This document shows, piece by piece, positions 1 through 64,000 of a stretch of DNA of 64,000 bases. The notes below the pieces were generated by a model, which did not search any database, was not told the DNA's origin, and saw only the letters and a list, made by a program, of their open reading frames with translations. Within the stretch, counting starts at the first letter, position 1. The number at the start of each line of letters is the position of its first letter. Source of the stretch: Methanothrix sp. (GTDB lineage Archaea > Halobacteriota > Methanosarcinia > Methanotrichales > Methanotrichaceae); NCBI GenBank assembly GCA_029907715.1, contig JARYLI010000003.1, forward strand, positions 62,001 to 126,000, written 5' to 3'. Both the position numbers and the translations under genes were made by a program.

Positions 1-1
1 G

Positions 2-145
2 TGCGACAGGATCCACAAGGACTTCAGGCAGCGGTTCAGGTACGCCACTGTCTGGGGGACATCTGCAAAACACAACGGTCAGCGCGCAGGTCTCGATCAC
101 ATCCTGAGCGATGGGGATATAGTGACAATCGTCCTGGAAAAGTGA
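2..145 (+). CDS. C-terminal end of a DRG/Obg-type GTPase (partial)
   Basis: This frame enters from outside the window and runs 47 codons to a TGA at 143-145. The residues (IHKDFRQRFRYATVWG, then HNGQRAGLDH and LSDGDIVTIV) match the TGS domain that closes archaeal and eukaryotic DRG-family GTPases, which are ribosome-associated translation factors. Only the TGS tail is visible, so the GTPase motifs cannot be checked. Another frame is open over the same bases but reads as low-complexity Arg/Ser/Gln and is a shadow. Confidence 0.85.
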   Translation, partial: CDRIHKDFRQRFRYATVWGTSAKHNGQRAGLDHILSDGDIVTIVLEK

Positions 146-334
146 GGACCATTTCGGAGCAGACCGGATTTCGGCCACAGCAATCCCGCAAACCATATAT
201 CTCAGAGAAATAAAACAAATTGACATAAAGCTCGTAAAATTCAGAGGCATCTCTCCAGCAGGAGGGCCTGTGGATAGAACGGCAGAATCTGTGCTTGTGA
301 GAAGCTGTTCGGAGCAGAGATGGAGGTAAAAATT

Positions 335-712
335 ATGTGTGGGTGTGGAGACAGACATGGCGAGATAATGCGAGCTCTTGGGGATAAGATGGGTGGATAT
401 GTCCCCGAGACGCTCAAGGCGATATACGACCACAGGCCTGAGCTCGTTGAGCTCATCGAGAGGCTCGACAGGGTGCTCCTTGAGGATGGCGCCCTCGACA
501 AAAAGACGAAGAGGCTCATAGCGCTGGCCTGTGTTATAACGAGAATGTGTGAGGACTGTGTATACCCACAGGCAAAGGTTGCTGTGAATTATGGCGCAAC
601 AAAGGAGGAGATCCTGGAAACTCTGGAGGTATGCATGATCACAGGGGGCGTCCCGACATTCTCGATCGCCAAGAGTGGCATAAGCAAGCTGTTCAAAGAG
701 ATGGAGGATTGA
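335..712 (+). CDS. Carboxymuconolactone decarboxylase (AhpD-like) family protein
   Basis: A small all-helical protein of the CMD/AhpD fold, a family of thiol-based peroxidase or disulfide-reductase enzymes. The CxxC pair is present in MCEDCVYPQAKVA, but the His usually found a few residues after the second Cys in AhpD is missing, so the exact chemistry is open. The N-terminus has an extra Cys pair (MCGCGD). An ATG lies at 320, but it overlaps the GGAGG at 322-326. The ATG at 335 sits 8 nt after that GGAGG and is the better start. It stands alone between the DRG gene and the convergent dtdA. Confidence 0.8.
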   Translation: MCGCGDRHGEIMRALGDKMGGYVPETLKAIYDHRPELVELIERLDRVLLEDGALDKKTKRLIALACVITRMCEDCVYPQAKVAVNYGATKEEILETLEVCMITGGVPTFSIAKSGISKLFKEMED

Positions 713-867
713 GCTCAGGTTTGTGGGCTGCAGTACTGGAAAAGGCTGTCGTAGCTGGTGGACACTTGCATAATGCCAGCAGATCTCCCAGGGTCGCACG
801 CGTCTGAACTCGACGATTCGGAGCACGACCTTAACGCAGCCCTCGCATACCTTTTTGAGCTGGATTT

Positions 868-1674
868 TCACAGAAGAGACATCACATCCTTTTTGCTCAT
901 CACCTTCAGGTCGAGGCTCGATGCGATCTCCTCAAGCCTCCTGCGCTCCTCTGAGCGGAATGATTTGCCATCCAGATAGACGCCGGACGCTCCTGAGAGC
1001 TCAGCCGCTCTCCTCATCACATCAAGGCTGAGCATCGATGCCTGGTACTTCGAGAACATGTGACCGAATGCGACATGCCCTGAGAGCATCAGATCGGTCT
1101 GCCTCTGAACATAGTGACCACCGCCAACTCCCAGAAGCACCGGTTCACCAGCATGCTCCTCATATCTCTCAAGCTCGAGAATCGCCCGTGCGACCGCGGT
1201 TCCTGCTGCTGGGTCGGTCCAGTGCTGCTCACATGAGCCTATCTCGGCGAACAGCGATGGTGTGCGCAGATCCACAGGCCCGTGGTGTGTGGCCTCGGCG
1301 GAGAGGCGAAATCCTGATGGGGAGTCACGCTGCAGGGCCATGAGCAGTCTTTTCAGGGCATATGGCGCTGGTCTGGAGAGCTCAAAAGATCCCTCCTGAA
1401 CGACGCCGGTGAAGTGCCCTCCGAGCCATGCCACTGCCTCTTTTGATTTGTGCCTGGATGCGAAGACTATCAGCCTCGGCGAGAGGCCCATACGATCCAG
1501 CATACCCTCCAGGTTCCTGAGCCCCACAAGCTCACCCTCGATGCACAGCATGCAGCAGCTTTTGTGAAACCTGAGATCCCCATGCTCCTCCCACTCCACC
1601 AGCTCAAGCAGCCTCGAGGCTATGTTCGAGCTGGCCGGATCAGATGATGAGCAGATTATCACTATCTCGCTCAT
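868..1674 (-). CDS. dtdA: D-aminoacyl-tRNA deacylase, archaeal/plant GEK1 type
   Basis: Hydrolyses D-amino acids from mischarged tRNA, a Zn-dependent chiral proofreading step in the cytoplasm. The 268-residue length and the motif series are those of the DtdA family: FASRHKS (71-77), EATHHGP (127-133), FAEIGS (142-147), GVGGGHY (182-188) and FGHMFSKY (203-210). The ATG overlaps the stop of the upstream regulator gene by 4 nt (ATGA), which implies co-transcription and translational coupling. This archaeal enzyme is unrelated in sequence to bacterial Dtd. Confidence 0.93.
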   Translation of the reverse strand: MSEIVIICSSSDPASSNIASRLLELVEWEEHGDLRFHKSCCMLCIEGELVGLRNLEGMLDRMGLSPRLIVFASRHKSKEAVAWLGGHFTGVVQEGSFELSRPAPYALKRLLMALQRDSPSGFRLSAEATHHGPVDLRTPSLFAEIGSCEQHWTDPAAGTAVARAILELERYEEHAGEPVLLGVGGGHYVQRQTDLMLSGHVAFGHMFSKYQASMLSLDVMRRAAELSGASGVYLDGKSFRSEERRRLEEIASSLDLKVMSKKDVMSLL

Positions 1675-2702
1675 ATCTCCTTTTCAATCCCCAGCATCTC
1701 AGCAACAGCAGGCGCGTAATCGAGCTTCTCCACTCTCATAGCTCTCAGCGGCATGATGACCATGTATGGTCTGCCATCCATGAGGCCCCTCTCAAATGCG
1801 CTGTTGACAAATGCATCCAACCCATCCTTGAGATCAGAGTAGCTGGATGAGAGCATCGCGCCGCAGACGTCCCCGGGCTGCATGTGGTAGAACAGCTGCG
1901 ACCCCATCATGCTCAGGAGAGATCCTGCATCCTGGGGGCTCACATCCCGCCTCATGCGAAGATGGTAGAAGCACATGAGCTCACAGCATATCCTCTGCCA
2001 TTCAACATGCACCTCTCTGAGGAGGATGCTGGCATCAAAGAACCTGCTCCTCTTCCCGGATATTGTCGGCCTGGATATCCCGGTCCTCTTTGAGAGCTCC
2101 AGGTCTGAGAGGCTTGGGTATCTGACGAAGGCGTATAGCGTGAGCCTGTCCTTCTCAGACATCCTTGAGGTATCTGCGGGCATCAGCGGGACAGGGCGAG
2201 CTGGAACATCCTTTCTGTCAAGCCCGAATATCTCGCATACTGCTTCAGGAACATTGTACTGATAGCTCGCAAGCTCCACACAGAGATGCACACACCTGAA
2301 CTCCTCAAGCACGCCGCTCTGCCGGTATCTGCTCAGAATACTTTCAGATTTTTTCTTGAACTCTGTCAGGTTTCTTGAATAAACCAGAGAGAACGCATCT
2401 GTAGCTGTTGCCACACAGTAGACACAGCTTGGGCTCTTTGTCCATTCAGACAGGGATTCCCTGCCATCGATCCCCGGAGAGAAACGCATGAAAACCACGC
2501 TGAGGATCTCAGCGCCCAGAGCCCCGACGGATGGAACGTTCAGAAGCCTTATCAGCTGCCAGTCGCGAAACTTGCGTTTGCTTTTGAATATTGTGGATCT
2601 GTCTACATCAATAAAGGAAGCCAGATCAATATCGCTGAGCCCTGGGTATCTGGTCAGACCGTAAAGTACCAGCTTCTCTTTTGATGTTAATTTGAGCTCC
2701 AT
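1671..2702 (-). CDS. Tandem winged-helix transcriptional regulator-like protein
   Basis: A 343-residue protein made of two related halves. Each begins with a helix-turn-helix: residues about 7-52 (SKEKLVLYGLTRYPGLSD, then VDRSTIFKSKRKF) and about 181-228 (SEKDRLTLYAFVRYPSLSD, then ISRPTISGKRSRF). Each HTH is followed by an alpha/beta sensing-type domain. The halves are clearly an internal duplication and resemble Lrp/MarR-type readers, but I cannot name a ligand or target. A TATA-like CTATAAATAG lies 23-32 nt upstream of the ATG with no SD, so the mRNA is probably leaderless. It is the first gene of a two-gene operon with dtdA. Confidence 0.75.
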   Translation of the reverse strand: MELKLTSKEKLVLYGLTRYPGLSDIDLASFIDVDRSTIFKSKRKFRDWQLIRLLNVPSVGALGAEILSVVFMRFSPGIDGRESLSEWTKSPSCVYCVATATDAFSLVYSRNLTEFKKKSESILSRYRQSGVLEEFRCVHLCVELASYQYNVPEAVCEIFGLDRKDVPARPVPLMPADTSRMSEKDRLTLYAFVRYPSLSDLELSKRTGISRPTISGKRSRFFDASILLREVHVEWQRICCELMCFYHLRMRRDVSPQDAGSLLSMMGSQLFYHMQPGDVCGAMLSSSYSDLKDGLDAFVNSAFERGLMDGRPYMVIMPLRAMRVEKLDYAPAVAEMLGIEKEI

Positions 2703-2724
2703 TTGATGGAAGTGTATTTTTTAA

Positions 2725-2734
2725 CTATTTATAG
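2725..2734 (-). promoter_or_regulatory. TATA box of the regulator-dtdA operon
   Basis: On the minus strand the sequence is CTATAAATAG, centred about 27 nt before the ATG at 2702. That spacing puts the transcript start at or next to the start codon. No SD site lies between. Confidence 0.6.
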
Positions 2735-2845
2735 GTTACCTCATCGCTTGCATCCCCACAATGTTGCCTTTACAGTTGAAGGCTTTTTCCTGCGACTCCA
2801 AGATCCTGAGGAGCAGTACGAGGCCCGCGTTTCGGCTAAGTGTGC

Positions 2846-2952
2846 AGGATAATTTCCGAAGTCGATGAAAGCATGAGATGGGCGGAGACTGCTGCAGGAT
2901 GATTTGCGAAGCTCAATCAAGGATAATTTCCGAAGTCGATGAAAGCATGAGA
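2846..2952 (+). repeat. 33-bp perfect direct repeat with a degenerate middle copy
   Basis: A 33-bp sequence starting AGGATAATTTCCGAAG is present at 2846-2878 and again, identical, at 2920-2952 (period 74). Between them, around 2895-2919, lies a degraded third copy (AGGATGATTTGCGAAG). The same gap carries another short pair (GACTCATGATGAC at about 3018 and 3088). The whole 2703-3499 stretch has no convincing gene; besides these repeats and the degenerate alpha element at 3165 it holds only the upstream region of the permease genes. Confidence 0.85.
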
Positions 2953-3164
2953 CGGAGAGCTAACCTCCTGTGTCGTGTGCCTGGATCATTGAAATCCACA
3001 GCGTTCAAACTGTCCGGACTCATGATGACTGCACATGTAATAAAAGCGTGCCAAAAGGATGAAAGCGTCAAAGTGTGCGGATTCGCAAGACTCATGATGA
3101 CAGTCGAGCTCTTTCATGATAATACCAGGGCAATTTGAACCAAGCGGAGATAAGTAAAAGCGCA

Positions 3165-3280
3165 CGCTCTTATGTATCCAGCAACTTGAAGGAGATGCAG
3201 GCCGGTTGCCGGCTGCGTTCATTCGCGCGCCAGGAGGCGCGTGGTGCCTATAAAGGTAGGTTATCACATGGATATGAGCA
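3165..3280 (+). mobile_element. Degenerate alpha-type miniature element
   Basis: Starts CGCTCTTATGTATCCAGCAA and ends GGTTATCACATGGATATGAGC, the diverged counterparts of the alpha ends (CGCTCTTAT, then GCAACTTG; GCAAGTTATC, then GGATAAGAGCG). The interior has drifted and no target duplication is visible, so this is an old copy. Confidence 0.65.
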
Positions 3281-3499
3281 AACAGATGAACCCCTGCCCC
3301 CAAGTTTAAAATACTTTGAGGTTGCAGGGGAGAAGCGTGCGGTCCCACTGCGTCCCCACCCCGGCCCGAGGATCCTGGAAGTTCCACCTATCACACACTG
3401 GCTTTTTCGAGAGGCGGGAGCAGATCATAACTTCGATTTTATTTACGGAATAATATGTGTTCTTGATAGCAATGATACAGGAGGAGGGAGGGACAGCCT

Positions 3500-4708
3500 C
3501 TGGAGCAAGCTGCTCCAGAGGCTGAAAAAGTTCAGCAGGGGCGTGGCTATCTGTTCGAGAAATTCATAGCATTCCGGTATATCAGAAGCCGGAGGCGTCA
3601 GACTGCCCTCTCTGTGATTGCAATCGGGCTGGCGGTGGCTGTTAGCGTGACCTCTGTATCGCTCCAAGCTGGCTTTCAGGAGTATCTCCTCGACATAATC
3701 GTAAAGGACCTCGCGCATGTCAGCGTGAGCCCGAAGGAGGGTGAGGAGTACATCTACCTCTACAGAACGCTCATGGAGAGGATATGGAAGCTTGAGGGCG
3801 TTACCGCAGTCTCTCCACGTCTGAGCACATCCGCATCGCTTTCACACAAGAACAACGTGGAGAACGTCATTCTCATTGGCGTGATACCATCAGAGATGGA
3901 ACGGATCTACCCGAGCATAGAAGAGCGTGTGATCTATGGAGATCTTGAGTCGATCCAGCAGGAGAACAGAATAGCGATGTCGAAGAAGCTCGCCGAGAAG
4001 CTGGATGTGGAGCTGGACGATACTGTGGACGCGAGGTTTCCGGATGCAAACCCGCTCAATCTCATGATCGCCTGCATCTTCGATCCGCCACAGGGCTTTC
4101 CTGAGGAGATGGCATTCGTCTCGCTCCGGACGGCCAGGAACTTCGTGGGTGAGGGGGATGTCATAAACGGCATAGATATCAAGCTCCAGGACATCTACAT
4201 GGCGGATCGGATCAGCAGGGAAATTTCTGCGACGGGCTACAAGGCAGAGAGCTGGCAGCAGCTTTACCCAGAGATCCTCAGGACCATCGCAATAGAGAAC
4301 TTTGAGAACAACATCATCATGCTTCTCATAATGATCATTGCAGCCTTCGGGATAGCGAGCGTGATGTACATGCTTGTTCTCGAGAAGACATCTGAGATAG
4401 GCATGCTCATGGCTGAGGGGGCAACAGGTGTGATGATACGCAACATATTCCTCATCCAGAGCACTGTTCTGGGCCTCATTGGCGGCATATGCGGCGCTGT
4501 GGGTGGCGTGGCTCTTTCTCTCTACCTCAAGGGCATGGGGTTCGAAGTCGAGGCACCCGGCTGGGAGGAGTTTGTGCTGCCTGTGGTGATAGACCCCTGG
4601 AAAATCCTGATCATAGTGCTGGTCGCGGTTCTGCTGAGCCTGGCCGCGGGCGTGTATCCCGCGCACAAGGCATCGAAGCTCGATCCTGTAATCGCCCTGC
4701 GTGGATGA
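3500..4708 (+). CDS. FtsX/LolC-like ABC transporter permease (first of a pair)
   Basis: Integral membrane permease of the FtsX/MacB/LolCDE superfamily, which moves lipids, lipoproteins or peptides or acts on envelope proteins. It has an N-terminal membrane helix, a large extracytoplasmic domain (about 230 residues) and three C-terminal helices ending in YPAHKASKLDPVIALRG, the family signature. No ATG, GTG or TTG precedes the GTG at 3614, yet the frame upstream encodes the family's usual entry (YLFEKFIAFRYIRSRRRQTA) in front of the first helix. GGAGG at 3487-3491 lies exactly 8 nt before a CTG at 3500, which I take as the likely start (402 residues); CTG at 3551 is the alternative. The stop overlaps the next gene by 4 nt. 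No ATPase gene is adjacent. Confidence 0.8.
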   Translation: MEQAAPEAEKVQQGRGYLFEKFIAFRYIRSRRRQTALSVIAIGLAVAVSVTSVSLQAGFQEYLLDIIVKDLAHVSVSPKEGEEYIYLYRTLMERIWKLEGVTAVSPRLSTSASLSHKNNVENVILIGVIPSEMERIYPSIEERVIYGDLESIQQENRIAMSKKLAEKLDVELDDTVDARFPDANPLNLMIACIFDPPQGFPEEMAFVSLRTARNFVGEGDVINGIDIKLQDIYMADRISREISATGYKAESWQQLYPEILRTIAIENFENNIIMLLIMIIAAFGIASVMYMLVLEKTSEIGMLMAEGATGVMIRNIFLIQSTVLGLIGGICGAVGGVALSLYLKGMGFEVEAPGWEEFVLPVVIDPWKILIIVLVAVLLSLAAGVYPAHKASKLDPVIALRG

Positions 4709-5874
4709 GCGAGATGTTTGAGCATATCATTGCATCCCACCACATCGTCAGAAACCCCAGGATGGCTTTCTTCACGGTGCTCTCTGTAGCCCTGGCTGTG
4801 GCGATTATCGTCGTCATGATGGGCCTGATGGGCGGTTTCAGGGAGGAGATCATGAGCACAACCATCGAGAACAACCCCCATGTAGTTATCGAGCCGAAGG
4901 AGGGCGAGAACGAGATACACCTCTACAGAACGCTCTCTGCCACAGTATGGACGTACCCGGGGGTGGAAGCTGTCTCCCCCAGGCTCAGAGGGAAGGCGGT
5001 CGTCGAGCACAGGGACAGGGCAAGGGGGGTGGAGGTCATGGGTGTCATCGCATCCGATGAGGGTCCTCTGATGAGGGTTGAGAGGGATCTGATCGAGGGT
5101 AGCTTCAGGGATCTTGAGCTGAGCAGATACTCAGCTGTTATTGGCAGCAGGCTTGCTGAGGAGATCAGGGCTTCGAGCGGCGACAGGATAGAGCTGATCA
5201 GGCAGAACAGATCCATCAGACTCAAGGTCGCAGGCATCATAGAGACCGGCACAGCAAGCGACAAAACTCTCGTTTACATCCCGCTGAAGACCGCACAGGA
5301 TATCCTCGGTGAGGGGGATGTTGTGTCAGAGGTCTCTGTGAGGCTCTCCGACCTGTACGGGGCACCGCATCTCGCAGAGGAGATCAACAGGAAAACCAGC
5401 TACACTGCCAGGAGCTGGGTTGACATCAACCGTGATATACTGAACCTACTCGAGACGCAGTCACGCTTTGTGGTCATATTCTACATTCTCATATTCGCGA
5501 TAGCGGGATTCGGTATAGCCAATACAATGATAATGATAATAACCCGCAGGACGAAGGAGATAGGTATACTGATGGCCATGGGTGCCACCAGCCTCTCGAT
5601 AATGAAGATATTCATTCTTGAGAGCCTGATTCTCGCTCCACCGTCTGCCCTCATCGGGTGCATCCTGGCGTACATCGCAGCCAGGCTAATCATGATGTAT
5701 CCTGTGGAGCTGCCCAGCGAGATATACATGGTATCGAGGATGACGGTGGTGATGAAGCCGGAGTTCTTCTTCTGGGCGGTGATATACTCCATGATTGTCA
5801 ATCTGGTGGCTGGACTCTATCCTGCCTACAGGGCATCAAGGCTGGATCCAGTAGAGGCCATAGCAGTCGAGTGA
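4705..5874 (+). CDS. FtsX/LolC-like ABC transporter permease (second of a pair)
   Basis: A 389-residue paralogue of the preceding gene with the same layout: one N-terminal membrane helix (residues about 20-45), an extracytoplasmic domain containing the shared EPKEGENEIHLYRTLSATVW stretch, then three helices and the terminal YPAYRASRLDPVEAIAVE. The ATG overlaps the upstream stop (ATGA), so the two are translationally coupled and probably form a heterodimeric channel, as LolC/LolE do. The frame is open well upstream of 4705 but there it only shadows the first permease. The partner ATPase must be encoded elsewhere. Confidence 0.85.
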   Translation: MSEMFEHIIASHHIVRNPRMAFFTVLSVALAVAIIVVMMGLMGGFREEIMSTTIENNPHVVIEPKEGENEIHLYRTLSATVWTYPGVEAVSPRLRGKAVVEHRDRARGVEVMGVIASDEGPLMRVERDLIEGSFRDLELSRYSAVIGSRLAEEIRASSGDRIELIRQNRSIRLKVAGIIETGTASDKTLVYIPLKTAQDILGEGDVVSEVSVRLSDLYGAPHLAEEINRKTSYTARSWVDINRDILNLLETQSRFVVIFYILIFAIAGFGIANTMIMIITRRTKEIGILMAMGATSLSIMKIFILESLILAPPSALIGCILAYIAARLIMMYPVELPSEIYMVSRMTVVMKPEFFFWAVIYSMIVNLVAGLYPAYRASRLDPVEAIAVE

Positions 5875-6118
5875 CATCATCCGGCCACGGCCCCAGGCAC
5901 GGCTTCATCAAAGCGCGTCTGGGATCAAAACTGCTCTGGCGATGGCCGCCCCCTCCCCCACCTCACAGTACCTCTCCGGAATGAAGACCGGAGTTTGCGC
6001 CCGGTTACTCCCTGTCACATGCCGTCCCAGGCAGGCGAGAACACGCGCGTTCGGTGCGCGGGGCAAAGTTTATTTACCGTAAATGCTGCTAGTTCACCGT
6101 TCGAGGTATGAAATCATC

Positions 6119-7012
6119 ATGGAGCTGGAGAATCTTCGATTCGGTACGGAGCTGCTGAAGCGCGGCTTTGCCAAGATGCAGAAGGGTGGAGTCATCATGG
6201 ACGTCACCACCCCTGAGCAGGCCATGATCGCTGAGGAGGCAGGAGCTGTCGCTGTCATGGCACTCCATGCGGTTCCTGCTGACATCAGAAAGATGGGCGG
6301 CGTGGCCAGGATGGCAGATCCAAAGGTCATCGAGGAGATCATAGATGCGGTGACCATACCTGTCATGGCCAAGGTCAGGATCGGACACTTCGTCGAGGCT
6401 CAGATCCTCGAGGCCATAGGGGTGGATATGATCGACGAGTCGGAGGTTCTCACCCCTGCAGACGAGTTCCACATCGACAAGACCAGATTCAAAGTCCCAT
6501 TCGTATGCGGCGCCAGGAACCTCGGGGAGGCCCTCAGGCGTATCAAGGAAGGCGCAGCCATGATACGTACCAAGGGCGAGGCGGGTACAGGTGATGTCAG
6601 CCAGGCCGTGAGGCATATGAAGATGATCATGGGCGACATCCGGAAGCTCAAGGGCATGAACAGCGAGGAGCTGATGAAGTTCGCGCGCGAGATCGAGGCC
6701 GACCCAGAGCTGGTTGCGGAGTGCGCCCGGATCCAGCGGCTGCCTGTGGTGAACTTTGCTGCCGGTGGCATAGCAACACCAGCAGACGCCGCTCTGATGA
6801 TGCAGCTGGGCGCTGATGGCGTGTTTGTCGGATCCGGCATATTCAAGTCGGAGAACCCGGAGGCGATGGCTGCAGCAATAGTCGAGGCTGTGCATCACTA
6901 CGACGAGCCGGAGGTTCTGGCCAGGGTCTCAAGAGGTCTTGGAAGGGCGATGAAGGGCATAGATGTCACCACCCTTCAGGAAGGAGAGGCGCTGCAGGCT
7001 AGAGGATGGTGA
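6119..7012 (+). CDS. pdxS: Pyridoxal 5'-phosphate synthase, PdxS (Pdx1) subunit
   Basis: Lyase subunit of the DXP-independent PLP synthase. It condenses ribose 5-phosphate, glyceraldehyde 3-phosphate and ammonia supplied by PdxT. The product is 297 residues, with the catalytic Asp in MDVTTPEQA (D28), the Schiff-base lysine in MAKVRIGH (K85), the second lysine in TKGEAGTG (K152) and the phosphate loops [10 protein letters not shown] and FVGSGIFKS. The ATG at 6119 gives the conserved [16 protein letters not shown] start; ATG at 6083 only adds non-conserved residues. A TTTATTTA box sits near 6069-6076, and a short inverted repeat CTCCGG/CCGGAG is at 5974-5993. It forms an operon with pdxT. Confidence 0.95.
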
Positions 7013-7057
7013 GCCGGCTCTTCTCTCAGAGGTCTGGGCTTCTGCCTGGGAGGTAAC

Positions 7058-7621
7058 GTGAGGAGGATAGGGGTCATAGCACTCCAGGGAGACGTCTCGG
7101 AGCACATCAGCGCCATAGAGGCCGCAGGCGGCCAGGCAGTCCCCGTACGTCGGGCAGGCATCATACCCACATGCTCTGGCATAGTGATCCCTGGAGGCGA
7201 GAGCACAACGATCGGCCGGCAGCTCGAGAGGACGGGAATCGCCGCCGAGATAAAGCAGGCGGCTGCTAATGATGTGCCCGTGCTCGCAACATGTGCGGGT
7301 CTTGTGCTTGCCGCGAAGGAGATCGATGCAGGCAACGTCAGACCTCTCGGACTGATTGATATCTCGGTGGGAAGAAACGCCTTCGGCCCGCAGCGCGAGT
7401 CGTTCGAGGCTGAGATAAACGTGGAAGGATTCGACAGGCCGTACAGGGCTGTATTCATTCGCGCGCCCGTTGTCCTGAGATGCGGCGAGGGTGTGCAGGA
7501 GATCGCGCGCTTTGGCGGCCGCACGGTTGCAGTCAGGCAGAGGAACATCATCGGTCTTGCGTTCCATCCTGAGCTCACCGGTGATCTCCGGTTCCACAGG
7601 ATGCTCTTAGAGATGACCTGA
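7058..7621 (+). CDS. pdxT: Pyridoxal 5'-phosphate synthase glutaminase, PdxT (Pdx2)
   Basis: Class I glutamine amidotransferase that releases ammonia and channels it to PdxS. The 187 residues carry the oxyanion strand PGGEST (45-50), the nucleophile Cys79 in LATCAGLVL and the His170/Glu172 pair in FHPEL. It starts with GTG, with GGAGG ending 4 nt before it. The 45-nt gap from pdxS and the shared direction show one operon, giving this archaeon a complete vitamin B6 synthase. Confidence 0.95.
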   Translation: MRRIGVIALQGDVSEHISAIEAAGGQAVPVRRAGIIPTCSGIVIPGGESTTIGRQLERTGIAAEIKQAAANDVPVLATCAGLVLAAKEIDAGNVRPLGLIDISVGRNAFGPQRESFEAEINVEGFDRPYRAVFIRAPVVLRCGEGVQEIARFGGRTVAVRQRNIIGLAFHPELTGDLRFHRMLLEMT

Positions 7622-7651
7622 GGTGGTTCTATCTTCGATGGCAGGTTCGCA

Positions 7652-7978
7652 GTGAAAAGCTACGATGAGATGCGCAGGGAGATGGAGGATCTCCTGAAGC
7701 GCTCTGAGCAGCTGAGAGCAGATTCAGCATCTGCCATGGAGGAGTCGGATTCGCTCCGGAAGAGGTCTGTGGATATTCGGCAGCTCGATCCGGAGCAGGC
7801 CGAGGCCCTCTGGATAGAGTCTGAGGAGCTGAGGACAAAGGCCAGAGAGCTCATGCGCGAGTCGGTGGAGCTGCGCATAAAGGCAGCTGACATAAAGCAC
7901 CGTCTTGATATCCACGAGCAGATAGAGTCGATCCCGGATAAGGCGGAAAAGCTCTGGCGAAAGGCTGTGAGGGGTTAG
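7652..7978 (+). CDS. Small coiled-coil protein of unknown function
   Basis: A 108-residue, highly charged protein rich in Glu, Arg, Leu and Ser with heptad-like spacing throughout (repeats such as RSEQLRADS, ESDSLRKRS, ESEELRTKA, ESVELRIKA, each about 18-20 residues apart). It is predicted to be one long helical coil. GTG at 7652 is the only reasonable start; the nearby ATG at 7638 is out of frame. It follows pdxT by 30 nt and may share its transcript. No enzymatic motif is visible. Confidence 0.65.
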   Translation: MKSYDEMRREMEDLLKRSEQLRADSASAMEESDSLRKRSVDIRQLDPEQAEALWIESEELRTKARELMRESVELRIKAADIKHRLDIHEQIESIPDKAEKLWRKAVRG

Positions 7979-8131
7979 GGTTAGCATCTCCGCCGGGACG
8001 CAGAGAGGGTCTTTAAGAGTGTCTTTTAATCTGAATTCAGCCCAGTGTATGAGCTGATCGGATCGCTGTTATAATGGACTCGCTGGCGCCGCATATCCCA
8101 TGCTGCACATCTCTGAGATCCTCTCAGGAGA

Positions 8132-8143
8132 GTATATAATTTA
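8132..8143 (+). promoter_or_regulatory. TATA box of amrS
   Basis: GTATATAATTTA lies about 25-30 nt before the ATG at 8163 with no SD between, the arrangement of a leaderless archaeal transcript. Confidence 0.65.
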
Positions 8144-8162
8144 AGAGGACGTTTCTGTTATC

Positions 8163-9173
8163 ATGGCTGAAATGAGAGAGGCCATGTTTTACGAGAGGCT
8201 TGAGGGTGGCGATGTCAGATGCAACCTCTGCAACCACAGCTGCAGGATTCATCCTGGTCGCAGGGGCATCTGCGGTGTCAGGGAGAACATCGACGGGACC
8301 CTCTACTCGCTCGTTTACGGCAGGATTGTGGCTGAGCATGTCGATCCTGTGGAGAAAAAGCCCCTGTTTCACTTCCAGCCGGGCAGCAGGAGCTACTCGA
8401 TCGCCACAGTTGGCTGCAACTTCAGGTGCAGGCACTGCCAGAATGCTGACATCTCCCAGATGCCCGTGGACAGGGGCATGATCATCGGCAGCGAAAGGGC
8501 TCCTGAGGATATCGTCGCGGAGGCCCTCGAGGCCGGAGTCCAATCGATATCCTACACATACACAGAGCCCACGATATTCTTCGAGTTCGCGCTCGATACC
8601 GCTGTCAAAGCTAAAGAGTTCGGGCTCAAGAACAACTTCGTCAGCAACGGCTACATGACTGAGGAGGCTGCGAGGGAGATCTCTCCATACCTGGACGCGA
8701 TCAACATCGATCTTAAGGGCGATGATGAGTTCTACAGAAAGATATGCAGCGCCAGGGTGGAGCCCGTGAAGAGAAACATCGAGCTATTCCCGAAGCTTGG
8801 GGTGTGGACTGAGGTCACGACTCTTGTGATTCCCGGATACAACGACTCTGATAAACAGCTCAGGGAGATAGCCGAATTCCTCGCAGGCGTGAGCGTCGAT
8901 ATTCCATGGCATGTCTCCGCCTTCCATCCCACGTACAGGCTCAGAGATGCGCCGCCAACGAGCGCGGCCACGATCCGGAGGGCCATCGGCATCGGCAGAG
9001 ATGCAGGCATCCGCTACATCTACGCGGGGAACATCCCGGGCGAGGGGGAGAACACTCACTGCCACAACTGCGGTGAGCTCCTTGTCGAGCGTTTCGCATA
9101 CCGTGTGACGCTCAACAGCATAGTCGATGGCAGGTGCCCCAGGTGCGGGACGCAGATCCCGGGCGTATGGTGA
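8163..9173 (+). CDS. amrS: AmmeMemoRadiSam-system radical SAM enzyme (AmrS)
   Basis: A 336-residue radical SAM protein related to pyruvate-formate-lyase activases. The SAM cluster is CNFRCRHC (Cys85, 89, 92). An N-terminal Cys set (CNLCNHSC and GICGV, residues 20-37) and a C-terminal zinc ribbon (CHNCGEL, later CPRCGTQ) are typical of the AmrS family. The usual partners AmrA and AmrB (AMMECR1 and Memo) are not in this window. The physiological reaction of this archaeal family is not settled as far as I know. Confidence 0.88.
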   Translation: MAEMREAMFYERLEGGDVRCNLCNHSCRIHPGRRGICGVRENIDGTLYSLVYGRIVAEHVDPVEKKPLFHFQPGSRSYSIATVGCNFRCRHCQNADISQMPVDRGMIIGSERAPEDIVAEALEAGVQSISYTYTEPTIFFEFALDTAVKAKEFGLKNNFVSNGYMTEEAAREISPYLDAINIDLKGDDEFYRKICSARVEPVKRNIELFPKLGVWTEVTTLVIPGYNDSDKQLREIAEFLAGVSVDIPWHVSAFHPTYRLRDAPPTSAATIRRAIGIGRDAGIRYIYAGNIPGEGENTHCHNCGELLVERFAYRVTLNSIVDGRCPRCGTQIPGVW

Positions 9174-9395
9174 GCAGAGATGAGATGGGCACAACTCATC
9201 GCCCGGCCCATGGCTGTCACAGGCTGTTGTTCACAGCGATGCAGTAAGCATGCGATCCCCAGAGGATTCAAGAGGAACGATGACGCCAGTGAACAATCGG
9301 GATCGATCTTCAGTGCCGGCAAAACTAATAAAGGTAAAGACGTATATTGATAGCATTGCAGCTTTGCAGAAAGATGTGAAAGCCTGGTGAAGATG

Positions 9396-10253
9396 ATGTT
9401 TGAGAAGATATTGATCCCCACGGACTTTTCTAAGCATGCGAGAAAGGTCATAGAGTGCGCTGGTCAGATTCCGGGTGTGAAGGACGTTGTTCTCCTTCAT
9501 GTCATCAGCAGGGACCCGCTTGCCAGGGTCTGGGACCCGGTTGCAGAGATCAGGGAGGCAGAGAAGAGGCTGGAGGGGGAGGCAGCCCCGCTGCAGGGAA
9601 TGAACGTCAAGGTGAGGGCGGTCTCCGTCCTGGAGGGAGAGGTGGCCAGCGCCATACAGAAGGTGGCAGATGAGGAGAATGTCTCTCTGGTGGCGATGGG
9701 TGCAAGGGGCAAGAGCCTGATCGAGAGCGTGCTTCTGGGGAGCGTCTCCAGAAACGTTCTGCGCTACGGCAACACGCACCTCCTTCTGATGAGGTACATG
9801 ATGATGGAAGGGAGGCCGGTTGGCATATACTGCGCGAGGCTGCTGCACAAAGTGCTTTATCCGACGGACTTCTCCCAGCCTGCCGAGGCAGCGCTCTCGT
9901 TCCTGAAGAACATAAACGGGATCGGCGAGCTGATGCTGCTCCATGTGGTCTCCAGAGGCGAAACTCAGGAGGAGATCGATTCCGCGGTGAAATACGGGAC
10001 GGAGCGGCTGAACGAGATCGCGGCGGAGCTCAGAAAGGGCGGGCTGAATGTTAGCACAAAGGTCGTGGTCGGCGAGGCCTGCGAGCAGATAAGATCTGTC
10101 GCTGCGCAGGAGGACGTCTCCCTGATCGCGATGAGCTCGCAGGGCGCAACCGCTATCAAGAAGGGCAGGATCGGAAGCACGGCATACGGAGTGGCAAACA
10201 CGGCAAGCAGGCCTGTTCTCATCCTGAGGAGCTCGAAGATCGCGATTTACTGA
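9396..10253 (+). CDS. Tandem universal stress protein (UspA x2)
   Basis: Two complete Usp domains in one chain. The first begins EKILIPTDFSKHARK and carries the nucleotide loop GARGKSLIESVLLGSVS. The second begins HKVLYPTDFSQPAEA and ends with SSQGATAIKKGRIGSTAYG and the strand RPVLILR. Such proteins bind ATP/AMP and act in stress tolerance. The frame opens with GTG at 9387, but GGTGA at 9386-9390 places the ATG at 9396 at the 8-nt SD spacing common here. The A-rich stretch GGCAAAACTAATAAAGG near 9317-9333 may hold the promoter. Confidence 0.88.
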   Translation: MFEKILIPTDFSKHARKVIECAGQIPGVKDVVLLHVISRDPLARVWDPVAEIREAEKRLEGEAAPLQGMNVKVRAVSVLEGEVASAIQKVADEENVSLVAMGARGKSLIESVLLGSVSRNVLRYGNTHLLLMRYMMMEGRPVGIYCARLLHKVLYPTDFSQPAEAALSFLKNINGIGELMLLHVVSRGETQEEIDSAVKYGTERLNEIAAELRKGGLNVSTKVVVGEACEQIRSVAAQEDVSLIAMSSQGATAIKKGRIGSTAYGVANTASRPVLILRSSKIAIY

Positions 10254-10524
10254 TCTCCCATATTTTTATAATTTTAAGGCACTGTTGATGCAAGTCTGCA
10301 TCCATAGGCCTGCATCGCTGCTCGCAATTTAAAAATATTTATGATGACCTGCCAGGTGTTCCCATCTGCTTATCCACGCCATCTCGCGCTGGTACAGCAT
10401 ATCGAACACCCATGTGCAGGCTTCCAGCATGAGATTTCGCCAGCGCCCGGACTGCACATGGGATGCAGTTTCATCAGACCGATCCCGTGCATATTCGCTC
10501 TTCTGCAGCCAGCAGGCCTCGCAG

Positions 10525-10797
10525 TTACGGAAACTCCTTCAGCTTCAGCTGGATCTCCAGCTCCCTCTTCTGGCCCTTGTACTGTATCTCGATCTTCAGG
10601 GGTTCCATGGGAGTGACGCCCAGCGTCCAGTCGTCCCTTGAGACATCGACCCTGCCACCAGCCTCGATCGCAGATGCCAGATCACGAATGAACCTCGCCA
10701 TCTCGCCGCGCGTCACGTATATCTCCTGTTCGAACTCCTTCTCGGTGCTCAGTGGCATTCCAGAACTTTTGCCAACTCTGCCTGGTATCTGGACCAT
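10525..10797 (-). CDS. Amphi-Trp domain-containing protein
   Basis: A 90-residue protein with the pattern of the small amphi-Trp family: a beta-strand entry (EQEIYVTRGEMARFIRDLA), a helix, then IEAGGRVDVSRDDWTLGVTP and a closing amphipathic strand pair. The function of this family is unknown to me. Two upstream in-frame ATGs exist (10818, 10803). AAGGTGAT puts the ATG at 10797 at standard SD spacing, so I start there. It is divergent from the DUF555 gene across a short shared promoter region. Confidence 0.7.
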   Translation of the reverse strand: MVQIPGRVGKSSGMPLSTEKEFEQEIYVTRGEMARFIRDLASAIEAGGRVDVSRDDWTLGVTPMEPLKIEIQYKGQKRELEIQLKLKEFP

Positions 10798-10863
10798 TCG
10801 CATCACCTTCCAGTCCATTGATCCGCAACTTAGATATCCTTATCGCTCTCCAGGAGCGATGAG

Positions 10864-11208
10864 ATGTCCAACTTCTTGGTAACTCTAGAGGGCGCGTGGA
10901 TAGTCAGGGACGTGAAGTCTGCTGATGATGCCATCGGTGTTGCGATCTCCGAGGCTGGCAAGAGGCTCAACCAGAGCAGCATGGAGTACGTCGAGGTCGA
11001 GGTCGGCCAGAGCTACTGCCCGAGCTGTGAGGAGCCGCTGGAGGGTGTCCTTATCGTTGCAGGGACCGCCCTGGTCGGCCTGATATTCGAGATTAAGATA
11101 TTCAACGCCGAGAGCGAGGAGCACGCGGGAAGGATCGCAAAGGCGATGATCGGAAAAGCTCTGGGATCCGTCCCGCTTCGCGTGATAGAGGTCGAGAGGC
11201 TGAAATAA
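10864..11208 (+). CDS. DUF555 / UPF0212 family protein
   Basis: A 114-residue conserved archaeal protein. Recognisable features are [16 protein letters not shown] at the start, ISEAGKRLN, the CPSC cysteine pair and the closing [20 protein letters not shown]. The CxxC suggests metal binding, but no function is known. AGGAG lies just upstream of the ATG. The downstream gap contains a beta element. Confidence 0.88.
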
Positions 11209-11270
11209 AAGCCTGCGGCATGCTGGAGCGCGAGGTTCTGGGTGTTCAAGCAAGATAAAAATATGGCAAT

Positions 11271-11384
11271 TATAGTATCACGCATAAGTTAATATAATAT
11301 AGCATGTTGCATAAAATCATCTATGAAGTATGACATATACAATATCTTTTAAATTCATTTACATGAAGTGACGCAGAGGACTAT
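11271..11384 (-). mobile_element. Beta-type AT-rich miniature element, copy 1
   Basis: A 114-bp AT-rich block bounded by TATAGTATCACGCATAAGTT and CATGAAGTGACGCAGAGGAC. Its reverse complement aligns along its whole length with the blocks at 26788-26902 and 52238-52351. The ends are imperfect inverted repeats (TATAGT.....GC). It has no coding capacity. The remainder of the 11209-11556 gap shows nothing else. Confidence 0.85.
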
Positions 11385-11556
11385 AAAATCATTTCCCAGG
11401 AGGCTCATCTGGTTGAACCATCGGACAGGCGAGCTCCAGCAACCAAACCAGCGTCATCCAACCTTTCTGCGAGACTACCGAACCGCCGAATCGGGGAATG
11501 AAACCTTTCAGAAAAGAGCAGTGGCTGTTGCTCCAGATGAGAGTCCTGGTGGAGCT

Positions 11557-12222
11557 TCAGACCAAACCGCTGGATGTTATCAGAAATTCTGCCGCCTCCC
11601 CCTCAGGCTGCGACCTGTGCTTCACCACTCGCATCCTCCTCCGCCCCTCTCCAAGCCTCTCCAGCGCAAGTATCGCCTTGCAGAGATGCTCCATCGATGT
11701 GCCCCCAACAGGCCTGAGGATGCCAGTGTCGACATCCATGTAAACCTGATTCGTTATCACCACAGGTATGCTGTGCCTTCTGGCGATCTCCTGGAGCTCT
11801 GAGAGCTGTGATGTCAGCGATCGTTTTATCTGGCGGTTATCTGTCGACTCCAGAGCAGCTCTGTAGAGAGATGTCGCGGAATCGAGAACAACGAGCCCGA
11901 AGCCCTGACCGACGATTCTGGATGCATCCCTGATCGCCATGTGCTGCTGCTCTAGGCTGAGCGGCTGGAATACCACGATCTTCGAGGCGATCTCCTTCGC
12001 GTTCTCCCCCGCGATCTGGACGAACCGGTCAGGAGAGAAGCCCTCGGTATCTATGAATATAACACGCGATCCGAGCCTCACTGCCTGCACCGATAGCTGT
12101 ATCACTATGTTGGTCTTCCCGGTGCCGGATTCGCCGTATATCTGTGTTATTATTCCGGCCTCAAATCCGCCACCGAGGAGATCATCGATGCTCTGGCACC
12201 CGGAGGGAATCCTCTTTATCAT
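11557..12222 (-). CDS. radB: DNA repair and recombination protein RadB
   Basis: Archaeal RecA-family paralogue that assists RadA in homologous recombination. The 221 residues consist of the core ATPase only, with no N-terminal HhH domain, as expected for RadB. Walker A is GESGTGKT (30-37) and Walker B is LVVLDSATS (about 114-122). The C-terminus (RMRVVKHRSQPEGEAAEF) is the conserved beta-hairpin. It starts at ATG 12222, giving MIKRIPSGCQSIDDLLGGG. Confidence 0.95.
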   Translation of the reverse strand: MIKRIPSGCQSIDDLLGGGFEAGIITQIYGESGTGKTNIVIQLSVQAVRLGSRVIFIDTEGFSPDRFVQIAGENAKEIASKIVVFQPLSLEQQHMAIRDASRIVGQGFGLVVLDSATSLYRAALESTDNRQIKRSLTSQLSELQEIARRHSIPVVITNQVYMDVDTGILRPVGGTSMEHLCKAILALERLGEGRRRMRVVKHRSQPEGEAAEFLITSSGLV

Positions 12223-12386
12223 CGGCGAGAAGATGATGATGGAATACTATAAGGATTCCTGCAGAAGGGATGCTGAAGGGGGCCGCCAGGTTGGCGGTGT
12301 CGGCTGGTTGTTTTCCAGCGCGCATGCATGGAACATGCATCGCATTTTCTCAATAAATGCAGCGATATGTGCTTGCCAGTGGAGAT

Positions 12387-13304
12387 TCACCCGTCCCTGA
12401 GAGGCACATCGATCCTCATCAGATCCGATGCTATCAGAGTCTCAGGGAAGACCTTCCGGGCATCGTTCAGAAGCGGCGTCGTGTCCTCTGAGTACCGGGA
12501 GCTGATGTGTGTGAGAACCAGTCTTCTCACTCCGGCCCTTGCCGCGAGCGCAGCAGCCTCTCCCGCGGTTGTGTGCTTCGTCTCCACCGCCCAGTCGATC
12601 ATATCATCGGCCAGCGCGCCGTCATGTATGAGCAGGTCAGCGTTCCTGCTCGCCTCCTCGATCTCCCTGGTCGGCCTGGTGTCCCCGCTGTAAACGATCT
12701 TCCTGCCGGGTCGGGGAGCGCCCAGGACGTCCTCCGGCCTCACAACCCTCCCGTCGATCTCCACGCTCTCCCCCCTCTGGAGCCTTCCGAACATCGGACC
12801 AACAGGAACACCGAGCTCTATCGCGCGCTCCCTGTTGAACCTTCCGGGCCGCATATCCTCCAGCAGCATGTACCCCAGGCTGGGCACGCTGTGCTCTGTT
12901 GCGATTGCTGTTACAGTGTATCCGCTCATTCGCAAGCCATCCCCCGGCCTCAGCTCCAGCGCCCTGACCTCAAAATCCCGAGCGCAGCATCCGAGGCTGT
13001 TCAGGATGCCCACCATCCTAGCCGTGCGCGGAGGGCCGGCTATCACAAGCGGGGCCTCCCTGCCCTGGAACGCCATCGTCTCCAGGAGCCCGGGTATACC
13101 GAGTATGTGGTCCGCATGAAGGTGGGTCAAAAATATATGGCTCAGCCGCATCATGCCGGTCCTCGCGATCATCATCTGTCTCTGAGTACCCTCACCGCAG
13201 TCGAAGAGGAGGAGATCACCCTCCCTGTTCACAAGAATGGCCGGCAGGCTCCTGTCAGGCGTGGGCAGAGAGCCAGCTGTGCCCAGAAAGATGACCTGCA
13301 GCAA
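12387..13304 (-). CDS. rnz: Ribonuclease Z (tRNA 3'-end endonuclease)
   Basis: Zn-dependent metallo-beta-lactamase-fold endonuclease that trims tRNA 3' trailers. This is relevant here because the tRNA-Gly gene in the window lacks an encoded CCA. The 305 residues include the HxHxDH motif THLHADH (60-66), the GTAGSLPTP entry, TEHSVPSLGY, YSGDTRP, KHTTAGEAA and LTHISSRY, so all metal ligands are present. It is followed 15 nt upstream by the bifunctional-nuclease gene in the same direction, suggesting a joint transcript. Confidence 0.95.
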   Translation of the reverse strand: MLQVIFLGTAGSLPTPDRSLPAILVNREGDLLLFDCGEGTQRQMMIARTGMMRLSHIFLTHLHADHILGIPGLLETMAFQGREAPLVIAGPPRTARMVGILNSLGCCARDFEVRALELRPGDGLRMSGYTVTAIATEHSVPSLGYMLLEDMRPGRFNRERAIELGVPVGPMFGRLQRGESVEIDGRVVRPEDVLGAPRPGRKIVYSGDTRPTREIEEASRNADLLIHDGALADDMIDWAVETKHTTAGEAAALAARAGVRRLVLTHISSRYSEDTTPLLNDARKVFPETLIASDLMRIDVPLRDG

Positions 13305-13319
13305 AAGATCACCATCACG

Positions 13320-13805
13320 TCAGTGCATGTAGCTGTCGAGCCGCCTGAGACCTTCCATCTCGCTCCTGTCCATCCCCGAGATCTCTATGATCCTCTCCTG
13401 GATGTGGATCGGCGCCTTGGCCCTTATCGCCAGCGCCAGACAGTCGCTCGGCCTTGCATCGAGCTCGCTCCTCTTGGAGCCGTGCACGAGCGAGAGCCTG
13501 GCATAGTATATGCCCCCCTCGAGGTCGTCTATGAGCACATCCGAGATCGTCGCCTCCAGGCATTCCAGGACAGATATGAAGAGATCGTGCGTCATCGGCC
13601 TGGGCGAGACCTCCCCGGAGAGGGCGTTGTGGATGGATATCGCCTCTGAGAGCCCGACGAATATCGGAACTATACGTGACTTCTCATCCTCCAGGAGGAC
13701 CACGGGTGAGGGGGCTCCGCCAAGCGTCTCTGCTATGTAGACACCCTTAACGCGCACAGGCACAACGCTATCCTCACCAGCACCCTCGTAGATTTCATCT
13801 GACAT
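13320..13805 (-). CDS. Bifunctional nuclease (DUF151) family protein
   Basis: A 161-residue protein covering the DUF151/BFN domain: VKGVYIAETLGGAPSPVVLL, IVPIFVGLSEAISIHNAL, PRPMTHDLF and ARPSDCLALAIRAKAPI are the conserved blocks. Plant relatives were reported to have RNase and DNase activity, while the archaeal role is not established. It lies immediately upstream of rnz, which would suit a role in RNA metabolism. Confidence 0.85.
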   Translation of the reverse strand: MSDEIYEGAGEDSVVPVRVKGVYIAETLGGAPSPVVLLEDEKSRIVPIFVGLSEAISIHNALSGEVSPRPMTHDLFISVLECLEATISDVLIDDLEGGIYYARLSLVHGSKRSELDARPSDCLALAIRAKAPIHIQERIIEISGMDRSEMEGLRRLDSYMH

Positions 13806-13850
13806 TTGAGTTCCTCTCCAAGAGGGGAGATCTCGCTTCGGCCGGGAGTT

Positions 13851-16800
13851 TCAGGCTCTTGCCACTGAGACCCTTATATTTACGCCGTCAACCTCCCAGT
13901 TTCTGGTGAGTTCTCCCTCAATATCTAAATCATTTCCCATTCTTAAAAGAGTCGCCCTCACCTCGCTGCTTATGTGGTCCTTCCAGCCTGAGACGAGTCC
14001 CAGAACCTCACTGCTGTCCAGAGCTACGGAGACCCTGATCATCTCATCCACCTTCAGATCCAGCTCCTTCCTCATGTCCTGTATCCTCCGTATTATCTCG
14101 CGCGTGTATCCCTCTGCTTTGAGTTCGTCGGTTAGTGTTGTATCCACGTACACCATGCCCTTCGAGAACTCAGCCGGTATCAGGTTCGCAGGAGGTATCT
14201 CCCTGAACTCGACCATCTCGCCTGTGATCCTGTAGCTTTTGCCCTTCCACTCAATGGGCTCTCCGCTCTCGATGATCCGCTTTACCTCCCTCGGATTCAT
14301 GGATTCAAGAGCCTCGACCACATCCTTCGACTCTCCCTTGAAGACAGGCCCTATCTTCTTCTGGACGACGGAGATCTCCAGATTCATCTCAGGCTTCTCT
14401 CCCGGAGGCAGGATGACCACATCCTTGGAGTTGGTCTGCGACCTGAGAACATGGATGAGATCCATGAGATCGAGCTGCTCATCAGATGAGATTATTATCC
14501 TGGAGACCGGCCAGCGAAGCTTTCTTCCGCCCTTCTGCCTTGCATTGGCTACAGCCTCAGAGATCTCCCTTACGTAGCTCATGCTCTCCTCGAGCCTTTT
14601 ATCTATCAGATCCTCCCTGTAGCCTGGCCAGTCGCACATGTGGACAGACTCCGGAGCGCATGGATCCAGACCCCTAACGAGGTTCTGATAGATGCTCTCA
14701 GCCAGGAAAGGCGTGAACGGCGCCATGAGCTTCACCAGGGTCGACATGACTGTGTAGAGAGTTGCATAGGCAGCGAGCTTGTCCGGATCATCGGTCTCGA
14801 TCCAAGTCCTTGGACGCACGAGCTGGATGTACCATCTCGAGAGGTCCTCGAGGACGAAATCCTGCAGAGATCTTGTAACTCTGTGAAGCATGTACCCCGC
14901 CATGTTCTCCTCGATCTCCTTTGCCAGCGAGTTCACCCTTGAGATGATCCAGCGGTCCTCAGGTCTGAGGTTGTACCTGCTCGTATCTGCCTTCGATATG
15001 TCAAATTTGTCAAGAATCATGTAGGGCAGGGGGAAGCGGTAGGCGTTCCAGAGTATGTTGAGCATACGGTTGACATTCATCGCCCCCTCCCAGCTGAAGT
15101 GGAGATCCTCCCAGGGTGCATTCGATGAGAGGACGTAGAAGCGCAGGGTGTCAGCACCGTATCTCCCAACGACATCCTCTGGGTGTACCACGTTTCCTAT
15201 GCTCTTTGACATCTTCCTTCCCTGCTCGTCGAGCGTGAACCCGTGCATGAGGACGCTCTTATACGGGGCTCTGCCGAATGCAACCATGCTCGCGCCGAGC
15301 TGCGAGTAGAACCAGCCCCTTGTCTGGTCATGCCCCTCTGTTATGAAATCAGCAGGCCACCAGACGCTGAACTCCTTCTCATCCCTTGGGAAGTTCAGCG
15401 TGGCCCACGAGGCGACAGCGCTGTCGAACCACACATCGAAGACATCCGGCACTCTCTCCATTTGGCCGCCGCAGCTGCATCTCAGCCTCACATCATCCAC
15501 CGCTGGCCGGTGCAGATCCTCCACAGTCCGGCCTGCGCGCATCTCAAGCTCCGCGGCTGTGCCGATGACATCAATAGCGCCGCAGCTCCTGCAGATCCAG
15601 ATTGGGAGGGGTATCCCCCAGTATCGCTGCCTGGATATGCACCAGTCTCTGGCGTTCGATATCCAGTCTTTGAATCTAGCTGATCCTGCCCACTCCGGGT
15701 ACCAGGAGACCCTCTCGATCTCCCGGAGCATCTGATCCCTGAGATCGGATATCCTGATGAACCACTGCCTTGTGGCTATGAATATTATCGGTGTCTTGCA
15801 CCTCCAGCAGTGGCCATATCTGTGGACGAGCTCTCCGCTCGCGAGAAGCGCGCCCCTCTCCATGAGATCCTCCACGACCTCCGGGTTTGCATCCCTGACG
15901 TACTTCCCCTCGTATTTCTCGCCGGCCTCTGATGTGTATCTACCGTCCTCCCCGACCGGACAGAATATCGGAAGCCTCTTCTCGAGGCCGAGCTCGTAAT
16001 CCTCGAGGCCGTGGCCTGGTGCTATGTGCACGATTCCGGTGTTCTCGGCGGTTACAAAATCAGCAAGATGAACCCCGTGGACGAAATCCCTCTGCGTGGG
16101 GACCAGATCCTGCAGCGGGTTTCTGTACGTCAGCGAGAGCAGATCCTCTCCCCTCATGCTCTCCAGTATCTCATAATCCACGTACCTCCCCTGTTTCAGG
16201 ACATTCTCGATGAGATCTGTTGCCATTATGAGTATCTCGTACGTGCCATCCCTGCGCCAGGCGCGAACCTTTGAGTACATGAAGTCCTTATGAACAGCGA
16301 CAGCGACGTTTGCGGGAATGGTCCAGGGTGTTGTGGTCCATATCACGATGTATGTGTTATCCTCACCCTCCACAGGGAACTTGACGTATATCGAGGGATC
16401 TTTCTCATCCCAGTACTCGACCTCGGAGTCTGCGATGGCTGTCTGGCACCTCGGACACCAGTTCACCACCCTCAAACCCCTCTCCAGCAGCCCCCGTTCA
16501 TGCGCTCTCTTCAGCGTCCACCATGCTGCCTCTATATACTCATTCTTCAGAGTCATGTACGGGTTATCCCAGTCGAGCCATACCCCCAGGGACTTGAACT
16601 GCTCCGTCATCTCGTCCTTCTGCCTCAATGCGAAGCTCTTGCACTGCTCGATGAACCTGTCCACCCCATATGTCTCGATATCCTTCTTGCTCCTGAATCC
16701 GAGATGCTCCTCGACCTTGACCTCTATCGGGAGACCGTGCATGTCCCAGCCGGCCCGGTCCTTGAGCTCGTGCCCCTTCATGGACATGTATCTCAGAATC

Positions 16801-17000
16801 GAGTCCTTGATCACCTTGTTCCAGGCTGTGCCGAGGTGAATCCTGCCAGTCGTGTAAGGAGGGCCGTCGACGAAGAAGAACCGCCTTCCTCCGGATCTCA
16901 GTCTCCTGACCTTGTGGTAGGTATCCTCTCTATGCCAGAACTCTCTGACCTCATCCTCGACATTCTTGGGGTTGTACTGTCCTGGAACCTCGACGATCAC
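13851..17000 (-). CDS. ileS: Isoleucyl-tRNA synthetase
   Basis: Class I synthetase charging tRNA-Ile in the cytoplasm. The 1049 residues match the archaeal/eukaryal-type enzyme. HLGT (55-58, the HIGH motif) sits in PPYTTGRIHLGTAW and KMSKS is at about residue 596. The CP1 editing domain (TTTPWTIPANVAVAV) and the C-terminal anticodon-binding region are intact. The ATG at 17000 gives the usual VPGQYNPKNVEDEVREFW start. It appears monocistronic. Confidence 0.97.
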   Translation of the reverse strand: MIVEVPGQYNPKNVEDEVREFWHREDTYHKVRRLRSGGRRFFFVDGPPYTTGRIHLGTAWNKVIKDSILRYMSMKGHELKDRAGWDMHGLPIEVKVEEHLGFRSKKDIETYGVDRFIEQCKSFALRQKDEMTEQFKSLGVWLDWDNPYMTLKNEYIEAAWWTLKRAHERGLLERGLRVVNWCPRCQTAIADSEVEYWDEKDPSIYVKFPVEGEDNTYIVIWTTTPWTIPANVAVAVHKDFMYSKVRAWRRDGTYEILIMATDLIENVLKQGRYVDYEILESMRGEDLLSLTYRNPLQDLVPTQRDFVHGVHLADFVTAENTGIVHIAPGHGLEDYELGLEKRLPIFCPVGEDGRYTSEAGEKYEGKYVRDANPEVVEDLMERGALLASGELVHRYGHCWRCKTPIIFIATRQWFIRISDLRDQMLREIERVSWYPEWAGSARFKDWISNARDWCISRQRYWGIPLPIWICRSCGAIDVIGTAAELEMRAGRTVEDLHRPAVDDVRLRCSCGGQMERVPDVFDVWFDSAVASWATLNFPRDEKEFSVWWPADFITEGHDQTRGWFYSQLGASMVAFGRAPYKSVLMHGFTLDEQGRKMSKSIGNVVHPEDVVGRYGADTLRFYVLSSNAPWEDLHFSWEGAMNVNRMLNILWNAYRFPLPYMILDKFDISKADTSRYNLRPEDRWIISRVNSLAKEIEENMAGYMLHRVTRSLQDFVLEDLSRWYIQLVRPRTWIETDDPDKLAAYATLYTVMSTLVKLMAPFTPFLAESIYQNLVRGLDPCAPESVHMCDWPGYREDLIDKRLEESMSYVREISEAVANARQKGGRKLRWPVSRIIISSDEQLDLMDLIHVLRSQTNSKDVVILPPGEKPEMNLEISVVQKKIGPVFKGESKDVVEALESMNPREVKRIIESGEPIEWKGKSYRITGEMVEFREIPPANLIPAEFSKGMVYVDTTLTDELKAEGYTREIIRRIQDMRKELDLKVDEMIRVSVALDSSEVLGLVSGWKDHISSEVRATLLRMGNDLDIEGELTRNWEVDGVNIRVSVARA

Positions 17001-17142
17001 ACCCAGTCCTCCAGTTAAAGCAGCTCTGGACCATTTGGCGATGCTCTATTTAGCCTTTATGCGGTCTGCGGTGTTTCCAGGCGTGGACTTCACCTCCCAT
17101 CCTCAGCAGGTCTTTTTTCGATCGGCTGTGCTCATGCACCCC

Positions 17143-19668
17143 TCATACAGCCACAGCAGATCTTCTGTAGAAGAGACTCTTGGCCAGCTCTGCCGTGAGA
17201 ACATAGATGGCCACAATCACGATGGTTGCAGTCAGGAAGCTCAGGGGAAGCGGCGTGAAAACGAACAGCCTCCCGAGAGACGTGTAGGGCAGCAGAAATG
17301 TGACCACACCCACCCCCAGGGTTGATGCGACGAGGTATCTGCTGGGCACAGATCTGAAGAAAGGCCGACGTGTGCGTATGACCAGAACGACCATCGAGGC
17401 GGATATAACAGATTCGATGAACCAGCCTGTTCGGAACTGGGCTGTGTTGGCGTGGAGCAGAAACAGAAGCGCTCCGAAGGTCAGATAGTCGAACAGGGAG
17501 CTCAGCAACCCGAATACAGCCATGAAGTCGCGGATGAGCCTTATCGACCAACGCCTGGGCTTAATCAGATATTCCGGATCGACAGAATCGCTGGCTATGG
17601 CCATCTCCGGCAGATCGGTGAGGAGATTTGTCAGGAGCACCTGGACTGGAAGCATCGGGAGAAACGGCAGGAAGAGCGAGAGGAGGGCCATGCTGAACAT
17701 GTTGCCGAAGTTGGCAGATGTCGCCATGAAGACATACTTCATGGTGTTGGCGAACGTCTTTCGACCCGCGACCACACCCCTGACAAGAACGTTCAGATCT
17801 TTTTCCATGAGGACGATATCAGCCGCGTCCTTGGCGATATCCACCGCATTCTCAACAGAGATGCTGATGTCTGAGGCGTGCAGGGCAGATACATCATTGA
17901 TGCCATCTCCCATGTAGCCAACAACATCGCCGTTCCTCCTCAGAGCGAGGATTATCCGCTCCTTTTGGTTCGGCTCGACCTCAGCGAAGATATCAACATC
18001 ACGAACCAGTCTCTGAAGAGCCTCGTCACTGATCCGTCTGAGGTCGCTGCCTGTGAGAACTGTACCCTTTCTCAGGCCGACCTCTTCACCAACGGTTGAT
18101 GCCACAAGTTTGCTGTCCCCTGTGATCATCTTCAGGTTCACGCCAAGGCCTGCGAGGTTTGCCACCGTACCGGCTATGCCCTCCTTTGGGGGATCAAAGA
18201 ATATGAGAAAGCCGAGAAAGGTCATATCGCTCTCGTCATCCTTTGTCACGGATTCTCCAGAAATCTTCCTGCAGGCAAGACCCAGCACCCTGTATCCCTT
18301 GCTGCTGAAATCGCTGAACATCTGCTGTATGTTCTCTTTGACGGGATCGATATCCACGATGCCATCAGAGGTCCGGACTGAGCTGCATATCTCCAGAATG
18401 CTTCTCAGGGCACCCTTGGTGATCAGCAGCTTCTCTCCCTCTCTTGAGACGAGTATGCTCAACCTCTTGCGAACAAAGTCGTAGGGGATTTCGTCCAGCT
18501 TCTTGAAGCCGGATATGTCCGGGTGGCGATAGCTGAGTATGGCCTGATCCATGGGATTTGTGAAGCCGGTTTCGTAGAATGCGTTGAGATATGCGAAGAG
18601 GAAAACATCCTGGTTCTCTCTTCCATCCACATCCAAAGCGGCATGCATCTTCGCTGCGCCTTCGGTGAGCGTTCCGGTTTTGTCGCAGCAGAGTACGTTC
18701 ATGCTGCCGAAGTTCTCTATGGAGGCGAGCCGCTTGACGATCACCCGGACTGCGGCCATCTCCCTCGCTCCGTGTGCCAGGTTAACGCTCACTATCGCCG
18801 GCAGAAGCTGTGGTGTCAGGCCTACTGCAAGAGCAAGGGAGAAGAGAAACGACTCGAGTACAGGCCTATCCAGATAGACATTGATGGCGAAGATCGCCAC
18901 CACAAGCAGCAGTGTGAGCTCCATGAGAAAATACCCAAAGCTCCTGAGGCCCCTCTCGAAGTCCGTCTCTGGCCTTCCGAGCTCCAGATGATGCGATATC
19001 CTGCCGAACTCGGTCCGCCTTCCTGTATGCACCACGATCGCGGTTGCGGTCCCGCTGACGACATTTGTTCCCATGAACAGGCTGTTGCGCCTTTCTGCCA
19101 TGGGTGTGTCCTCAGGCAGGATTTCAGTCGTTTTCTCAACGGGATACGTCTCTCCTGTGAGTGCAGCCTCGTTGACGAAGAGATCTCTGGACTCCAGGAT
19201 GCGGCAGTCTCCTGGAATTATATCTCCTGCTCTGAGAATGATTATGTCCCCTGGCACAACAGACTCAACCGGGATCTCCTTCTTGGAGCCCGCCCTCACG
19301 ACTGTTGCCCTGACCTGAACCATCGCCAGAAGCCTGGCTATTGTGCCTGCAGCAGTTCTCTCCTGCCAGAAACCCAGGATCCCGCTTGCAAAGACTATTG
19401 CCAGTACAAGGCCTGCCTCTAAATTCTGGTGCAGATATAAGGAGAGGAGTGCGGCGAAGACGAGCAGCATGATTATGGGGCTTCTGAACTGGGATAGCAG
19501 AAGAACGAGATCTTTTGGCTGCTTCCGCCGCCTGGGGATATTTGATCCATACCTTCTGAGCCTCTCCCCAGCCTCAGACTCGCTCAGGCCAGCTGGTCCT
19601 GTGGCGAGCTCTTTCATCACAGCCTCTGTGCTGAGCGCCCAGAAAGCAGAAATGTCATCCTGAACCAT
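17143..19668 (-). CDS. mgtA: Magnesium-importing P-type ATPase (MgtA/MgtB-like, type IIIB)
   Basis: An 841-residue P3B-type ATPase of the inner membrane that imports Mg2+ using ATP. Key parts are the actuator TGET (NEAALTGETYPVEK), the phosphorylation site CDKTGTLTEG (about 326-335), the hinge GDGINDVSA (about 588) and ten predicted membrane helices, with PQLLPAIVSVNLAHGA before the phosphorylation site. These are characteristic of MgtA rather than calcium pumps. Such genes are sporadic in archaea and common in bacteria, so acquisition by transfer is possible. No Mg-sensing leader was recognised. Confidence 0.92.
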   Translation of the reverse strand: MVQDDISAFWALSTEAVMKELATGPAGLSESEAGERLRRYGSNIPRRRKQPKDLVLLLSQFRSPIIMLLVFAALLSLYLHQNLEAGLVLAIVFASGILGFWQERTAAGTIARLLAMVQVRATVVRAGSKKEIPVESVVPGDIIILRAGDIIPGDCRILESRDLFVNEAALTGETYPVEKTTEILPEDTPMAERRNSLFMGTNVVSGTATAIVVHTGRRTEFGRISHHLELGRPETDFERGLRSFGYFLMELTLLLVVAIFAINVYLDRPVLESFLFSLALAVGLTPQLLPAIVSVNLAHGAREMAAVRVIVKRLASIENFGSMNVLCCDKTGTLTEGAAKMHAALDVDGRENQDVFLFAYLNAFYETGFTNPMDQAILSYRHPDISGFKKLDEIPYDFVRKRLSILVSREGEKLLITKGALRSILEICSSVRTSDGIVDIDPVKENIQQMFSDFSSKGYRVLGLACRKISGESVTKDDESDMTFLGFLIFFDPPKEGIAGTVANLAGLGVNLKMITGDSKLVASTVGEEVGLRKGTVLTGSDLRRISDEALQRLVRDVDIFAEVEPNQKERIILALRRNGDVVGYMGDGINDVSALHASDISISVENAVDIAKDAADIVLMEKDLNVLVRGVVAGRKTFANTMKYVFMATSANFGNMFSMALLSLFLPFLPMLPVQVLLTNLLTDLPEMAIASDSVDPEYLIKPRRWSIRLIRDFMAVFGLLSSLFDYLTFGALLFLLHANTAQFRTGWFIESVISASMVVLVIRTRRPFFRSVPSRYLVASTLGVGVVTFLLPYTSLGRLFVFTPLPLSFLTATIVIVAIYVLTAELAKSLFYRRSAVAV

Positions 19669-19774
19669 GCGACCATTTCCATCTGTGGTTGATGATCACA
19701 GCACTTTCACGCATGTGCACGCGAACGCATCTTCTCAGGCCGGTACTGACCAGGATGCGGCTGAACTATATACC

Positions 19775-20041
19775 TCACAGCACTGCGAAATGCCCCAGAT
19801 ATGCAGATACCAGCCAGATGGCCATGAGAGCAATGGCCAGAGCCATCAGAATCGCAGCCGTCCTTTGATCAGATCCGATCACCAGGGGAATGGGTCCGAT
19901 CATCACAACCGCTCCTCCCCGGATCTCTCCCCTCCGGTCTGCAGGCGTCTCTCCTCCTTCGTACCCACGCTCAGGCATTACGCTAGCGGCCATCAGAAGC
20001 AGAATCCCCGCAACCATCATTAGAATTCCAAGCAGCAGCAA
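19775..20041 (-). CDS. Small two-helix membrane protein, TIGR00304-like
   Basis: 88 residues with a membrane helix at the N-terminus, a GAVVMIGPIPLVIGSDQR strand-loop and a second helix (AAILMALAIALMAIWLV). The GGGVLLIGPIPIVFGSD-type core marks the TIGR00304/DUF131 family of archaeal membrane proteins of unknown role. It starts 2 nt after the stop of its upstream paralogue, so the pair is a two-gene operon. Confidence 0.8.
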   Translation of the reverse strand: MLLLGILMMVAGILLLMAASVMPERGYEGGETPADRRGEIRGGAVVMIGPIPLVIGSDQRTAAILMALAIALMAIWLVSAYLGHFAVL

Positions 20042-20043
20042 AT

Positions 20044-20259
20044 CTATCTCCTCCAGAGCGCTATTGAGATCAGCATGAGCGCTATCGCGAGAAGCATGGC
20101 TGCGAATGCCATGCCTGGCGTGGATCCGAAGACGATCGGTATTGGGCCTATGAGAAGCACTCCCCCGAACTCGCTCCTTGAAAGATCAGAGGAGAGGAGT
20201 GAGATGATTGTGATGAGTATCCCCATCAGTATCAGAGACCAGCCGATCAGGCGGAGCAT
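20044..20259 (-). CDS. Small two-helix membrane protein, TIGR00304-like (paralogue)
   Basis: 71 residues: helix (LIGWSLILMGILITIISLL), core FGGVLLIGPIPIVFGSTPG, helix. It is a paralogue of the next gene downstream. The frame is open to 20436, but the upstream part only shadows the start of hisS on the other strand. The ATG at 20259 lies about 25 nt behind a TATA box and is leaderless. The function is unknown; the two products may form a heteromer. Confidence 0.8.
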   Translation of the reverse strand: MLRLIGWSLILMGILITIISLLSSDLSRSEFGGVLLIGPIPIVFGSTPGMAFAAMLLAIALMLISIALWRR

Positions 20260-20280
20260 CAATTCACAGTATAGCCGCAA

Positions 20281-20290
20281 GATATAAAGG
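20281..20290 (-). promoter_or_regulatory. TATA box for the small membrane protein pair, near the hisS start
   Basis: The minus strand reads CCTTTATATC about 25 nt before the ATG at 20259. The divergent hisS start is only 23-30 nt away on the other side, so the two promoters overlap and expression may be linked. Confidence 0.5.
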
Positions 20291-20312
20291 CATTTTTGCG
20301 AATCCGTGTGTG

Positions 20313-21662
20313 ATGATCCAGAGACCCAGAGGGACCAGGGACTTCCTGCCTGAGGAGGCCCACAGGAGGCGTGCTGTTCGGGAGAAGATGATAGGTGTGA
20401 TGGAGAGGTGGGGTTACCGCGAGATTGCGACCCCAACCTTCGAGCACCTCGAGCTCTTCACGCTCAAATCAGGTGAGGGGGTCATAGAGGAGATATACAG
20501 CTTCAAGGACAAGGGCGGCCGGGACATCGCCCTCAGGCCGGAGCTCACCGCGCCTGTTATGAGGATGTACGTCAGCGAGCTTCACAGCGCACCAAAGCCA
20601 TTAAGGCTGTACTACTTCGCCAACTGCTTCAGATATGAGAGGCCGCAGAAGGGCAGGTTCAGGGAGTTCTGGCAGCTAGGCTGCGAGCTGATCGGCGGGA
20701 AACGCTCCGACTCAGAGGCTGAGGTCATAGCGATGGCTGACGAGGTCCTGAGGGCGGTTGGAATCGGGGGAGATATCCACATAGGGTATCTGGGACTGAT
20801 GAGATCGATGCTGAAGAAGGTCCCTGAGGCACACAGGCAGAGCATAATGAGGCTCATCGACAAGAAGGAGAGAGATGCGCTCAGGGAGCTGCTCCAGAGC
20901 ATAGGGGCTGAGGATCTCGGTATCATGGAGCTGATCAGTCTCAAGGGGAGGGATGCGCTCGACAGGGCTGAGGAGCTCATCTCTGATATTTCATCTGTTG
21001 AGATCTCAGAAGTCGTAGGGAGTGTTCATTCCCAAATGAAGACATCTGGAGCGAGCGGGGGAGAGGGCGCACGGGCCTCTGCGAGATCCGGCAGGTCTCC
21101 GGAGTCTGAGGTTAAACTGAGCGATTTCAGGGAGATGCTGGAGCTTCTCGATGCATACGGCGTCGAGGCGACAGTAGACTTCGAGATAGTGCGCGGACTC
21201 GAGTACTACACCGGCACGGTCTTCGAGATCTACGCCTCAGGCCTGGGAGCCCAGAACCAGATATGCGGCGGCGGGTCGTACGAGCTCGCAAGTCTGTTTG
21301 GAGGTTCGGAGACGTTCTCCACGGGCTTTGGCATTGGGTTCGACAGGATAATGGAGGTTGTGGGCGAGGTTGATCGACCAAGACCTCCTGTGGTTCTGGC
21401 ATTCACTCCTGATGTGAAGATCGATGCAATTCGGGTAGCGAAGCGTCTCAGGAATGTCTTCCCTGTGATCATCGATGTCATGGGACGGTCTCTGAGCGCT
21501 CAGCTGAAATCCGCATCTGCAATCAACGCCGAGTACGTCATAATCGTCGGAAGAAGGGAGCTCGACTCCGGCAAGCTCGTTCTCAGGAACATGGTTAGCG
21601 GCTCTCAGGAGGAGCTGAGCATCGAGGAGATCGAGGAAAGGCTGAGAAGCGCTTTTGCTTGA
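20313..21662 (+). CDS. hisS: Histidyl-tRNA synthetase
   Basis: Class II synthetase for His. RPRGTRDFLPEE starts the catalytic core, RPELTAPVMRMY and FRYERPQKGRFREFWQLGCE are motif 2, and RGLEYYTGTVFEIY and FSTGFGIGFDRI (motif 3) complete it. The C-terminal anticodon domain is present. Starts are GTG at 20310 or ATG at 20313, giving M(M)IQRPRGTRD; I use the ATG. A Ser/Gly/Ala-rich stretch of about 35 residues near 238-270 interrupts the usual sequence just before the LSDFREMLELL helix and is unlike the rest of the protein. Confidence 0.95.
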   Translation: MIQRPRGTRDFLPEEAHRRRAVREKMIGVMERWGYREIATPTFEHLELFTLKSGEGVIEEIYSFKDKGGRDIALRPELTAPVMRMYVSELHSAPKPLRLYYFANCFRYERPQKGRFREFWQLGCELIGGKRSDSEAEVIAMADEVLRAVGIGGDIHIGYLGLMRSMLKKVPEAHRQSIMRLIDKKERDALRELLQSIGAEDLGIMELISLKGRDALDRAEELISDISSVEISEVVGSVHSQMKTSGASGGEGARASARSGRSPESEVKLSDFREMLELLDAYGVEATVDFEIVRGLEYYTGTVFEIYASGLGAQNQICGGGSYELASLFGGSETFSTGFGIGFDRIMEVVGEVDRPRPPVVLAFTPDVKIDAIRVAKRLRNVFPVIIDVMGRSLSAQLKSASAINAEYVIIVGRRELDSGKLVLRNMVSGSQEELSIEEIEERLRSAFA

Positions 21663-21687
21663 ACCATTACAGCACAAAAATAGGAGA

Positions 21688-21807
21688 TGCTCTTATCCAT
21701 CCGATGACTTGCCCGAAGAAAAGTCGCGCTATGCGCTCCCGCCTGGCGAGATAATGAGTGCGTTCAGCTGCCTGCATGTCCTTCAAGTTGCTGAATACCT
21801 AAGAGCG
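21688..21807 (-). mobile_element. Alpha-type miniature element (diverged)
   Basis: Reverse-oriented alpha copy: GCTCTTATCCATCCGATGAC, then TTGCCC at the left, and CTTCAAGTTGCTGAATACC, then TAAGAGCG at the right. The flanks AATAGGAG and AATAGGGG are a 7/8 match, consistent with a decayed 8-bp target duplication. The rest of the 21663-21997 gap holds nothing recognisable. Confidence 0.75.
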
Positions 21808-21997
21808 AATAGGGGATATCGCATTTCCCAAAATGGTGCCCGGCAGCTCTTCGGCTGTGGCACCATGGGTAACAGGTTAGGGACTGCCTTCGGCTCCACA
21901 GATCTGCTCTCCGGCCAGAGGATCTGCCCTCATGCCCTGAAGTAACCAGGATGGAGGACCTCCAGCTCCGCCGGCTGGGAAAAAGTGGGAGAGAGGA

Positions 21998-23047
21998 TTA
22001 ACCTTCACGCCTGAAGTATCTCGGAGCAGTCTCCAGCGCCCTGGCGATCAGCTCCGCTCCTTTATCGAGATCCTCCAGGCTCAGGACCTCCACAGGCGAG
22101 TGGATGTACCTGGTGGCAATGCTCACAACTCCTGTTTTCACACCCTCTCTTGTGAGCTGGATCGCGGTCGCATCCGTCGTTCCTCCACCAGAGACATCGA
22201 GCTGTACGGGTATGCTGAACTGCTCAGCGGTCTCCTGGAGCCAGTCGAGAACATCTTGATCTGCTATCAGCCCGCGTCCGGATGCGTCCACAACTGTTAT
22301 GACCGGCCCCTTCCCCATCTCGAGAGCAGAATCCTTTTTCTCTATACCAGGATGGTCTCCCGGGATTGTCGTGTCTGTGACTATCGCAAGATCGGGCTTG
22401 ATGCCAAACGCGCATGTCTTCGCACCCTTCAGGCCAACCTCCTCCATCACCGTGCTGACTGCATACACTGTGCACTCGGTCCTGGTTCTCTTCATAGCCT
22501 CTATCATCATCGCCACACCGGCACGGTTGTCAAAAGCCTTTCCTGTGACCCTGTCACCTCTGAGTGGAACAAATGATCTGTCGATGGTTATCGGCACGCC
22601 AGGAATGATCCCCATCTCCCTCGCTTCGTTCTGGTCCCTCGCCCCGACATCTATGAACATATCCCTGGAATCGACAGGCTTCTTCCTGTCCTCCTCCTTC
22701 ATCACATGCGGAGGTTTGGAGCCTATGACGCCGAAAACAGGACCATTCTTTGTGTGAAGTATCACCCTCTGGTTCAGAAGCGTCTGGTCGAACCACCCAC
22801 CGATCTTCACGAAGTAAACAAATCCCTTCTCATCGACAAACTTGACCATCAGGCCGATCTCATCGGCGTGTGCGGCGATCATCACCGAGGGCCTTTTGCC
22901 CCTCCTGGTAGCTACCAGGTTGCCCAGCGTATCTGTATGAACTTCATCGACGTGGGGAGAGATCTCATCTCTTATGATCTGCATCACACTCCCCTCTCTC
23001 CCCGCGATTCCATGGGCATTGCTGAGCCTCTCAAGCAAAGATCTCAT
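21998..23047 (-). CDS. M42 family metallopeptidase (FrvX/TET-like aminopeptidase)
   Basis: A 349-residue cytosolic di-zinc aminopeptidase of the M42 family, whose members form dodecameric TET shells that degrade peptides. Metal and catalytic residues are in place: AAHADEIGL (His60, Asp62), GKAFDNRAG, MEEVGLKGA, VTDTTIPGD and RYIHSPVEVLS. GGAGG lies 7 nt before the ATG. It sits 14 nt downstream of the mptG fusion gene in the same direction, so they are likely co-transcribed, although no functional link is obvious. Confidence 0.9.
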   Translation of the reverse strand: MRSLLERLSNAHGIAGREGSVMQIIRDEISPHVDEVHTDTLGNLVATRRGKRPSVMIAAHADEIGLMVKFVDEKGFVYFVKIGGWFDQTLLNQRVILHTKNGPVFGVIGSKPPHVMKEEDRKKPVDSRDMFIDVGARDQNEAREMGIIPGVPITIDRSFVPLRGDRVTGKAFDNRAGVAMMIEAMKRTRTECTVYAVSTVMEEVGLKGAKTCAFGIKPDLAIVTDTTIPGDHPGIEKKDSALEMGKGPVITVVDASGRGLIADQDVLDWLQETAEQFSIPVQLDVSGGGTTDATAIQLTREGVKTGVVSIATRYIHSPVEVLSLEDLDKGAELIARALETAPRYFRREG

Positions 23048-23061
23048 CTCAAATCCTCCTT

Positions 23062-24597
23062 CTACGCGGTTCTTATCCTGGCCCCCTGGTTCCTCGATCT
23101 TGTTATAATAACCTCTCCGCCGACATCGCCCATAACATCACGGGCCGCGGACTCTATCTCCCTGGTGTTCGTGTCTGTTATCGCGTAAACTGTGGGGCCG
23201 AATGAGCTCAGGCCAGCGCATGCAGCTCCAGCCGAGACCATCTCCTGCATCAGCATCTTGACCATCGGATGCTGCAGCTCGACCTCAACACGTTTGAAGC
23301 CCAGCTGCTGTATCCTGTTAACAGCCATCCCAAAGGTATCGAGGTCCTCCTCAATAACAGATGGCATCATCCTGACCATTATCTGGTAGCACAGCTCCTG
23401 GACCTCTGAGAGCGGGACAGGGCAGTACTCCCTGAATATATCGACCTCGCGCTGGCCGTATGCGCCCTTCTCTATGTTCGGCACAGCAAGCACTATCCTC
23501 CAGCTCTCAGGAAAGTCGTGGCGCGCGATCACGGGCGGTGGTCTGACCCCAGCACTGGCGGAGGACGGCCTGAAGTCGGACTTCTCCCTGCCCGGGCCGA
23601 ATGTGTGCCCGCCGTCCACTATAAACCCGCCCATCTCAAATGCCGCGACCCCTATCCCGCTGGTCCCGCCGCGACTGACTGCAGATGCTATCTCCCTGAT
23701 GTTCGCCTTATGCCCGTAAAGCTCGCAGAGCGTCTTTCCAACAGCCACAGCAAGCTGTGTACCGCTGCCGAGCCCCACATGCGTCCTGTAGCAGCTTCTG
23801 ACAGATATGCGCGCTCCTCCCAGTCCGAATCTCTCGGCGACCTTTTTCGCTGCGTCCAGCGCCCTCTCAGCCTGCGTCCCCTCCACAGAGAGCTCCCTGT
23901 CGATCTCGCCCTCCACGACTATGTTCGGCTTATCTAGCGCAATTCCCACACCACCATCGACCCGCCCGGCCTCGCCGCAGAGGTCTGTGAGCGTCATGTG
24001 GATCCTTGCAGGCGTCTCTACGATCACCCTTCGCGTGTCCTGGAACATGTTGTAGGGGAACGTCTCCCTTATGGCGATCAGCGGCTCGCCCTTTCTTATG
24101 ATCTTGTACCTTCTGGAGAGCATCAGCTCCCTGGGAAAGATGTTGAAGAGCTGGCTCATCCTCTCGTCCGCCTGCTCGCACTCTGTCTTTGTTATATCTC
24201 TGCGTGACTCTATGCGGTGCTTGTGGAGTATCTGGCCTATCGGGATGTCCGCGCGCATCAGGTCGTTCCTGAACCCGGGCTCCAGCCGCTTCAGTGGGGT
24301 GTATGAGACCGCATGTATCAGCGTCTCGCCGGTGCGGACGTTCTTAAGCCTGACAACACGGTAGTTGACGTCCTCTCCAGCCTCTATGTTGAGCTCTCTG
24401 GCGACATCCTCAGTCGCCGGCACCACCCTCTGTTCCAGCGTCTCGATCCCCACAGGCTCGCCTGTGATCACCTCCAGCAGGCTCGTCACAGAGCCATCGG
24501 TCCCCAGAAGCATCTTCTGTACAGGACTGAGCCTGCCAACGATCCTCTCGAGCTTCGCTATCTCCTGGGCCACAGGAAAGGCAAAGGTCATGTTCAT
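23062..24597 (-). CDS. mptG: Chorismate lyase-like (DUF98) domain fused to beta-RFA-P synthase (MptG)
   Basis: Two enzymes in one 511-residue chain. Residues 1 to about 185 match the DUF98/chorismate pyruvate-lyase family (LLGTDGSVTSLLE at 30-42, VSYTPLKRLE, IGQILHKHRIESRRDI, IAIRETFP). From about 190 the GHMP-kinase-fold beta-ribofuranosylaminobenzene 5'-phosphate synthase begins (VETPARIHMTL, GLGSGTQLAVAVGKTL at 275-290, GGTSGIGVAAFE and a C-terminal GAACAGLSSFGPTVYAI). MptG makes the first committed intermediate of methanopterin from PRPP and a benzoate; 4-hydroxybenzoate is the product expected of a chorismate lyase. The fusion therefore joins substrate supply and use. ATG 24597 or 24591 can serve as start. 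Confidence 0.88.
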   Translation of the reverse strand: MNMTFAFPVAQEIAKLERIVGRLSPVQKMLLGTDGSVTSLLEVITGEPVGIETLEQRVVPATEDVARELNIEAGEDVNYRVVRLKNVRTGETLIHAVSYTPLKRLEPGFRNDLMRADIPIGQILHKHRIESRRDITKTECEQADERMSQLFNIFPRELMLSRRYKIIRKGEPLIAIRETFPYNMFQDTRRVIVETPARIHMTLTDLCGEAGRVDGGVGIALDKPNIVVEGEIDRELSVEGTQAERALDAAKKVAERFGLGGARISVRSCYRTHVGLGSGTQLAVAVGKTLCELYGHKANIREIASAVSRGGTSGIGVAAFEMGGFIVDGGHTFGPGREKSDFRPSSASAGVRPPPVIARHDFPESWRIVLAVPNIEKGAYGQREVDIFREYCPVPLSEVQELCYQIMVRMMPSVIEEDLDTFGMAVNRIQQLGFKRVEVELQHPMVKMLMQEMVSAGAACAGLSSFGPTVYAITDTNTREIESAARDVMGDVGGEVIITRSRNQGARIRTA

Positions 24598-24659
24598 GAA
24601 TCTGAGAGAATAGAATAAAGTTTTTCCCTTCCTGGACCCTGGCTGGATGGGGCATTGAG

Positions 24660-25919
24660 ATGATGAGTTCGAGACTCCCGGGATTTTACAAGCTGCCTCC
24701 TGATGAGCGGCTTGAAAAGATCGTCGAGGCCTGCGGTGATGCTGAGATAAAGGAGATGGTAAAGAGCGGTCTGAGCCTGGAACAGGCAGATAAGATGGTG
24801 GAGAATGTGATCGGCCTCTTCCAGGTTCCGCTAGGGATCGCTACAAACTTCATAATAGACGGGCGTGAGGTGCTGGTGCCAATGGCCACAGAGGAGCCAT
24901 CGGTCATAGCAGCGGCCAGCAATGGCGCCAGGATGGCGCGCGATGGCGGCGGATTCTTCACCAGCTCAACAGGACCTGTGATGAGAGCACAGATACAGGC
25001 TGTTGATCTGAAGGATCCATATGGAGCAAGGTGCAGGATCCTGGAGCACGCATCCGAGATGTTGAGAGCTGCAAATGAGGTCGACCCGATGCTTGTCAGG
25101 CTCGGCGGCGGGGCCGTGGGCCTTGAGGTGCATGTCATCGATTCCAGAGCCGGCCCTATGGTTGTCACGCATCTGCTTGTCGACTGCAGGGATGCGATGG
25201 GCGCGAACGCTGTGAACACAATGGCAGAGGCTGTGGCCCCTGAGATCGAGCGTCTGACAGGCGGAAGGGTTCACCTTCGGATAATCTCGAACCTCGCGGA
25301 CATGCGTCTCGCCCGGGCGCGGGCGGTTTTCAGGGCAGATGCAATAGGTGGGGCAGAGGTGGTCTCTGCGGTCTTCAAGGCCGCAGCGCTCGCCGAGGTC
25401 GATCCGTACAGGGCTGCCACGCACAACAAGGGGATCATGAACGGGGTTACAGCTGTTGTTCTTGCGACAGGCAATGATACCCGCGCTGTCGAGGCTGGAG
25501 CGCATGCATATGCAGCCAGATCCGGGCAGTACTCGTCCCTCTCCAGATACGAGATCGATGACAACGGAGATCTCGTTGGCACAATAGAGCTTCCTGTGGC
25601 GGTTGGCCTTGTGGGCGGGGCCACTCGGGTGCACCCCGTGGCCAGGGCGGCTGTGAGGATACTGGGCGTGAGATCGGCGGATGAGCTGAGCAGGGTGATG
25701 GCAGCTGTCGGCCTCGCCCAGAACTTTGCAGCGCTCAGGGCGCTTGCCACCGAGGGCATCCAGCGGGGGCACATGTCGTTGCATGCGAGAAACATCGCGC
25801 TCCAGGCCGGAGCAAAGGGGGAGCTGGTGGAGATCATCGCGGAGAGGATGGCATCCGAACGGAGGATAAACATAGAGCGAGCGTCTGAGCTTCTCAGAGA
25901 GCTGGGTGGTTCCTCTTGA
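24660..25919 (+). CDS. hmgA: Hydroxymethylglutaryl-CoA reductase, class II
   Basis: Reduces HMG-CoA to mevalonate, the entry to isoprenoid (archaeal lipid) synthesis. The SSRLPGFYKLPPDERL start, ATEEPSVIAAASNGA (catalytic Glu about residue 79), NKGIMNG (Lys) and GHMSLHARN (His, about 370-377) are those of class II enzymes such as Archaeoglobus and Pseudomonas mevalonii, not the class I type of most archaea. It is 419 residues with ATG ATG at 24660/24663. It is divergent from the mptG fusion across 62 nt, and its stop overlaps pheA (TTGA). Confidence 0.92.
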   Translation: MMSSRLPGFYKLPPDERLEKIVEACGDAEIKEMVKSGLSLEQADKMVENVIGLFQVPLGIATNFIIDGREVLVPMATEEPSVIAAASNGARMARDGGGFFTSSTGPVMRAQIQAVDLKDPYGARCRILEHASEMLRAANEVDPMLVRLGGGAVGLEVHVIDSRAGPMVVTHLLVDCRDAMGANAVNTMAEAVAPEIERLTGGRVHLRIISNLADMRLARARAVFRADAIGGAEVVSAVFKAAALAEVDPYRAATHNKGIMNGVTAVVLATGNDTRAVEAGAHAYAARSGQYSSLSRYEIDDNGDLVGTIELPVAVGLVGGATRVHPVARAAVRILGVRSADELSRVMAAVGLAQNFAALRALATEGIQRGHMSLHARNIALQAGAKGELVEIIAERMASERRINIERASELLRELGGSS

Positions 25920-26734
25920 GAATAGGCGTTCTGGGCCCGAAGGGCTCCTACTCGGAGATGGCCGCATCGAGGAGGTTCCCGGATGCAGAGCTTGTTTACT
26001 ATGATGATATAGAGGACATCTTCGATGCTGTGGAGAGCTGTGAGGCTGATGCCGGAGTCGTTCCGCTGGAGAACAGCCTGGAGGGATCTGTGGCTCTGAC
26101 GCTGGATCTTCTGCTCAGAAGATCACTTTTCATATGCGGAGAGGTTGTGATCCCGATAAGACACTGTCTTCTGGGGAGGGGTGATCCCGATAGCGTAAGA
26201 ATCATACTCTCACATCCCCAGGCGCTCGCGCAGTGCAGGCAGTACATCCGGCGGAGGTATCCGGGTGTCGAGGTGAGAACCACAGGCTCAACAAGCCACG
26301 CAGCCAGGCTGGCTCAGGAGTTCCCGGAGATGGCTGCGATAGCGAACCTGGAGGCTGCAAGGACATACGGGCTCAAGGTGCTTGACAGTGACATACAGGA
26401 CTCGAAGAACAATGTGACGAGGTTCGTTGTTCTCTCGAGGAGGATGCCGAGGAGAACGGGCGATGACAGAACGTCGATAGTTGTTTATCTGGAGAAGGAC
26501 AGGCCGGGAGCGCTCTTCTCCATTCTCAGAGAGTTCGCGATCAGGAACATCAACCTCACGAGGATAGAGTCAAGGCCCAGCAGGAGGGAGCTGGGGGATT
26601 ACTACTTCTTCATAGACCTTGAGGGGCACATGGAGGACGGCGCTGTGAGGGAGGCGCTCGATGGCATTGAAAATGCTGCCAGCATGGTCCGGGTTTTGGG
26701 GTCTTATCCGAAAGATCATGCGATTCTAACCTGA
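25916..26734 (+). CDS. pheA: Prephenate dehydratase
   Basis: Converts prephenate to phenylpyruvate for Phe synthesis. It is a monofunctional PDT of 272 residues with an N-terminal periplasmic-binding-like catalytic domain (GPKGSYSE at 7-14, VPLENSLEGSV, TRF at 168-170) and a C-terminal ACT domain that senses Phe (PGALF at 197-201, IESRPSR at 217-223). No chorismate mutase is fused. It starts with TTG inside the hmgA stop (4-nt overlap), so translation is coupled to hmgA. Confidence 0.93.
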   Translation: MRIGVLGPKGSYSEMAASRRFPDAELVYYDDIEDIFDAVESCEADAGVVPLENSLEGSVALTLDLLLRRSLFICGEVVIPIRHCLLGRGDPDSVRIILSHPQALAQCRQYIRRRYPGVEVRTTGSTSHAARLAQEFPEMAAIANLEAARTYGLKVLDSDIQDSKNNVTRFVVLSRRMPRRTGDDRTSIVVYLEKDRPGALFSILREFAIRNINLTRIESRPSRRELGDYYFFIDLEGHMEDGAVREALDGIENAASMVRVLGSYPKDHAILT

Positions 26735-26787
26735 CATTGTTCCCTTCTCTATATACAAGCGTCGCTCGATGTTTGTATATTTTTATT

Positions 26788-26902
26788 TATAGTTCTTTGC
26801 GCCACTTCATGTAAATCCATTTAAAAGCTACTGGATATGTCATACTTTATAGATTATTTTATGTGATATGTTATATTATATCAACTTATGCGGAATACTA
26901 TA
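26788..26902 (+). mobile_element. Beta-type AT-rich miniature element, copy 2
   Basis: A 115-bp block from TATAGTTCTTTGCGCCACTT to TTATGCGGAATACTATA. It is almost identical to 52238-52351 and is the reverse complement of 11271-11384. The ends form an imperfect inverted repeat (TATAGT). The remaining parts of the gap 26735-27053 show no gene. Confidence 0.88.
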
Positions 26903-27053
26903 ATTTCTGCGCCAGTATGATTCATGGATGCATCAAGAGTTGTTGCATTTGATAGAAGAGCCGAAGAAAACAGCAGCATCAAAACCACTTTCATCGTATA
27001 CCCACTCTCCAGCATAAGACACTGAGGGTAATTCCAGCCTGAGTGGATGTAGA

Positions 27054-27125
27054 TGCGCCGATCGGGATTCGAACCCGAGTTTAGGCGTTGGCAACGCCTA
27101 GTGATAACCGCTACACTATCGGCGC
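27054..27125 (-). tRNA. tRNA-Gly (anticodon GCC)
   Basis: Reads on the minus strand as a complete cloverleaf of 72 nt. The acceptor stem is GCGCCGA/TCGGCGC with discriminator A. The D arm begins AGTGTAGCGG. The anticodon stem AGGCG/CGCCT holds loop TTGCCAA (anticodon GCC), and the T arm contains GGTTCGAATCC. No intron is present and CCA is not encoded. A TATA-like box lies about 30-40 nt upstream. Confidence 0.96.
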
Positions 27126-27154
27126 ATCAGCAGTGAGTGCTCATGCGCTTTTAG

Positions 27155-27164
27155 GTTTTAAACG
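27155..27164 (-). promoter_or_regulatory. TATA box of tRNA-Gly
   Basis: The minus-strand sequence GTTTAAAACC is 30-39 nt before the 5' end of the mature tRNA, consistent with a short 5' leader removed by RNase P. The interval to 27408 has no further gene. Confidence 0.55.
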
Positions 27165-27408
27165 TTACGGGCCGGTGGGGTGTTCGGATGAACACATGCT
27201 GGCATCGCTGGTGGATGGATGAAGCCAGCTCGATCGGGCGCTGCAGATACCGGTCATGGGCCAAAATCACTGAATGGCTTCTCAGGGATCTGCATTCTAC
27301 GGATAACAGACCACAGGTTCCGCGAGGTCGCATGCTTTCCCTCTCAATGATACGGATACAGATCTCAGTGATTCGATGCATGGTTTCTTCAGGGATTGTG
27401 AGACTGTC

Positions 27409-28116
27409 TCAGACCATCCGGTCCTCCAGCTCCTCTGTGTGGAGGGGAACGAAGCTCATGTACTCCCTGACCATCTGGGGGAAGGCCCTCGCCTCCATGA
27501 ACCTCAGACCCAGCTGCTCCGCCCATCTCTGGATGCCGAGATCCTGGGATACGACTGCAGCATCCAGGTCTTTTGCGAGCAGCAGAACATCGATGTCCGG
27601 GGCGCTGTCGAGGATGCCGTATCTCAGAGCCGACCTGTACTTCTCGCGGAACTTTCTTATTATGCTCCCCACCACCTCCCTCTCGATCTCCTCCCTCATC
27701 TGATCCAGGCTCTGGCCTGTTGAATTTAAGGCTATACACCGCGAGACAGCCTCCCATATCGCCTCCTCTGACACGTTCATTCCCTTGTTGATCCTGCTCC
27801 TCATGTAGTCCACGTACTCGTAGAAGATCTTCGAGGGTATCTTGACCCTGTACCTGTCAGGAGTCTTCTTGACGAGCCAGGTATCGACCTTTCCCAGTAT
27901 GGCTATGTCACAGTTGTTGTTCCTTACGAAGTCCCTTATCTCGTTGTAAACCGATGGATACGGAACGTAGCAGCTTATACCCAGATGCAGCCTCGCCTGT
28001 GCCACACGATGTAGGATGGCAGACATGCCCTCGCAGAGCGTGCTGCAGCCCTCGCTCTCCCAAGCCTGCGAGTCGGTGAGGGCGGTGGTATCGAAAACAA
28101 ACCTCTGGCGCAACAT
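27409..28116 (-). CDS. RNA-free ribonuclease P homologue (HARP; 'RNA ligase partner')
   Basis: A 235-residue PIN-domain protein of the HARP family, homologous to the protein-only RNase P of Aquifex, which cleaves 5' leaders from pre-tRNA. Hallmarks are [11 protein letters not shown] (Asp9, Asp15), [48 protein letters not shown] and the C-terminal acidic cluster [20 protein letters not shown] with SQDLG. Archaea generally also have RNA-based RNase P, so this copy is probably a backup. It lies next to the tRNA-Gly gene, separated by about 280 nt. Confidence 0.9.
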
Positions 28117-28309
28117 CTGCTGGCTTTATGGATGGCAAACTATTAAGATGTGACTGGTCATCGGAACAGGCCGCCGATGACCGGCCACAGATGAGCCGTT
28201 CCCATCCTGGATTTGAGTTCATCCAGAAGCTGCATGATATGCCCTGAGACCGGCCCATCCCATCCATCTGCTCTGCGGGACAGCTTGCTGAAAATCTTGC
28301 ACCTCATGA

Positions 28310-30463
28310 TTACAGGACTCCCAGAATCACATGCATTATCGCGTATGCTGTCCCGGCCAGCGCGATCAGCCCCACGATGATCCTCGCGGCGATCGAATCC
28401 CTCAGATTGCTTCTGTGAACCACATGGGCAGACTCTGAGTAAGCAGTATCAGCGCTGGGATCCACGCTCTCTCTCTGCGGCTCATCGTAAAATGCATCTT
28501 CCTGCGCAAAATCCGTGAAGCTCTCGATGACGTATGGACCCTCCAGCGTGGTTGCAGCGCGGATGGTCTCAGGACGAACGGGCAGCGATGGTGCCGCAGC
28601 TGATACAAGCACGGTCTGCGCGGGCACGATGGATGTGCTCCCGACAGCGTTCTCCCCCGGCACATCAACTGCAGGGCCCCTGAGATTCACAGAGCCAATC
28701 TCGACCACAGGCACCTCCTTCATCTCCGCGATGCTCTCCGCTTTTCTTCTTATCCGCTCGGTCCTGCCAACCGGTCCGGTCTCTGAGAGGTTCATGGCCT
28801 CATCCCATGCATAGATCCAGCCGGTCCTGTCAATCTCCGAGAGCAGACTCTGCGCGGCTGCCCAGCCGATGCTCATCAGGGCCTTTCTGTGTGCCCCGTA
28901 GTTCAGTATGTCAGAGGGGCTCATTCCATGAACAAGCTCAGATCTTCCAGCCATCTCGAGCGTCGCGGCGATCTTCTCGAAGCCCTCCACCTGCGATGCC
29001 CTGAGATGCTCAGCAGCTCTCCTCAGGTTCGCCGAAGAGTCCCTCCGCTGCCTCTCATCATCCAGCGCCCCGTTGATGGCGACAAGCGCTTCATGCATCT
29101 CTTTATACGATCCAGGGCTCCTGGCCAGCTCTCGAATGCCACCCATCAGGTACTCTGAGGCCACAGAGACCATGCCGAGTATCCGCCACGGCTCTGCTGT
29201 GTACAGGTCTATGCTCCAGAGCTCCTTTATCCCTTGCAGGCAGCGTACGAGTGATGCGACCTTCTCTCTGTCCTTCGAGGCGGTGCTGGCGATCGTGCTC
29301 TCGAGCGCGGAGATCGCTCTCTCGCACAGCGCGACGGCCTCGTCCTCGCGCGGGTCTGCGCGGAGCTTCACAAGATACGACAGAGATCTCGCCTGGCCAG
29401 CCGCCGCCTTCAGCTCGGATATGAGGATCCTCGGATGATGCGCCAGCTCGCTGAAACAGTCAGACGCTCTTGAATAAAGCTGCGACGACTGCCGCACATC
29501 CCCCTCATCCGCGTACCTGCGCGCGAGCAGGCTGTACGTGGCTGCCAGCGCAGCAACCGTGTTGGGGTAAACGGGAAGCATTTCCTTTCTTAAAATCTTC
29601 AGGGATCGCTCCAGAGAATCCCTGGCGGAATCTGTATCCCCCTTTTCGAGGTAGAAGCGGCCGAGGTTAGAGAGAACTATGCCTGCGTTCTGGCTCTGGC
29701 CGAGATCCTCGAAGATGGACAGACTCCTCTCGAAGCATCTCTTCGAGTCGTCCCACCTCCCCATCTCTGCATACACCCTTCCAAGACGGCTCAGAAGCCA
29801 GGCTGCGCTCCTGCGATCGCCAAGATTCTCAAACATCCTCAGGCTCTTCTCATAATAGAGCACAGCGAGCTCCCTCTCTCCCATCTCTGCGTAGACTCTT
29901 CCCAGGGAGCCGGTCATCTGGGCTACGCCGAAGCTGTCGTTGAGCTTCTCGAACCCCTTCAGACCCTTGAAGTAGCACTCCACGGCCCGATCCCACTGGT
30001 ACGCACGCCTGTACGCAGATGCGAGGTTCCCCATGACATGGGCAGCGCTGCTTGGATCTCCTGCGTACTCAAAGCCCTCCAGTGCCTTTTTATAGTAGAC
30101 AATCGCCTTGCCCAGGTCGCCCTTCTGCGCATGGACCTGGCCGAGGTTGTTCATCAGCACAGAGCGCACATGCGGCTCCTGCGCCTGGGAGAGAGCCTTC
30201 GCGTAGCATTTCATCGCGATCTCCGGCATGCCCGCCCGCCGGCATATGTCGCCAAGCCTCTTGAGCTCGTAGATGTTGCTAAGGCATTCGGAGAGCTCGC
30301 GACACACCTCCTCATCGATATCATTATCGAGACAGCTCTGCAGGAGCTTCACAACAAGGCTGGCGCACCTGCCCTCGACCGCCCTGGGCTCGATTTCGCG
30401 GAGGGCGCCGGTGCCCCTGGAGAACGACTCGAATATCTCATGAAGCACTACTAATTGGTCCAT
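28310..30463 (-). CDS. TPR-repeat protein with a C-terminal membrane anchor
   Basis: About 717 residues. Positions roughly 65-300 hold five to seven 40-residue tetratricopeptide units of the MalT/NB-ARC-associated type (patterns such as AIVYYKKALEGFEYAGD and NLGRVYAEMGE), then a helical middle. A Pro/Ser-rich, acidic linker leads to one C-terminal helix (IIVGLIALAGTAYAIMHVIL), so the TPR scaffold faces the cytoplasm on a tail anchor. TTG at 30475 is in frame, but ATG at 30463 lies at leaderless distance from the A/T-rich TATA region at 30485-30495. Partners are unknown. Confidence 0.75.
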   Translation of the reverse strand: MDQLVVLHEIFESFSRGTGALREIEPRAVEGRCASLVVKLLQSCLDNDIDEEVCRELSECLSNIYELKRLGDICRRAGMPEIAMKCYAKALSQAQEPHVRSVLMNNLGQVHAQKGDLGKAIVYYKKALEGFEYAGDPSSAAHVMGNLASAYRRAYQWDRAVECYFKGLKGFEKLNDSFGVAQMTGSLGRVYAEMGERELAVLYYEKSLRMFENLGDRRSAAWLLSRLGRVYAEMGRWDDSKRCFERSLSIFEDLGQSQNAGIVLSNLGRFYLEKGDTDSARDSLERSLKILRKEMLPVYPNTVAALAATYSLLARRYADEGDVRQSSQLYSRASDCFSELAHHPRILISELKAAAGQARSLSYLVKLRADPREDEAVALCERAISALESTIASTASKDREKVASLVRCLQGIKELWSIDLYTAEPWRILGMVSVASEYLMGGIRELARSPGSYKEMHEALVAINGALDDERQRRDSSANLRRAAEHLRASQVEGFEKIAATLEMAGRSELVHGMSPSDILNYGAHRKALMSIGWAAAQSLLSEIDRTGWIYAWDEAMNLSETGPVGRTERIRRKAESIAEMKEVPVVEIGSVNLRGPAVDVPGENAVGSTSIVPAQTVLVSAAAPSLPVRPETIRAATTLEGPYVIESFTDFAQEDAFYDEPQRESVDPSADTAYSESAHVVHRSNLRDSIAARIIVGLIALAGTAYAIMHVILGVL

Positions 30464-30475
30464 CAGTATATCCAA

Positions 30476-30696
30476 TGAGTTATATCTTTAAATAGTTTTT
30501 GAATGAAAGAGATTCTAATCATTATATTTCACGACTGATTCTAATTAAATTCGATATCTAATAAAAAGAACATAATATATATTATTTTCATATTATTATA
30601 ATATTGATTTCTTTTAACAAAAATAAAATTCATTGTTTGTGCTGCAGACCCCCTCGAGGAGCGGGAATATATTAAGCATGCTGCCAACTTCCCACC
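30476..30696. promoter_or_regulatory. AT-rich divergent promoter region
   Basis: An unusually A/T-rich block (30480-30640) between the TPR gene and the UbiD-type gene. GATTCTAAT occurs twice, at about 30511 and 30536, a possible operator pair. A TATA box GAATATATTA at 30665-30674 lies 25-30 nt before the UbiD ATG, which fits leaderless transcription. Confidence 0.55.
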
Positions 30697-31950
30697 ATGA
30701 GCCTCAGATCTTTCCTGGAGGATCTCCGCGCGGATGGCGTTCTCGAGGAGGTCCATGAGCATGTATCCACAGAATATGAGCTGGCCATGCGCGCAGCCGG
30801 AAGGGGACCGATGCTGTTTCACAACGCAGATGGCCACATGTGCTGCATAAACATACTCGGGAGCAGGGAGCTTCTGGCCCGTGCCCTGAGGATGGACGCC
30901 AGGAACCTCGCGCGCGATCTTTCATCTGTTGGATATGATGGACATGTCAGAGAGGTTGACTCCTCGCAGTTCCAGGAGAACGTCCTGGAGCCGGATCTGT
31001 CGCGACTGCCGGTGCTGAGGCATTTCAAAGGAGACGGCGGGCGGTACATAACATCTGGCGTGGTTGTGGCCAGGCTGGATGAGAGGATCAACGCATGCGT
31101 TCACAGACTGATGGTTCTCGACAGGACAAGGCTGGCCGCCAGGCTTGTCCCGGGAAGGCACACACATCAGATGTACTCCAGAGCCATCGAGACTGGCAGG
31201 AGGCTTCCAGTGGCGATCGCCATCGGCGTCGATCCAGTGGTTCTCATAGCAGCCTCAACAAGAGTTCCTGAAGGCAAGGAGTTCGAGTACGCATCCGCTC
31301 TGCGGGGAGATGCGGTTGAGGTTGTGACCCTTGACAACGGCGTTCCGGTTCCCCATGCAGAGATCGTTCTGGAAGGTTACCTGACAGAGAAGAGGGCACA
31401 GGAGGGGCCGTTTGTGGACATCACCGGCACGATGGATCTTGTGAGGGAGGAGCCTGTCATAGAGATCACGAGGATAATGATGAGGGATGACGCGATCTAT
31501 CATGCGCTTCTTCCTGCAGGTGGTGAGCACAGGATGCTTATGGGTGTGCCCTACGAGCCGCTGATATATAGAGAGGCATCAAAGGTCGTGAGGATCAGGA
31601 ACGTGCTTCTGACAGAGGGCGGATGCACGTACTTCCACGCGGTTGTTCAGATAGAGAAGAGTGAGGAGGAGGATGGGCTGAGGGCCATAAAGGCCGCGAT
31701 GGCAGCTCACGGGAGCCTGAAGCATGTGCTTGTTGTCGATACAGATATCGATATCCACGATCCGAGGGAGCTGGAGTATGCGATCGCGACACGGGTTCGC
31801 GGCGATCAGGACATTTACGTGTATCCGGATGTTAGAGGAAGCACGCTGGATCCAAGATCTGTGGATGGGATAACGACAAAGGTCGGGGTCGATGCGACCG
31901 CGAAGCTGGACAGACTCTGGAAGTTCAGGCGCGTGGCCCGACCATGGTGA
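30697..31950 (+). CDS. UbiD-family decarboxylase (probable anhydromevalonate phosphate decarboxylase)
   Basis: A 417-residue UbiD-type, prenylated-FMN-dependent decarboxylase. Family blocks include LSRLPVLRHFKGDGGRYITS, HTHQMYSRAIE, GEYAS-like KEFEYASALRG, EGPFVDITGTMDLV and KSVDGITTKVGVDA-type ending (DPRSVDGITTKVGVDATAK). Archaeal proteins of this length act on trans-anhydromevalonate 5-phosphate in the modified mevalonate pathway, giving isopentenyl phosphate. That assignment is from family knowledge and the presence of HMG-CoA reductase 6 kb away. The flavin prenyltransferase UbiX is not in the window. Confidence 0.82.
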   Translation: MSLRSFLEDLRADGVLEEVHEHVSTEYELAMRAAGRGPMLFHNADGHMCCINILGSRELLARALRMDARNLARDLSSVGYDGHVREVDSSQFQENVLEPDLSRLPVLRHFKGDGGRYITSGVVVARLDERINACVHRLMVLDRTRLAARLVPGRHTHQMYSRAIETGRRLPVAIAIGVDPVVLIAASTRVPEGKEFEYASALRGDAVEVVTLDNGVPVPHAEIVLEGYLTEKRAQEGPFVDITGTMDLVREEPVIEITRIMMRDDAIYHALLPAGGEHRMLMGVPYEPLIYREASKVVRIRNVLLTEGGCTYFHAVVQIEKSEEEDGLRAIKAAMAAHGSLKHVLVVDTDIDIHDPRELEYAIATRVRGDQDIYVYPDVRGSTLDPRSVDGITTKVGVDATAKLDRLWKFRRVARPW

Positions 31951-31994
31951 TGTTTGCCAGAACAATGCTAATCGAGCCTCTGAAACCGAGGGAA

Positions 31995-32552
31995 TCATCT
32001 GAGCTCAGCGTCGCGCCCATCAGGAATCGAGAATGGCATTCCGTGCCCGGGAACCACAATCCTGGCAATGCCGGCGATCCTGTGCATGCTCCTGAGGGCG
32101 AGCGCCCTGTCCACATGTATTCTCGGCGGAAGATCCTTGATGTGATTGTCGGCGGTCGGCAGAGCATCGCCAGCGATCACCGTATCCCCCCTGCACAGAA
32201 CAGATATGCTGTCCAGCGTGTGCCCTGGTGTCTCCATGACCCTCACGCCCTGCGCCAGAACGCAGCCCTCGCGGAGACCTGTATGGTAGGAGAGCACATC
32301 CGCGTTGCAGAACATATCGTTGCAGCCTGTGTGATCCTCATGCAGATGTGTGTTGACCACGATCTCTATGTCGTCTGGTGATGCTCCAGCTCTTCTCAGA
32401 CCATCAAAAACCAGCCCTCTCTCATCGGCGGATCCGGTATCCACCACCAGAATCCTGTCTGAGATGATCAGCGTCACGGATGAGCTTGCGTAAAGGATGT
32501 TTCCGGCTTCATCCCTCTTCAGAGAGCCCGGCTTCACGAGCACGATCTTCAT
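31995..32552 (-). CDS. Metallo-beta-lactamase-fold hydrolase
   Basis: A 185-residue single-domain MBL protein. Zn ligands are visible in NTHLHEDHTGCN (HxHxDH), METPGHT, GDALPTAD and VPGHG. The substrate is unknown; small MBL proteins of this type include glyoxalase II-like and quorum-lactonase-like hydrolases. ATG at 32573 is in frame, but ATG at 32552 follows a GTGAT and begins the conserved MKIVLVKPGSL. It converges with the UbiD-type gene. Confidence 0.82.
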   Translation of the reverse strand: MKIVLVKPGSLKRDEAGNILYASSSVTLIISDRILVVDTGSADERGLVFDGLRRAGASPDDIEIVVNTHLHEDHTGCNDMFCNADVLSYHTGLREGCVLAQGVRVMETPGHTLDSISVLCRGDTVIAGDALPTADNHIKDLPPRIHVDRALALRSMHRIAGIARIVVPGHGMPFSIPDGRDAELR

Positions 32553-32631
32553 GGGAATCACATCCCGGCTCATGTGGTTGAATCATCAAAGAGTTGAACT
32601 CTGGCAAACCAACGTCAACCAACCATACAGC

Positions 32632-32747
32632 GTATTTGCTCAATATCGTGAGCGTGCTTGAGTTGCTGATCGAGTGGAGCCGCTATGGCACAGTCGTTCA
32701 AGAAATCTGTTGAGAGAGGAGCTCACATCAACGTATTGAGCATGTTC
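32632..32747 (+). mobile_element. Delta-type miniature element, copy 1
   Basis: A 116-bp element bounded by GTATTTGCTCAATAT and GTATTGAGCATGTTC, whose inner parts TGCTCAATA/TATTGAGCA are inverted repeats. Very similar copies are at 33916-34031 (inverted), 55834-55952 and 58390-58513 (inverted). It has no ORF. It occupies most of the 32553-32870 gap. Confidence 0.85.
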
Positions 32748-32870
32748 GATCCGCTGAATCACGGGGATGAACCGACGCCATTTTTGTGCCCAGAGGATGA
32801 ATGCCGCAGGCCGTAGCTGCTGAAAGTGCGCTCTTGACCAGATATGCAAAACCCCCTTGCACGCCTGCAA

Positions 32871-33179
32871 TCACAGCCTTGCTATATCCGAGGGCCTGCT
32901 CACCTCAATCTCGCTTCTGCCCATGTACTCGGAGACACGTCCTCTGACCTGTACCAGATCACCCGGTGACAGACTCCCTCTGACCTTACCTGCCACCCTC
33001 GCTGGCAGAAAGATCTGCATCGGGGTTGAGTCCAGCGTGATTATGAGATGGCCGCCGGTACGGGTCTCTCTGATGCTGACAATCCTTCCGCTCAGCGAGA
33101 TCTCATCGTCTGATCCAGAGACGCCAAAGGCCCAGTAAGCGACGGCCAGAGAGGAGAGGGCCATCAGAAGCAGGACCAC
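32871..33179 (-). CDS. Membrane-anchored OB-fold protein
   Basis: A short protein with one N-terminal membrane helix (VVLLLMALSSLAVAYWAFG) followed by an OB-fold of the tRNA-anti/nucleic-acid-binding type (ISLSGRIVSIRETRTGGHLI, then LSPGDLVQVRGRVSEYMGRSEIEV). GTG at 33179 is the first canonical start and follows a GGAG at suitable distance. The frame is open upstream without a canonical start, and IWLQREEKI just before could belong to the protein. It lies just behind the small Zn-knuckle gene and is probably co-transcribed with it. Confidence 0.65.
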   Translation of the reverse strand: MVLLLMALSSLAVAYWAFGVSGSDDEISLSGRIVSIRETRTGGHLIITLDSTPMQIFLPARVAGKVRGSLSPGDLVQVRGRVSEYMGRSEIEVSRPSDIARL

Positions 33180-33229
33180 CGCTATCTTCTCCTCTCTCTG
33201 CAGCCAGATGCCCAGTGCCCCCGCAGATA

Positions 33230-33403
33230 CTACTTCTTGTTCTCCTTGGAACCGAACCGCTCCACCCATGCAGCATTGAGCGCCTCGAGACAGCTCTCGC
33301 AAACGCCCTTGTATGCGCCCTCGGGATTCGCAAGCGTGTGCACCTTGACCTTTATCGGTATCAGAGTCGGCTTTGCCACAGTACAGAGATCGCAGTCTGC
33401 CAT
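33230..33403 (-). CDS. 57-residue protein with two CxxC pairs (zinc knuckle)
   Basis: A short gene that size filters miss. The ATG at 33403 is preceded by GGAGG exactly 8 nt away. The product reads MADCDLCTVAKPTLIP to VCESCLEALNAAWVERFG and then a Lys-rich tail. CDLC and CESC, about 28 residues apart, form a plausible four-Cys zinc site. It has 57 residues and a TAG stop at 33230-33232. I do not recognise the family. It lies 51 nt upstream of the OB-fold membrane protein on the same strand, suggesting an operon. Confidence 0.8.
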   Translation of the reverse strand: MADCDLCTVAKPTLIPIKVKVHTLANPEGAYKGVCESCLEALNAAWVERFGSKENKK

Positions 33404-33515
33404 AAAGAACTCCTCCTGCCAGACCTGCTGGCGCTAATACAAATTTAATCTTTCTCTCGACATGGTGCGAGCATCTCCACAGACAGCGCCGGCCGGAAAC
33501 ACATTCTGCCTCATA

Positions 33516-33616
33516 TGCTGTGTTGAATAATTAATACTTAAAAGGTCGATCGCTATCGATTTTTGTACGAATTGAAGCACTGCCACCAGATTCTCAAGCA
33601 TTATTCAACAAAGCAG
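33516..33616 (-). mobile_element. Gamma-type miniature element, copy 1
   Basis: A 101-bp element with 16-bp terminal inverted repeats, TGCTGTGTTGAATAAT and ATTATTCAACAAAGCA (one mismatch). The inside (GGTCGATCGCTATCGATTTT) matches the reverse complement of the copies at 60863-60978 and 52005-52364. Confidence 0.88.
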
Positions 33617-33644
33617 CCTCAGGCAGATCAGATCCAGAATCACA

Positions 33645-33767
33645 GCTCTTACGTGTCTGGCAACTTGGGGATCGTGCAAGTGCGGCTGCTGTGAGCACTC
33701 ATTCATTCTCCAGAAATGAAAGCAGAACAAGTGTCTCTTCTGGCGAGTCATCAGATGGATAATAGCA
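33645..33767 (+). mobile_element. Alpha-type miniature element (diverged)
   Basis: AGCTCTTACGTGTCTGGCAA at the left and GTCATCAGATGGATAATAGC at the right align with the alpha consensus, as does the internal GGCTGCTGTGAGCACTCATT. The ends have mutated and no target duplication remains. It lies 28 bp from a gamma copy and 150 bp from a delta copy in the gene-free 33404-34138 stretch. Confidence 0.75.
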
Positions 33768-33915
33768 TCGACACATCTCTGCAATTCATGGATCGATAGC
33801 CTCACGGAAAGGGACGAAGTCGATTGTATCGGATTACCGGAGCTCCACATCAGACGATGCGATCACATAAGCCATTGTGTTTTCCGTTGCTCGCACACTG
33901 CCCCTGCACTTCGGA

Positions 33916-34031
33916 GAACATGCTCAATACGTTGATGCGAGCTCCTCTCTCAACAGATTTCTTGAATGACTGTGCCATATCGGCTCCACTCGATCAGCAA
34001 CTCAAGCACGCTCACGATATTGAGCAAATAC
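33916..34031 (-). mobile_element. Delta-type miniature element, copy 2
   Basis: Reverse-oriented counterpart of 32632-32747: GAACATGCTCAATAC at the left and ATATTGAGCAAATAC at the right. The inner GATTTCTTGAATGACTGTGC is close to the reverse complement of the first copy. The two copies face each other across the OB-fold and Zn-knuckle genes. Confidence 0.85.
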
Positions 34032-34138
34032 ACTTCAGAGTATTCCTATTAACCCCCATTTCTACGATCTGCCCATGTCGCTAAGTAATTGTATAGATGC
34101 TGTTTTATATCAAAAAAGCATGTTTTTAGGGATCCTCT

Positions 34139-34513
34139 TCAGATTACCTTCACCCCAACGCGCCTGCGTCGCGGCCCGTCCAGCTCCACAAAGAGGATCC
34201 TCTGCCACGTTCCCAGGAGAGGCATGCCGTTCTCGACGGGAAGAGCAACGCTGTTGCCCAGGATCGATGCCTGAAGATGAGCAGGACCATTCTCACCATG
34301 CTCATACCCTGCACCCGGCACGATCTCTTTTATCTTATCGATGATATCCATCAAAAGACCGCTTTCTGCCTCGTTCACGATCACCGCTGTGGTGGTGTGG
34401 AGCGTGTACACCAGACAGATGCCATCGATCACACCGCTCTCCCTGACAGCTCTCTGGACCTTTGGGGTGATATCCACCACCTCGCTGCCCCTGGTGGTCA
34501 CAATCTCTATCAT
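34139..34513 (-). CDS. YjbQ/UPF0047 family protein
   Basis: A 124-residue protein covering the whole YjbQ fold: VYTLHTTTAVIVNEAESGLL, EHGENGPAHLQASILG, and GTWQRILFVELDGPRRR. Bacterial members have a weak thiamin-phosphate synthase activity that can rescue thiE mutants; the physiological role is uncertain. The ATG at 34513 gives the canonical MIEIVTTRGSEVVDITP start. It stands alone. Confidence 0.88.
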   Translation of the reverse strand: MIEIVTTRGSEVVDITPKVQRAVRESGVIDGICLVYTLHTTTAVIVNEAESGLLMDIIDKIKEIVPGAGYEHGENGPAHLQASILGNSVALPVENGMPLLGTWQRILFVELDGPRRRRVGVKVI

Positions 34514-34732
34514 GTGATTTGAATCTCAGTCTCAGATTTAAGAATGTAGTGCTGCTCCCTATGATGCTGGAAACTCGGTGGACAGGTTGAGAGGGAGTCC
34601 AATGATACGAGGGCACGGCCCATCGGGCGTTTTCAGCATGCAGCTCTGTTCAGCAGCCTCAGCCTCGTCGTCCGCTTAATATACATCGCAAGGCTGATAA
34701 ATTAATAGATGCAATTTATTTATGGTGATTTG

Positions 34733-35170
34733 ATGGCTGTGATATCCCCAGAAGACATAAGATGGTTCCAGAAGAGAATAAACCGCATGCTTGAGGAGAT
34801 GGGCATCGATTCGAAGGAGATGAGGAGGTTCCAGGAGCGTCTGACCGGCCTGATGGAGGAGATGGGCGAGGTCCCACCGGTCGACATCGAGGAAAGGGAT
34901 GATGATATTGTGATAACAGTTGACCTTCCCGGCGTGGACAAGAAGGATGTGGAGGTCACGATCACAGAGGACGGTCTGAGGCTGAAGGCCAGAAGGGAGC
35001 TGAAGGAGGGCAGCTACTTCCTGAGGGAGAGGCGCGGCAGCTTCGAGAGGATCATAACCCTGCCGGGCGAGGTCAGGGCCGAGGAGGCGAAGGCCAAGCT
35101 CAAGGACGGAATCCTGGAGATCGTGGTACCAAAGCTCGTATCCGCGAAGAAGAGGATTACGATAGAGTGA
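34733..35170 (+). CDS. Small heat-shock protein (Hsp20/alpha-crystallin)
   Basis: A 145-residue ATP-independent holdase that forms large oligomers. A helical N-terminal arm (EDIRWFQKRINRMLEEMG) precedes the alpha-crystallin domain (VDLPGVDKKDVEVTI, GSYFLRERRGSFERIITLP, AKLKDGILEIVVPK). The C-terminus ends in RITIE, the IxI motif that locks oligomers. The in-frame ATG at 34709 precedes GGTGAT (34724-34729). ATG at 34733 lies just behind that SD and is preferred. Confidence 0.93.
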   Translation: MAVISPEDIRWFQKRINRMLEEMGIDSKEMRRFQERLTGLMEEMGEVPPVDIEERDDDIVITVDLPGVDKKDVEVTITEDGLRLKARRELKEGSYFLRERRGSFERIITLPGEVRAEEAKAKLKDGILEIVVPKLVSAKKRITIE

Positions 35171-35229
35171 GGGCATCTCCAGAGTCCGGAGATGATGATG
35201 GTGGGGTGCCAGGGCGCCCCCACCATGAA

Positions 35230-36438
35230 TTACCTCGGATCTGTGAGGAGAAGCATGTGGTGCAGCTTGTCCCTCTTCGTCTCGAGGTAGTGCCTGTTGA
35301 TCTCGTTCGGCTCGACCTCGAGGGGGACCCGCTCCACTATCTCCAGCCCGTATCCCTGCAGGCCCACGATCTTCCTGGGGTTGTTTGTCAGGAGCCTTAT
35401 TTTTCTTATCCCCAGATCCAGGAGTATCTGGGCGCCTATCCCGTAGTCCCTCAGATCCGCGGGATATCCAAGCCTGTGGTTCGCCTCGACCGTATCGCTG
35501 CCGCCGTCCTGGAGCTCGTAGGCCCTAAGCTTGTTCGCAAGACCTATCCCGCGCCCCTCCTGGTTCATGTAAACCAGAACACCATTTCCGTTTCTGCTTA
35601 TCATCCGCAGCGCCCTGCTCAGCTGCTCGCCGCAGTCGCACCTCTTCGACCTGAACGTGTCCCCTGTGAGACACTGCGAGTGCACCCTGACAAGGGCATC
35701 ATCCGCTGCGGGATCGCCGGCCACAAGAGCAACATGACACTGCCCATCGAGCATGCTCTCGTACCCTATGGCCCTGAAATCGCCGTATTCAGTGGGCATC
35801 TCTACCTCTGCGATTCTTCTTACAAGCCGCTCCCTTCTGATCCTGTATCTTATCAGATCCTCGATGGTCACCATCCTGAGACCGTGCTTCTCCGCGAACC
35901 TCTCGAGCTCCGGAAGGCGCGCCATGGTGCCGTCCTCAGCCATGATCTCGCATATCACGCCCGCCGGATAGAGACCTGCGAGACGAGCCAGGTCCACCGC
36001 AGCCTCTGTATGCCCCGCCCGCCTCAGGACTCCGCCGTCGAGCGCCTGGAGTGGGAATGTGTGTCCGGGAGTCGCGAGGTCTGCGCGTGTTGTGGATGGG
36101 TCTATCAGCGTCCTGATCGTCGTCGCGCGATCGAACGCCGAGATTCCGGTGGTGACACCCCGTCTGGCATCTACCGATACCGTGAACGCAGTTCCCATGC
36201 TCTCCGTGTTCTGCTGCGTCATCATCGGGAGCTCCAGCTGGCGGATGCGCTCGGCGGTGAGCGGAACGCAGATCAGGCCGCGTGCATGTTTCGCCATGAA
36301 GTTGATGGCCTCCGGCGTGACCTTCTCAGCGGCCATCACCAGATCTCCCTCGTTCTCCCTTGATTCATCATCCAGCACTATCACGAACTTTCCATCGCGA
36401 ATGTCCTTTATCGCCTCATCCACTGTAGAGAAAGGCAT
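35230..36438 (-). CDS. ribBA: Bifunctional DHBP synthase / GTP cyclohydrolase II (RibBA)
   Basis: A 402-residue fusion supplying both riboflavin precursors. The N-terminal RibB part has [16 protein letters not shown] and [19 protein letters not shown]. The C-terminal GTP cyclohydrolase II part has [20 protein letters not shown] (Zn cysteines), [16 protein letters not shown] and [17 protein letters not shown] cyclohydrolase II is the bacterial solution; most archaea use the ArfA/GCHIII route, so transfer from bacteria is likely. Start: ATG 36438 ([10 protein letters not shown]); the frame is open to 36525 but not conserved. A 398-residue frame on the opposite strand is only a shadow. Confidence 0.95.
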
Positions 36439-36594
36439 GATACTGCGGAGGTGGTGAAAAATACTTAAACTCTTGGGAGGTCCCCGAAAGACGGAATTCT
36501 GAGATTCTTTGTGCGTGCACATCATTCACAGGTTCGAGCCCGCAACCGAGAACAATTGCGTGTTTTGTGGCATGTTCCAGACCCTCAGATCTGA

Positions 36595-40134
<3,540 letters not shown>

Positions 40135-40538
40135 AGAACCTCCTGGGGGTGCAGAGCAGCGTAAACTCCGGTCTTCAGACTCCAGCAGTTGATGCGAATC
40201 GGCCAGATGGTTATCAACTCCCGCTGTATATTACCAGGATGTTAATAATCTTTTAGGTCTGGGTTTTCAAGTGTCCAGTCCCAAGTCTTGACTTCATGTA
40301 CCCCATGAACCATGTTGAAACCCCGGTCAAAACGCCGACTGTAGAAGCTCAAAGGTTCGGAGCTGAACAGTTTGGGCTTTCCACTTCCTGATGTTGATAT
40401 GGCCATACAGAGCAGCCTGGAAGGAGCACGGGGTTTAAAGATTGCATGATAAATAATATTATTATAAATAAAATTTTTTCGTGATATGCTGATAGGAATC
40501 CTCATATCCATTGGCCACCATGGAAGGGGTGATGTCCA
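40135..40538. other. Gene-free interval between aglB and the lamin-tail gene
   Basis: No convincing gene. A segment around 40310-40365 (TTGAAACCCCGGTCAAAACG, then AAGCTCAAAGGTTC) resembles 47017-47060 (CTGAAACCCCGTCAGAACGT, then GTTCAAAGGTTT) and may be a decayed repeat. An A/T-rich tract with TTATAAATA near 40463-40472 is the likely promoter of the downstream gene. A GGGGTGAT SD precedes its ATG. Confidence 0.5.
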
Positions 40539-41045
40539 ATGTCAGGTAACATATGCAATGCTGGATGTTTGCTTTCGGTGATATGTCTTCTCGCCCTCGC
40601 AGAGGGGAGCGTGGTCGTAAATGAGTTTGAGCTGAATCCACCATCTGACCAGCCGTATGCGGTGGAATGGATCGAGCTCTTCAACTCCGGTGATGAGGAT
40701 GTGGATATCGGAGGATGGCAGGCGGTCGTCATCTCCACTGTGCCCGGGGAATCAGGCGCACAGTTTCCATGGTCCGGAACTATCACGGTGCCTGTTGGAA
40801 CGGTCCTGAGGGCAGGCGAGTACAGGGTTCTCACCGGCGACCAGAGATGGGATCACGGGTTCAATGCGACTGTGATACTCTATGACCAGGTGGGCAACGA
40901 GGTTGACAGGACGCCGATGCTGATGGACGACAGGGATGATGGCTCAGACTGGTCCAGATATCCAGATGGCGTGGACACGGACAGAACCTCTGACTGGGCG
41001 TACATCCCATCGACGAGGGGCAAGCCGAACGTTCTGCCCTACTGA
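40539..41045 (+). CDS. Secreted lamin-tail-domain (LTD) protein
   Basis: 168 residues with a signal-peptide-like start (CLLSVICLLALAEG) followed by one lamin-tail domain: VVVNEFELNPPSDQ, VEWIELFNSGDEDVDIGGW, GTVLRAGEYRVLTG and WSRYPDGVDTDRTSDW. LTDs in prokaryotes are Ig-like extracellular modules, often on nucleases or surface proteins; here the domain stands alone. One sequon (FNAT) could be glycosylated. A GGTGAT is near the ATG. It lies 16 nt upstream of the GNAT gene. Confidence 0.85.
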   Translation: MSGNICNAGCLLSVICLLALAEGSVVVNEFELNPPSDQPYAVEWIELFNSGDEDVDIGGWQAVVISTVPGESGAQFPWSGTITVPVGTVLRAGEYRVLTGDQRWDHGFNATVILYDQVGNEVDRTPMLMDDRDDGSDWSRYPDGVDTDRTSDWAYIPSTRGKPNVLPY

Positions 41046-41061
41046 AAGGGCGTTTCAGACG

Positions 41062-41532
41062 ATGGAGAGAAGCTCAGACGGCAGGGGTCGCATATTCCGG
41101 CCGGCGATCAGGCAGTTCGATCTGAAGGATCTGCCATCCATTATGGAGATAGACAGGGAGGTCGGAGGTGGTTACAGCCCGGAGCTATTCATGACGTTCC
41201 ATGAGTACCATCCCCAGACTATGCTTGTCGCCGAGGTCGCTGGTGAGGTCGTGGGTGTTGTGATAGGTTTCAAGCACACACCACTCGAGGGTAGGGTATT
41301 CTGGCTCGCTGTGAGGTCTGCATACCAGGGGCGAGGTATCGGCAGGAGCCTGCTCTCTGCGATTCTCCGTCTCTTCAGGAGGCTCGGCGCTGTGAGCGCA
41401 ACGCTGGAGGTAAGGATAGGGAACAGAAGAGCGCAGAGCCTCTATTCATCCATGGGCTTCGTGGTTGATAACGTGATCCCAAGCTACTACTCAGATGGTG
41501 AAGCAGCCCTGATAATGCGCAAAATCCTCTGA
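41062..41532 (+). CDS. GNAT N-acetyltransferase (RimI-like)
   Basis: A 156-residue acetyl-CoA-dependent acyltransferase. FRPAIRQFDLKDLPSIMEID is the start of the fold, FWLAVRSAYQGRGIGRSLL is the acetyl-CoA loop (Q/RxxGxG/A), and LEVRIGNRRAQSLYSSMGF is the RimI-like motif for peptide N-terminal acetylation. The substrate is likely a protein N-terminus. ATG 41062 is chosen because the frame upstream overlaps the LTD gene with non-conserved residues. The downstream gap contains a fresh alpha element. Confidence 0.85.
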   Translation: MERSSDGRGRIFRPAIRQFDLKDLPSIMEIDREVGGGYSPELFMTFHEYHPQTMLVAEVAGEVVGVVIGFKHTPLEGRVFWLAVRSAYQGRGIGRSLLSAILRLFRRLGAVSATLEVRIGNRRAQSLYSSMGFVVDNVIPSYYSDGEAALIMRKIL

Positions 41533-41604
41533 TGCGATCTGTCGGTTAAGATCGATGCGCACCGGCATGCGCTGAGTCTTTGATGGGTTGCAGGATGATC
41601 TGAA

Positions 41605-41724
41605 CGCTCTTATGTATTTGGCAACTTGGAGGCTGAGTGGTTTGGCTGCTGTAGCAATTATCTGCCGTGAATGGCATGGGAGGACCTGAGTCTATTTGGG
41701 CAAGTCATCAGATGGATAAGAGCG
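41605..41724 (+). mobile_element. Alpha miniature element with 8-bp target duplication
   Basis: A 120-bp element with ends CGCTCTTAT and ATAAGAGCG. The flanking 8 bp are GATCTGAA on both sides (41597-41604 and 41725-41732), a perfect target-site duplication. Subterminal GGCAACTT and GGGCAAG extend the inverted repeats. Confidence 0.92.
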
Positions 41725-41765
41725 GATCTGAAACGCGCCTCAGAACACAGACAATCTCATGTATA

Positions 41766-42227
41766 TCAGCTCTGCTTTCTCTCCTTCGTGTAGATCACGT
41801 CCAGCAGGTGCGAGTCAGACCTGCTTCGTATCATCCTGTCGATGATCGCTGGGAGTCCGCGGGTGTGCACCCTGCTCAGGACGCTGTTTATCACCACCAT
41901 CTCTCCAACTTTTATCCGGTCGGTCTCGTTATCAGAGGCAGGGAGTATGGCCTCGCCAAGTGGAGATTTCGATAGCGCGTCTGGCTTGGAGCTGTCGAGC
42001 GGGACGATCCTGAAGTACTTCCTGGCGAAGAGCGGTTTGGAGCTCCCACCCTCAAGCCTGGAGAGCAGAACCCTGTCCTCGAACGGTATCAGATCGGTGT
42101 TCTCGACTATCGCCTCACGGTTCAGCCCGAGCTCCCCAGGATCCAGCTCTGAGGATTTTCCACCAACAGGCGTGACGTACCAGTGCCTGAGCGTCTCGAT
42201 CGGATAAGGATAGGTGAGACACCTCAT
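41766..42227 (-). CDS. Conserved-looking protein of unknown function
   Basis: 153 residues, soluble and mixed alpha/beta by eye, with no motif I recognise. The centre reads IVENTDLIPFEDRVLLSRLEG and RKYFRIVPLDSS, followed by KVGEMVVINSVLSRVHTRGL. Codon usage and composition resemble the neighbouring genes, and the frame is uninterrupted, so it is probably real. The ATG at 42227 has no clear SD. It is convergent with the GNAT gene, separated by the alpha element. Confidence 0.55.
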   Translation of the reverse strand: MRCLTYPYPIETLRHWYVTPVGGKSSELDPGELGLNREAIVENTDLIPFEDRVLLSRLEGGSSKPLFARKYFRIVPLDSSKPDALSKSPLGEAILPASDNETDRIKVGEMVVINSVLSRVHTRGLPAIIDRMIRSRSDSHLLDVIYTKERKQS

Positions 42228-42365
42228 GATATCATGATCTACATGGCGATAGATAAAACTATTGCCGGGGGACGTCCTCGCCCTTCAGGTTCCGATGCAT
42301 AACCAAAAGCCATATATAAGAAAACTTTAAAATTAAGTTTAGCCTATTTCAAAAAGGAGGCTTCC

Positions 42366-43139
42366 ATGTTCCGCAGTACTTTGTATCTCACGGTGGGCTT
42401 TGTGATACTGATTGGGGTCGCATCATCGTACGATTTCGGTTCGAAGGTGGATAACACCTCACCAGATCTGGGTCATCCTCTGGTCGACTTTGGCGGATCC
42501 CAGGTGCCGATAGACATAGGATACTGGGATGTCGGGCAGACTCCGCAAATCTTCGATGAGGATGATATGGTCTACCTCCACTTCGGAAGCGCGGTTCCCG
42601 CCACGATCAATGCGAATGATATTCGTCTGACAACCATACCAGACCTGGGACTGACCGCTGGCAGCAAGGTGAAGGCACGTGATATCGACTGCGGCCAGCC
42701 ACTGCTGCCCTTGCCAGCACCGCCACTCATAGCAGGCATATACTTTATGGATCTGTACGGCTCTTCGCCTGGATACGATGTCAATGATCTGATATACCTG
42801 AAGACCCTGCTTCCAGCCGGGATCACGGCGACAAATGATGTGCGACTGAGCGATGTGGATGAGGATAAAGATGGTATTACGGACCTGCCTGGAGGCAGCA
42901 AGGTTCTGGACTATCATGAGGATCATAACAGACTCATAATCCCGATGATAATTGGATTCCCGATCTATCCGCCCGTCTGGCAGGAAAGCATAGCGACGAT
43001 CAGATTCTACAACGCAAACGGCAACACGATGAATGGCGTACCAATCTACGATTACAATGACGACGTGTACATAGACGTACCCTTCTCGCCGCTATCGCCC
43101 GGAGTCGTCTCGGTCAATGATGTGCATCTGACTACATAA
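42366..43139 (+). CDS. Secreted three-module repeat protein
   Basis: 257 residues with a signal peptide (YLTVGFVILIGVASS). The mature part has three modules of about 75-80 residues, each with an acidic strand segment (DEDDMVYLHFGS, YDVNDLIYLKTL, DYNDDVYIDVPF) and each closing with a similar tag (INANDIRLTT, ITATNDVRLSD, VSVNDVHLTT). GSKV also recurs at module starts. This looks like an extracellular beta-rich repeat protein, possibly part of the cell envelope or sheath. It is preceded by AAAAAGGAGG, 5 nt before the ATG. Confidence 0.75.
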   Translation: MFRSTLYLTVGFVILIGVASSYDFGSKVDNTSPDLGHPLVDFGGSQVPIDIGYWDVGQTPQIFDEDDMVYLHFGSAVPATINANDIRLTTIPDLGLTAGSKVKARDIDCGQPLLPLPAPPLIAGIYFMDLYGSSPGYDVNDLIYLKTLLPAGITATNDVRLSDVDEDKDGITDLPGGSKVLDYHEDHNRLIIPMIIGFPIYPPVWQESIATIRFYNANGNTMNGVPIYDYNDDVYIDVPFSPLSPGVVSVNDVHLTT

Positions 43140-43153
43140 AGCATCCAGAGCCA

Positions 43154-43183
43154 GGCCCTGCAGCGTGACATGGCTGCAGGGCC
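43154..43183 (+). terminator. Strong hairpin after the three-module gene
   Basis: A perfect 11-bp inverted repeat (GGCCCTGCAGC / GCTGCAGGGCC) with an 8-nt loop starts 15 nt after the stop codon. There is no T-run, so it is not a classic archaeal terminator, but its position suggests 3'-end formation or mRNA stabilisation. The rest of the gap up to 43383 has no gene. Confidence 0.5.
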
Positions 43184-43383
43184 GGATCCCCGTACACAGG
43201 CATCGGGGCTTTCAGAGGAGCACATACAGAGAAAAGCGAGGTCGGAGGCTGCCATGAGACCGTGGAGACAGGCAGCTTGTTTTTAGGTGGGCTGCCCTGC
43301 GGCGTCATCCAGCCGACACAGCTCGAAGATCTTTACGGCGGGTCGCCGAACAGAAGGATTGAACCGCAGGAGCCAAATCGCAA

Positions 43384-44910
43384 TCATGCTCCTCTCGGGC
43401 CGAGAACCTTCTTGAGGAACAGACCCGGCCCCTTCTGCGGCTCTCTCCTGGGTGCAGGGCCTTTCACCGGCTGCCCGGTCATCACTATCGGGGTGCTGAC
43501 GCCGCCGTGCCTCGACCTTCTGGGCCTGATGTTCACAACAATGGGTCTCTCGATCTCATTGCTCACGATCATCGCCGTCCCTGGAGGCAGCCTCTTGATC
43601 TCCTCCTCGAGCTCGGAGCTCATACCCTCCAGCCCCTTCGATAAAGCCTTTAGATCATTTGGATTTGTCACGCGCATTATTATCTGGGTGTTGCACTGTG
43701 ACAGGACATTCTTGTCGACCCTCGCAGGCCTCTGGCTGATGATCATCAGACCCATGCCAAACTTGCGCCCCTCTGCAGCGATCGTTCTTATTATGGATGT
43801 TGACGCTGCCTTGCCCGTTCCCCTCTCAGGTATGTAGTTGTGCGCCTCCTCTACGACAACCATCCCCGGGCAGACCCTTCCAAGCTTCCGGGCCTCGAAT
43901 AGGTCTGTTAGCAGCTTTGCGACTATCATCGGCTGCATCTCCTGCGGAACTCCGGTCATGTCGATCACAGACGCATGGCCCCGCTGGAGGAGCTCCTCAG
44001 GCCTCGTTGGCTCCCCTGAAAAGATGCCCATCTCGAGGAGCTGCTCGAGCTGCCCGATCAGCGTCCACTTCGACTTGGATGTGGACTTCTCAACCTGCTT
44101 TATTATATCCTCGAGATCGTAGCTCTCCCTCTCCGATTTCAAAGAAGCTATCGCCTCGTATAGAAGAGCCACAGATCCATTGGTCGAGTCCTCAGGGAGC
44201 ATCCTGGCTATATCCCTGGCGGAGAGGTTCAATCCATCGAACCTGAACGGCCTGTCCGCCCTCGGGTTCACCGCAAGGTTCGCTGGGGTGTACACGGTTA
44301 TGTTGTAGCCTTTTGGCTTAACCCCGAACCTGCTGAAGTCCCCCTCCTTGTTCGGGTACCTCATCGAGCCGTACTCGCCGTGCGTGTCTATCACGAGAAG
44401 CGCCACACCCTTATCTAGCAGCTCCTCCAGGATCACCGCGGCAGTGTACGATTTACCGCTGCCGGTCTTGGCCAGAACGCTGCAGTGTTTCTGCACAAGC
44501 GTGTTGGCATCGAGCTCCACCCTGAGATCGTGCCCCTTCAGGATGCCTATGTACATATCGCCTTTGGCAAGCCCCAGGGCAGCAGCTATCATCCTCTCAT
44601 CTGCTGCATAAACCTCCTCACCCGGCCTGGGCGGCGTTGCAGGCGATCTTATGCGACCCTCTGAGGGTACTCCTATAACACGTGCATCTGCAACGACCCA
44701 CTCCCTGCACGTCTGTGTGCAGCCCCTCTCCATGTGGGCGATGCTGTACGCGGTGTTCGATCTCCTTATCTCCTCAACCTGGGCGAGTATCCAGCTCTTG
44801 CCCTCGCCCCTCACCTTCACATAGTCGCCCCTGCCCACAGCGCCGTGGATCATGAATTTGAACTGGAGTGGGCTGGTCTCACCCACTATCACACCAACAG
44901 AACCTCGCAA
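43384..44910 (-). CDS. herA: HerA-like DNA helicase/translocase
   Basis: A hexameric FtsK-like ATPase; in archaea HerA works with NurA, Mre11 and Rad50 in DNA end resection. The 508 residues begin with a HAS-barrel region, then Walker A LAKTGSGKS (147-154) and Walker B MVVVEEAHNY. Further motifs are ISQRPARVDKNVLSQCNTQ and the arginine-finger region. The C-terminus is basic and Pro-rich (PRRSRHGG, then KGPGLFLKKV). It starts with TTG at 44910 behind GGTGATGAT. NurA, Mre11 and Rad50 are not in the window. Confidence 0.88.
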   Translation of the reverse strand: MRGSVGVIVGETSPLQFKFMIHGAVGRGDYVKVRGEGKSWILAQVEEIRRSNTAYSIAHMERGCTQTCREWVVADARVIGVPSEGRIRSPATPPRPGEEVYAADERMIAAALGLAKGDMYIGILKGHDLRVELDANTLVQKHCSVLAKTGSGKSYTAAVILEELLDKGVALLVIDTHGEYGSMRYPNKEGDFSRFGVKPKGYNITVYTPANLAVNPRADRPFRFDGLNLSARDIARMLPEDSTNGSVALLYEAIASLKSERESYDLEDIIKQVEKSTSKSKWTLIGQLEQLLEMGIFSGEPTRPEELLQRGHASVIDMTGVPQEMQPMIVAKLLTDLFEARKLGRVCPGMVVVEEAHNYIPERGTGKAASTSIIRTIAAEGRKFGMGLMIISQRPARVDKNVLSQCNTQIIMRVTNPNDLKALSKGLEGMSSELEEEIKRLPPGTAMIVSNEIERPIVVNIRPRRSRHGGVSTPIVMTGQPVKGPAPRREPQKGPGLFLKKVLGPRGA

Positions 44911-44986
44911 GGATCATCACCGCTGCTCAGCTACTCCCTCTGATGAATCTCTGCTCCACCTTAAATATATTTTCTCTATAAAGAGA

Positions 44987-45367
44987 TCAGGCTGTGGAGG
45001 TCAGCTCCCTGAGCTTCCTTATCGACTCCATCGCCTTGGCAGACTCCTTCAGCTTCTGATCCTCGAAGTGTTTTATGATCTCGTCTATCGAGACCTTGAG
45101 GGCGTACACCTTCATGGGCCTGCCCTTGCCCTCGCCCTTGACATCGCGCTCCTCGATCCAGCCGTTCTGTCTGAGAAATCTCATCCCTATGCTGACCTCC
45201 GGCTGCCTCAGCCCCGTGCCCATCTCGATCTCCCTCGAAGAGACCTCCTTTGCGTTTGAGAGATACGTGACCAGAGCCGCGACATTTCTCTGCACACCGA
45301 GGCTTCTCAGCGCCTCGATGAACTCCAGATCCCGATCGTCCAGCACCTTTACAGTGTAATCCTTCAT
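44987..45367 (-). CDS. Winged-helix transcriptional regulator-like protein
   Basis: 126 residues. An HTH (VAALVTYLSNAKEVSSREIEMGTG, then LRQPEVSIGMRFLRQNGW) is followed by a beta-wing rich in Lys/Gly (RDVKGEGKGRPMKVYAL) and a C-terminal amphipathic helix that may dimerise. It resembles the TrmB/ArsR-like group of small methanogen regulators. It lies 76 nt upstream of herA in the same direction, but a TATA-like TTTAAGG region between suggests that herA also has its own promoter. Confidence 0.75.
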   Translation of the reverse strand: MKDYTVKVLDDRDLEFIEALRSLGVQRNVAALVTYLSNAKEVSSREIEMGTGLRQPEVSIGMRFLRQNGWIEERDVKGEGKGRPMKVYALKVSIDEIIKHFEDQKLKESAKAMESIRKLRELTSTA

Positions 45368-45721
45368 CCACGACCACCATTAACCAAAGAGCTTTTACAT
45401 ATAATAGAAATAACGTAATCATATAAATAATTTGTTTTGAAACTTGTAGATATTTATAGAAAGTGTGCATCTGCATATCATTTGATGTGCGATTCTCCAG
45501 CAAATCGGCATGCTCCCCCTGCAGTTCACAATCAGGAGCAGGTCATGGGCTCAAACCACTGAAGCTCTCTCAGAGATCGCTGCTCTGCAGCACAGTACCT
45601 CTGATCTCGGTGAGCCATATCCCTGGACCGCTTTCGTTGTGCACTTCATCGAGGTCCGGAGGGTTCGGCCGTGTATCCTAAATTCGCGCGCTCGATCCGT
45701 CCAGACCCATTGGATCTCCCG

Positions 45722-45811
45722 TCAGTAGCTGCTGCGTCCAGCATCCCCTTCGGAGCATATGCGGACACAAAACCAGCTCTTGGTCACGCCGCCAGTAGCT
45801 GTTGAGTCCAG
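45722..45811 (+). repeat. 20-bp imperfect direct repeat
   Basis: CAGTAGCTGCTGCGTCCAGC (45722-45741) and CAGTAGCTGTTGAGTCCAGC (45792-45811) match at 18 of 20 positions. They lie in the gene-free 45368-46165 interval, which otherwise holds an alpha element and the upstream region of the 12-residue-repeat gene. Confidence 0.7.
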
Positions 45812-45906
45812 CGATCCAGTTCAGGTACTCAATCCTGCTGAGCTGTTGGTACGAAAATAGACCCGGGCCATTTCACCCACATGGCTGAGCTTACGTCATG
45901 AGCGTT

Positions 45907-46031
45907 CGCTCTTATGTCTTTGGCAACTTGCGGGTCGTGCAATATGGCTGCTGAACGCACTTATTCATTTACCTGGAATGCACAGCAAGCCCAGTGCTTC
46001 TATTGGGCAAGTTAACATATGGATAAGAGCG
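45907..46031 (+). mobile_element. Alpha miniature element with 8-bp target duplication
   Basis: A 125-bp element with CGCTCTTAT / ATAAGAGCG ends. TGAGCGTT occurs immediately on both sides (45899-45906 and 46032-46039), a perfect duplication. The internal GGCTGCTGAACGCACTTATTC is the core seen in other copies. Confidence 0.93.
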
Positions 46032-46165
46032 TGAGCGTTTTCTGGAGCATCCACGCTCCCCCCCAGCGCCACGGGTTAAAGTTATATACAAAACCCCTGA
46101 TGAATCATTGACATACAATGGCGTTATGTGGGATTGCATACGCTTGTTGCAGGGAGGAACCAAAC

Positions 46166-46609
46166 ATGAGAGTTATATGTGATGCACTGCTCCTGATGGT
46201 GGTTTTATCCGCAATGATGCTCACAGCCTCGTCTCAGGAGGACTCGCAGGTTGCCCAGGGATACGATGTGGATCAGTACTTCAAGCAGAAGCCGACATAT
46301 GATATACAGCAGTTCGTCAGAACCAGGGATGCATACGATGTTGAGATGTACTTCAGACAGAAGCCGCTTTATGATGTGCAGGCATATTTCAAGCAGAAGC
46401 CAACATATGACATTCAGCAGTTCGTCAGGACCAGAGATATATACGATGTTGAGATGTACTTCAGACAGAAGCCGCTTTATGATGCGCAGGCATATTTCAA
46501 GCAGAAGCCAACATATGACATTCAGCAGTTCGTCAGGACCAGGGATACATACGACATAAGGCAGTACTCAACAAATCCTCCATACCATACAGTTCCAACA
46601 AGCCCTTAG
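46166..46609 (+). CDS. Secreted protein built of nine 12-residue repeats
   Basis: 147 residues: a signal peptide (ALLLMVVLSAMMLTASS), then a tandem 12-mer with consensus Y-D-[VI]-x-x-[YF]-[FV]-[KR]-x-[KR]-[PD]-x. Examples are YDVDQYFKQKPT, YDIQQFVRTRDA and YDVEMYFRQKPL. Three 12-mers make a higher-order 36-residue (108-bp) unit repeated nearly unchanged in DNA, so expansion was recent. Alternating hydrophobic/aromatic and charged residues would form stacked beta-strands, as in functional amyloids or sheath proteins. GGAGG lies exactly 8 nt before the ATG at 46166. No family was recognised. Confidence 0.85.
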   Translation: MRVICDALLLMVVLSAMMLTASSQEDSQVAQGYDVDQYFKQKPTYDIQQFVRTRDAYDVEMYFRQKPLYDVQAYFKQKPTYDIQQFVRTRDIYDVEMYFRQKPLYDAQAYFKQKPTYDIQQFVRTRDTYDIRQYSTNPPYHTVPTSP

Positions 46610-46840
46610 GACAGCATCTCCTGGGATGGCCGGCTGAGATCTGCGCTGCAGGTCTCCCGGAATGATTCTGGCCCCAGGTTCCACTTTTTGATCATGCGGA
46701 TACAGTGGGCATACCTTCATTGAGTTGGGAATGGGCGGCACCCTAAACGTGTCTGTCTTAAACAAGGTATCGAAACGGATAGAGGTCTGTTGGTCTTTTT
46801 CCTGCACCTCACAGCCTGGTTGATGGCTGTGAAGCAGTTA

Positions 46841-46959
46841 CGCTCTTATCCATCTGATAACTTGCCCGAAGAGGCACCAATCACGCTATGCGCTCGTGGC
46901 GAGCGGATGAGTGCATTCAGCAACCTACCGCATGACCTTCAAGTTGCTGAATAAGAGCG
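46841..46959 (-). mobile_element. Alpha miniature element with 8-bp target duplication
   Basis: Reverse-oriented 119-bp copy, flanked on both sides by AGCAGTTA (46833-46840 and 46960-46967). Ends CGCTCTTAT and ATAAGAGCG are perfect. The rest of the 46610-47136 gap shows no gene apart from a decayed repeat near 47017-47060. Confidence 0.93.
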
Positions 46960-47093
46960 AGCAGTTATTGCTTTCGCGCTCCTCACCACCTGGTGATAGA
47001 CCTCCACGGAGCCTGTGCTGAAACCCCGTCAGAACGTGGAGCATATGCGTTCAAAGGTTTAAGGCTTCACAAAAGATCATTACAGTAGATAAA

Positions 47094-47128
47094 TTTAAAT
47101 ATAATCAATGAACCAGTTTCTCTGGAGG
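47094..47128 (+). promoter_or_regulatory. TATA box and SD of the transglutaminase-like gene
   Basis: TTTAAATATA at 47094-47103 predicts a transcript start about 25 nt downstream, near 47122-47128. GGAGG at 47124-47128 is then at the very 5' end of the mRNA and 8 nt before the CTG at 47137. The ATG at 47108 would lie upstream of the transcript and is out of frame anyway. Confidence 0.55.
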
Positions 47129-47136
47129 GGGTAGCT

Positions 47137-47820
47137 CTGAGATACAACTGGGCTGGCGATACGATCGTCAGGGATACAATTGTCTGGAGCAAGAGGGCTG
47201 TTCTGGGGAATGAGAACGTCTTCATCCCCACAGATATCAGGGAGTGGATATCGTACCCGGACAGCGAGGTCATAAAGCTCGCCCTTAAGGAGATGGACCT
47301 TCCGGCATCCAGGGCGGCAGGGACGTTCGATGAGAGGGCCTGGAAGGTCTGGAAGTATGTGGCTGAGAATGTCGAGTACGTCTCCGATAAAAAGGCATTT
47401 GGCATGCCCGATTTCTGGCTCTTTCCGGCAGAGACGCTGACGCTGCGGAGGGGAGACTGCGAGGATTCGTCATTTCTGCTTGCCACACTGATGATCGCCA
47501 GCGGGATAAGCGAGCACTGTGTCAGGGTTGTGATCGGGAAGGTGGTCACGGGCAGCACGACATACGGCCACTGCTGGGTGGTCTACCAGAACGAGAGCGG
47601 CACATGGTGCCTGCTTGAGAGCACCCTGAACTCGGTACCGCAGAGGCTGCCTCCAGCAGATCCGTTCACAGAGCCGGAAAGCAGAGACAGGTATGAGCCA
47701 CAGCTCTGCTTCAACCGCAACCACATGTGGTCGATAGCTCCCGGCGAGATGCGCCTCTCAGAGTACATCAACTCCAGGGAGATCTCCGGCGGATACCGTC
47801 CTAAGAGCCCAGAGATCTGA
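47137..47820 (+). CDS. Transglutaminase-like cysteine protease-fold protein
   Basis: A transglutaminase-core protein with the catalytic triad visible: Cys in RRGDCEDSSFLLATLM, His in YGHCWVVYQ and a following acidic residue in CLLESTLNS. It is cytoplasmic by sequence (no signal peptide). The first canonical start is ATG 47293, but the frame upstream reads LRYNWAGDTIVRDTIVW, then FIPTDIREWISYPD, which looks like the front of the domain. No ATG, GTG or TTG occurs there. GGAGG sits 8 nt before CTG 47137, giving 227 residues. The 3' end overlaps the convergent Mut7-C gene by 20 nt. Confidence 0.75.
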   Translation: MRYNWAGDTIVRDTIVWSKRAVLGNENVFIPTDIREWISYPDSEVIKLALKEMDLPASRAAGTFDERAWKVWKYVAENVEYVSDKKAFGMPDFWLFPAETLTLRRGDCEDSSFLLATLMIASGISEHCVRVVIGKVVTGSTTYGHCWVVYQNESGTWCLLESTLNSVPQRLPPADPFTEPESRDRYEPQLCFNRNHMWSIAPGEMRLSEYINSREISGGYRPKSPEI

Positions 47821-48193
47821 GCCGCGCCTCGATCCCCCGCCAGTGCGACCCCTGCCAGTAGATCTTTCCGCACCTTGAGCACATCCATCTCCTGTTCCCC
47901 ATATCGAGGAGCTCGCCGTTGCAGATGGTGCACCTCTCCGGGTTGAGATCGAGGTTGATACCTCTCTCCAGCACCTCTCTCAGCTGGTCATCGATATGAG
48001 AGGATCTTATGAGAATGCATCTCACTCCAGCCCTCTCACAAAGCTCTGCCAGAGACCTGTCGCGTGTGAGCAGCGTTCTCCTCTCCCCTGCCTGCGCGAT
48101 GAGATCGCCATCGCTCATGGACCTTGGATTCTCCACATCGTGACCCGCAAGCCTGAGCCATCTTCCCAGGCGCATCAGCATGTGGTCCACCAC
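47801..48193 (-). CDS. Mut7-C RNase domain protein
   Basis: A PIN-like N-terminal nuclease domain plus a C-terminal zinc ribbon, the Mut7-C family. VVDHMLMRLGRWLRLAGHDV and LLTRDRSLAE are the PIN-type parts, and CTICNGELLD and CSRCGKIYWQGSHW the ribbon. The family normally starts a few residues earlier (F-[VI]-x-D-x-M-L). GTG at 48193 is the first canonical start in front of DHML, but the SD GGAGG at 48213-48217 lies 20 nt upstream and points to an in-frame ACG at 48205. The frame is open to 48280 but there overlaps the promoter. Confidence 0.78.
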   Translation of the reverse strand: MVDHMLMRLGRWLRLAGHDVENPRSMSDGDLIAQAGERRTLLTRDRSLAELCERAGVRCILIRSSHIDDQLREVLERGINLDLNPERCTICNGELLDMGNRRWMCSRCGKIYWQGSHWRGIEARLRSLGS

Positions 48194-48227
48194 AAACTCA
48201 GCCGTATGGAGACCTCCGGAAGCAAAC

Positions 48228-48268
48228 GAATATAACGTTTCTATAAAGGCCTGCACCAGATATATAGC
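48228..48268. promoter_or_regulatory. Divergent promoter between Mut7-C and dmrB
   Basis: On the minus strand CGTTATATTC (48228-48237) serves the Mut7-C gene. On the plus strand AGATATATAG (48259-48268) lies 24-33 nt before the dmrB ATG, which would be leaderless. The two boxes are 21 nt apart. Confidence 0.6.
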
Positions 48269-48291
48269 CATCTGAATCAATCATTCTCCGG

Positions 48292-49023
48292 ATGAGAAGG
48301 GTTGCCTGGGGAATAACCGGCGGCGGCCAGTACCTGGCTGAGAGCGTGAAGGCGATGCGCGAGGTCGCAGCCCGGAACAGAGTGTGCACATTTGTATCAA
48401 GAGCAGGCGAGGAGGTTCTGCGCATGTACGGGCTGCTCGATGGACTCCACGAGATCTCCGGAGGAGGCTATCTGGAGGAGATCTTTCTGGAGAGTGAATC
48501 TGGAAGGAGCTTTCCTATGACCGGAAGGCTCATGCTGGGCAGGTTTGACGTGCTGCTGATCGCGCCCGCCACATCGAACACCGTGGCGAAGATCGCATGC
48601 GGGATAGCGGACACGATCGTCACAAATGCAGCCGCGATGGCTGAGAAGGCAGAGGTGCCGGTGCTTGTGCTGCCGACTGATGTGAGAGAGGTTGTGACGA
48701 GAGCGCCCTATGCTGTGAACAGGGAGATGTGCAGAGGATGCGAGGTCTGTCCTCCGCAGAGAGCCTGCCCTCAGGGTGCGATATCAGGCGATGACATTCG
48801 CTCCATAGACCTGATGCTGTGCGATGGATGTGGTACATGCCTGCCTCTCTGCAGCAGCGGTGCGATAGATGCTGTGAGGATGAACGTCAGGCGGAGAAGC
48901 ATAGATCTGAGAAACATCGAGATCCTCAGGGAGAGGGGCTACGTGATCCTCGAATCGCCTGATGAGATACCAGGGGCTGTTGAAGGTGGAGTTTTCAAGA
49001 GGAATATGCATGGATCTGAATGA
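48292..49023 (+). CDS. dmrB: Dihydromethanopterin reductase, DmrB type (flavin + Fe-S)
   Basis: Reduces dihydromethanopterin to tetrahydromethanopterin, the last step in making the methanogenic C1 carrier. The N-terminal flavoprotein domain (VAWGITGGGQYLAESV, LLIAPATSNTVAKIACGIADT) is the FMN-binding HFCD fold. A ferredoxin insert carries eight Cys in two clusters (CRGCEVCPPQRACP and CDGCGTCLPLCSSGAID). The 243-residue length fits DmrB of Methanosarcina. A paralogue without the ferredoxin part (AfpA) is at 61023. Confidence 0.88.
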   Translation: MRRVAWGITGGGQYLAESVKAMREVAARNRVCTFVSRAGEEVLRMYGLLDGLHEISGGGYLEEIFLESESGRSFPMTGRLMLGRFDVLLIAPATSNTVAKIACGIADTIVTNAAAMAEKAEVPVLVLPTDVREVVTRAPYAVNREMCRGCEVCPPQRACPQGAISGDDIRSIDLMLCDGCGTCLPLCSSGAIDAVRMNVRRRSIDLRNIEILRERGYVILESPDEIPGAVEGGVFKRNMHGSE

Positions 49024-49029
49024 TTCGTT

Positions 49030-49083
49030 CGCTCTTTGTGTTTGGCAACTTAGAGGCTGTGTGGTCTGGCTGCTGTAATCATT
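49030..49083 (+). mobile_element. Truncated alpha element
   Basis: Left half of an alpha copy (CGCTCTTTGTGTTTGGCAAC to CTGCTGTAATCATTCA). It directly abuts the CGCTCT of a second alpha copy, whose end was later used as an insertion site. Confidence 0.75.
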
Positions 49084-49091
49084 CACGCTCT

Positions 49092-49214
49092 CGCTCTTAT
49101 GTATTCAGCAACTTGAAGGTCATGCGGTAGGTTGCTGAATGCATTCATCCGCTCGCCACAAGCGCATAGCTTGACTGGTGTCTCTTCGGGCAAGTTATCA
49201 GATGGATAAGAGCG
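49092..49214 (+). mobile_element. Alpha miniature element inserted into another alpha copy
   Basis: A full 123-bp copy flanked by CACGCTCT on both sides (49084-49091 and 49215-49222). The duplicated target is itself the terminal CGCTCT of an older alpha copy, whose remainder continues at 49223. Confidence 0.92.
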
Positions 49215-49277
49215 CACGCTCTTTATGTGCGCAGCAACTTGCATGCAATGTGGTCGCTGAAAGCATTCATTGCCATG
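49215..49277 (+). mobile_element. Truncated alpha element (host of the insertion)
   Basis: CGCTCTTTATGTGCGCAGCA to AAAGCATTCATTGCC is the left half of an alpha copy very similar to 52066-52125. Its right half is replaced by the palindromic epsilon sequence at 49278. Confidence 0.8.
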
Positions 49278-49307
49278 CCTTCGACTACGTCGAAGGTAAG
49301 TCGAAAC
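49278..49307. repeat. Epsilon palindromic repeat (TTCGAC type)
   Basis: CCTTCGAC/GTCGAAGG forms a perfect 8-bp hairpin with a 3-nt loop, followed by TAAGTCGAAAC. Related sequences sit inside alpha copies at 52505-52581 and 56172-56200. Confidence 0.75.
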
Positions 49308-49358
49308 CTCCCCTGAAGGGGAGGGGGTCTTCTGCCTGCTTTCCTATCATCGATGAGG

Positions 49359-51947
49359 TCAGGAGGCCTCACTCCTGACCCTCTCGATATCCCTCCTGAG
49401 ATCATCGCTCATGCTCACCCCGTCGAGGTTCTGCCGCGCCAGGCTCTCGAGCGTTGGTCTATCATACTTTATTCCATCGAGCCTGGCTCCGCGCAGATCG
49501 ACATTCGTAAATCCTACCGAGTAGAGCTCAGAGTCTCGCAGGTCTGCCCCGGAGAGGCTTGTGTTGGTGAGATACACACCTGTCGCCTTTATTCTCCTCA
49601 GATCTGCCATGCTCAGATCTGAGTTCTCCAGCATCACGCCCCTCAGGATGGCATTTCTCATCTTCGCAGATCTCATCACAGCATTCGAGACGTAGAGGGC
49701 CTCAAGGCGGCATCCAGACATATCGGCCCGGCTGAGATCTGCCTGTCCGAAGTTGACGCTGTGAATCACAATCCCTGACATTATCACACCTCTGAGAATC
49801 GCCCCACTGAAGTCAGCATCGTCCAGCCTCGCATTCGTGAGATCTGCTCCCGACAGGTTTGCCCTCAGGGCATATGCCTTTACGAGATCTGCGCCGCTCA
49901 GGTCAGCGCCGCTCATATCTGCTCCAAACAGCTCGGCTCTTGTGAGAAAAGCTCCTGACAAGCGGCTGTTTCTCAGATCCACCCAGTTCGCACGCACGCC
50001 GAGCATGTTGGCTCTCGTTAACAGCATATCATGCATCCTCGCCTGTGTGAGATCCGCGCCGAGCAGCCTGGCGCCGCTCATATCCGCGCCCTCAAGCACA
50101 GCGCTGCTCAATCTGGCGCTCGTGAGGTCCGCATCCCTCAGATCAGCCTCTGATAGATCTGATTCTGTGAGGTCCACACCACGGAGGCTTGCTGAGACCA
50201 GAGATGCCCGTGTCAGATCTGCCCTGAAAAGCATTGATGAGTCGAGCCTGGCACCACTAAGATTCGCGCCGCGCAGGTCTGTAAAGAGCATGCAGCACCT
50301 TCGCATATCAGTGTTTGAGATGTCTGTGAACGAGAGATTCGCGCCCGAGATGTTGGATCGCATCATAACGGCGCCTGTGAGCTTGGATCCGGTCAGATCC
50401 GCATCTCTCATCACAGAGTCCTGCATCGATGTGCTTCTCAGATCCGAGTACCTGAGAGATGCGCGCGTGAGGTCAATGCCATTGAGATCTGAGCCGCTCA
50501 TGTTTGCCCCTGATAGATTCGCGTCTCTGAGAGTGGCACGGTAGACGAATGCGTTCCGGAGAAAAGCTCCGCTCAGATTGCATCCATCCATCTTGGTGCC
50601 GTTCAGATCTGCTCCGTCCATCCTGGCGCCGAAGAGAGTCGCCCCGCTCAGCCTGGCGTTCTCCATCTCTGCCTCCGTGAGATCTGCGCAGCTCAGATCG
50701 CTTCCTATCAGGTCGGCACTGATGACCTTTGCGCCTCTCAGCCTGGCCTCGCGGAGATTTGTGTTGTGTATATCAGCGCCCTCGATATCCGCGCCGGAGA
50801 GGTCTGCAAGGCTCAGGTTCGCATCGTATATCATGCTGTACCTGAGATATGCTCCAGTAAGGTTTGAGCCGCTCAGATCCGAGCCGTTCAGGTACGTCTG
50901 GTTCAGGCTCGCGCCGCTCATGTTGTGCCAGCTGAGGTTCATGTGGCTCAGATCCGCCCTGTCGTGGAACGGCTGATTTATTATGATGCTGCCCGCGGGC
51001 AGAGATCCGGGGGAGATGTTGAATCTGCGAAGCTCGACCATATCGAACATGTAAACATTTGGACTGTTATCGGTTATGGGTATGTTATCCGGATCTGCGC
51101 CCCGCAGTATGCGCGCTGCGATCTCTGCGGCCTTCTCTCCCTGCGCCTTTCCACTGCTGAGGTTGCCTCCGACTATGCCATGACCCAGACACATCTTCCA
51201 CACACCGTAGACGGGAACACGGCTGGCCTGCCGGAGAAGCTCTGCGCTCTCCTCATAGGTGAAGACCCCTCCAGCGCGATCCCTGTTGAAAGTGAGAAGT
51301 AGCACAAGCGCGTCAGGGCCGAGCCTGGATACGTTCTCGCGCAGCTCATCCGCCGTCACATCATCAAGAACCTCAAAGGTGACATTGAACTCTGGTATAA
51401 CGCCCTCCAGCACCCTCCTGTTTGCCCTTCCTGTGGTGGTGTTGTCATTCACGACCACTATTTTATCTGCAGATGGATGAAGCCTGAGCATGAGACCGAC
51501 CGTATCCTCGATGCTCACGTTCAGGAGAACCCCTGTGAATCCACTGACATTGCTCAGCATTTCTGGCCTGAAGTCCTTCACGCCGCAGAAGACCACTGGA
51601 ACCCCGGGAAAGAGCTCGTCCCTGTTCTTCAGGAGAAACCTGAACGCGTCGTCATCTGAGGATATGATGACATCGAACTGTCTCTCACCGTATCTCTCAG
51701 AGTACAGCCTCTTCAGGAACTCCATTCTGGACTCGTTCAGCTGGATCTTCTTGGCGTCCATGTACTCCACCGTGAGATTCGCATCCGGCGCATCGATCGC
51801 CAGCCTGAGGCGCACACCGTTGGTGACATCATCTGTCCAGGCCATGCCGGGGTTGTAGGAGTTCAGAAGAAGCACCTCGCTAGCTGGAGCAATGCCTGTG
51901 GTCGTGAGCAGTATCAGAAGAAAGACAAACAGGAGATGTACCCTCAT
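49359..51947 (-). CDS. Exported protein: solute-binding-like domain fused to a long pentapeptide-repeat helix
   Basis: 862 residues with a signal peptide (LLFVFLLILLTTTGIAPAS). Residues about 23-310 resemble an ABC-type substrate-binding/Peripla_BP domain (EVLLLNSYNPGMAWTDDV, FDVIISSDDDAFRFLL, VVFCGVKDF, VVVNDNTTTGRANR). From about 330 to 840 there are roughly 100 consecutive pentapeptide repeats of the A(D/N)LSx type (for example ADLSGADIEG and ANLSGADLTN), predicting a very long right-handed quadrilateral beta-helix. Many N-x-S/T sites (NLS, NLT, NMS) would be glycosylated. There is no membrane anchor at the C-terminus. The function is unknown. Confidence 0.85.
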   Translation of the reverse strand: MRVHLLFVFLLILLTTTGIAPASEVLLLNSYNPGMAWTDDVTNGVRLRLAIDAPDANLTVEYMDAKKIQLNESRMEFLKRLYSERYGERQFDVIISSDDDAFRFLLKNRDELFPGVPVVFCGVKDFRPEMLSNVSGFTGVLLNVSIEDTVGLMLRLHPSADKIVVVNDNTTTGRANRRVLEGVIPEFNVTFEVLDDVTADELRENVSRLGPDALVLLLTFNRDRAGGVFTYEESAELLRQASRVPVYGVWKMCLGHGIVGGNLSSGKAQGEKAAEIAARILRGADPDNIPITDNSPNVYMFDMVELRRFNISPGSLPAGSIIINQPFHDRADLSHMNLSWHNMSGASLNQTYLNGSDLSGSNLTGAYLRYSMIYDANLSLADLSGADIEGADIHNTNLREARLRGAKVISADLIGSDLSCADLTEAEMENARLSGATLFGARMDGADLNGTKMDGCNLSGAFLRNAFVYRATLRDANLSGANMSGSDLNGIDLTRASLRYSDLRSTSMQDSVMRDADLTGSKLTGAVMMRSNISGANLSFTDISNTDMRRCCMLFTDLRGANLSGARLDSSMLFRADLTRASLVSASLRGVDLTESDLSEADLRDADLTSARLSSAVLEGADMSGARLLGADLTQARMHDMLLTRANMLGVRANWVDLRNSRLSGAFLTRAELFGADMSGADLSGADLVKAYALRANLSGADLTNARLDDADFSGAILRGVIMSGIVIHSVNFGQADLSRADMSGCRLEALYVSNAVMRSAKMRNAILRGVMLENSDLSMADLRRIKATGVYLTNTSLSGADLRDSELYSVGFTNVDLRGARLDGIKYDRPTLESLARQNLDGVSMSDDLRRDIERVRSEAS

Positions 51948-52065
51948 GGACGAACACCTGTGAGTACTACCGAATAGAGAGTATTAAGACTTTTCCAGGC
52001 AGAGGGTGTGTTGAATGATGTTTGAGAATCTGACTGCATAGACCCAATTCATACAAATTGTAATT

Positions 52066-52188
52066 CGCTCTTATGTGCGTAGCAACTTGCAGAGCATGCA
52101 ATGTGGTCGCTGAAAGCATTCATTCATCGAAACGAACGCATAGCATGACCCCTGCTCCTTTGGGAAAGTCATCAAATGGATAAGAGCG
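52066..52188 (+). mobile_element. Alpha element inside gamma, 8-bp duplication
   Basis: A 123-bp copy flanked by TTGTAATT on both sides (52058-52065, 52189-52196). The intact gamma copy shows the target region once (ACAAATTACAATTATAG), confirming the insertion. Confidence 0.93.
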
Positions 52189-52237
52189 TTGTAATTATAG
52201 TAAAAATCGATAGTTTTCGACCTTTTAGGTCTTAATC

Positions 52238-52351
52238 ATAGTTCTTTGCGCCACTTCATGTAAATCCATTTAAAAGCTACTGGATATGTCATACCTTATA
52301 GATTATTTTATGTGATATGTTATATTATATCAACTTATGCGGAATACTATA
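52238..52351 (+). mobile_element. Beta element inside gamma, copy 3
   Basis: ATAGTTCTTTGCGCCACTTC to CTTATGCGGAATACTATA. It is nearly identical to 26788-26902 and is embedded between the CTTAATC and TATTCAACG parts of gamma. Confidence 0.9.
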
Positions 52352-52435
52352 TTCAACGCAGCACAGGCAGATTGATTCGATGGTTATCACATCTGGCTCA
52401 AAGGCGTTCCTCCTCCCCCTAAACTTATACAGATT

Positions 52436-52636
52436 CGCTATTTTGTATTCAGCAATCTGGAGGTCGCGCAGGGAGGTTGCTGAACGCACTCATCCCTCGC
52501 TGGGCCTTCGACTACATCGAATGATTTCGACAGTTTTGACTTCGCCGAAACTCTTCGACGCAGTCGAAGATAAGTCGAAACGAGCGCATGGCAGGAGAAG
52601 TGCCTCGCCGGGCAGGTTATCGGATGTATGAGAGTG
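52436..52636 (+). mobile_element. Alpha element carrying an epsilon insertion, 8-bp duplication
   Basis: A 201-bp copy whose ends have drifted (CGCTATTTT / ATGAGAGTG). The flanks TACAGATT (52428-52435, 52637-52644) are still a perfect duplication. About 77 bp of TTCGAC-rich palindromic sequence (52505-52581) sits in its middle. The rest of the 51948-52925 interval has no gene. Confidence 0.88.
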
Positions 52637-52925
52637 TACAGATTTTTCTGCTGGTGCCTCCAGCTATGCAATCGTGCAATCACATCTTTGAGATCAGATG
52701 CATCCAGTGGGGTTCAGCATCATACCGCTGCGCTCGAATCCTCGACAGCCTGTCCAGCTATTCTCGAGACCACCGATTCCCTGGGAACCATTCGGCAAAT
52801 CCGGGACGTGAAGCTGCATCGAGAGCGGTTCACTTTTTGCTCTAGAAAAGCAATATTGCTTCGATCACCAAATTTATATCCAGGGATGGTCCATGGGATG
52901 GCAAATTCAACCCGGGTGAGCCACA

Positions 52926-53333
52926 TTGAGGATAAGAGTGGTAAGCTCCAAGAGCGAGATAGAACGGCTGAGCAGGGATGAGCTCTTTGTGCATCTCGCA
53001 TTCAGGGCATCGAATGCGGACATCTTCAGGCTTCTCCAGAGATGCCCTCAGCTCAAGGCGATACAGGTGCCAGCATCTTACTATCGGACGCTTTCACAGG
53101 CCGGCAAGATGTTTCTGCAGATCCACGGGATCTCCCTGATAGAGGGCGACGTATGGGGCCACAGGAAGGATCTGAGCGAGTACCTGATAATAGAGGAGCA
53201 GGATCTACGGAGGATATCAGAGCTCATGAGCTCGGGTATGAGCCCTGAGGATATCGCAGAGAGTCTCTCTGAGGATCTGAAGGTCTCACCCGGACTGGTG
53301 AGGTTTATAGGCGAGACTCGTCGTTCATCATAG
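52926..53333 (+). CDS. DUF1699 family protein
   Basis: A 135-residue methanogen protein of unknown function. The conserved string VHLAFRASNADIF, then IQVPASYYRTLSQAGKMFL, and LIEGDVWGHRKDLSEY identify DUF1699. It starts with TTG behind GGTGA. Its last 29 nt overlap the convergent GTPase gene. Confidence 0.88.
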   Translation: MRIRVVSSKSEIERLSRDELFVHLAFRASNADIFRLLQRCPQLKAIQVPASYYRTLSQAGKMFLQIHGISLIEGDVWGHRKDLSEYLIIEEQDLRRISELMSSGMSPEDIAESLSEDLKVSPGLVRFIGETRRSS

Positions 53334-54225
53334 ACATGCAGATATCGAGAGCCTCCGGCACACCCTCTCCTGTGAGCGTTGATATCCTGATGCCATCTCT
53401 GGGATGCTCGGATGGTATATCCGACTTGTTGTATGCCACAACGACGGGCAGCTCCAGCCAGCTCTGTATCTCCTCCAGGAGCCTGAGCTGGGCATCGAGC
53501 GGATAGCCACAGTGGCCCGTCGGATCTATGAGAAATAGCACGACGCCTCTGAGATGCCGCATGGCGGCGATAGCCTGCCTCTCGATCTCGTTCCTCTCAG
53601 ATAGCGGCCTGTCCAGAAGCCCTGGTGTATCCAGGATCTGATATTTCTGATCCTCTCTGGTGATGTGACCGACGATCAGGCCCTGTGTTGTGAAGGGATA
53701 GCTGGCGATCTTTGGCCTGGCCCTGGTGACCATGGCGAGAAAGCTGGACTTCCCGACATTTGGATAGCCTGCGATTATTATCGTGGGAAGGGAGGGATCT
53801 ATGCCGGGAATCTCCCTCAGACGAGATGCTGCCTCGTTCAGAAAGACGAGATCCTCATCGATCGATCTGAGAACGGATGCCATTCGCCCCAGAGCAGATC
53901 TCATCTCCTCAGCGCCCCTCGGGCTCAGCATGTAGTCCCTTGATATCCTGCGTATCTGCTTTGAGGCCCATCCCACCCTGGAGAGTGATACACGGAGCCT
54001 ATCCACGCCAGCCACCGCATCCACAAGATCGTAGTAGAACTCGGGCAGTTTCTCAAACGTTGGAAACCTCCTGACGATTGATGATAGAGAGGTGGCCAGG
54101 ACCCCGCCAGCTGTGCCGACAAAGGCTGCATCATTCCCGGCAGCTTTGACAGCCTTTGAGCCGCGCCTGAAGGCCCTGTCGATGAGCTCCTGTGCATCCG
54201 GAACCGTAGACAATCTTTCGAACAT
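53305..54225 (-). CDS. NOG1-like GTPase (Obg superfamily)
   Basis: A 306-residue TRAFAC GTPase. An all-helical NOG1-type N-terminal domain (residues 1-140) precedes the G domain: G1 GYPNVGKSS (153-161), G3 DTPG (199-202), G4 YNKSD and G5-like STLTGEGV. Nucleolar NOG1 in eukaryotes works in 60S subunit assembly, and a role in large-subunit biogenesis is the likely one here. The ATG at 54225 has no clear SD. Confidence 0.9.
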   Translation of the reverse strand: MFERLSTVPDAQELIDRAFRRGSKAVKAAGNDAAFVGTAGGVLATSLSSIVRRFPTFEKLPEFYYDLVDAVAGVDRLRVSLSRVGWASKQIRRISRDYMLSPRGAEEMRSALGRMASVLRSIDEDLVFLNEAASRLREIPGIDPSLPTIIIAGYPNVGKSSFLAMVTRARPKIASYPFTTQGLIVGHITREDQKYQILDTPGLLDRPLSERNEIERQAIAAMRHLRGVVLFLIDPTGHCGYPLDAQLRLLEEIQSWLELPVVVAYNKSDIPSEHPRDGIRISTLTGEGVPEALDICMSMMNDESRL

Positions 54226-54314
54226 TCCTGGTGCCAGGAGGTTAACCTAATGAGATAAATGGTTTTCGAAATCTTTATATACTAGTGGTGCTCTATTCCT
54301 GCTGAGGTGAACTA

Positions 54315-54572
54315 TTGAAGAGGCTGGGAACAGCACTCCATGTGGTTCAGAATAAACTTATTGTTCGCAGGGATGCAGCCGATCCTCCAAAGATTGGATC
54401 TGTGGTTGTTGATCGAAAGAGCACAAAGATCGGTAAGGTCTCGGATATCTTCGGTCCTCTGGAGAGGCCGTATGTTATCGTCAGACCCGCCAGAGGAGTC
54501 GACACGACGGTTCACGTCGGAAGCATGCTCTATGTGGAATCTCCCAGGAGAGATGGTAAGTGGAAGAGATAG
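54315..54572 (+). CDS. gar1: H/ACA RNP protein Gar1
   Basis: An 85-residue beta-barrel protein of the H/ACA guide-RNA pseudouridylation complex with Cbf5, Nop10 and L7Ae. [33 protein letters not shown] and PYVIVRP are the conserved blocks. It lacks the Gly/Arg tails of eukaryotic Gar1, as usual in archaea. The start is TTG at 54315 with GAGGTGA ending 4 nt before it. The 3' end overlaps the tfb start, so the two are coupled. Confidence 0.92.
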
Positions 54573-55573
54573 AGAGAATTAGAGAGATAGAGCGCACAGA
54601 GCAGGAGAAGATAAAAGAGCGCATCAAGCTCCAGCGCGAGAAGGAGAAGGAGGAGGAGCTTGATAAGTATACTGTAGAGTGTCCCGAGTGTGGAAGTCGT
54701 GCTCTGGTCAGGGACTACGAGAGAGCGGAGCTTGTATGCTCTGACTGCGGCCTGGTCATAGACGAGAACTTCATCGATCAGGGTCCTGAGTGGAGGGCCT
54801 TTGATCACGATCAGAGGATGAAGAGATCGAGGGTCGGAGCCCCGATGACGTACACCATCCATGACAAGGGCCTCTCCACGATGATCGACTGGAGGAACAG
54901 GGACTCATACGGGAAGACTATCTCCTCGAAAAACCGTGCCCAGCTCTACCGCCTGAGGAAGTGGCAGAGGCGCATAAGGGTCAGTAACGCCACAGAGCGC
55001 AACCTCGCATTCGCCCTTTCAGAGCTCGACAGGATGGCGTCCGCCCTAGGCCTCTCCAGAAACGTGCGGGAGACCGCTGCTGTGATCTACAGGAGAGCCG
55101 TCGAGAAGAACCTGATCCGCGGCAGGAGCATAGAGGGCGTCGCGGCTGCTGCGCTCTACGCTGCATGCAGGCAGTGCAACGTGCCGAGAACGCTCGATGA
55201 GATCGCTGAGGTATCCAGGGTGAGCAGAAAGGAGATCGGAAGGACATACAGGTTCGTATCGCGCGAGCTCTCGCTCAAGCTCATGCCGACGAGCCCGATC
55301 GACTACATCCCCAGATTCTGCTCTGGGCTCAACCTCAAAGGCGATGTCCAGGCGAAGGGCATAGAGATCCTGAGACAGGCCGCGGAGAAGGAGCTAACAT
55401 CAGGACGCGGCCCGACCGGTGTTGCGGCGGCAGCCATCTACATAGCCTCGATCCTGTGCAACGACAGAAGGACTCAGAGGGAGGTGGCCGACGTCGCTGG
55501 CGTGACAGAGGTCACCATAAGAAACAGGTACAAGGAGCTCGCAGAAGAGCTGAACATCGAGATCATCCTCTGA
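54560..55573 (+). CDS. tfb: Transcription initiation factor B (TFB/TFIIB)
   Basis: A general archaeal transcription factor that bridges TBP-DNA and RNA polymerase. The 337 residues carry a zinc ribbon ([20 protein letters not shown], then SDCG), the B-finger ([19 protein letters not shown]) and two cyclin-like repeats, with the recognition helix [16 protein letters not shown] at the end. The N-terminus has an extra charged stretch of about 35 Glu/Lys/Arg-rich residues. The start is GTG at 54560, overlapping gar1 by 13 nt. Confidence 0.96.
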
Positions 55574-55705
55574 GGGGCAGCGTGTACCCTGCCTGCACTT
55601 CGGGCGGAAGCGCGCCCCGATGATTAAAACATTTGTAAAACCATTGCACTGCGCAAACCATTCACTGCTTCCAGGCTGCGATTGCGGGTTTGAATCAGAA
55701 CAGCC

Positions 55706-55816
55706 TGTCATGAACCGGTCTTTGGCATAACACCTTATGACTTCGCGTTAGTTGTGCCCCAACAGTTCGCGGATCCACTTGTCATGAACCGGTCTTTGGC
55801 ATAACACCTTATGACT
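55706..55816 (+). repeat. 37-bp perfect direct repeat separated by 37 bp
   Basis: An identical 37-bp sequence beginning TGTCATGAACCGGTCTTTGG occurs at 55706-55742 and 55780-55816, with 37 bp of unrelated DNA between. The right part contains a small dyad (CATAACACCTTATG). The sizes mimic a two-repeat CRISPR unit, but no cas genes or further repeats are present. The surrounding 55574-56339 gap otherwise holds a delta and an alpha copy. Confidence 0.8.
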
Positions 55817-55833
55817 CCTGTGTTGCCACATGC

Positions 55834-55952
55834 GTATTTGCTCAATATGGTGGGCGTGCTTGAGGTACCGATCAAGTGAAGCTGCTATGGCAGAGTCGTT
55901 CATCCAGAGATCCGTCGAGATGGCAATTTAGCCCAACGTATTGAGCATGTTC
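55834..55952 (+). mobile_element. Delta-type miniature element, copy 3
   Basis: GTATTTGCTCAATATGGTGG at the left and ACGTATTGAGCATGTTC at the right; the interior (CAAGTGAAGCTGCTATGGCA) matches 32632-32747 in the same orientation. Confidence 0.85.
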
Positions 55953-56116
55953 TCACATGCTGTTGCAGGAAAACAGGCAGACGATCCCCTCGTCGGGGAA
56001 TGCCTTACAACCTGGTTACCAGCTGACTTACCAGTTGCACCTTTCCGCCATCAGATCTGGGGGAGGGGTGAGCGCATTCGGCAGCACAGATGACGCCAAA
56101 CAAAGAGGGACGCAAA

Positions 56117-56269
56117 CGCTCTTATCCATCTGTTAACTTGTTGAAGAGGTACTTCTCCTGCCATGCGCTCTTTTCGACTTATCTTCGACTGCGTTGAAGG
56201 CCTGGCGAGGGATGAGTGCGTTCAGCAACCTCCCTGCATGACCTCCAGGTTGCTTAATACAAAAGAGCG
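56117..56269 (-). mobile_element. Alpha element with epsilon insertion and 8-bp duplication
   Basis: A 153-bp reverse copy flanked by GACGCAAA on both sides (56109-56116, 56270-56277). An extra TTCGACTTATCTTCGACTGC segment (56172-56200) accounts for the added length. Confidence 0.92.
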
Positions 56270-56339
56270 GACGCAAATTTTCTGGCTCATCGATTCTTTT
56301 TTATCATAGATGCACATAACAGCACGCGGGTAGATACTG

Positions 56340-57644
56340 ATGTCTGGATACTGGGATCCGCATATGGAGCGCATGCCAGCTGAGGATCTTAAAGCGCTCC
56401 AGCTTGACCGTCTGAAGGCCGTAACTAGATACGTCTATGATCACTCGTCGTTTTACAGGCAGCGCTTCGCTGAGGCAGGCGTCACACCTGATGACGTGAA
56501 GGAGCTGGATGACATAACGAAGCTTCCGTTCACAAGAAAGGTCGATCTTAGAAATACATATCCAACAGGAATGTTCTGCCTTCCGAAGAACTGGGTCGTG
56601 AGATATCATGTCTCCAGCGGCACAACCGGCAAGCCGACGGTGGTTGGATACACGAAGGGCGATATTGAGACCTGGACAGAGTCGCTCGCGAGAGCCCTGA
56701 CATCCATCGGGCTGGGCAGAAACGATGTAATCCAGGTCGGCTATGGCTACGGTCTCTTCACAGGGGGTCTCGGCCTCCATTACGGGGCGGAGAGGATCGG
56801 TGCCGCGGTGCTCCCAACAAGCACGGGCAACACGGAGCGCCAGATCGAGCTGATGCAGGACCTGGAGAGCACCGCGATAGCATGCACACCATCATACTTC
56901 CTCCACATAGCAGAGGTCGCTGAGAGGATGGGTGTGTCCATAAGAGAGGACACAAAGCTCAGGGCAGGCATCTTCGGCGCAGAGCCGTGGTCTCTTGAGA
57001 CTAGAAGGAGGATAGAGGATATAACAGGCATCAAGGCCTACGACATATACGGGACCAGCGAGATAAGCGGGCCGCTCTTCACGGAGTGCCAGCACCAGAA
57101 CGGGATTCATGTGTGGGCAGATATGTTTCTCATAGAGATCATCGACCCGAAGACAGGGGAACAGGTCGAGGATGGAGAAACAGGAGAGCTGGTCGTCACC
57201 ACGCTGAACAAGTGGGCGATGCCCCTCATAAGATACAGGATAGGGGATCTCACAATCAGGGAGTCTGAGCCGTGCGAATGCGGCCGCACACACCCGAGGA
57301 TAATGAGAGTTCTCGGCAGAACAGATGACATGCTGGTCATCCGCGGCATAAACGTCTTCCCCAGCCAGATTGAATCCGTGCTTATGAACATACCCGAGGT
57401 TGGGCCGCACTACCAGATTATTGTCAGCAGAGAGGGCGCTCTTGACGTGATGAAGGTCAGGGTGGAACTCACCGACAGGGGCTTCAGCGACAGAATAGGC
57501 GATCTTATGGCGCTGAACAGGAGGATATCCAAGGAGCTGAAGAATGTGCTCAACATATCCGCAGAGGTTGAGCTGGTGGAGCCGGGCGTCATACCGCGCT
57601 CAGAAGGAAAGGCAAAAAGGGTCATAGATACCCGTAAGGTGTAA
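56340..57644 (+). CDS. paaK: Phenylacetate-CoA ligase (PaaK family)
   Basis: Adenylate-forming acyl-CoA ligase acting on aryl acetates. The 434 residues include the AMP loop VSSGTTGKPTVVGYTKGD (91-108), YGTSEISGPLFTEC, PLIRYRIGDL and the C-terminal hinge LGRTDDMLVIRGINVFPSQ. In methanogens such ligases, with aromatic oxidoreductases, can salvage aryl acetates into Phe, Tyr and Trp. It is followed 14 nt downstream by an ACT-domain gene, the common partner in this genomic context. The ATG at 56340 has no strong SD. Confidence 0.93.
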   Translation: MSGYWDPHMERMPAEDLKALQLDRLKAVTRYVYDHSSFYRQRFAEAGVTPDDVKELDDITKLPFTRKVDLRNTYPTGMFCLPKNWVVRYHVSSGTTGKPTVVGYTKGDIETWTESLARALTSIGLGRNDVIQVGYGYGLFTGGLGLHYGAERIGAAVLPTSTGNTERQIELMQDLESTAIACTPSYFLHIAEVAERMGVSIREDTKLRAGIFGAEPWSLETRRRIEDITGIKAYDIYGTSEISGPLFTECQHQNGIHVWADMFLIEIIDPKTGEQVEDGETGELVVTTLNKWAMPLIRYRIGDLTIRESEPCECGRTHPRIMRVLGRTDDMLVIRGINVFPSQIESVLMNIPEVGPHYQIIVSREGALDVMKVRVELTDRGFSDRIGDLMALNRRISKELKNVLNISAEVELVEPGVIPRSEGKAKRVIDTRKV

Positions 57645-57658
57645 TGGAGGGGTTTTTG

Positions 57659-58093
57659 ATGAGCGAGATAAAGCAGATATCACTTTTCGTTGAGAACAGG
57701 CCTGGCAGGATGGCCAAGGTCTCGAAGACGCTTTCCGATGCTGGTGTCAACATAAGAGCGATGACCATTGCAGAGGCCGGCGATTTTGGTGTTATACGAA
57801 TGGTTGTTGATGACCCGCAGAAGGGTTATGAAGTTCTGCGCAACTCCGGCTTCACTGTATCGATGACAGATGTGCTTGCGGTTGAGATGCGGGATACGCC
57901 CGGCGGGCTATACGAGATAGTCAGCGCACTGGGGGAGAACAACATCAACATCGATTACGCATATGCATTCGTTACCGCGAAATCGGAGAAGGCGATGCTT
58001 ATAATGCGTGTCGATGATATAGAGGCCGCAAGGAGAACTCTGAGCTCAAGGGGCGTCAAGATAGCAACACCAGAGGAGATACAGAAGATCTGA
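57659..58093 (+). CDS. Tandem ACT-domain amino-acid-sensing protein
   Basis: 144 residues containing two ACT domains: QISLFVENRPGRMAKVSKTL, then a second starting VEMRDTPGGLYEIVSALGE. Such proteins bind amino acids and are usually allosteric regulators. Its position directly behind paaK suggests control by an aromatic amino acid. The ATG at 57644 overlaps the paaK stop. The ATG at 57659 lies exactly 8 nt after GGAGG and is preferred. Confidence 0.88.
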   Translation: MSEIKQISLFVENRPGRMAKVSKTLSDAGVNIRAMTIAEAGDFGVIRMVVDDPQKGYEVLRNSGFTVSMTDVLAVEMRDTPGGLYEIVSALGENNINIDYAYAFVTAKSEKAMLIMRVDDIEAARRTLSSRGVKIATPEEIQKI

Positions 58094-58222
58094 AGAGCGA
58101 CGCTCCAGGGATGGCAGGATCAGAGTTTGAGTGAGAGACCTGTACAGGCATCGATCTGTGCAGGTTTTCCATCCCTGCAGAGGTTCATGCTGCTGCCTTT
58201 CGGAGCCCGAACATCTGTTTAA

Positions 58223-58346
58223 CGCTCTTATGTGGTTGGCAACTTGGGGGCTGTGTGGTTTGGCTGCTGTAAGCATTCGTTCATCTGCCATGAACGCATA
58301 GCAGGACCAGTGCCTCTTTGGGCAAGTTATCGGATGGATAAGAGCG
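58223..58346 (+). mobile_element. Alpha miniature element
   Basis: A 124-bp copy with perfect CGCTCTTAT/ATAAGAGCG ends. The flanks CTGTTTAA and CTGTTTAT match at 7 of 8, a slightly decayed duplication. A beta remnant begins 5 nt further on. Confidence 0.9.
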
Positions 58347-58351
58347 CTGTT

Positions 58352-58386
58352 TATAGTATTCCGCATAAGTTGCTATAATACTATAA
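58352..58386. mobile_element. Beta end remnant
   Basis: TATAGTATTCCGCATAAGTT, then GCTATAATACTATA: one beta terminus followed by an inverted TACTATA, as if the element collapsed to its two ends by internal deletion. Confidence 0.65.
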
Positions 58387-58389
58387 ATC

Positions 58390-58513
58390 GAACATGCTCA
58401 ATACGTTGAGGTAAATTGCCCTATGGGAGTATTTCTGGATGAACGACTATGCCCGATGATAGCGGCTTCACTTGATCAGTAACTCAAGTACGCTCACGAT
58501 ATTGAGCAAATAC
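58390..58513 (-). mobile_element. Delta-type miniature element, copy 4
   Basis: GAACATGCTCAATAC at the left and ATATTGAGCAAATAC at the right, inverted relative to the copies at 32632 and 55834. It ends 21 nt from the rfcS stop. Confidence 0.85.
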
Positions 58514-58533
58514 TTTAAATCCTACCATGGATA

Positions 58534-59505
58534 TCACGTGGCAGTCGACTTTGACAGCCCTGTGAGGGCCATGTAGGCTATCAGCGCCTCAAGCTGTATC
58601 CTCTCGTTCGCCCCCTCTGTTATCCTGAAGTCGATCTCTCCAATCCGGTTGATCATCCTGACCTTATCTGCATCAGGCACATCCAGATCGAGCATCTCAC
58701 GGTGGATCTGGACCACCACGTCCTGGCCTGAGAGCCCCTGTACAAGGAGAAGATCGTCGAGCTCGTTTCTCGCGCCCGCAAAATCCCCGGATATCGCCAT
58801 TTTTATCAGATTCCTGATCTGCTCAGGCCTCGCCATCGATGTTATCTGGTAGATCGTGTTCATGTCCACCTTATCGCTTATCAGGGCCGCGGCCTGGAGC
58901 GCGTTTATTGCCTTCCGCATGTCTCCCCTTGCGACATAGTTTATGGCCTCGATGCCATCTTCAGTTACCTCCACGCCCTCCTGCTCCGCGATGTACCTGA
59001 TTCTCTTCTCGATGGCCTCCGGAGTCAGAGCCCTGAATCGGTAGACCGCACATCTCGACTGTATCGGCTCTATGATCTTCGAGGAGTAGTTGCAGGAGAG
59101 TATGAACCTGCAGGTCGCGCTGTACCTCTCCATTGTTCTCCTGAGAGCAGACTGCGCATCGCTTGTCAGCGCATCCGCCTCGTCAAGAAATATCACCTTG
59201 AACTCGGCACCTCCCAGAGGCGCCATCCGGGCGAAGTCCTTGACCTTTGTGCGAACGACATCTATGCCGCGCTCGTCAGAGGCATTTAGCTCGATGAAGT
59301 TATCCCTCCATCCCTCGCCGAATATCTCGCGCACTATGCTGATCGCAGCCGCTGTCTTCCCGACACCCGGCGGCCCTGAGAAGAGGAGATGGGGCAGGTT
59401 TCTCGTGGCCACGTACGACTTGAGGCGCCTGACTATCTCCGGCTGGCCCACAATCTCATCCAGGCTCGTGGGCCTGTACTTCTCAATCCAGATCTCCTCT
59501 TTGAT
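58534..59505 (-). CDS. rfcS: Replication factor C small subunit
   Basis: Clamp-loader AAA+ subunit that opens PCNA. Walker A is [10 protein letters not shown], Walker B is IFLDEADAL, sensor 1 is [10 protein letters not shown], and the SRC arginine finger is in IQSRCAVYR. The first canonical start (GTG, 59451) would remove the conserved entry, but the frame upstream encodes [20 protein letters not shown], the standard RfcS N-terminus. No ATG/GTG/TTG precedes it. GGAGG at 59513-59517 lies 7 nt before an ATC at 59505, where I place the start. Confidence 0.93.
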
Positions 59506-59725
59506 CGGAACCCCTCCAAGAACTCATTCCGCAGATCGATATATCAAGATTCCCTCACTGTGTGCGTGCGGCATGCGAGGCAGCTGGATTCATGAGGTGT
59601 TATGCCTGTGCGCGCTGATCCCGACTGCCCCCAGCGGCCGGGTCAACAGCCGAATGCCTCAGTAATCGGATGTTACGTCAATCGCTGTACGATTCGGGGT
59701 GCAGAGAAAAATGTGGACAGTGTGA

Positions 59726-60325
59726 TCATTTCACCTGTCCGAGCGGGAGTATGACCCTTCCATGCGCCTCGTTCAGAACCTGGGCAAGGGCTGTGTATAT
59801 CGCGGAGAGGCCGCAGATGATCCCTTCATAGCCAGCCAGCGTCCCTATCGAAGCGCTGCCCGTTGCATCTCTGGCCGCGAGCAGGAAGAACAGTATCGCC
59901 AGCGAGAGGAAGACGAACTGCAGGGCTCTGTTCGCTCTCAGTGTCCCGAAGAACATGACTGCAGTGAACAATCCCCACATGAACAGGTATGCTGTCATTG
60001 CGGGGAGAGATGCCTTCTCTCCGAGATTCATGCCGGGCATGAGTATCAGACCGACCAGCGTGAGCCAGAAGAGGCCGTAAGAGGTGAACGCTGTGGTTCC
60101 GAAGGTGTTCCCCTTCTTCCACTCCATGATTCCGGCTATTATCTGTGCTATGCCTCCGTAGAAGATACCCATGGCCAGTATCATCGCGCTGAGCTCGAAG
60201 TAACCCGCATTGTGCAGGTTCAGGAGCACTGTGGTCATGCCGAAGCCCATGAGCCCGAGTGGGGCCGGATTCGCAGTGGTGTCGAGCACCTTGATGGTGG
60301 AGTCCAGCGCCTTATTCGTTGCCAA
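59726..60325 (-). CDS. Acetate uptake transporter (GPR1/FUN34/YaaH, SatP/AceP family)
   Basis: A 199-residue, six-helix membrane porter for acetate/succinate. The family signature N-P-A-P-L-G-L is at residues 19-25, followed by six helices. Acetate is the only methanogenic substrate of Methanothrix, so this porter would feed the central pathway. The start is TTG at 60325 with GGAGG 9 nt before it. A TATA box ATATAAAT (60390-60397) precedes a leader of roughly 40 nt. Confidence 0.93.
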
Positions 60326-60389
60326 GTATAAATCCCTCCTTCATTTGTGACATCTGGCGAAATCATAATATTAATTTGTTACCCTAAAG

Positions 60390-60397
60390 ATATAAAT
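60390..60397 (-). promoter_or_regulatory. TATA box of the acetate porter gene
   Basis: On the minus strand ATTTATAT within an A/T-rich block, about 65-72 nt before the TTG start. The transcript would begin near 60365 and carry an SD-containing leader. Confidence 0.55.
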
Positions 60398-60481
60398 TAA
60401 AAATAATGCGGTTTGTTTGTTCCATGACACATTTAAATACGAAAATGAATCAAATAGAACGATAAATTATTTCAAATGCTG

Positions 60482-60588
60482 CATCTCAGGTCAAATATCG
60501 CGATGCTCGACGCTGGCACCATAGACCCCACGACCAGGATACACAAGAACTATCCCCGCCCATCTCAGGTCGAATATCGCGATGCTCG
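60482..60588 (+). repeat. 28-bp direct repeat
   Basis: CATCTCAGGTCAAATATCGC and the following GATGCTCG at 60482-60509 recur at 60561-60588 with a single mismatch, 51 bp apart. They lie in the 60326-61022 gap between the acetate porter and afpA, with an alpha and a gamma copy downstream. Confidence 0.8.
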
Positions 60589-60656
60589 TGCGGGCTCAAG
60601 CTGCTGGATGGCCTGTTCATGTCGCCGGATCGTTTCGCTGAATGGCATTTCAGGAA

Positions 60657-60779
60657 CGCTCTTATGTGTTTGGCAACTTGTTGGCGTGCAATGTGGCTGC
60701 TGAACGCACTTATTCGTTCAGCAGGAATGCATAGCAGGACCAGTTATTCTATGGGCAAGTTATCAAATGGATCAGAGCG
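60657..60779 (+). mobile_element. Alpha miniature element
   Basis: A 123-bp copy with ends CGCTCTTAT / ATCAGAGCG. Flanks TTCAGGAA and TTCAGTAA match at 7 of 8. Confidence 0.88.
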
Positions 60780-60862
60780 TTCAGTAATTGGCATCACGAC
60801 ATGGGATCACGAATCCTTGTGATCACATGCTGTAGACCTCAATGACGAATTGGGATTTTATC

Positions 60863-60978
60863 TGTTGTGTTGAATAATGTTTGAGAATCCTATAGCAGAG
60901 ACTCACTTCATACAAATTACAATTATAGTAAAAATCGATAGCGATCGACATTTTATGTCACAATTATTCAACGCAGCA
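60863..60978 (+). mobile_element. Gamma miniature element, copy 3 (uninterrupted)
   Basis: TGTTGTGTTGAATAAT at the left and ATTATTCAACGCAGCA at the right are inverted repeats. The interior CAAATTACAATTATAGTAAA is the reference for the interrupted copy at 52005. It ends 45 nt before the afpA ATG. Confidence 0.88.
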
Positions 60979-61022
60979 ATTTTATCGAAAATTTTATGCA
61001 GATCCTGAGCTTCGTGTATATC

Positions 61023-61592
61023 ATGCCTGACAGAAAACCAAAGGTGGCCTGGGGAATAACCGGAAGTGGTGACAGGCTTCCAGAGATTGTGGACATGATG
61101 AAGAACGTCCAGGAGATCTACAGGGATGTTGTGGATATCAGGGTATACATATCGAGGGCAGGGGACCAGGTGATCAAGTACTACAAGCTCTTCAACGAGC
61201 TGGAGGCGAACTTCGACAAGATCTGGGTGGAGGCGAATGCGAACGCCCCGTTCCTGGCAGGACAGCTGCAGCTGGGAAAGTTTGTTTTCCTCATCATAGC
61301 ACCTGCGACATCCAACACTGTGGCAAAGATCTCCCTGCGGCTGGCGGATACGCTTCTGACCAATGCAGCGATAATGGCGCAGAAGGCATACGTGCCGCTG
61401 TACATAATGCCATCAGACTACGAGGAGGGCGTTACCACCACTAGGCTGCCTGACGGAAGGGATCTGAAGCTCCGGATCCGGCGTGAGGACGTGGAGCATG
61501 TGAAACGTCTTGAGGCGATGGAGGGGACATTTGTTTTGAGAAGGGTCGATGAGATCCCAGCGGTATTCGAGAAGCACTTTGGCAGGCCGTGA
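61023..61592 (+). CDS. afpA: Archaeoflavoprotein AfpA
   Basis: A 189-residue FMN-binding HFCD-fold protein; in Archaeoglobus it accepts electrons from ferredoxin. VAWGITGSGDRLPEIV and IIAPATSNTVAKISLRLADT parallel the DmrB paralogue at 48292, but the Cys-rich ferredoxin insert is absent and is replaced by SDYEEGVTTTRLPDGRDLKL. ATG 61023 gives MPDRKPKVAWG; ATG at 60996 only adds non-conserved residues. The promoter lies between the gamma element and the start. Confidence 0.88.
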   Translation: MPDRKPKVAWGITGSGDRLPEIVDMMKNVQEIYRDVVDIRVYISRAGDQVIKYYKLFNELEANFDKIWVEANANAPFLAGQLQLGKFVFLIIAPATSNTVAKISLRLADTLLTNAAIMAQKAYVPLYIMPSDYEEGVTTTRLPDGRDLKLRIRREDVEHVKRLEAMEGTFVLRRVDEIPAVFEKHFGRP

Positions 61593-61595
61593 CCT

Positions 61596-62066
61596 TCAGC
61601 TATGCCATACAGAAGCGAGAATGCCCACGGCCAGCGCGACGAGCGTCTCCCCAGCCCCGAGACCTGGTGCTGTCCTCACATTTTTTGCAGCTTCTGCGTC
61701 TTCTTGGTTGACATTCCTTAATGATTCTGTGGGGCTAGCCAGTATGCCCTCTATAACATCCAGGACGACCAGATCTCTATCCCCGCCAGCGTAGATGTTG
61801 ATGACCTGGAGATCTATACGCTTCACGCCGTAGTGGACAAAGTGATCTCCGATCCCGAGGACAGATGATGCGACCGGAGACCCGCTGCTGTAAAGCGTGA
61901 GCCACACCTTGCCTGCCTGCAGGTCCACATCCTCCACCACAAGCGTGAGGTTTCCGGCGAACTGAAGCGCTTCTCCTGTGGTCAGCATTACGGTCACACC
62001 GCAGGAGCCCGGCTGCATGCACGCACACAGAATGAGCGCAACCATCGCTTTTAAGAGCGATCTCAT
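61596..62066 (-). CDS. Exported protein with an S-layer-type domain
   Basis: 156 residues. A signal peptide (LLKAMVALILCACMQPGSCG) is followed by one domain resembling half of the methanogen S-layer duplication domain: LTLVVEDVDLQAGKVWLTLYS, then VLGIGDHFVHYG and INIYAGGDRDLVVLD. A C-terminal hydrophobic helix (GAGETLVALAVGILASVW) may anchor it. The usual S-layer proteins have two or more such domains and are far longer. GGAGG lies 6 nt before the ATG at 62066. An upstream small frame overlaps this ATG. Confidence 0.72.
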   Translation of the reverse strand: MRSLLKAMVALILCACMQPGSCGVTVMLTTGEALQFAGNLTLVVEDVDLQAGKVWLTLYSSGSPVASSVLGIGDHFVHYGVKRIDLQVINIYAGGDRDLVVLDVIEGILASPTESLRNVNQEDAEAAKNVRTAPGLGAGETLVALAVGILASVWHS

Positions 62067-62134
62067 GCCAGCCCTCCTGAAGAGATGCGCAAAGAGCGGC
62101 ATAACTGCATCGTTTGTCCAAGACAGACAGCCAT
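62063..62134 (-). CDS. Possible 23-residue coupled leader frame
   Basis: ATG at 62134 opens 23 codons (MAVCLGQTMQLCRSLRISSG and three more) ending in a TGA that overlaps the next ATG (ATGA). The region upstream of it is a near copy (about 33 bp) of the translation start region of the S-layer-domain gene. It could be a translated leader or merely a by-product of that duplication. Confidence 0.35.
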   Translation of the reverse strand: MAVCLGQTMQLCRSLRISSGGLA

Positions 62135-62208
62135 GCCAGCCATCTCTCCTGAAGAGATGTGTAAAGAGAGCGAATCCGTCTCACACAGAAATTTATCCAC
62201 AGCAAATC

Positions 62209-63183
62209 TCACGCCCATCTGACCTCAACCTCATCTGTCCTGTAATTTGGCCTCACGCCGGAGCTCTCAACCGGCGTGCTCACGCCGCTCTTGAGCATCA
62301 CCAGACCTGTATATGCTATCATCGATCCATTATCGCCCATGAAGCGTCTCTCCGGGAGATAAAATCTCGCACCGCGCTCCTCGCACATCAGCCTGAGCAT
62401 CTCTCCGAGCCTCTGGTTGGCCCCAACGCCGCCGACGAGCATCGCCTCGTCCTTCTCTGCATGAGCCATAGCGCGCTCGGTCACCTCGACGAGCATCGCG
62501 AACGCGGTCTCCTGGAGGCTGTAGCAGACATCCGCCAGATCGTATCTCCTGGCGGCCTCTGTCGCAGCAGTCGCAAGCCCCGAGAATGAGAAGTCCATCC
62601 CCTTGACGGTGTAAGGAAGCGGTATGTACCCCTTTGCCTTCCTCGCGAGCTCCTCGATCCTCGGTCCTCCAGGATGTGGCAGGCCAACGGAGCGCGCGAA
62701 CTTGTCCAGCATGTTTCCCACGCTGATATCCAGAGTCTCGCCGAAGATCCTGTAGCGGCCGCGCCTGAGGGCGAGAACCTGGGAGTTGCCACCGCTCACG
62801 TACAGCACAGCCGGATCCCTGGCGCCGGTCTTCCATTTCCCGATCTCGATATGAGCTATGCAGTGGTTCACGCCGACCAGGGGGACACCGAGCTTCAGGG
62901 CGAGAACCCTGGCCGCAGTCGCGACAGTCCTCAGGCACGGCCCGAGGCCGGGTCCCTGTGAGAACGCGACCCCATCTATCTTTATTCCGAGATCTCTGGC
63001 GCCCCGGATCACCTCTCCAAGCAGCGGGCCGATGTGCTCTGAGTGGTGCTGCGCCGCCTCCCTTGGGTGTATGCCGCCCCTCGCAGGCGTGTATGTTGCA
63101 GCCCTCTCTATGATCACATCATCCTCGTTCACGATCGCTGCACTCAGGTTCCAGGCTGTGCCCTCAATACCAAGGACGTACAT
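62209..63183 (-). CDS. kae1: KEOPS subunit Kae1 (tRNA t6A synthase)
   Basis: Catalytic subunit that transfers the threonylcarbamoyl group to A37 of tRNA. The 324 residues show the ASKHA ATPase fold with GIEGTAWNLSAAIV, the metal ligands His107/His111 in VNHCIAHIE, YVSGGNSQV, KGMDFSFSGL and MGDNGSMIAYTG. ATG 63183 starts the conserved MYVLGIEGTA; the frame is open to 63240. Many euryarchaea fuse Bud32 kinase to the C-terminus, but here the protein ends after Kae1, so Bud32 must be separate. Confidence 0.94.
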   Translation of the reverse strand: MYVLGIEGTAWNLSAAIVNEDDVIIERAATYTPARGGIHPREAAQHHSEHIGPLLGEVIRGARDLGIKIDGVAFSQGPGLGPCLRTVATAARVLALKLGVPLVGVNHCIAHIEIGKWKTGARDPAVLYVSGGNSQVLALRRGRYRIFGETLDISVGNMLDKFARSVGLPHPGGPRIEELARKAKGYIPLPYTVKGMDFSFSGLATAATEAARRYDLADVCYSLQETAFAMLVEVTERAMAHAEKDEAMLVGGVGANQRLGEMLRLMCEERGARFYLPERRFMGDNGSMIAYTGLVMLKSGVSTPVESSGVRPNYRTDEVEVRWA

Positions 63184-63364
63184 GGCAGACTCCGCTGTCT
63201 TTGAAAGACTGCTCTCTGAGATCTGGCACGAAAATGGCATTGAATGCGATTTTCATCCACACAGGTGACCTCGCGTCATTTGTTCTCCACGATCCTGTGC
63301 CCTCAGATGCAGGACTTCCACCTCTTTATGCGTTTCGGCTGATCCCAGAGCCCACAGCTGCAGT

Positions 63365-64000
63365 TCATATGTAGTCGAGACCGATATCCCTCCGGTACCG
63401 CATCCCATTGAACCTTATCCTCTTTATGTTGTCGTATGCCTTCGATCTCGCCTCTGCAAGCGATGCTCCCTTTGCGACCAGTGTCAGTACCCTTCCACCG
63501 GTGGTGTAGATCTTTCCAGAATCCCCAAACGCAGTGCCGTTGTGGTATACCAGAACATCCGGATCAACCTTCTCGAGGCCTCTTATCGGGATGTTTGTGT
63601 AATGGGCTCCTGGATAACCCGGCCGCTCCTCAGATCCGCTGGAGAGAGGCTTGACGACGCGGCCGCTAACAGCGCAGACACCCAGATGATACTCAGGACT
63701 CCACTCCAGCTCAATCTCGTCGAGCCTCCGATCAAGAACTGCACGTGAGAGCTCGTACATGTCTGTTCTGAGCCTGGGGAGTATCACCTCGGCCTCAGGA
63801 TCCCCCAGGCGGACGTTGATCTCCAGGACATAGGGCTCGCGCTCCCCATCATGCTCCACGATCATCAGGCCGAAGTAAATGAACCCCCTGTACCTCAAAC
63901 CCATATCGTAGACCCTGCGCATCGTCGGCCTGGCTATCCTGGACATGATCACATCTCTGAGTTCATCGTCCAGCCAGGGATGGGGGGAAAAGCCGCCCAT
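63365..64000 (-). CDS. purD: Phosphoribosylamine-glycine ligase, C-terminal part (runs off the window)
   Basis: ATP-grasp enzyme of purine synthesis (GAR synthetase). The visible 211 residues start inside GGFSPHPWLD (the GGMG.YSP region) and include RGFIYFGLMI, EINVRLGDPEAEVILPRL (Mg-binding) and the C-terminal domain PGAHYTNIPIRG, RVLTLVAKGASLAEAR. The N-terminal half lies outside the window, and the sequence reaches its normal C-terminus with a TAG at 63365. Confidence 0.93.
   Translation of the reverse strand: MGGFSPHPWLDDELRDVIMSRIARPTMRRVYDMGLRYRGFIYFGLMIVEHDGEREPYVLEINVRLGDPEAEVILPRLRTDMYELSRAVLDRRLDEIELEWSPEYHLGVCAVSGRVVKPLSSGSEERPGYPGAHYTNIPIRGLEKVDPDVLVYHNGTAFGDSGKIYTTGGRVLTLVAKGASLAEARSKAYDNIKRIRFNGMRYRRDIGLDYI

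Follow-up and report, generated by a model that had tools for sequence, protein, structure and literature searches.

Copies of three MITE families, here called alpha, beta, and gamma, are nested at a single locus of the archaeon Methanothrix sp., and it is almost certain that these are non-autonomous elements, two of them inserted into the third, which would have been moved in trans by the transposases of related insertion sequences (IS). The locus lies in a window of 64,000 nucleotides, which corresponds to C3:62001-126000 of genome G000 (2.0 Mb, 55 contigs). A gamma element would first have entered the target CAGGCAGA, once this lineage had separated from the closest sister sampled; within that gamma, TTGTAATT would later have received an alpha element and a TA of the right inverted repeat a beta element, in either order. 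The movers would have been transposases of the IS5 family (alpha and gamma) and the IS630 family (beta), or copies of them since lost. This reading is built on observed element boundaries, target duplications, an empty site, copy numbers, and IS5 and IS630 elements with matching ends and duplication types. Two observations count against it, namely that the left dinucleotide of beta is CA here instead of TA, and that assembled G000 has no intact transposase for these families.

Architecture of the Nested Locus

The interrupted gamma element occupies positions 52004-52363 on the + strand, in three pieces (52004-52065, 52189-52236, and 52350-52363) that amount to 116 bp when each duplication is counted once, and is bounded by the target-site duplication CAGGCAGA at 51996-52003 and 52364-52371. 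The alpha element within it (123 bp, 52066-52188, ends CGCTCTTATG...GATAAGAGCG; profile match 1-124, E 2e-32) lies between two copies of TTGTAATT, at 52058-52065 and 52189-52196. The beta element (111 bp, 52239-52349, TAGTTCTTTGCG...TGCGGAATACTA; profile match 1-111, E 1.3e-33) is preceded by CA at 52237-52238, where nearly all other beta copies have TA, and followed by TA at 52350-52351, in the gamma right inverted repeat. Both inserts and their target duplications also read on the + strand, and a large pentapeptide-repeat gene starts about 57 bp downstream of the nest. Because beta cuts the right inverted repeat, the nested gamma would hardly be mobile as a unit any more.

Three other copies in the window serve for comparison: an intact gamma at 60863-60978 on the + strand, lying between two copies of the duplication ATTTTATC; on the opposite strand, a shorter gamma at 33516-33614, found by profile search; and a second, un-nested beta at 26790-26900 on the + strand (match 26783-26902), 98% identical to the nested one. 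The initial annotation had proposed that alpha and beta were inserted into a pre-existing gamma, and this proposal holds. In a MAFFT alignment of 51990-52385, 60850-61000, and the reverse complement of 33500-33630, gamma flanks both inserted blocks on both sides, and a gamma match confined to one side, which would speak against nesting, was not seen. The blocks themselves are alpha and beta copies of kinds found independently elsewhere in the window. When both inserts and one duplication copy each are taken out, the remaining pieces add up to one gamma length (62 + 40 + 14 = 116 bp), and the rejoined sequence aligns with the intact gamma without a gap (97/116 identical; alignment score 78 vs. 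a maximum of 2 among 1000 shuffles). The structure annotated initially at 52005-52364 thus stands, with its position shifted by one base, to 52004-52363.

Three multi-copy elements in a 55-contig assembly are the kind of material in which a short-read assembler may misjoin repeats, but an assembly artefact is very improbable here. A mis-join would not create 8-bp duplications that match around gamma and around alpha, and would not leave exactly one gamma length once the inserts are removed, and the unique flanks on both sides match an orthologous empty site in the sister genome.

Empty Sites, Host Range, and Timing

Six Methanothrix genomes were compared, namely G000 itself and G001-G005, of which G005 is the nearest sampled sister. 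The orthologous site of G005 reads ...TTTTCCAGGCAGAGTGATACGACAG..., with a single CAGGCAGA and without gamma, alpha, or beta, in flanks that are 92-94% identical. The boundaries that the initial annotation had drawn from the nesting alone agree with this empty site. The site is also unoccupied in G001, G002, G003, and G004. In addition, G005 is empty opposite the gamma at 60863 (ATATTATC, one copy) and opposite the alphas at 45907, 46841, and 49092. The last of these belongs to an alpha-in-alpha arrangement at 49030-49278, in which an outer alpha common to G005 is split by a new inner alpha (49092-49214, duplication CACGCTCT) that is absent from G005.

These pre-insertion sites bear on the possibility that the blocks arrived by recombination between repeats, through gene conversion or segmental duplication, and not by transposition. 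One-sided gamma-alpha junctions of the kind that rearrangement would yield do occur elsewhere (C7:46228, C1:171671, and C18:8332), but at the present locus both sides are present, the target duplications have the length found at unrelated sites, and the sister genomes hold the pre-insertion site as a single copy. At this locus recombination is scarcely credible, as those duplications together with the empty site refute it.

Transposition being retained, the empty orthologous sites imply that gamma came in once the G005 lineage had split off, and alpha and beta later still; precise excision in all relatives is the less likely alternative to such a late entry. Since this gamma copy arrived after the nearest sister had diverged, alpha, beta, and gamma would have been active in overlapping recent periods. 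As to host range, every one of the six genus genomes carries alpha, five of them carry beta, and 20 further genomes of the family and class all lack alpha. An exact 27-base alpha pattern, searched in about 85,000 genomes, matched only Methanothrix sp. contigs and one Euryarchaeota MAG.

Size, Ends, and Target Duplications of the Three Families

DNA searches of G000 returned 34 gamma, at least 46 alpha, and 43 beta matches, and a profile search of 266 kb of collected G000 sequence hit alpha 88 times, beta 40 times, and gamma 35 times. From the genome searches and the collected stretches together, the copies or pieces in G000 number at least 88 for alpha, about 43 for beta, and 29 for gamma, the last figure being hits after pieces were merged by hand. 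The seed sets, which were picked from the strongest matches, have a mean pairwise identity of 0.84 (gamma), 0.79 (alpha), and 0.92 (beta).

The consensus lengths are 124 bp (alpha), 111 bp (beta), and 116 bp (gamma). The terminal inverted repeats are TGCTGTGTTGAATAAT / ATTATTCAACACAGCA in gamma, CGCTCTTAT / ATAAGAGCG in alpha, and TAGT / ACTA in beta, and the target duplications measure 8 bp for gamma and alpha and 2 bp for beta. Among full-length copies, tallied by eye, the 8-bp duplication of alpha matches at 8/8 positions in 25 of 55 and at 7/8 in 10 more (35/55 in total), and that of gamma at 8/8 in 7 of 14 and at 7/8 in 4 more (11/14 in total); for beta, TA flanks both ends in 32 of 36 copies, and TG in one. 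All three families are thus multi-copy elements of 111-124 bp (<500 bp) that carry no transposase gene and have both terminal inverted repeats and target-site duplications. They are three MITE families.

Their intergenic location, sometimes near gene starts, might instead suggest selected functional elements, such as structured RNA genes or regulatory sites. However, Rfam yields no family match at the locus at gathering scores, and copies, many of which the sister genome lacks, are scattered over unrelated sites and bear the scars of transposition, so a selected function is exceedingly unlikely.

Probable Transposase Partners

The alpha partner is a 1269-bp element at C12:3598-4866 of G000, with alpha halves at both ends and, between them, an IS5-family transposase interrupted by stops (NF033581, 185.5 bits; cut-off 140); it is the only transposase of its kind found among the six genus genomes. 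The gamma partner is intact in G002, as a 988-bp IS5 element that has the ends TGCTGTGTTGGATAA, is flanked by the duplication CATAGAGT, and contains an open frame of 300 codons. It occurs there in nine copies, all with an identical 289-aa transposase (IS5 family, NF033579, 250.8 bits; cut-off 140), and contig ends of G005 carry fragments of this transposase whose first 30 residues are 100% identical. The beta partner, intact in G004, is a 1114-bp IS630 element with ends TATAGTCTTACGC (also given as TATAGTCTTACGCTAAACTTAATATAATA) / TATAGTTATCCGCATAACT, which are comparable with the beta right end TATAGTATTCCGCATAAGTTGATATAATA, similar and not identical. Its transposase (IS630 family, NF033545, 192.3 bits; cut-off 100) is present in G000 as a truncated remnant only, on contig C6. 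All three families therefore have a candidate autonomous partner, and the assignments follow partner transposases above their curated cut-offs and, for beta, the TA target as well. Judged by sequence, alpha and gamma are classed as IS5-type MITEs, each from a different subgroup, and beta as an IS630-type MITE.

Several other candidates were rejected. An ISL3 origin of alpha had been considered from its CGCTCTT ends and 8-bp duplication; PF01610 has no match in G000 and does match in control genomes, and the element with alpha ends carries an IS5-type transposase. The IS630 copy at C7:65729 is the parent neither of beta nor of the TGCTCAATAT... repeat, being itself bounded by GTGCTCCATAAC-like ends and merely inserted in that repeat. 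Neither an 872-bp IS5-like element (ends GGGTGTGTCTA) nor one of IS1634-like type has matching ends, and for a beta-like left end at C1:1057337 of G002, considered as an autonomous beta, a second end was not found.

In assembled G000 no intact transposase was found for alpha (stops), beta (truncated remnant), or gamma (absent), and multi-copy elements are often lost from assemblies of this kind. Because of this, the mobilizing source is inferred from relatives or decayed copies.

Nesting in the Rest of the Genome

Two-sided insertions of alpha in gamma are found at the window locus, C1:47583, C1:161793, C8:63016, and C12:35691 (the last imprecise), and those of beta in gamma at the window locus, C12:7652, C2:88840, C2:166303, and C2:251479. 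The window copy at 52004-52363 is the only gamma struck by both. A beta lies within an alpha at C2:94016-94126, an alpha within a beta at C15:30046-30170 (duplication ATAGTCCT, 8/8), and an alpha within an alpha at C3:111092. The initial annotation had read the nest as ordering the families in time; this is not supported. What the locus orders is events at one site, and for these three copies only, the evidence supports gamma before alpha and gamma before beta; elsewhere, alpha-in-beta and beta-in-alpha both occur.

By a rough estimate based on ORF-defined non-coding DNA, the five alpha-in-gamma cases compare with 0.9-1.5 expected in intergenic DNA and the five beta-in-gamma cases with 0.4-0.8. 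No gamma was seen inside alpha or beta, where about two would be roughly expected from 29 gamma copies, which is a weak signal. The modest excess of alpha and beta insertions in gamma may be due to A+T-rich targets. Three of the five beta insertions used the TA of the gamma inverted repeat (GAATAAT), and beta hits on this common TA are seen at C12:7652, C2:166303, window position 52239, and C28:5235. A bolder reading combines two claims: that three families moved recently without an intact matching transposase in the assembled genome, implying cross-mobilization or short-lived re-infection by autonomous copies, and that beta prefers the TA of gamma inverted repeats, one MITE family thereby disabling another. 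We regard this combination as rather doubtful.

Other Repeats and Features

Alpha variants with extra internal sequence near alpha position 61 lie at 52436-52635 and 56117-56269; the extra sequence, TTCGACT...AGTCGAAG, spans about 78 bp at 52497-52573 and may mark either a sub-family or an additional insertion. Another repeat family, whose ends are GTATTTGCTCAATAT / GAACATGCTCAATACGTTGAG, is found at 32629-32750, 33916-34034, 55832-55952, and 58387-58513, and is itself targeted by beta (C1:83836, C1:153008, and C16:30580) and by the IS630 element at C7:65729. The repeated sequence ACATGTGTAGAATTGGACTTAATAGTCTTATC is a recurrent alpha target in G000, with duplications TTGGACTT and AAGTCCAA (C5:69486, C2:74555, C1:52456, and C12:170). 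In the window, a 108-bp unit occurs in three tandem copies, 70-87% identical, at 46262-46585. An Rfam match to V_AS9 (Vibrio RNA AS9) at 36238-36341 (56.6 bits vs. a gathering score of 50) lies on the opposite strand of a ribB/ribA-type gene (35230-36525), and is probably coding similarity and not RNA.

Comparison With Known Systems

In the literature searched, a description of Methanothrix MITEs was not found, and Methanosaeta goes unmentioned in PMC3852290. That source lists IS5-derived MITEs in other methanogenic archaea, for example of 140 bp and 24 copies in M. acetivorans and of 147 bp in M. barkeri (PMC3852290, Table 4). Alpha and gamma resemble these in being short and non-coding, with the inverted repeats of an IS5-family element and moderate to high copy numbers, but differ in sequence, in host, and in the 8-bp duplications seen in many copies. 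Similarly, beta shares IS630-type ends, short length, and lack of coding capacity with IS630-derived MITEs; that of M. mazei, however, has 89 bp and 5 copies with no duplication listed (PMC3852290, Table 4), whereas beta has 111 bp, about 43 copies in G000, and a clear TA target.

The ends of these three Methanothrix MITE families are now known to the base, together with their target rules and their probable transposase partners, and the orthologous empty site dates the nest to a time when the nearest sampled species had already diverged. The locus is a good worked example for testing how methanogen MITEs are mobilized, and leaves general ideas on mobile elements unchanged. Nested, or "Russian doll," insertions of IS and MITEs are a routine case (PMC3852290), and the present nest is likewise a mobile element within a mobile element, but one that differs in bringing three families together at one site whose unoccupied state is known in five relatives. 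Overall, alpha, beta, and gamma are new families, whereas IS5- and IS630-type methanogen MITEs and nested insertion were already known.
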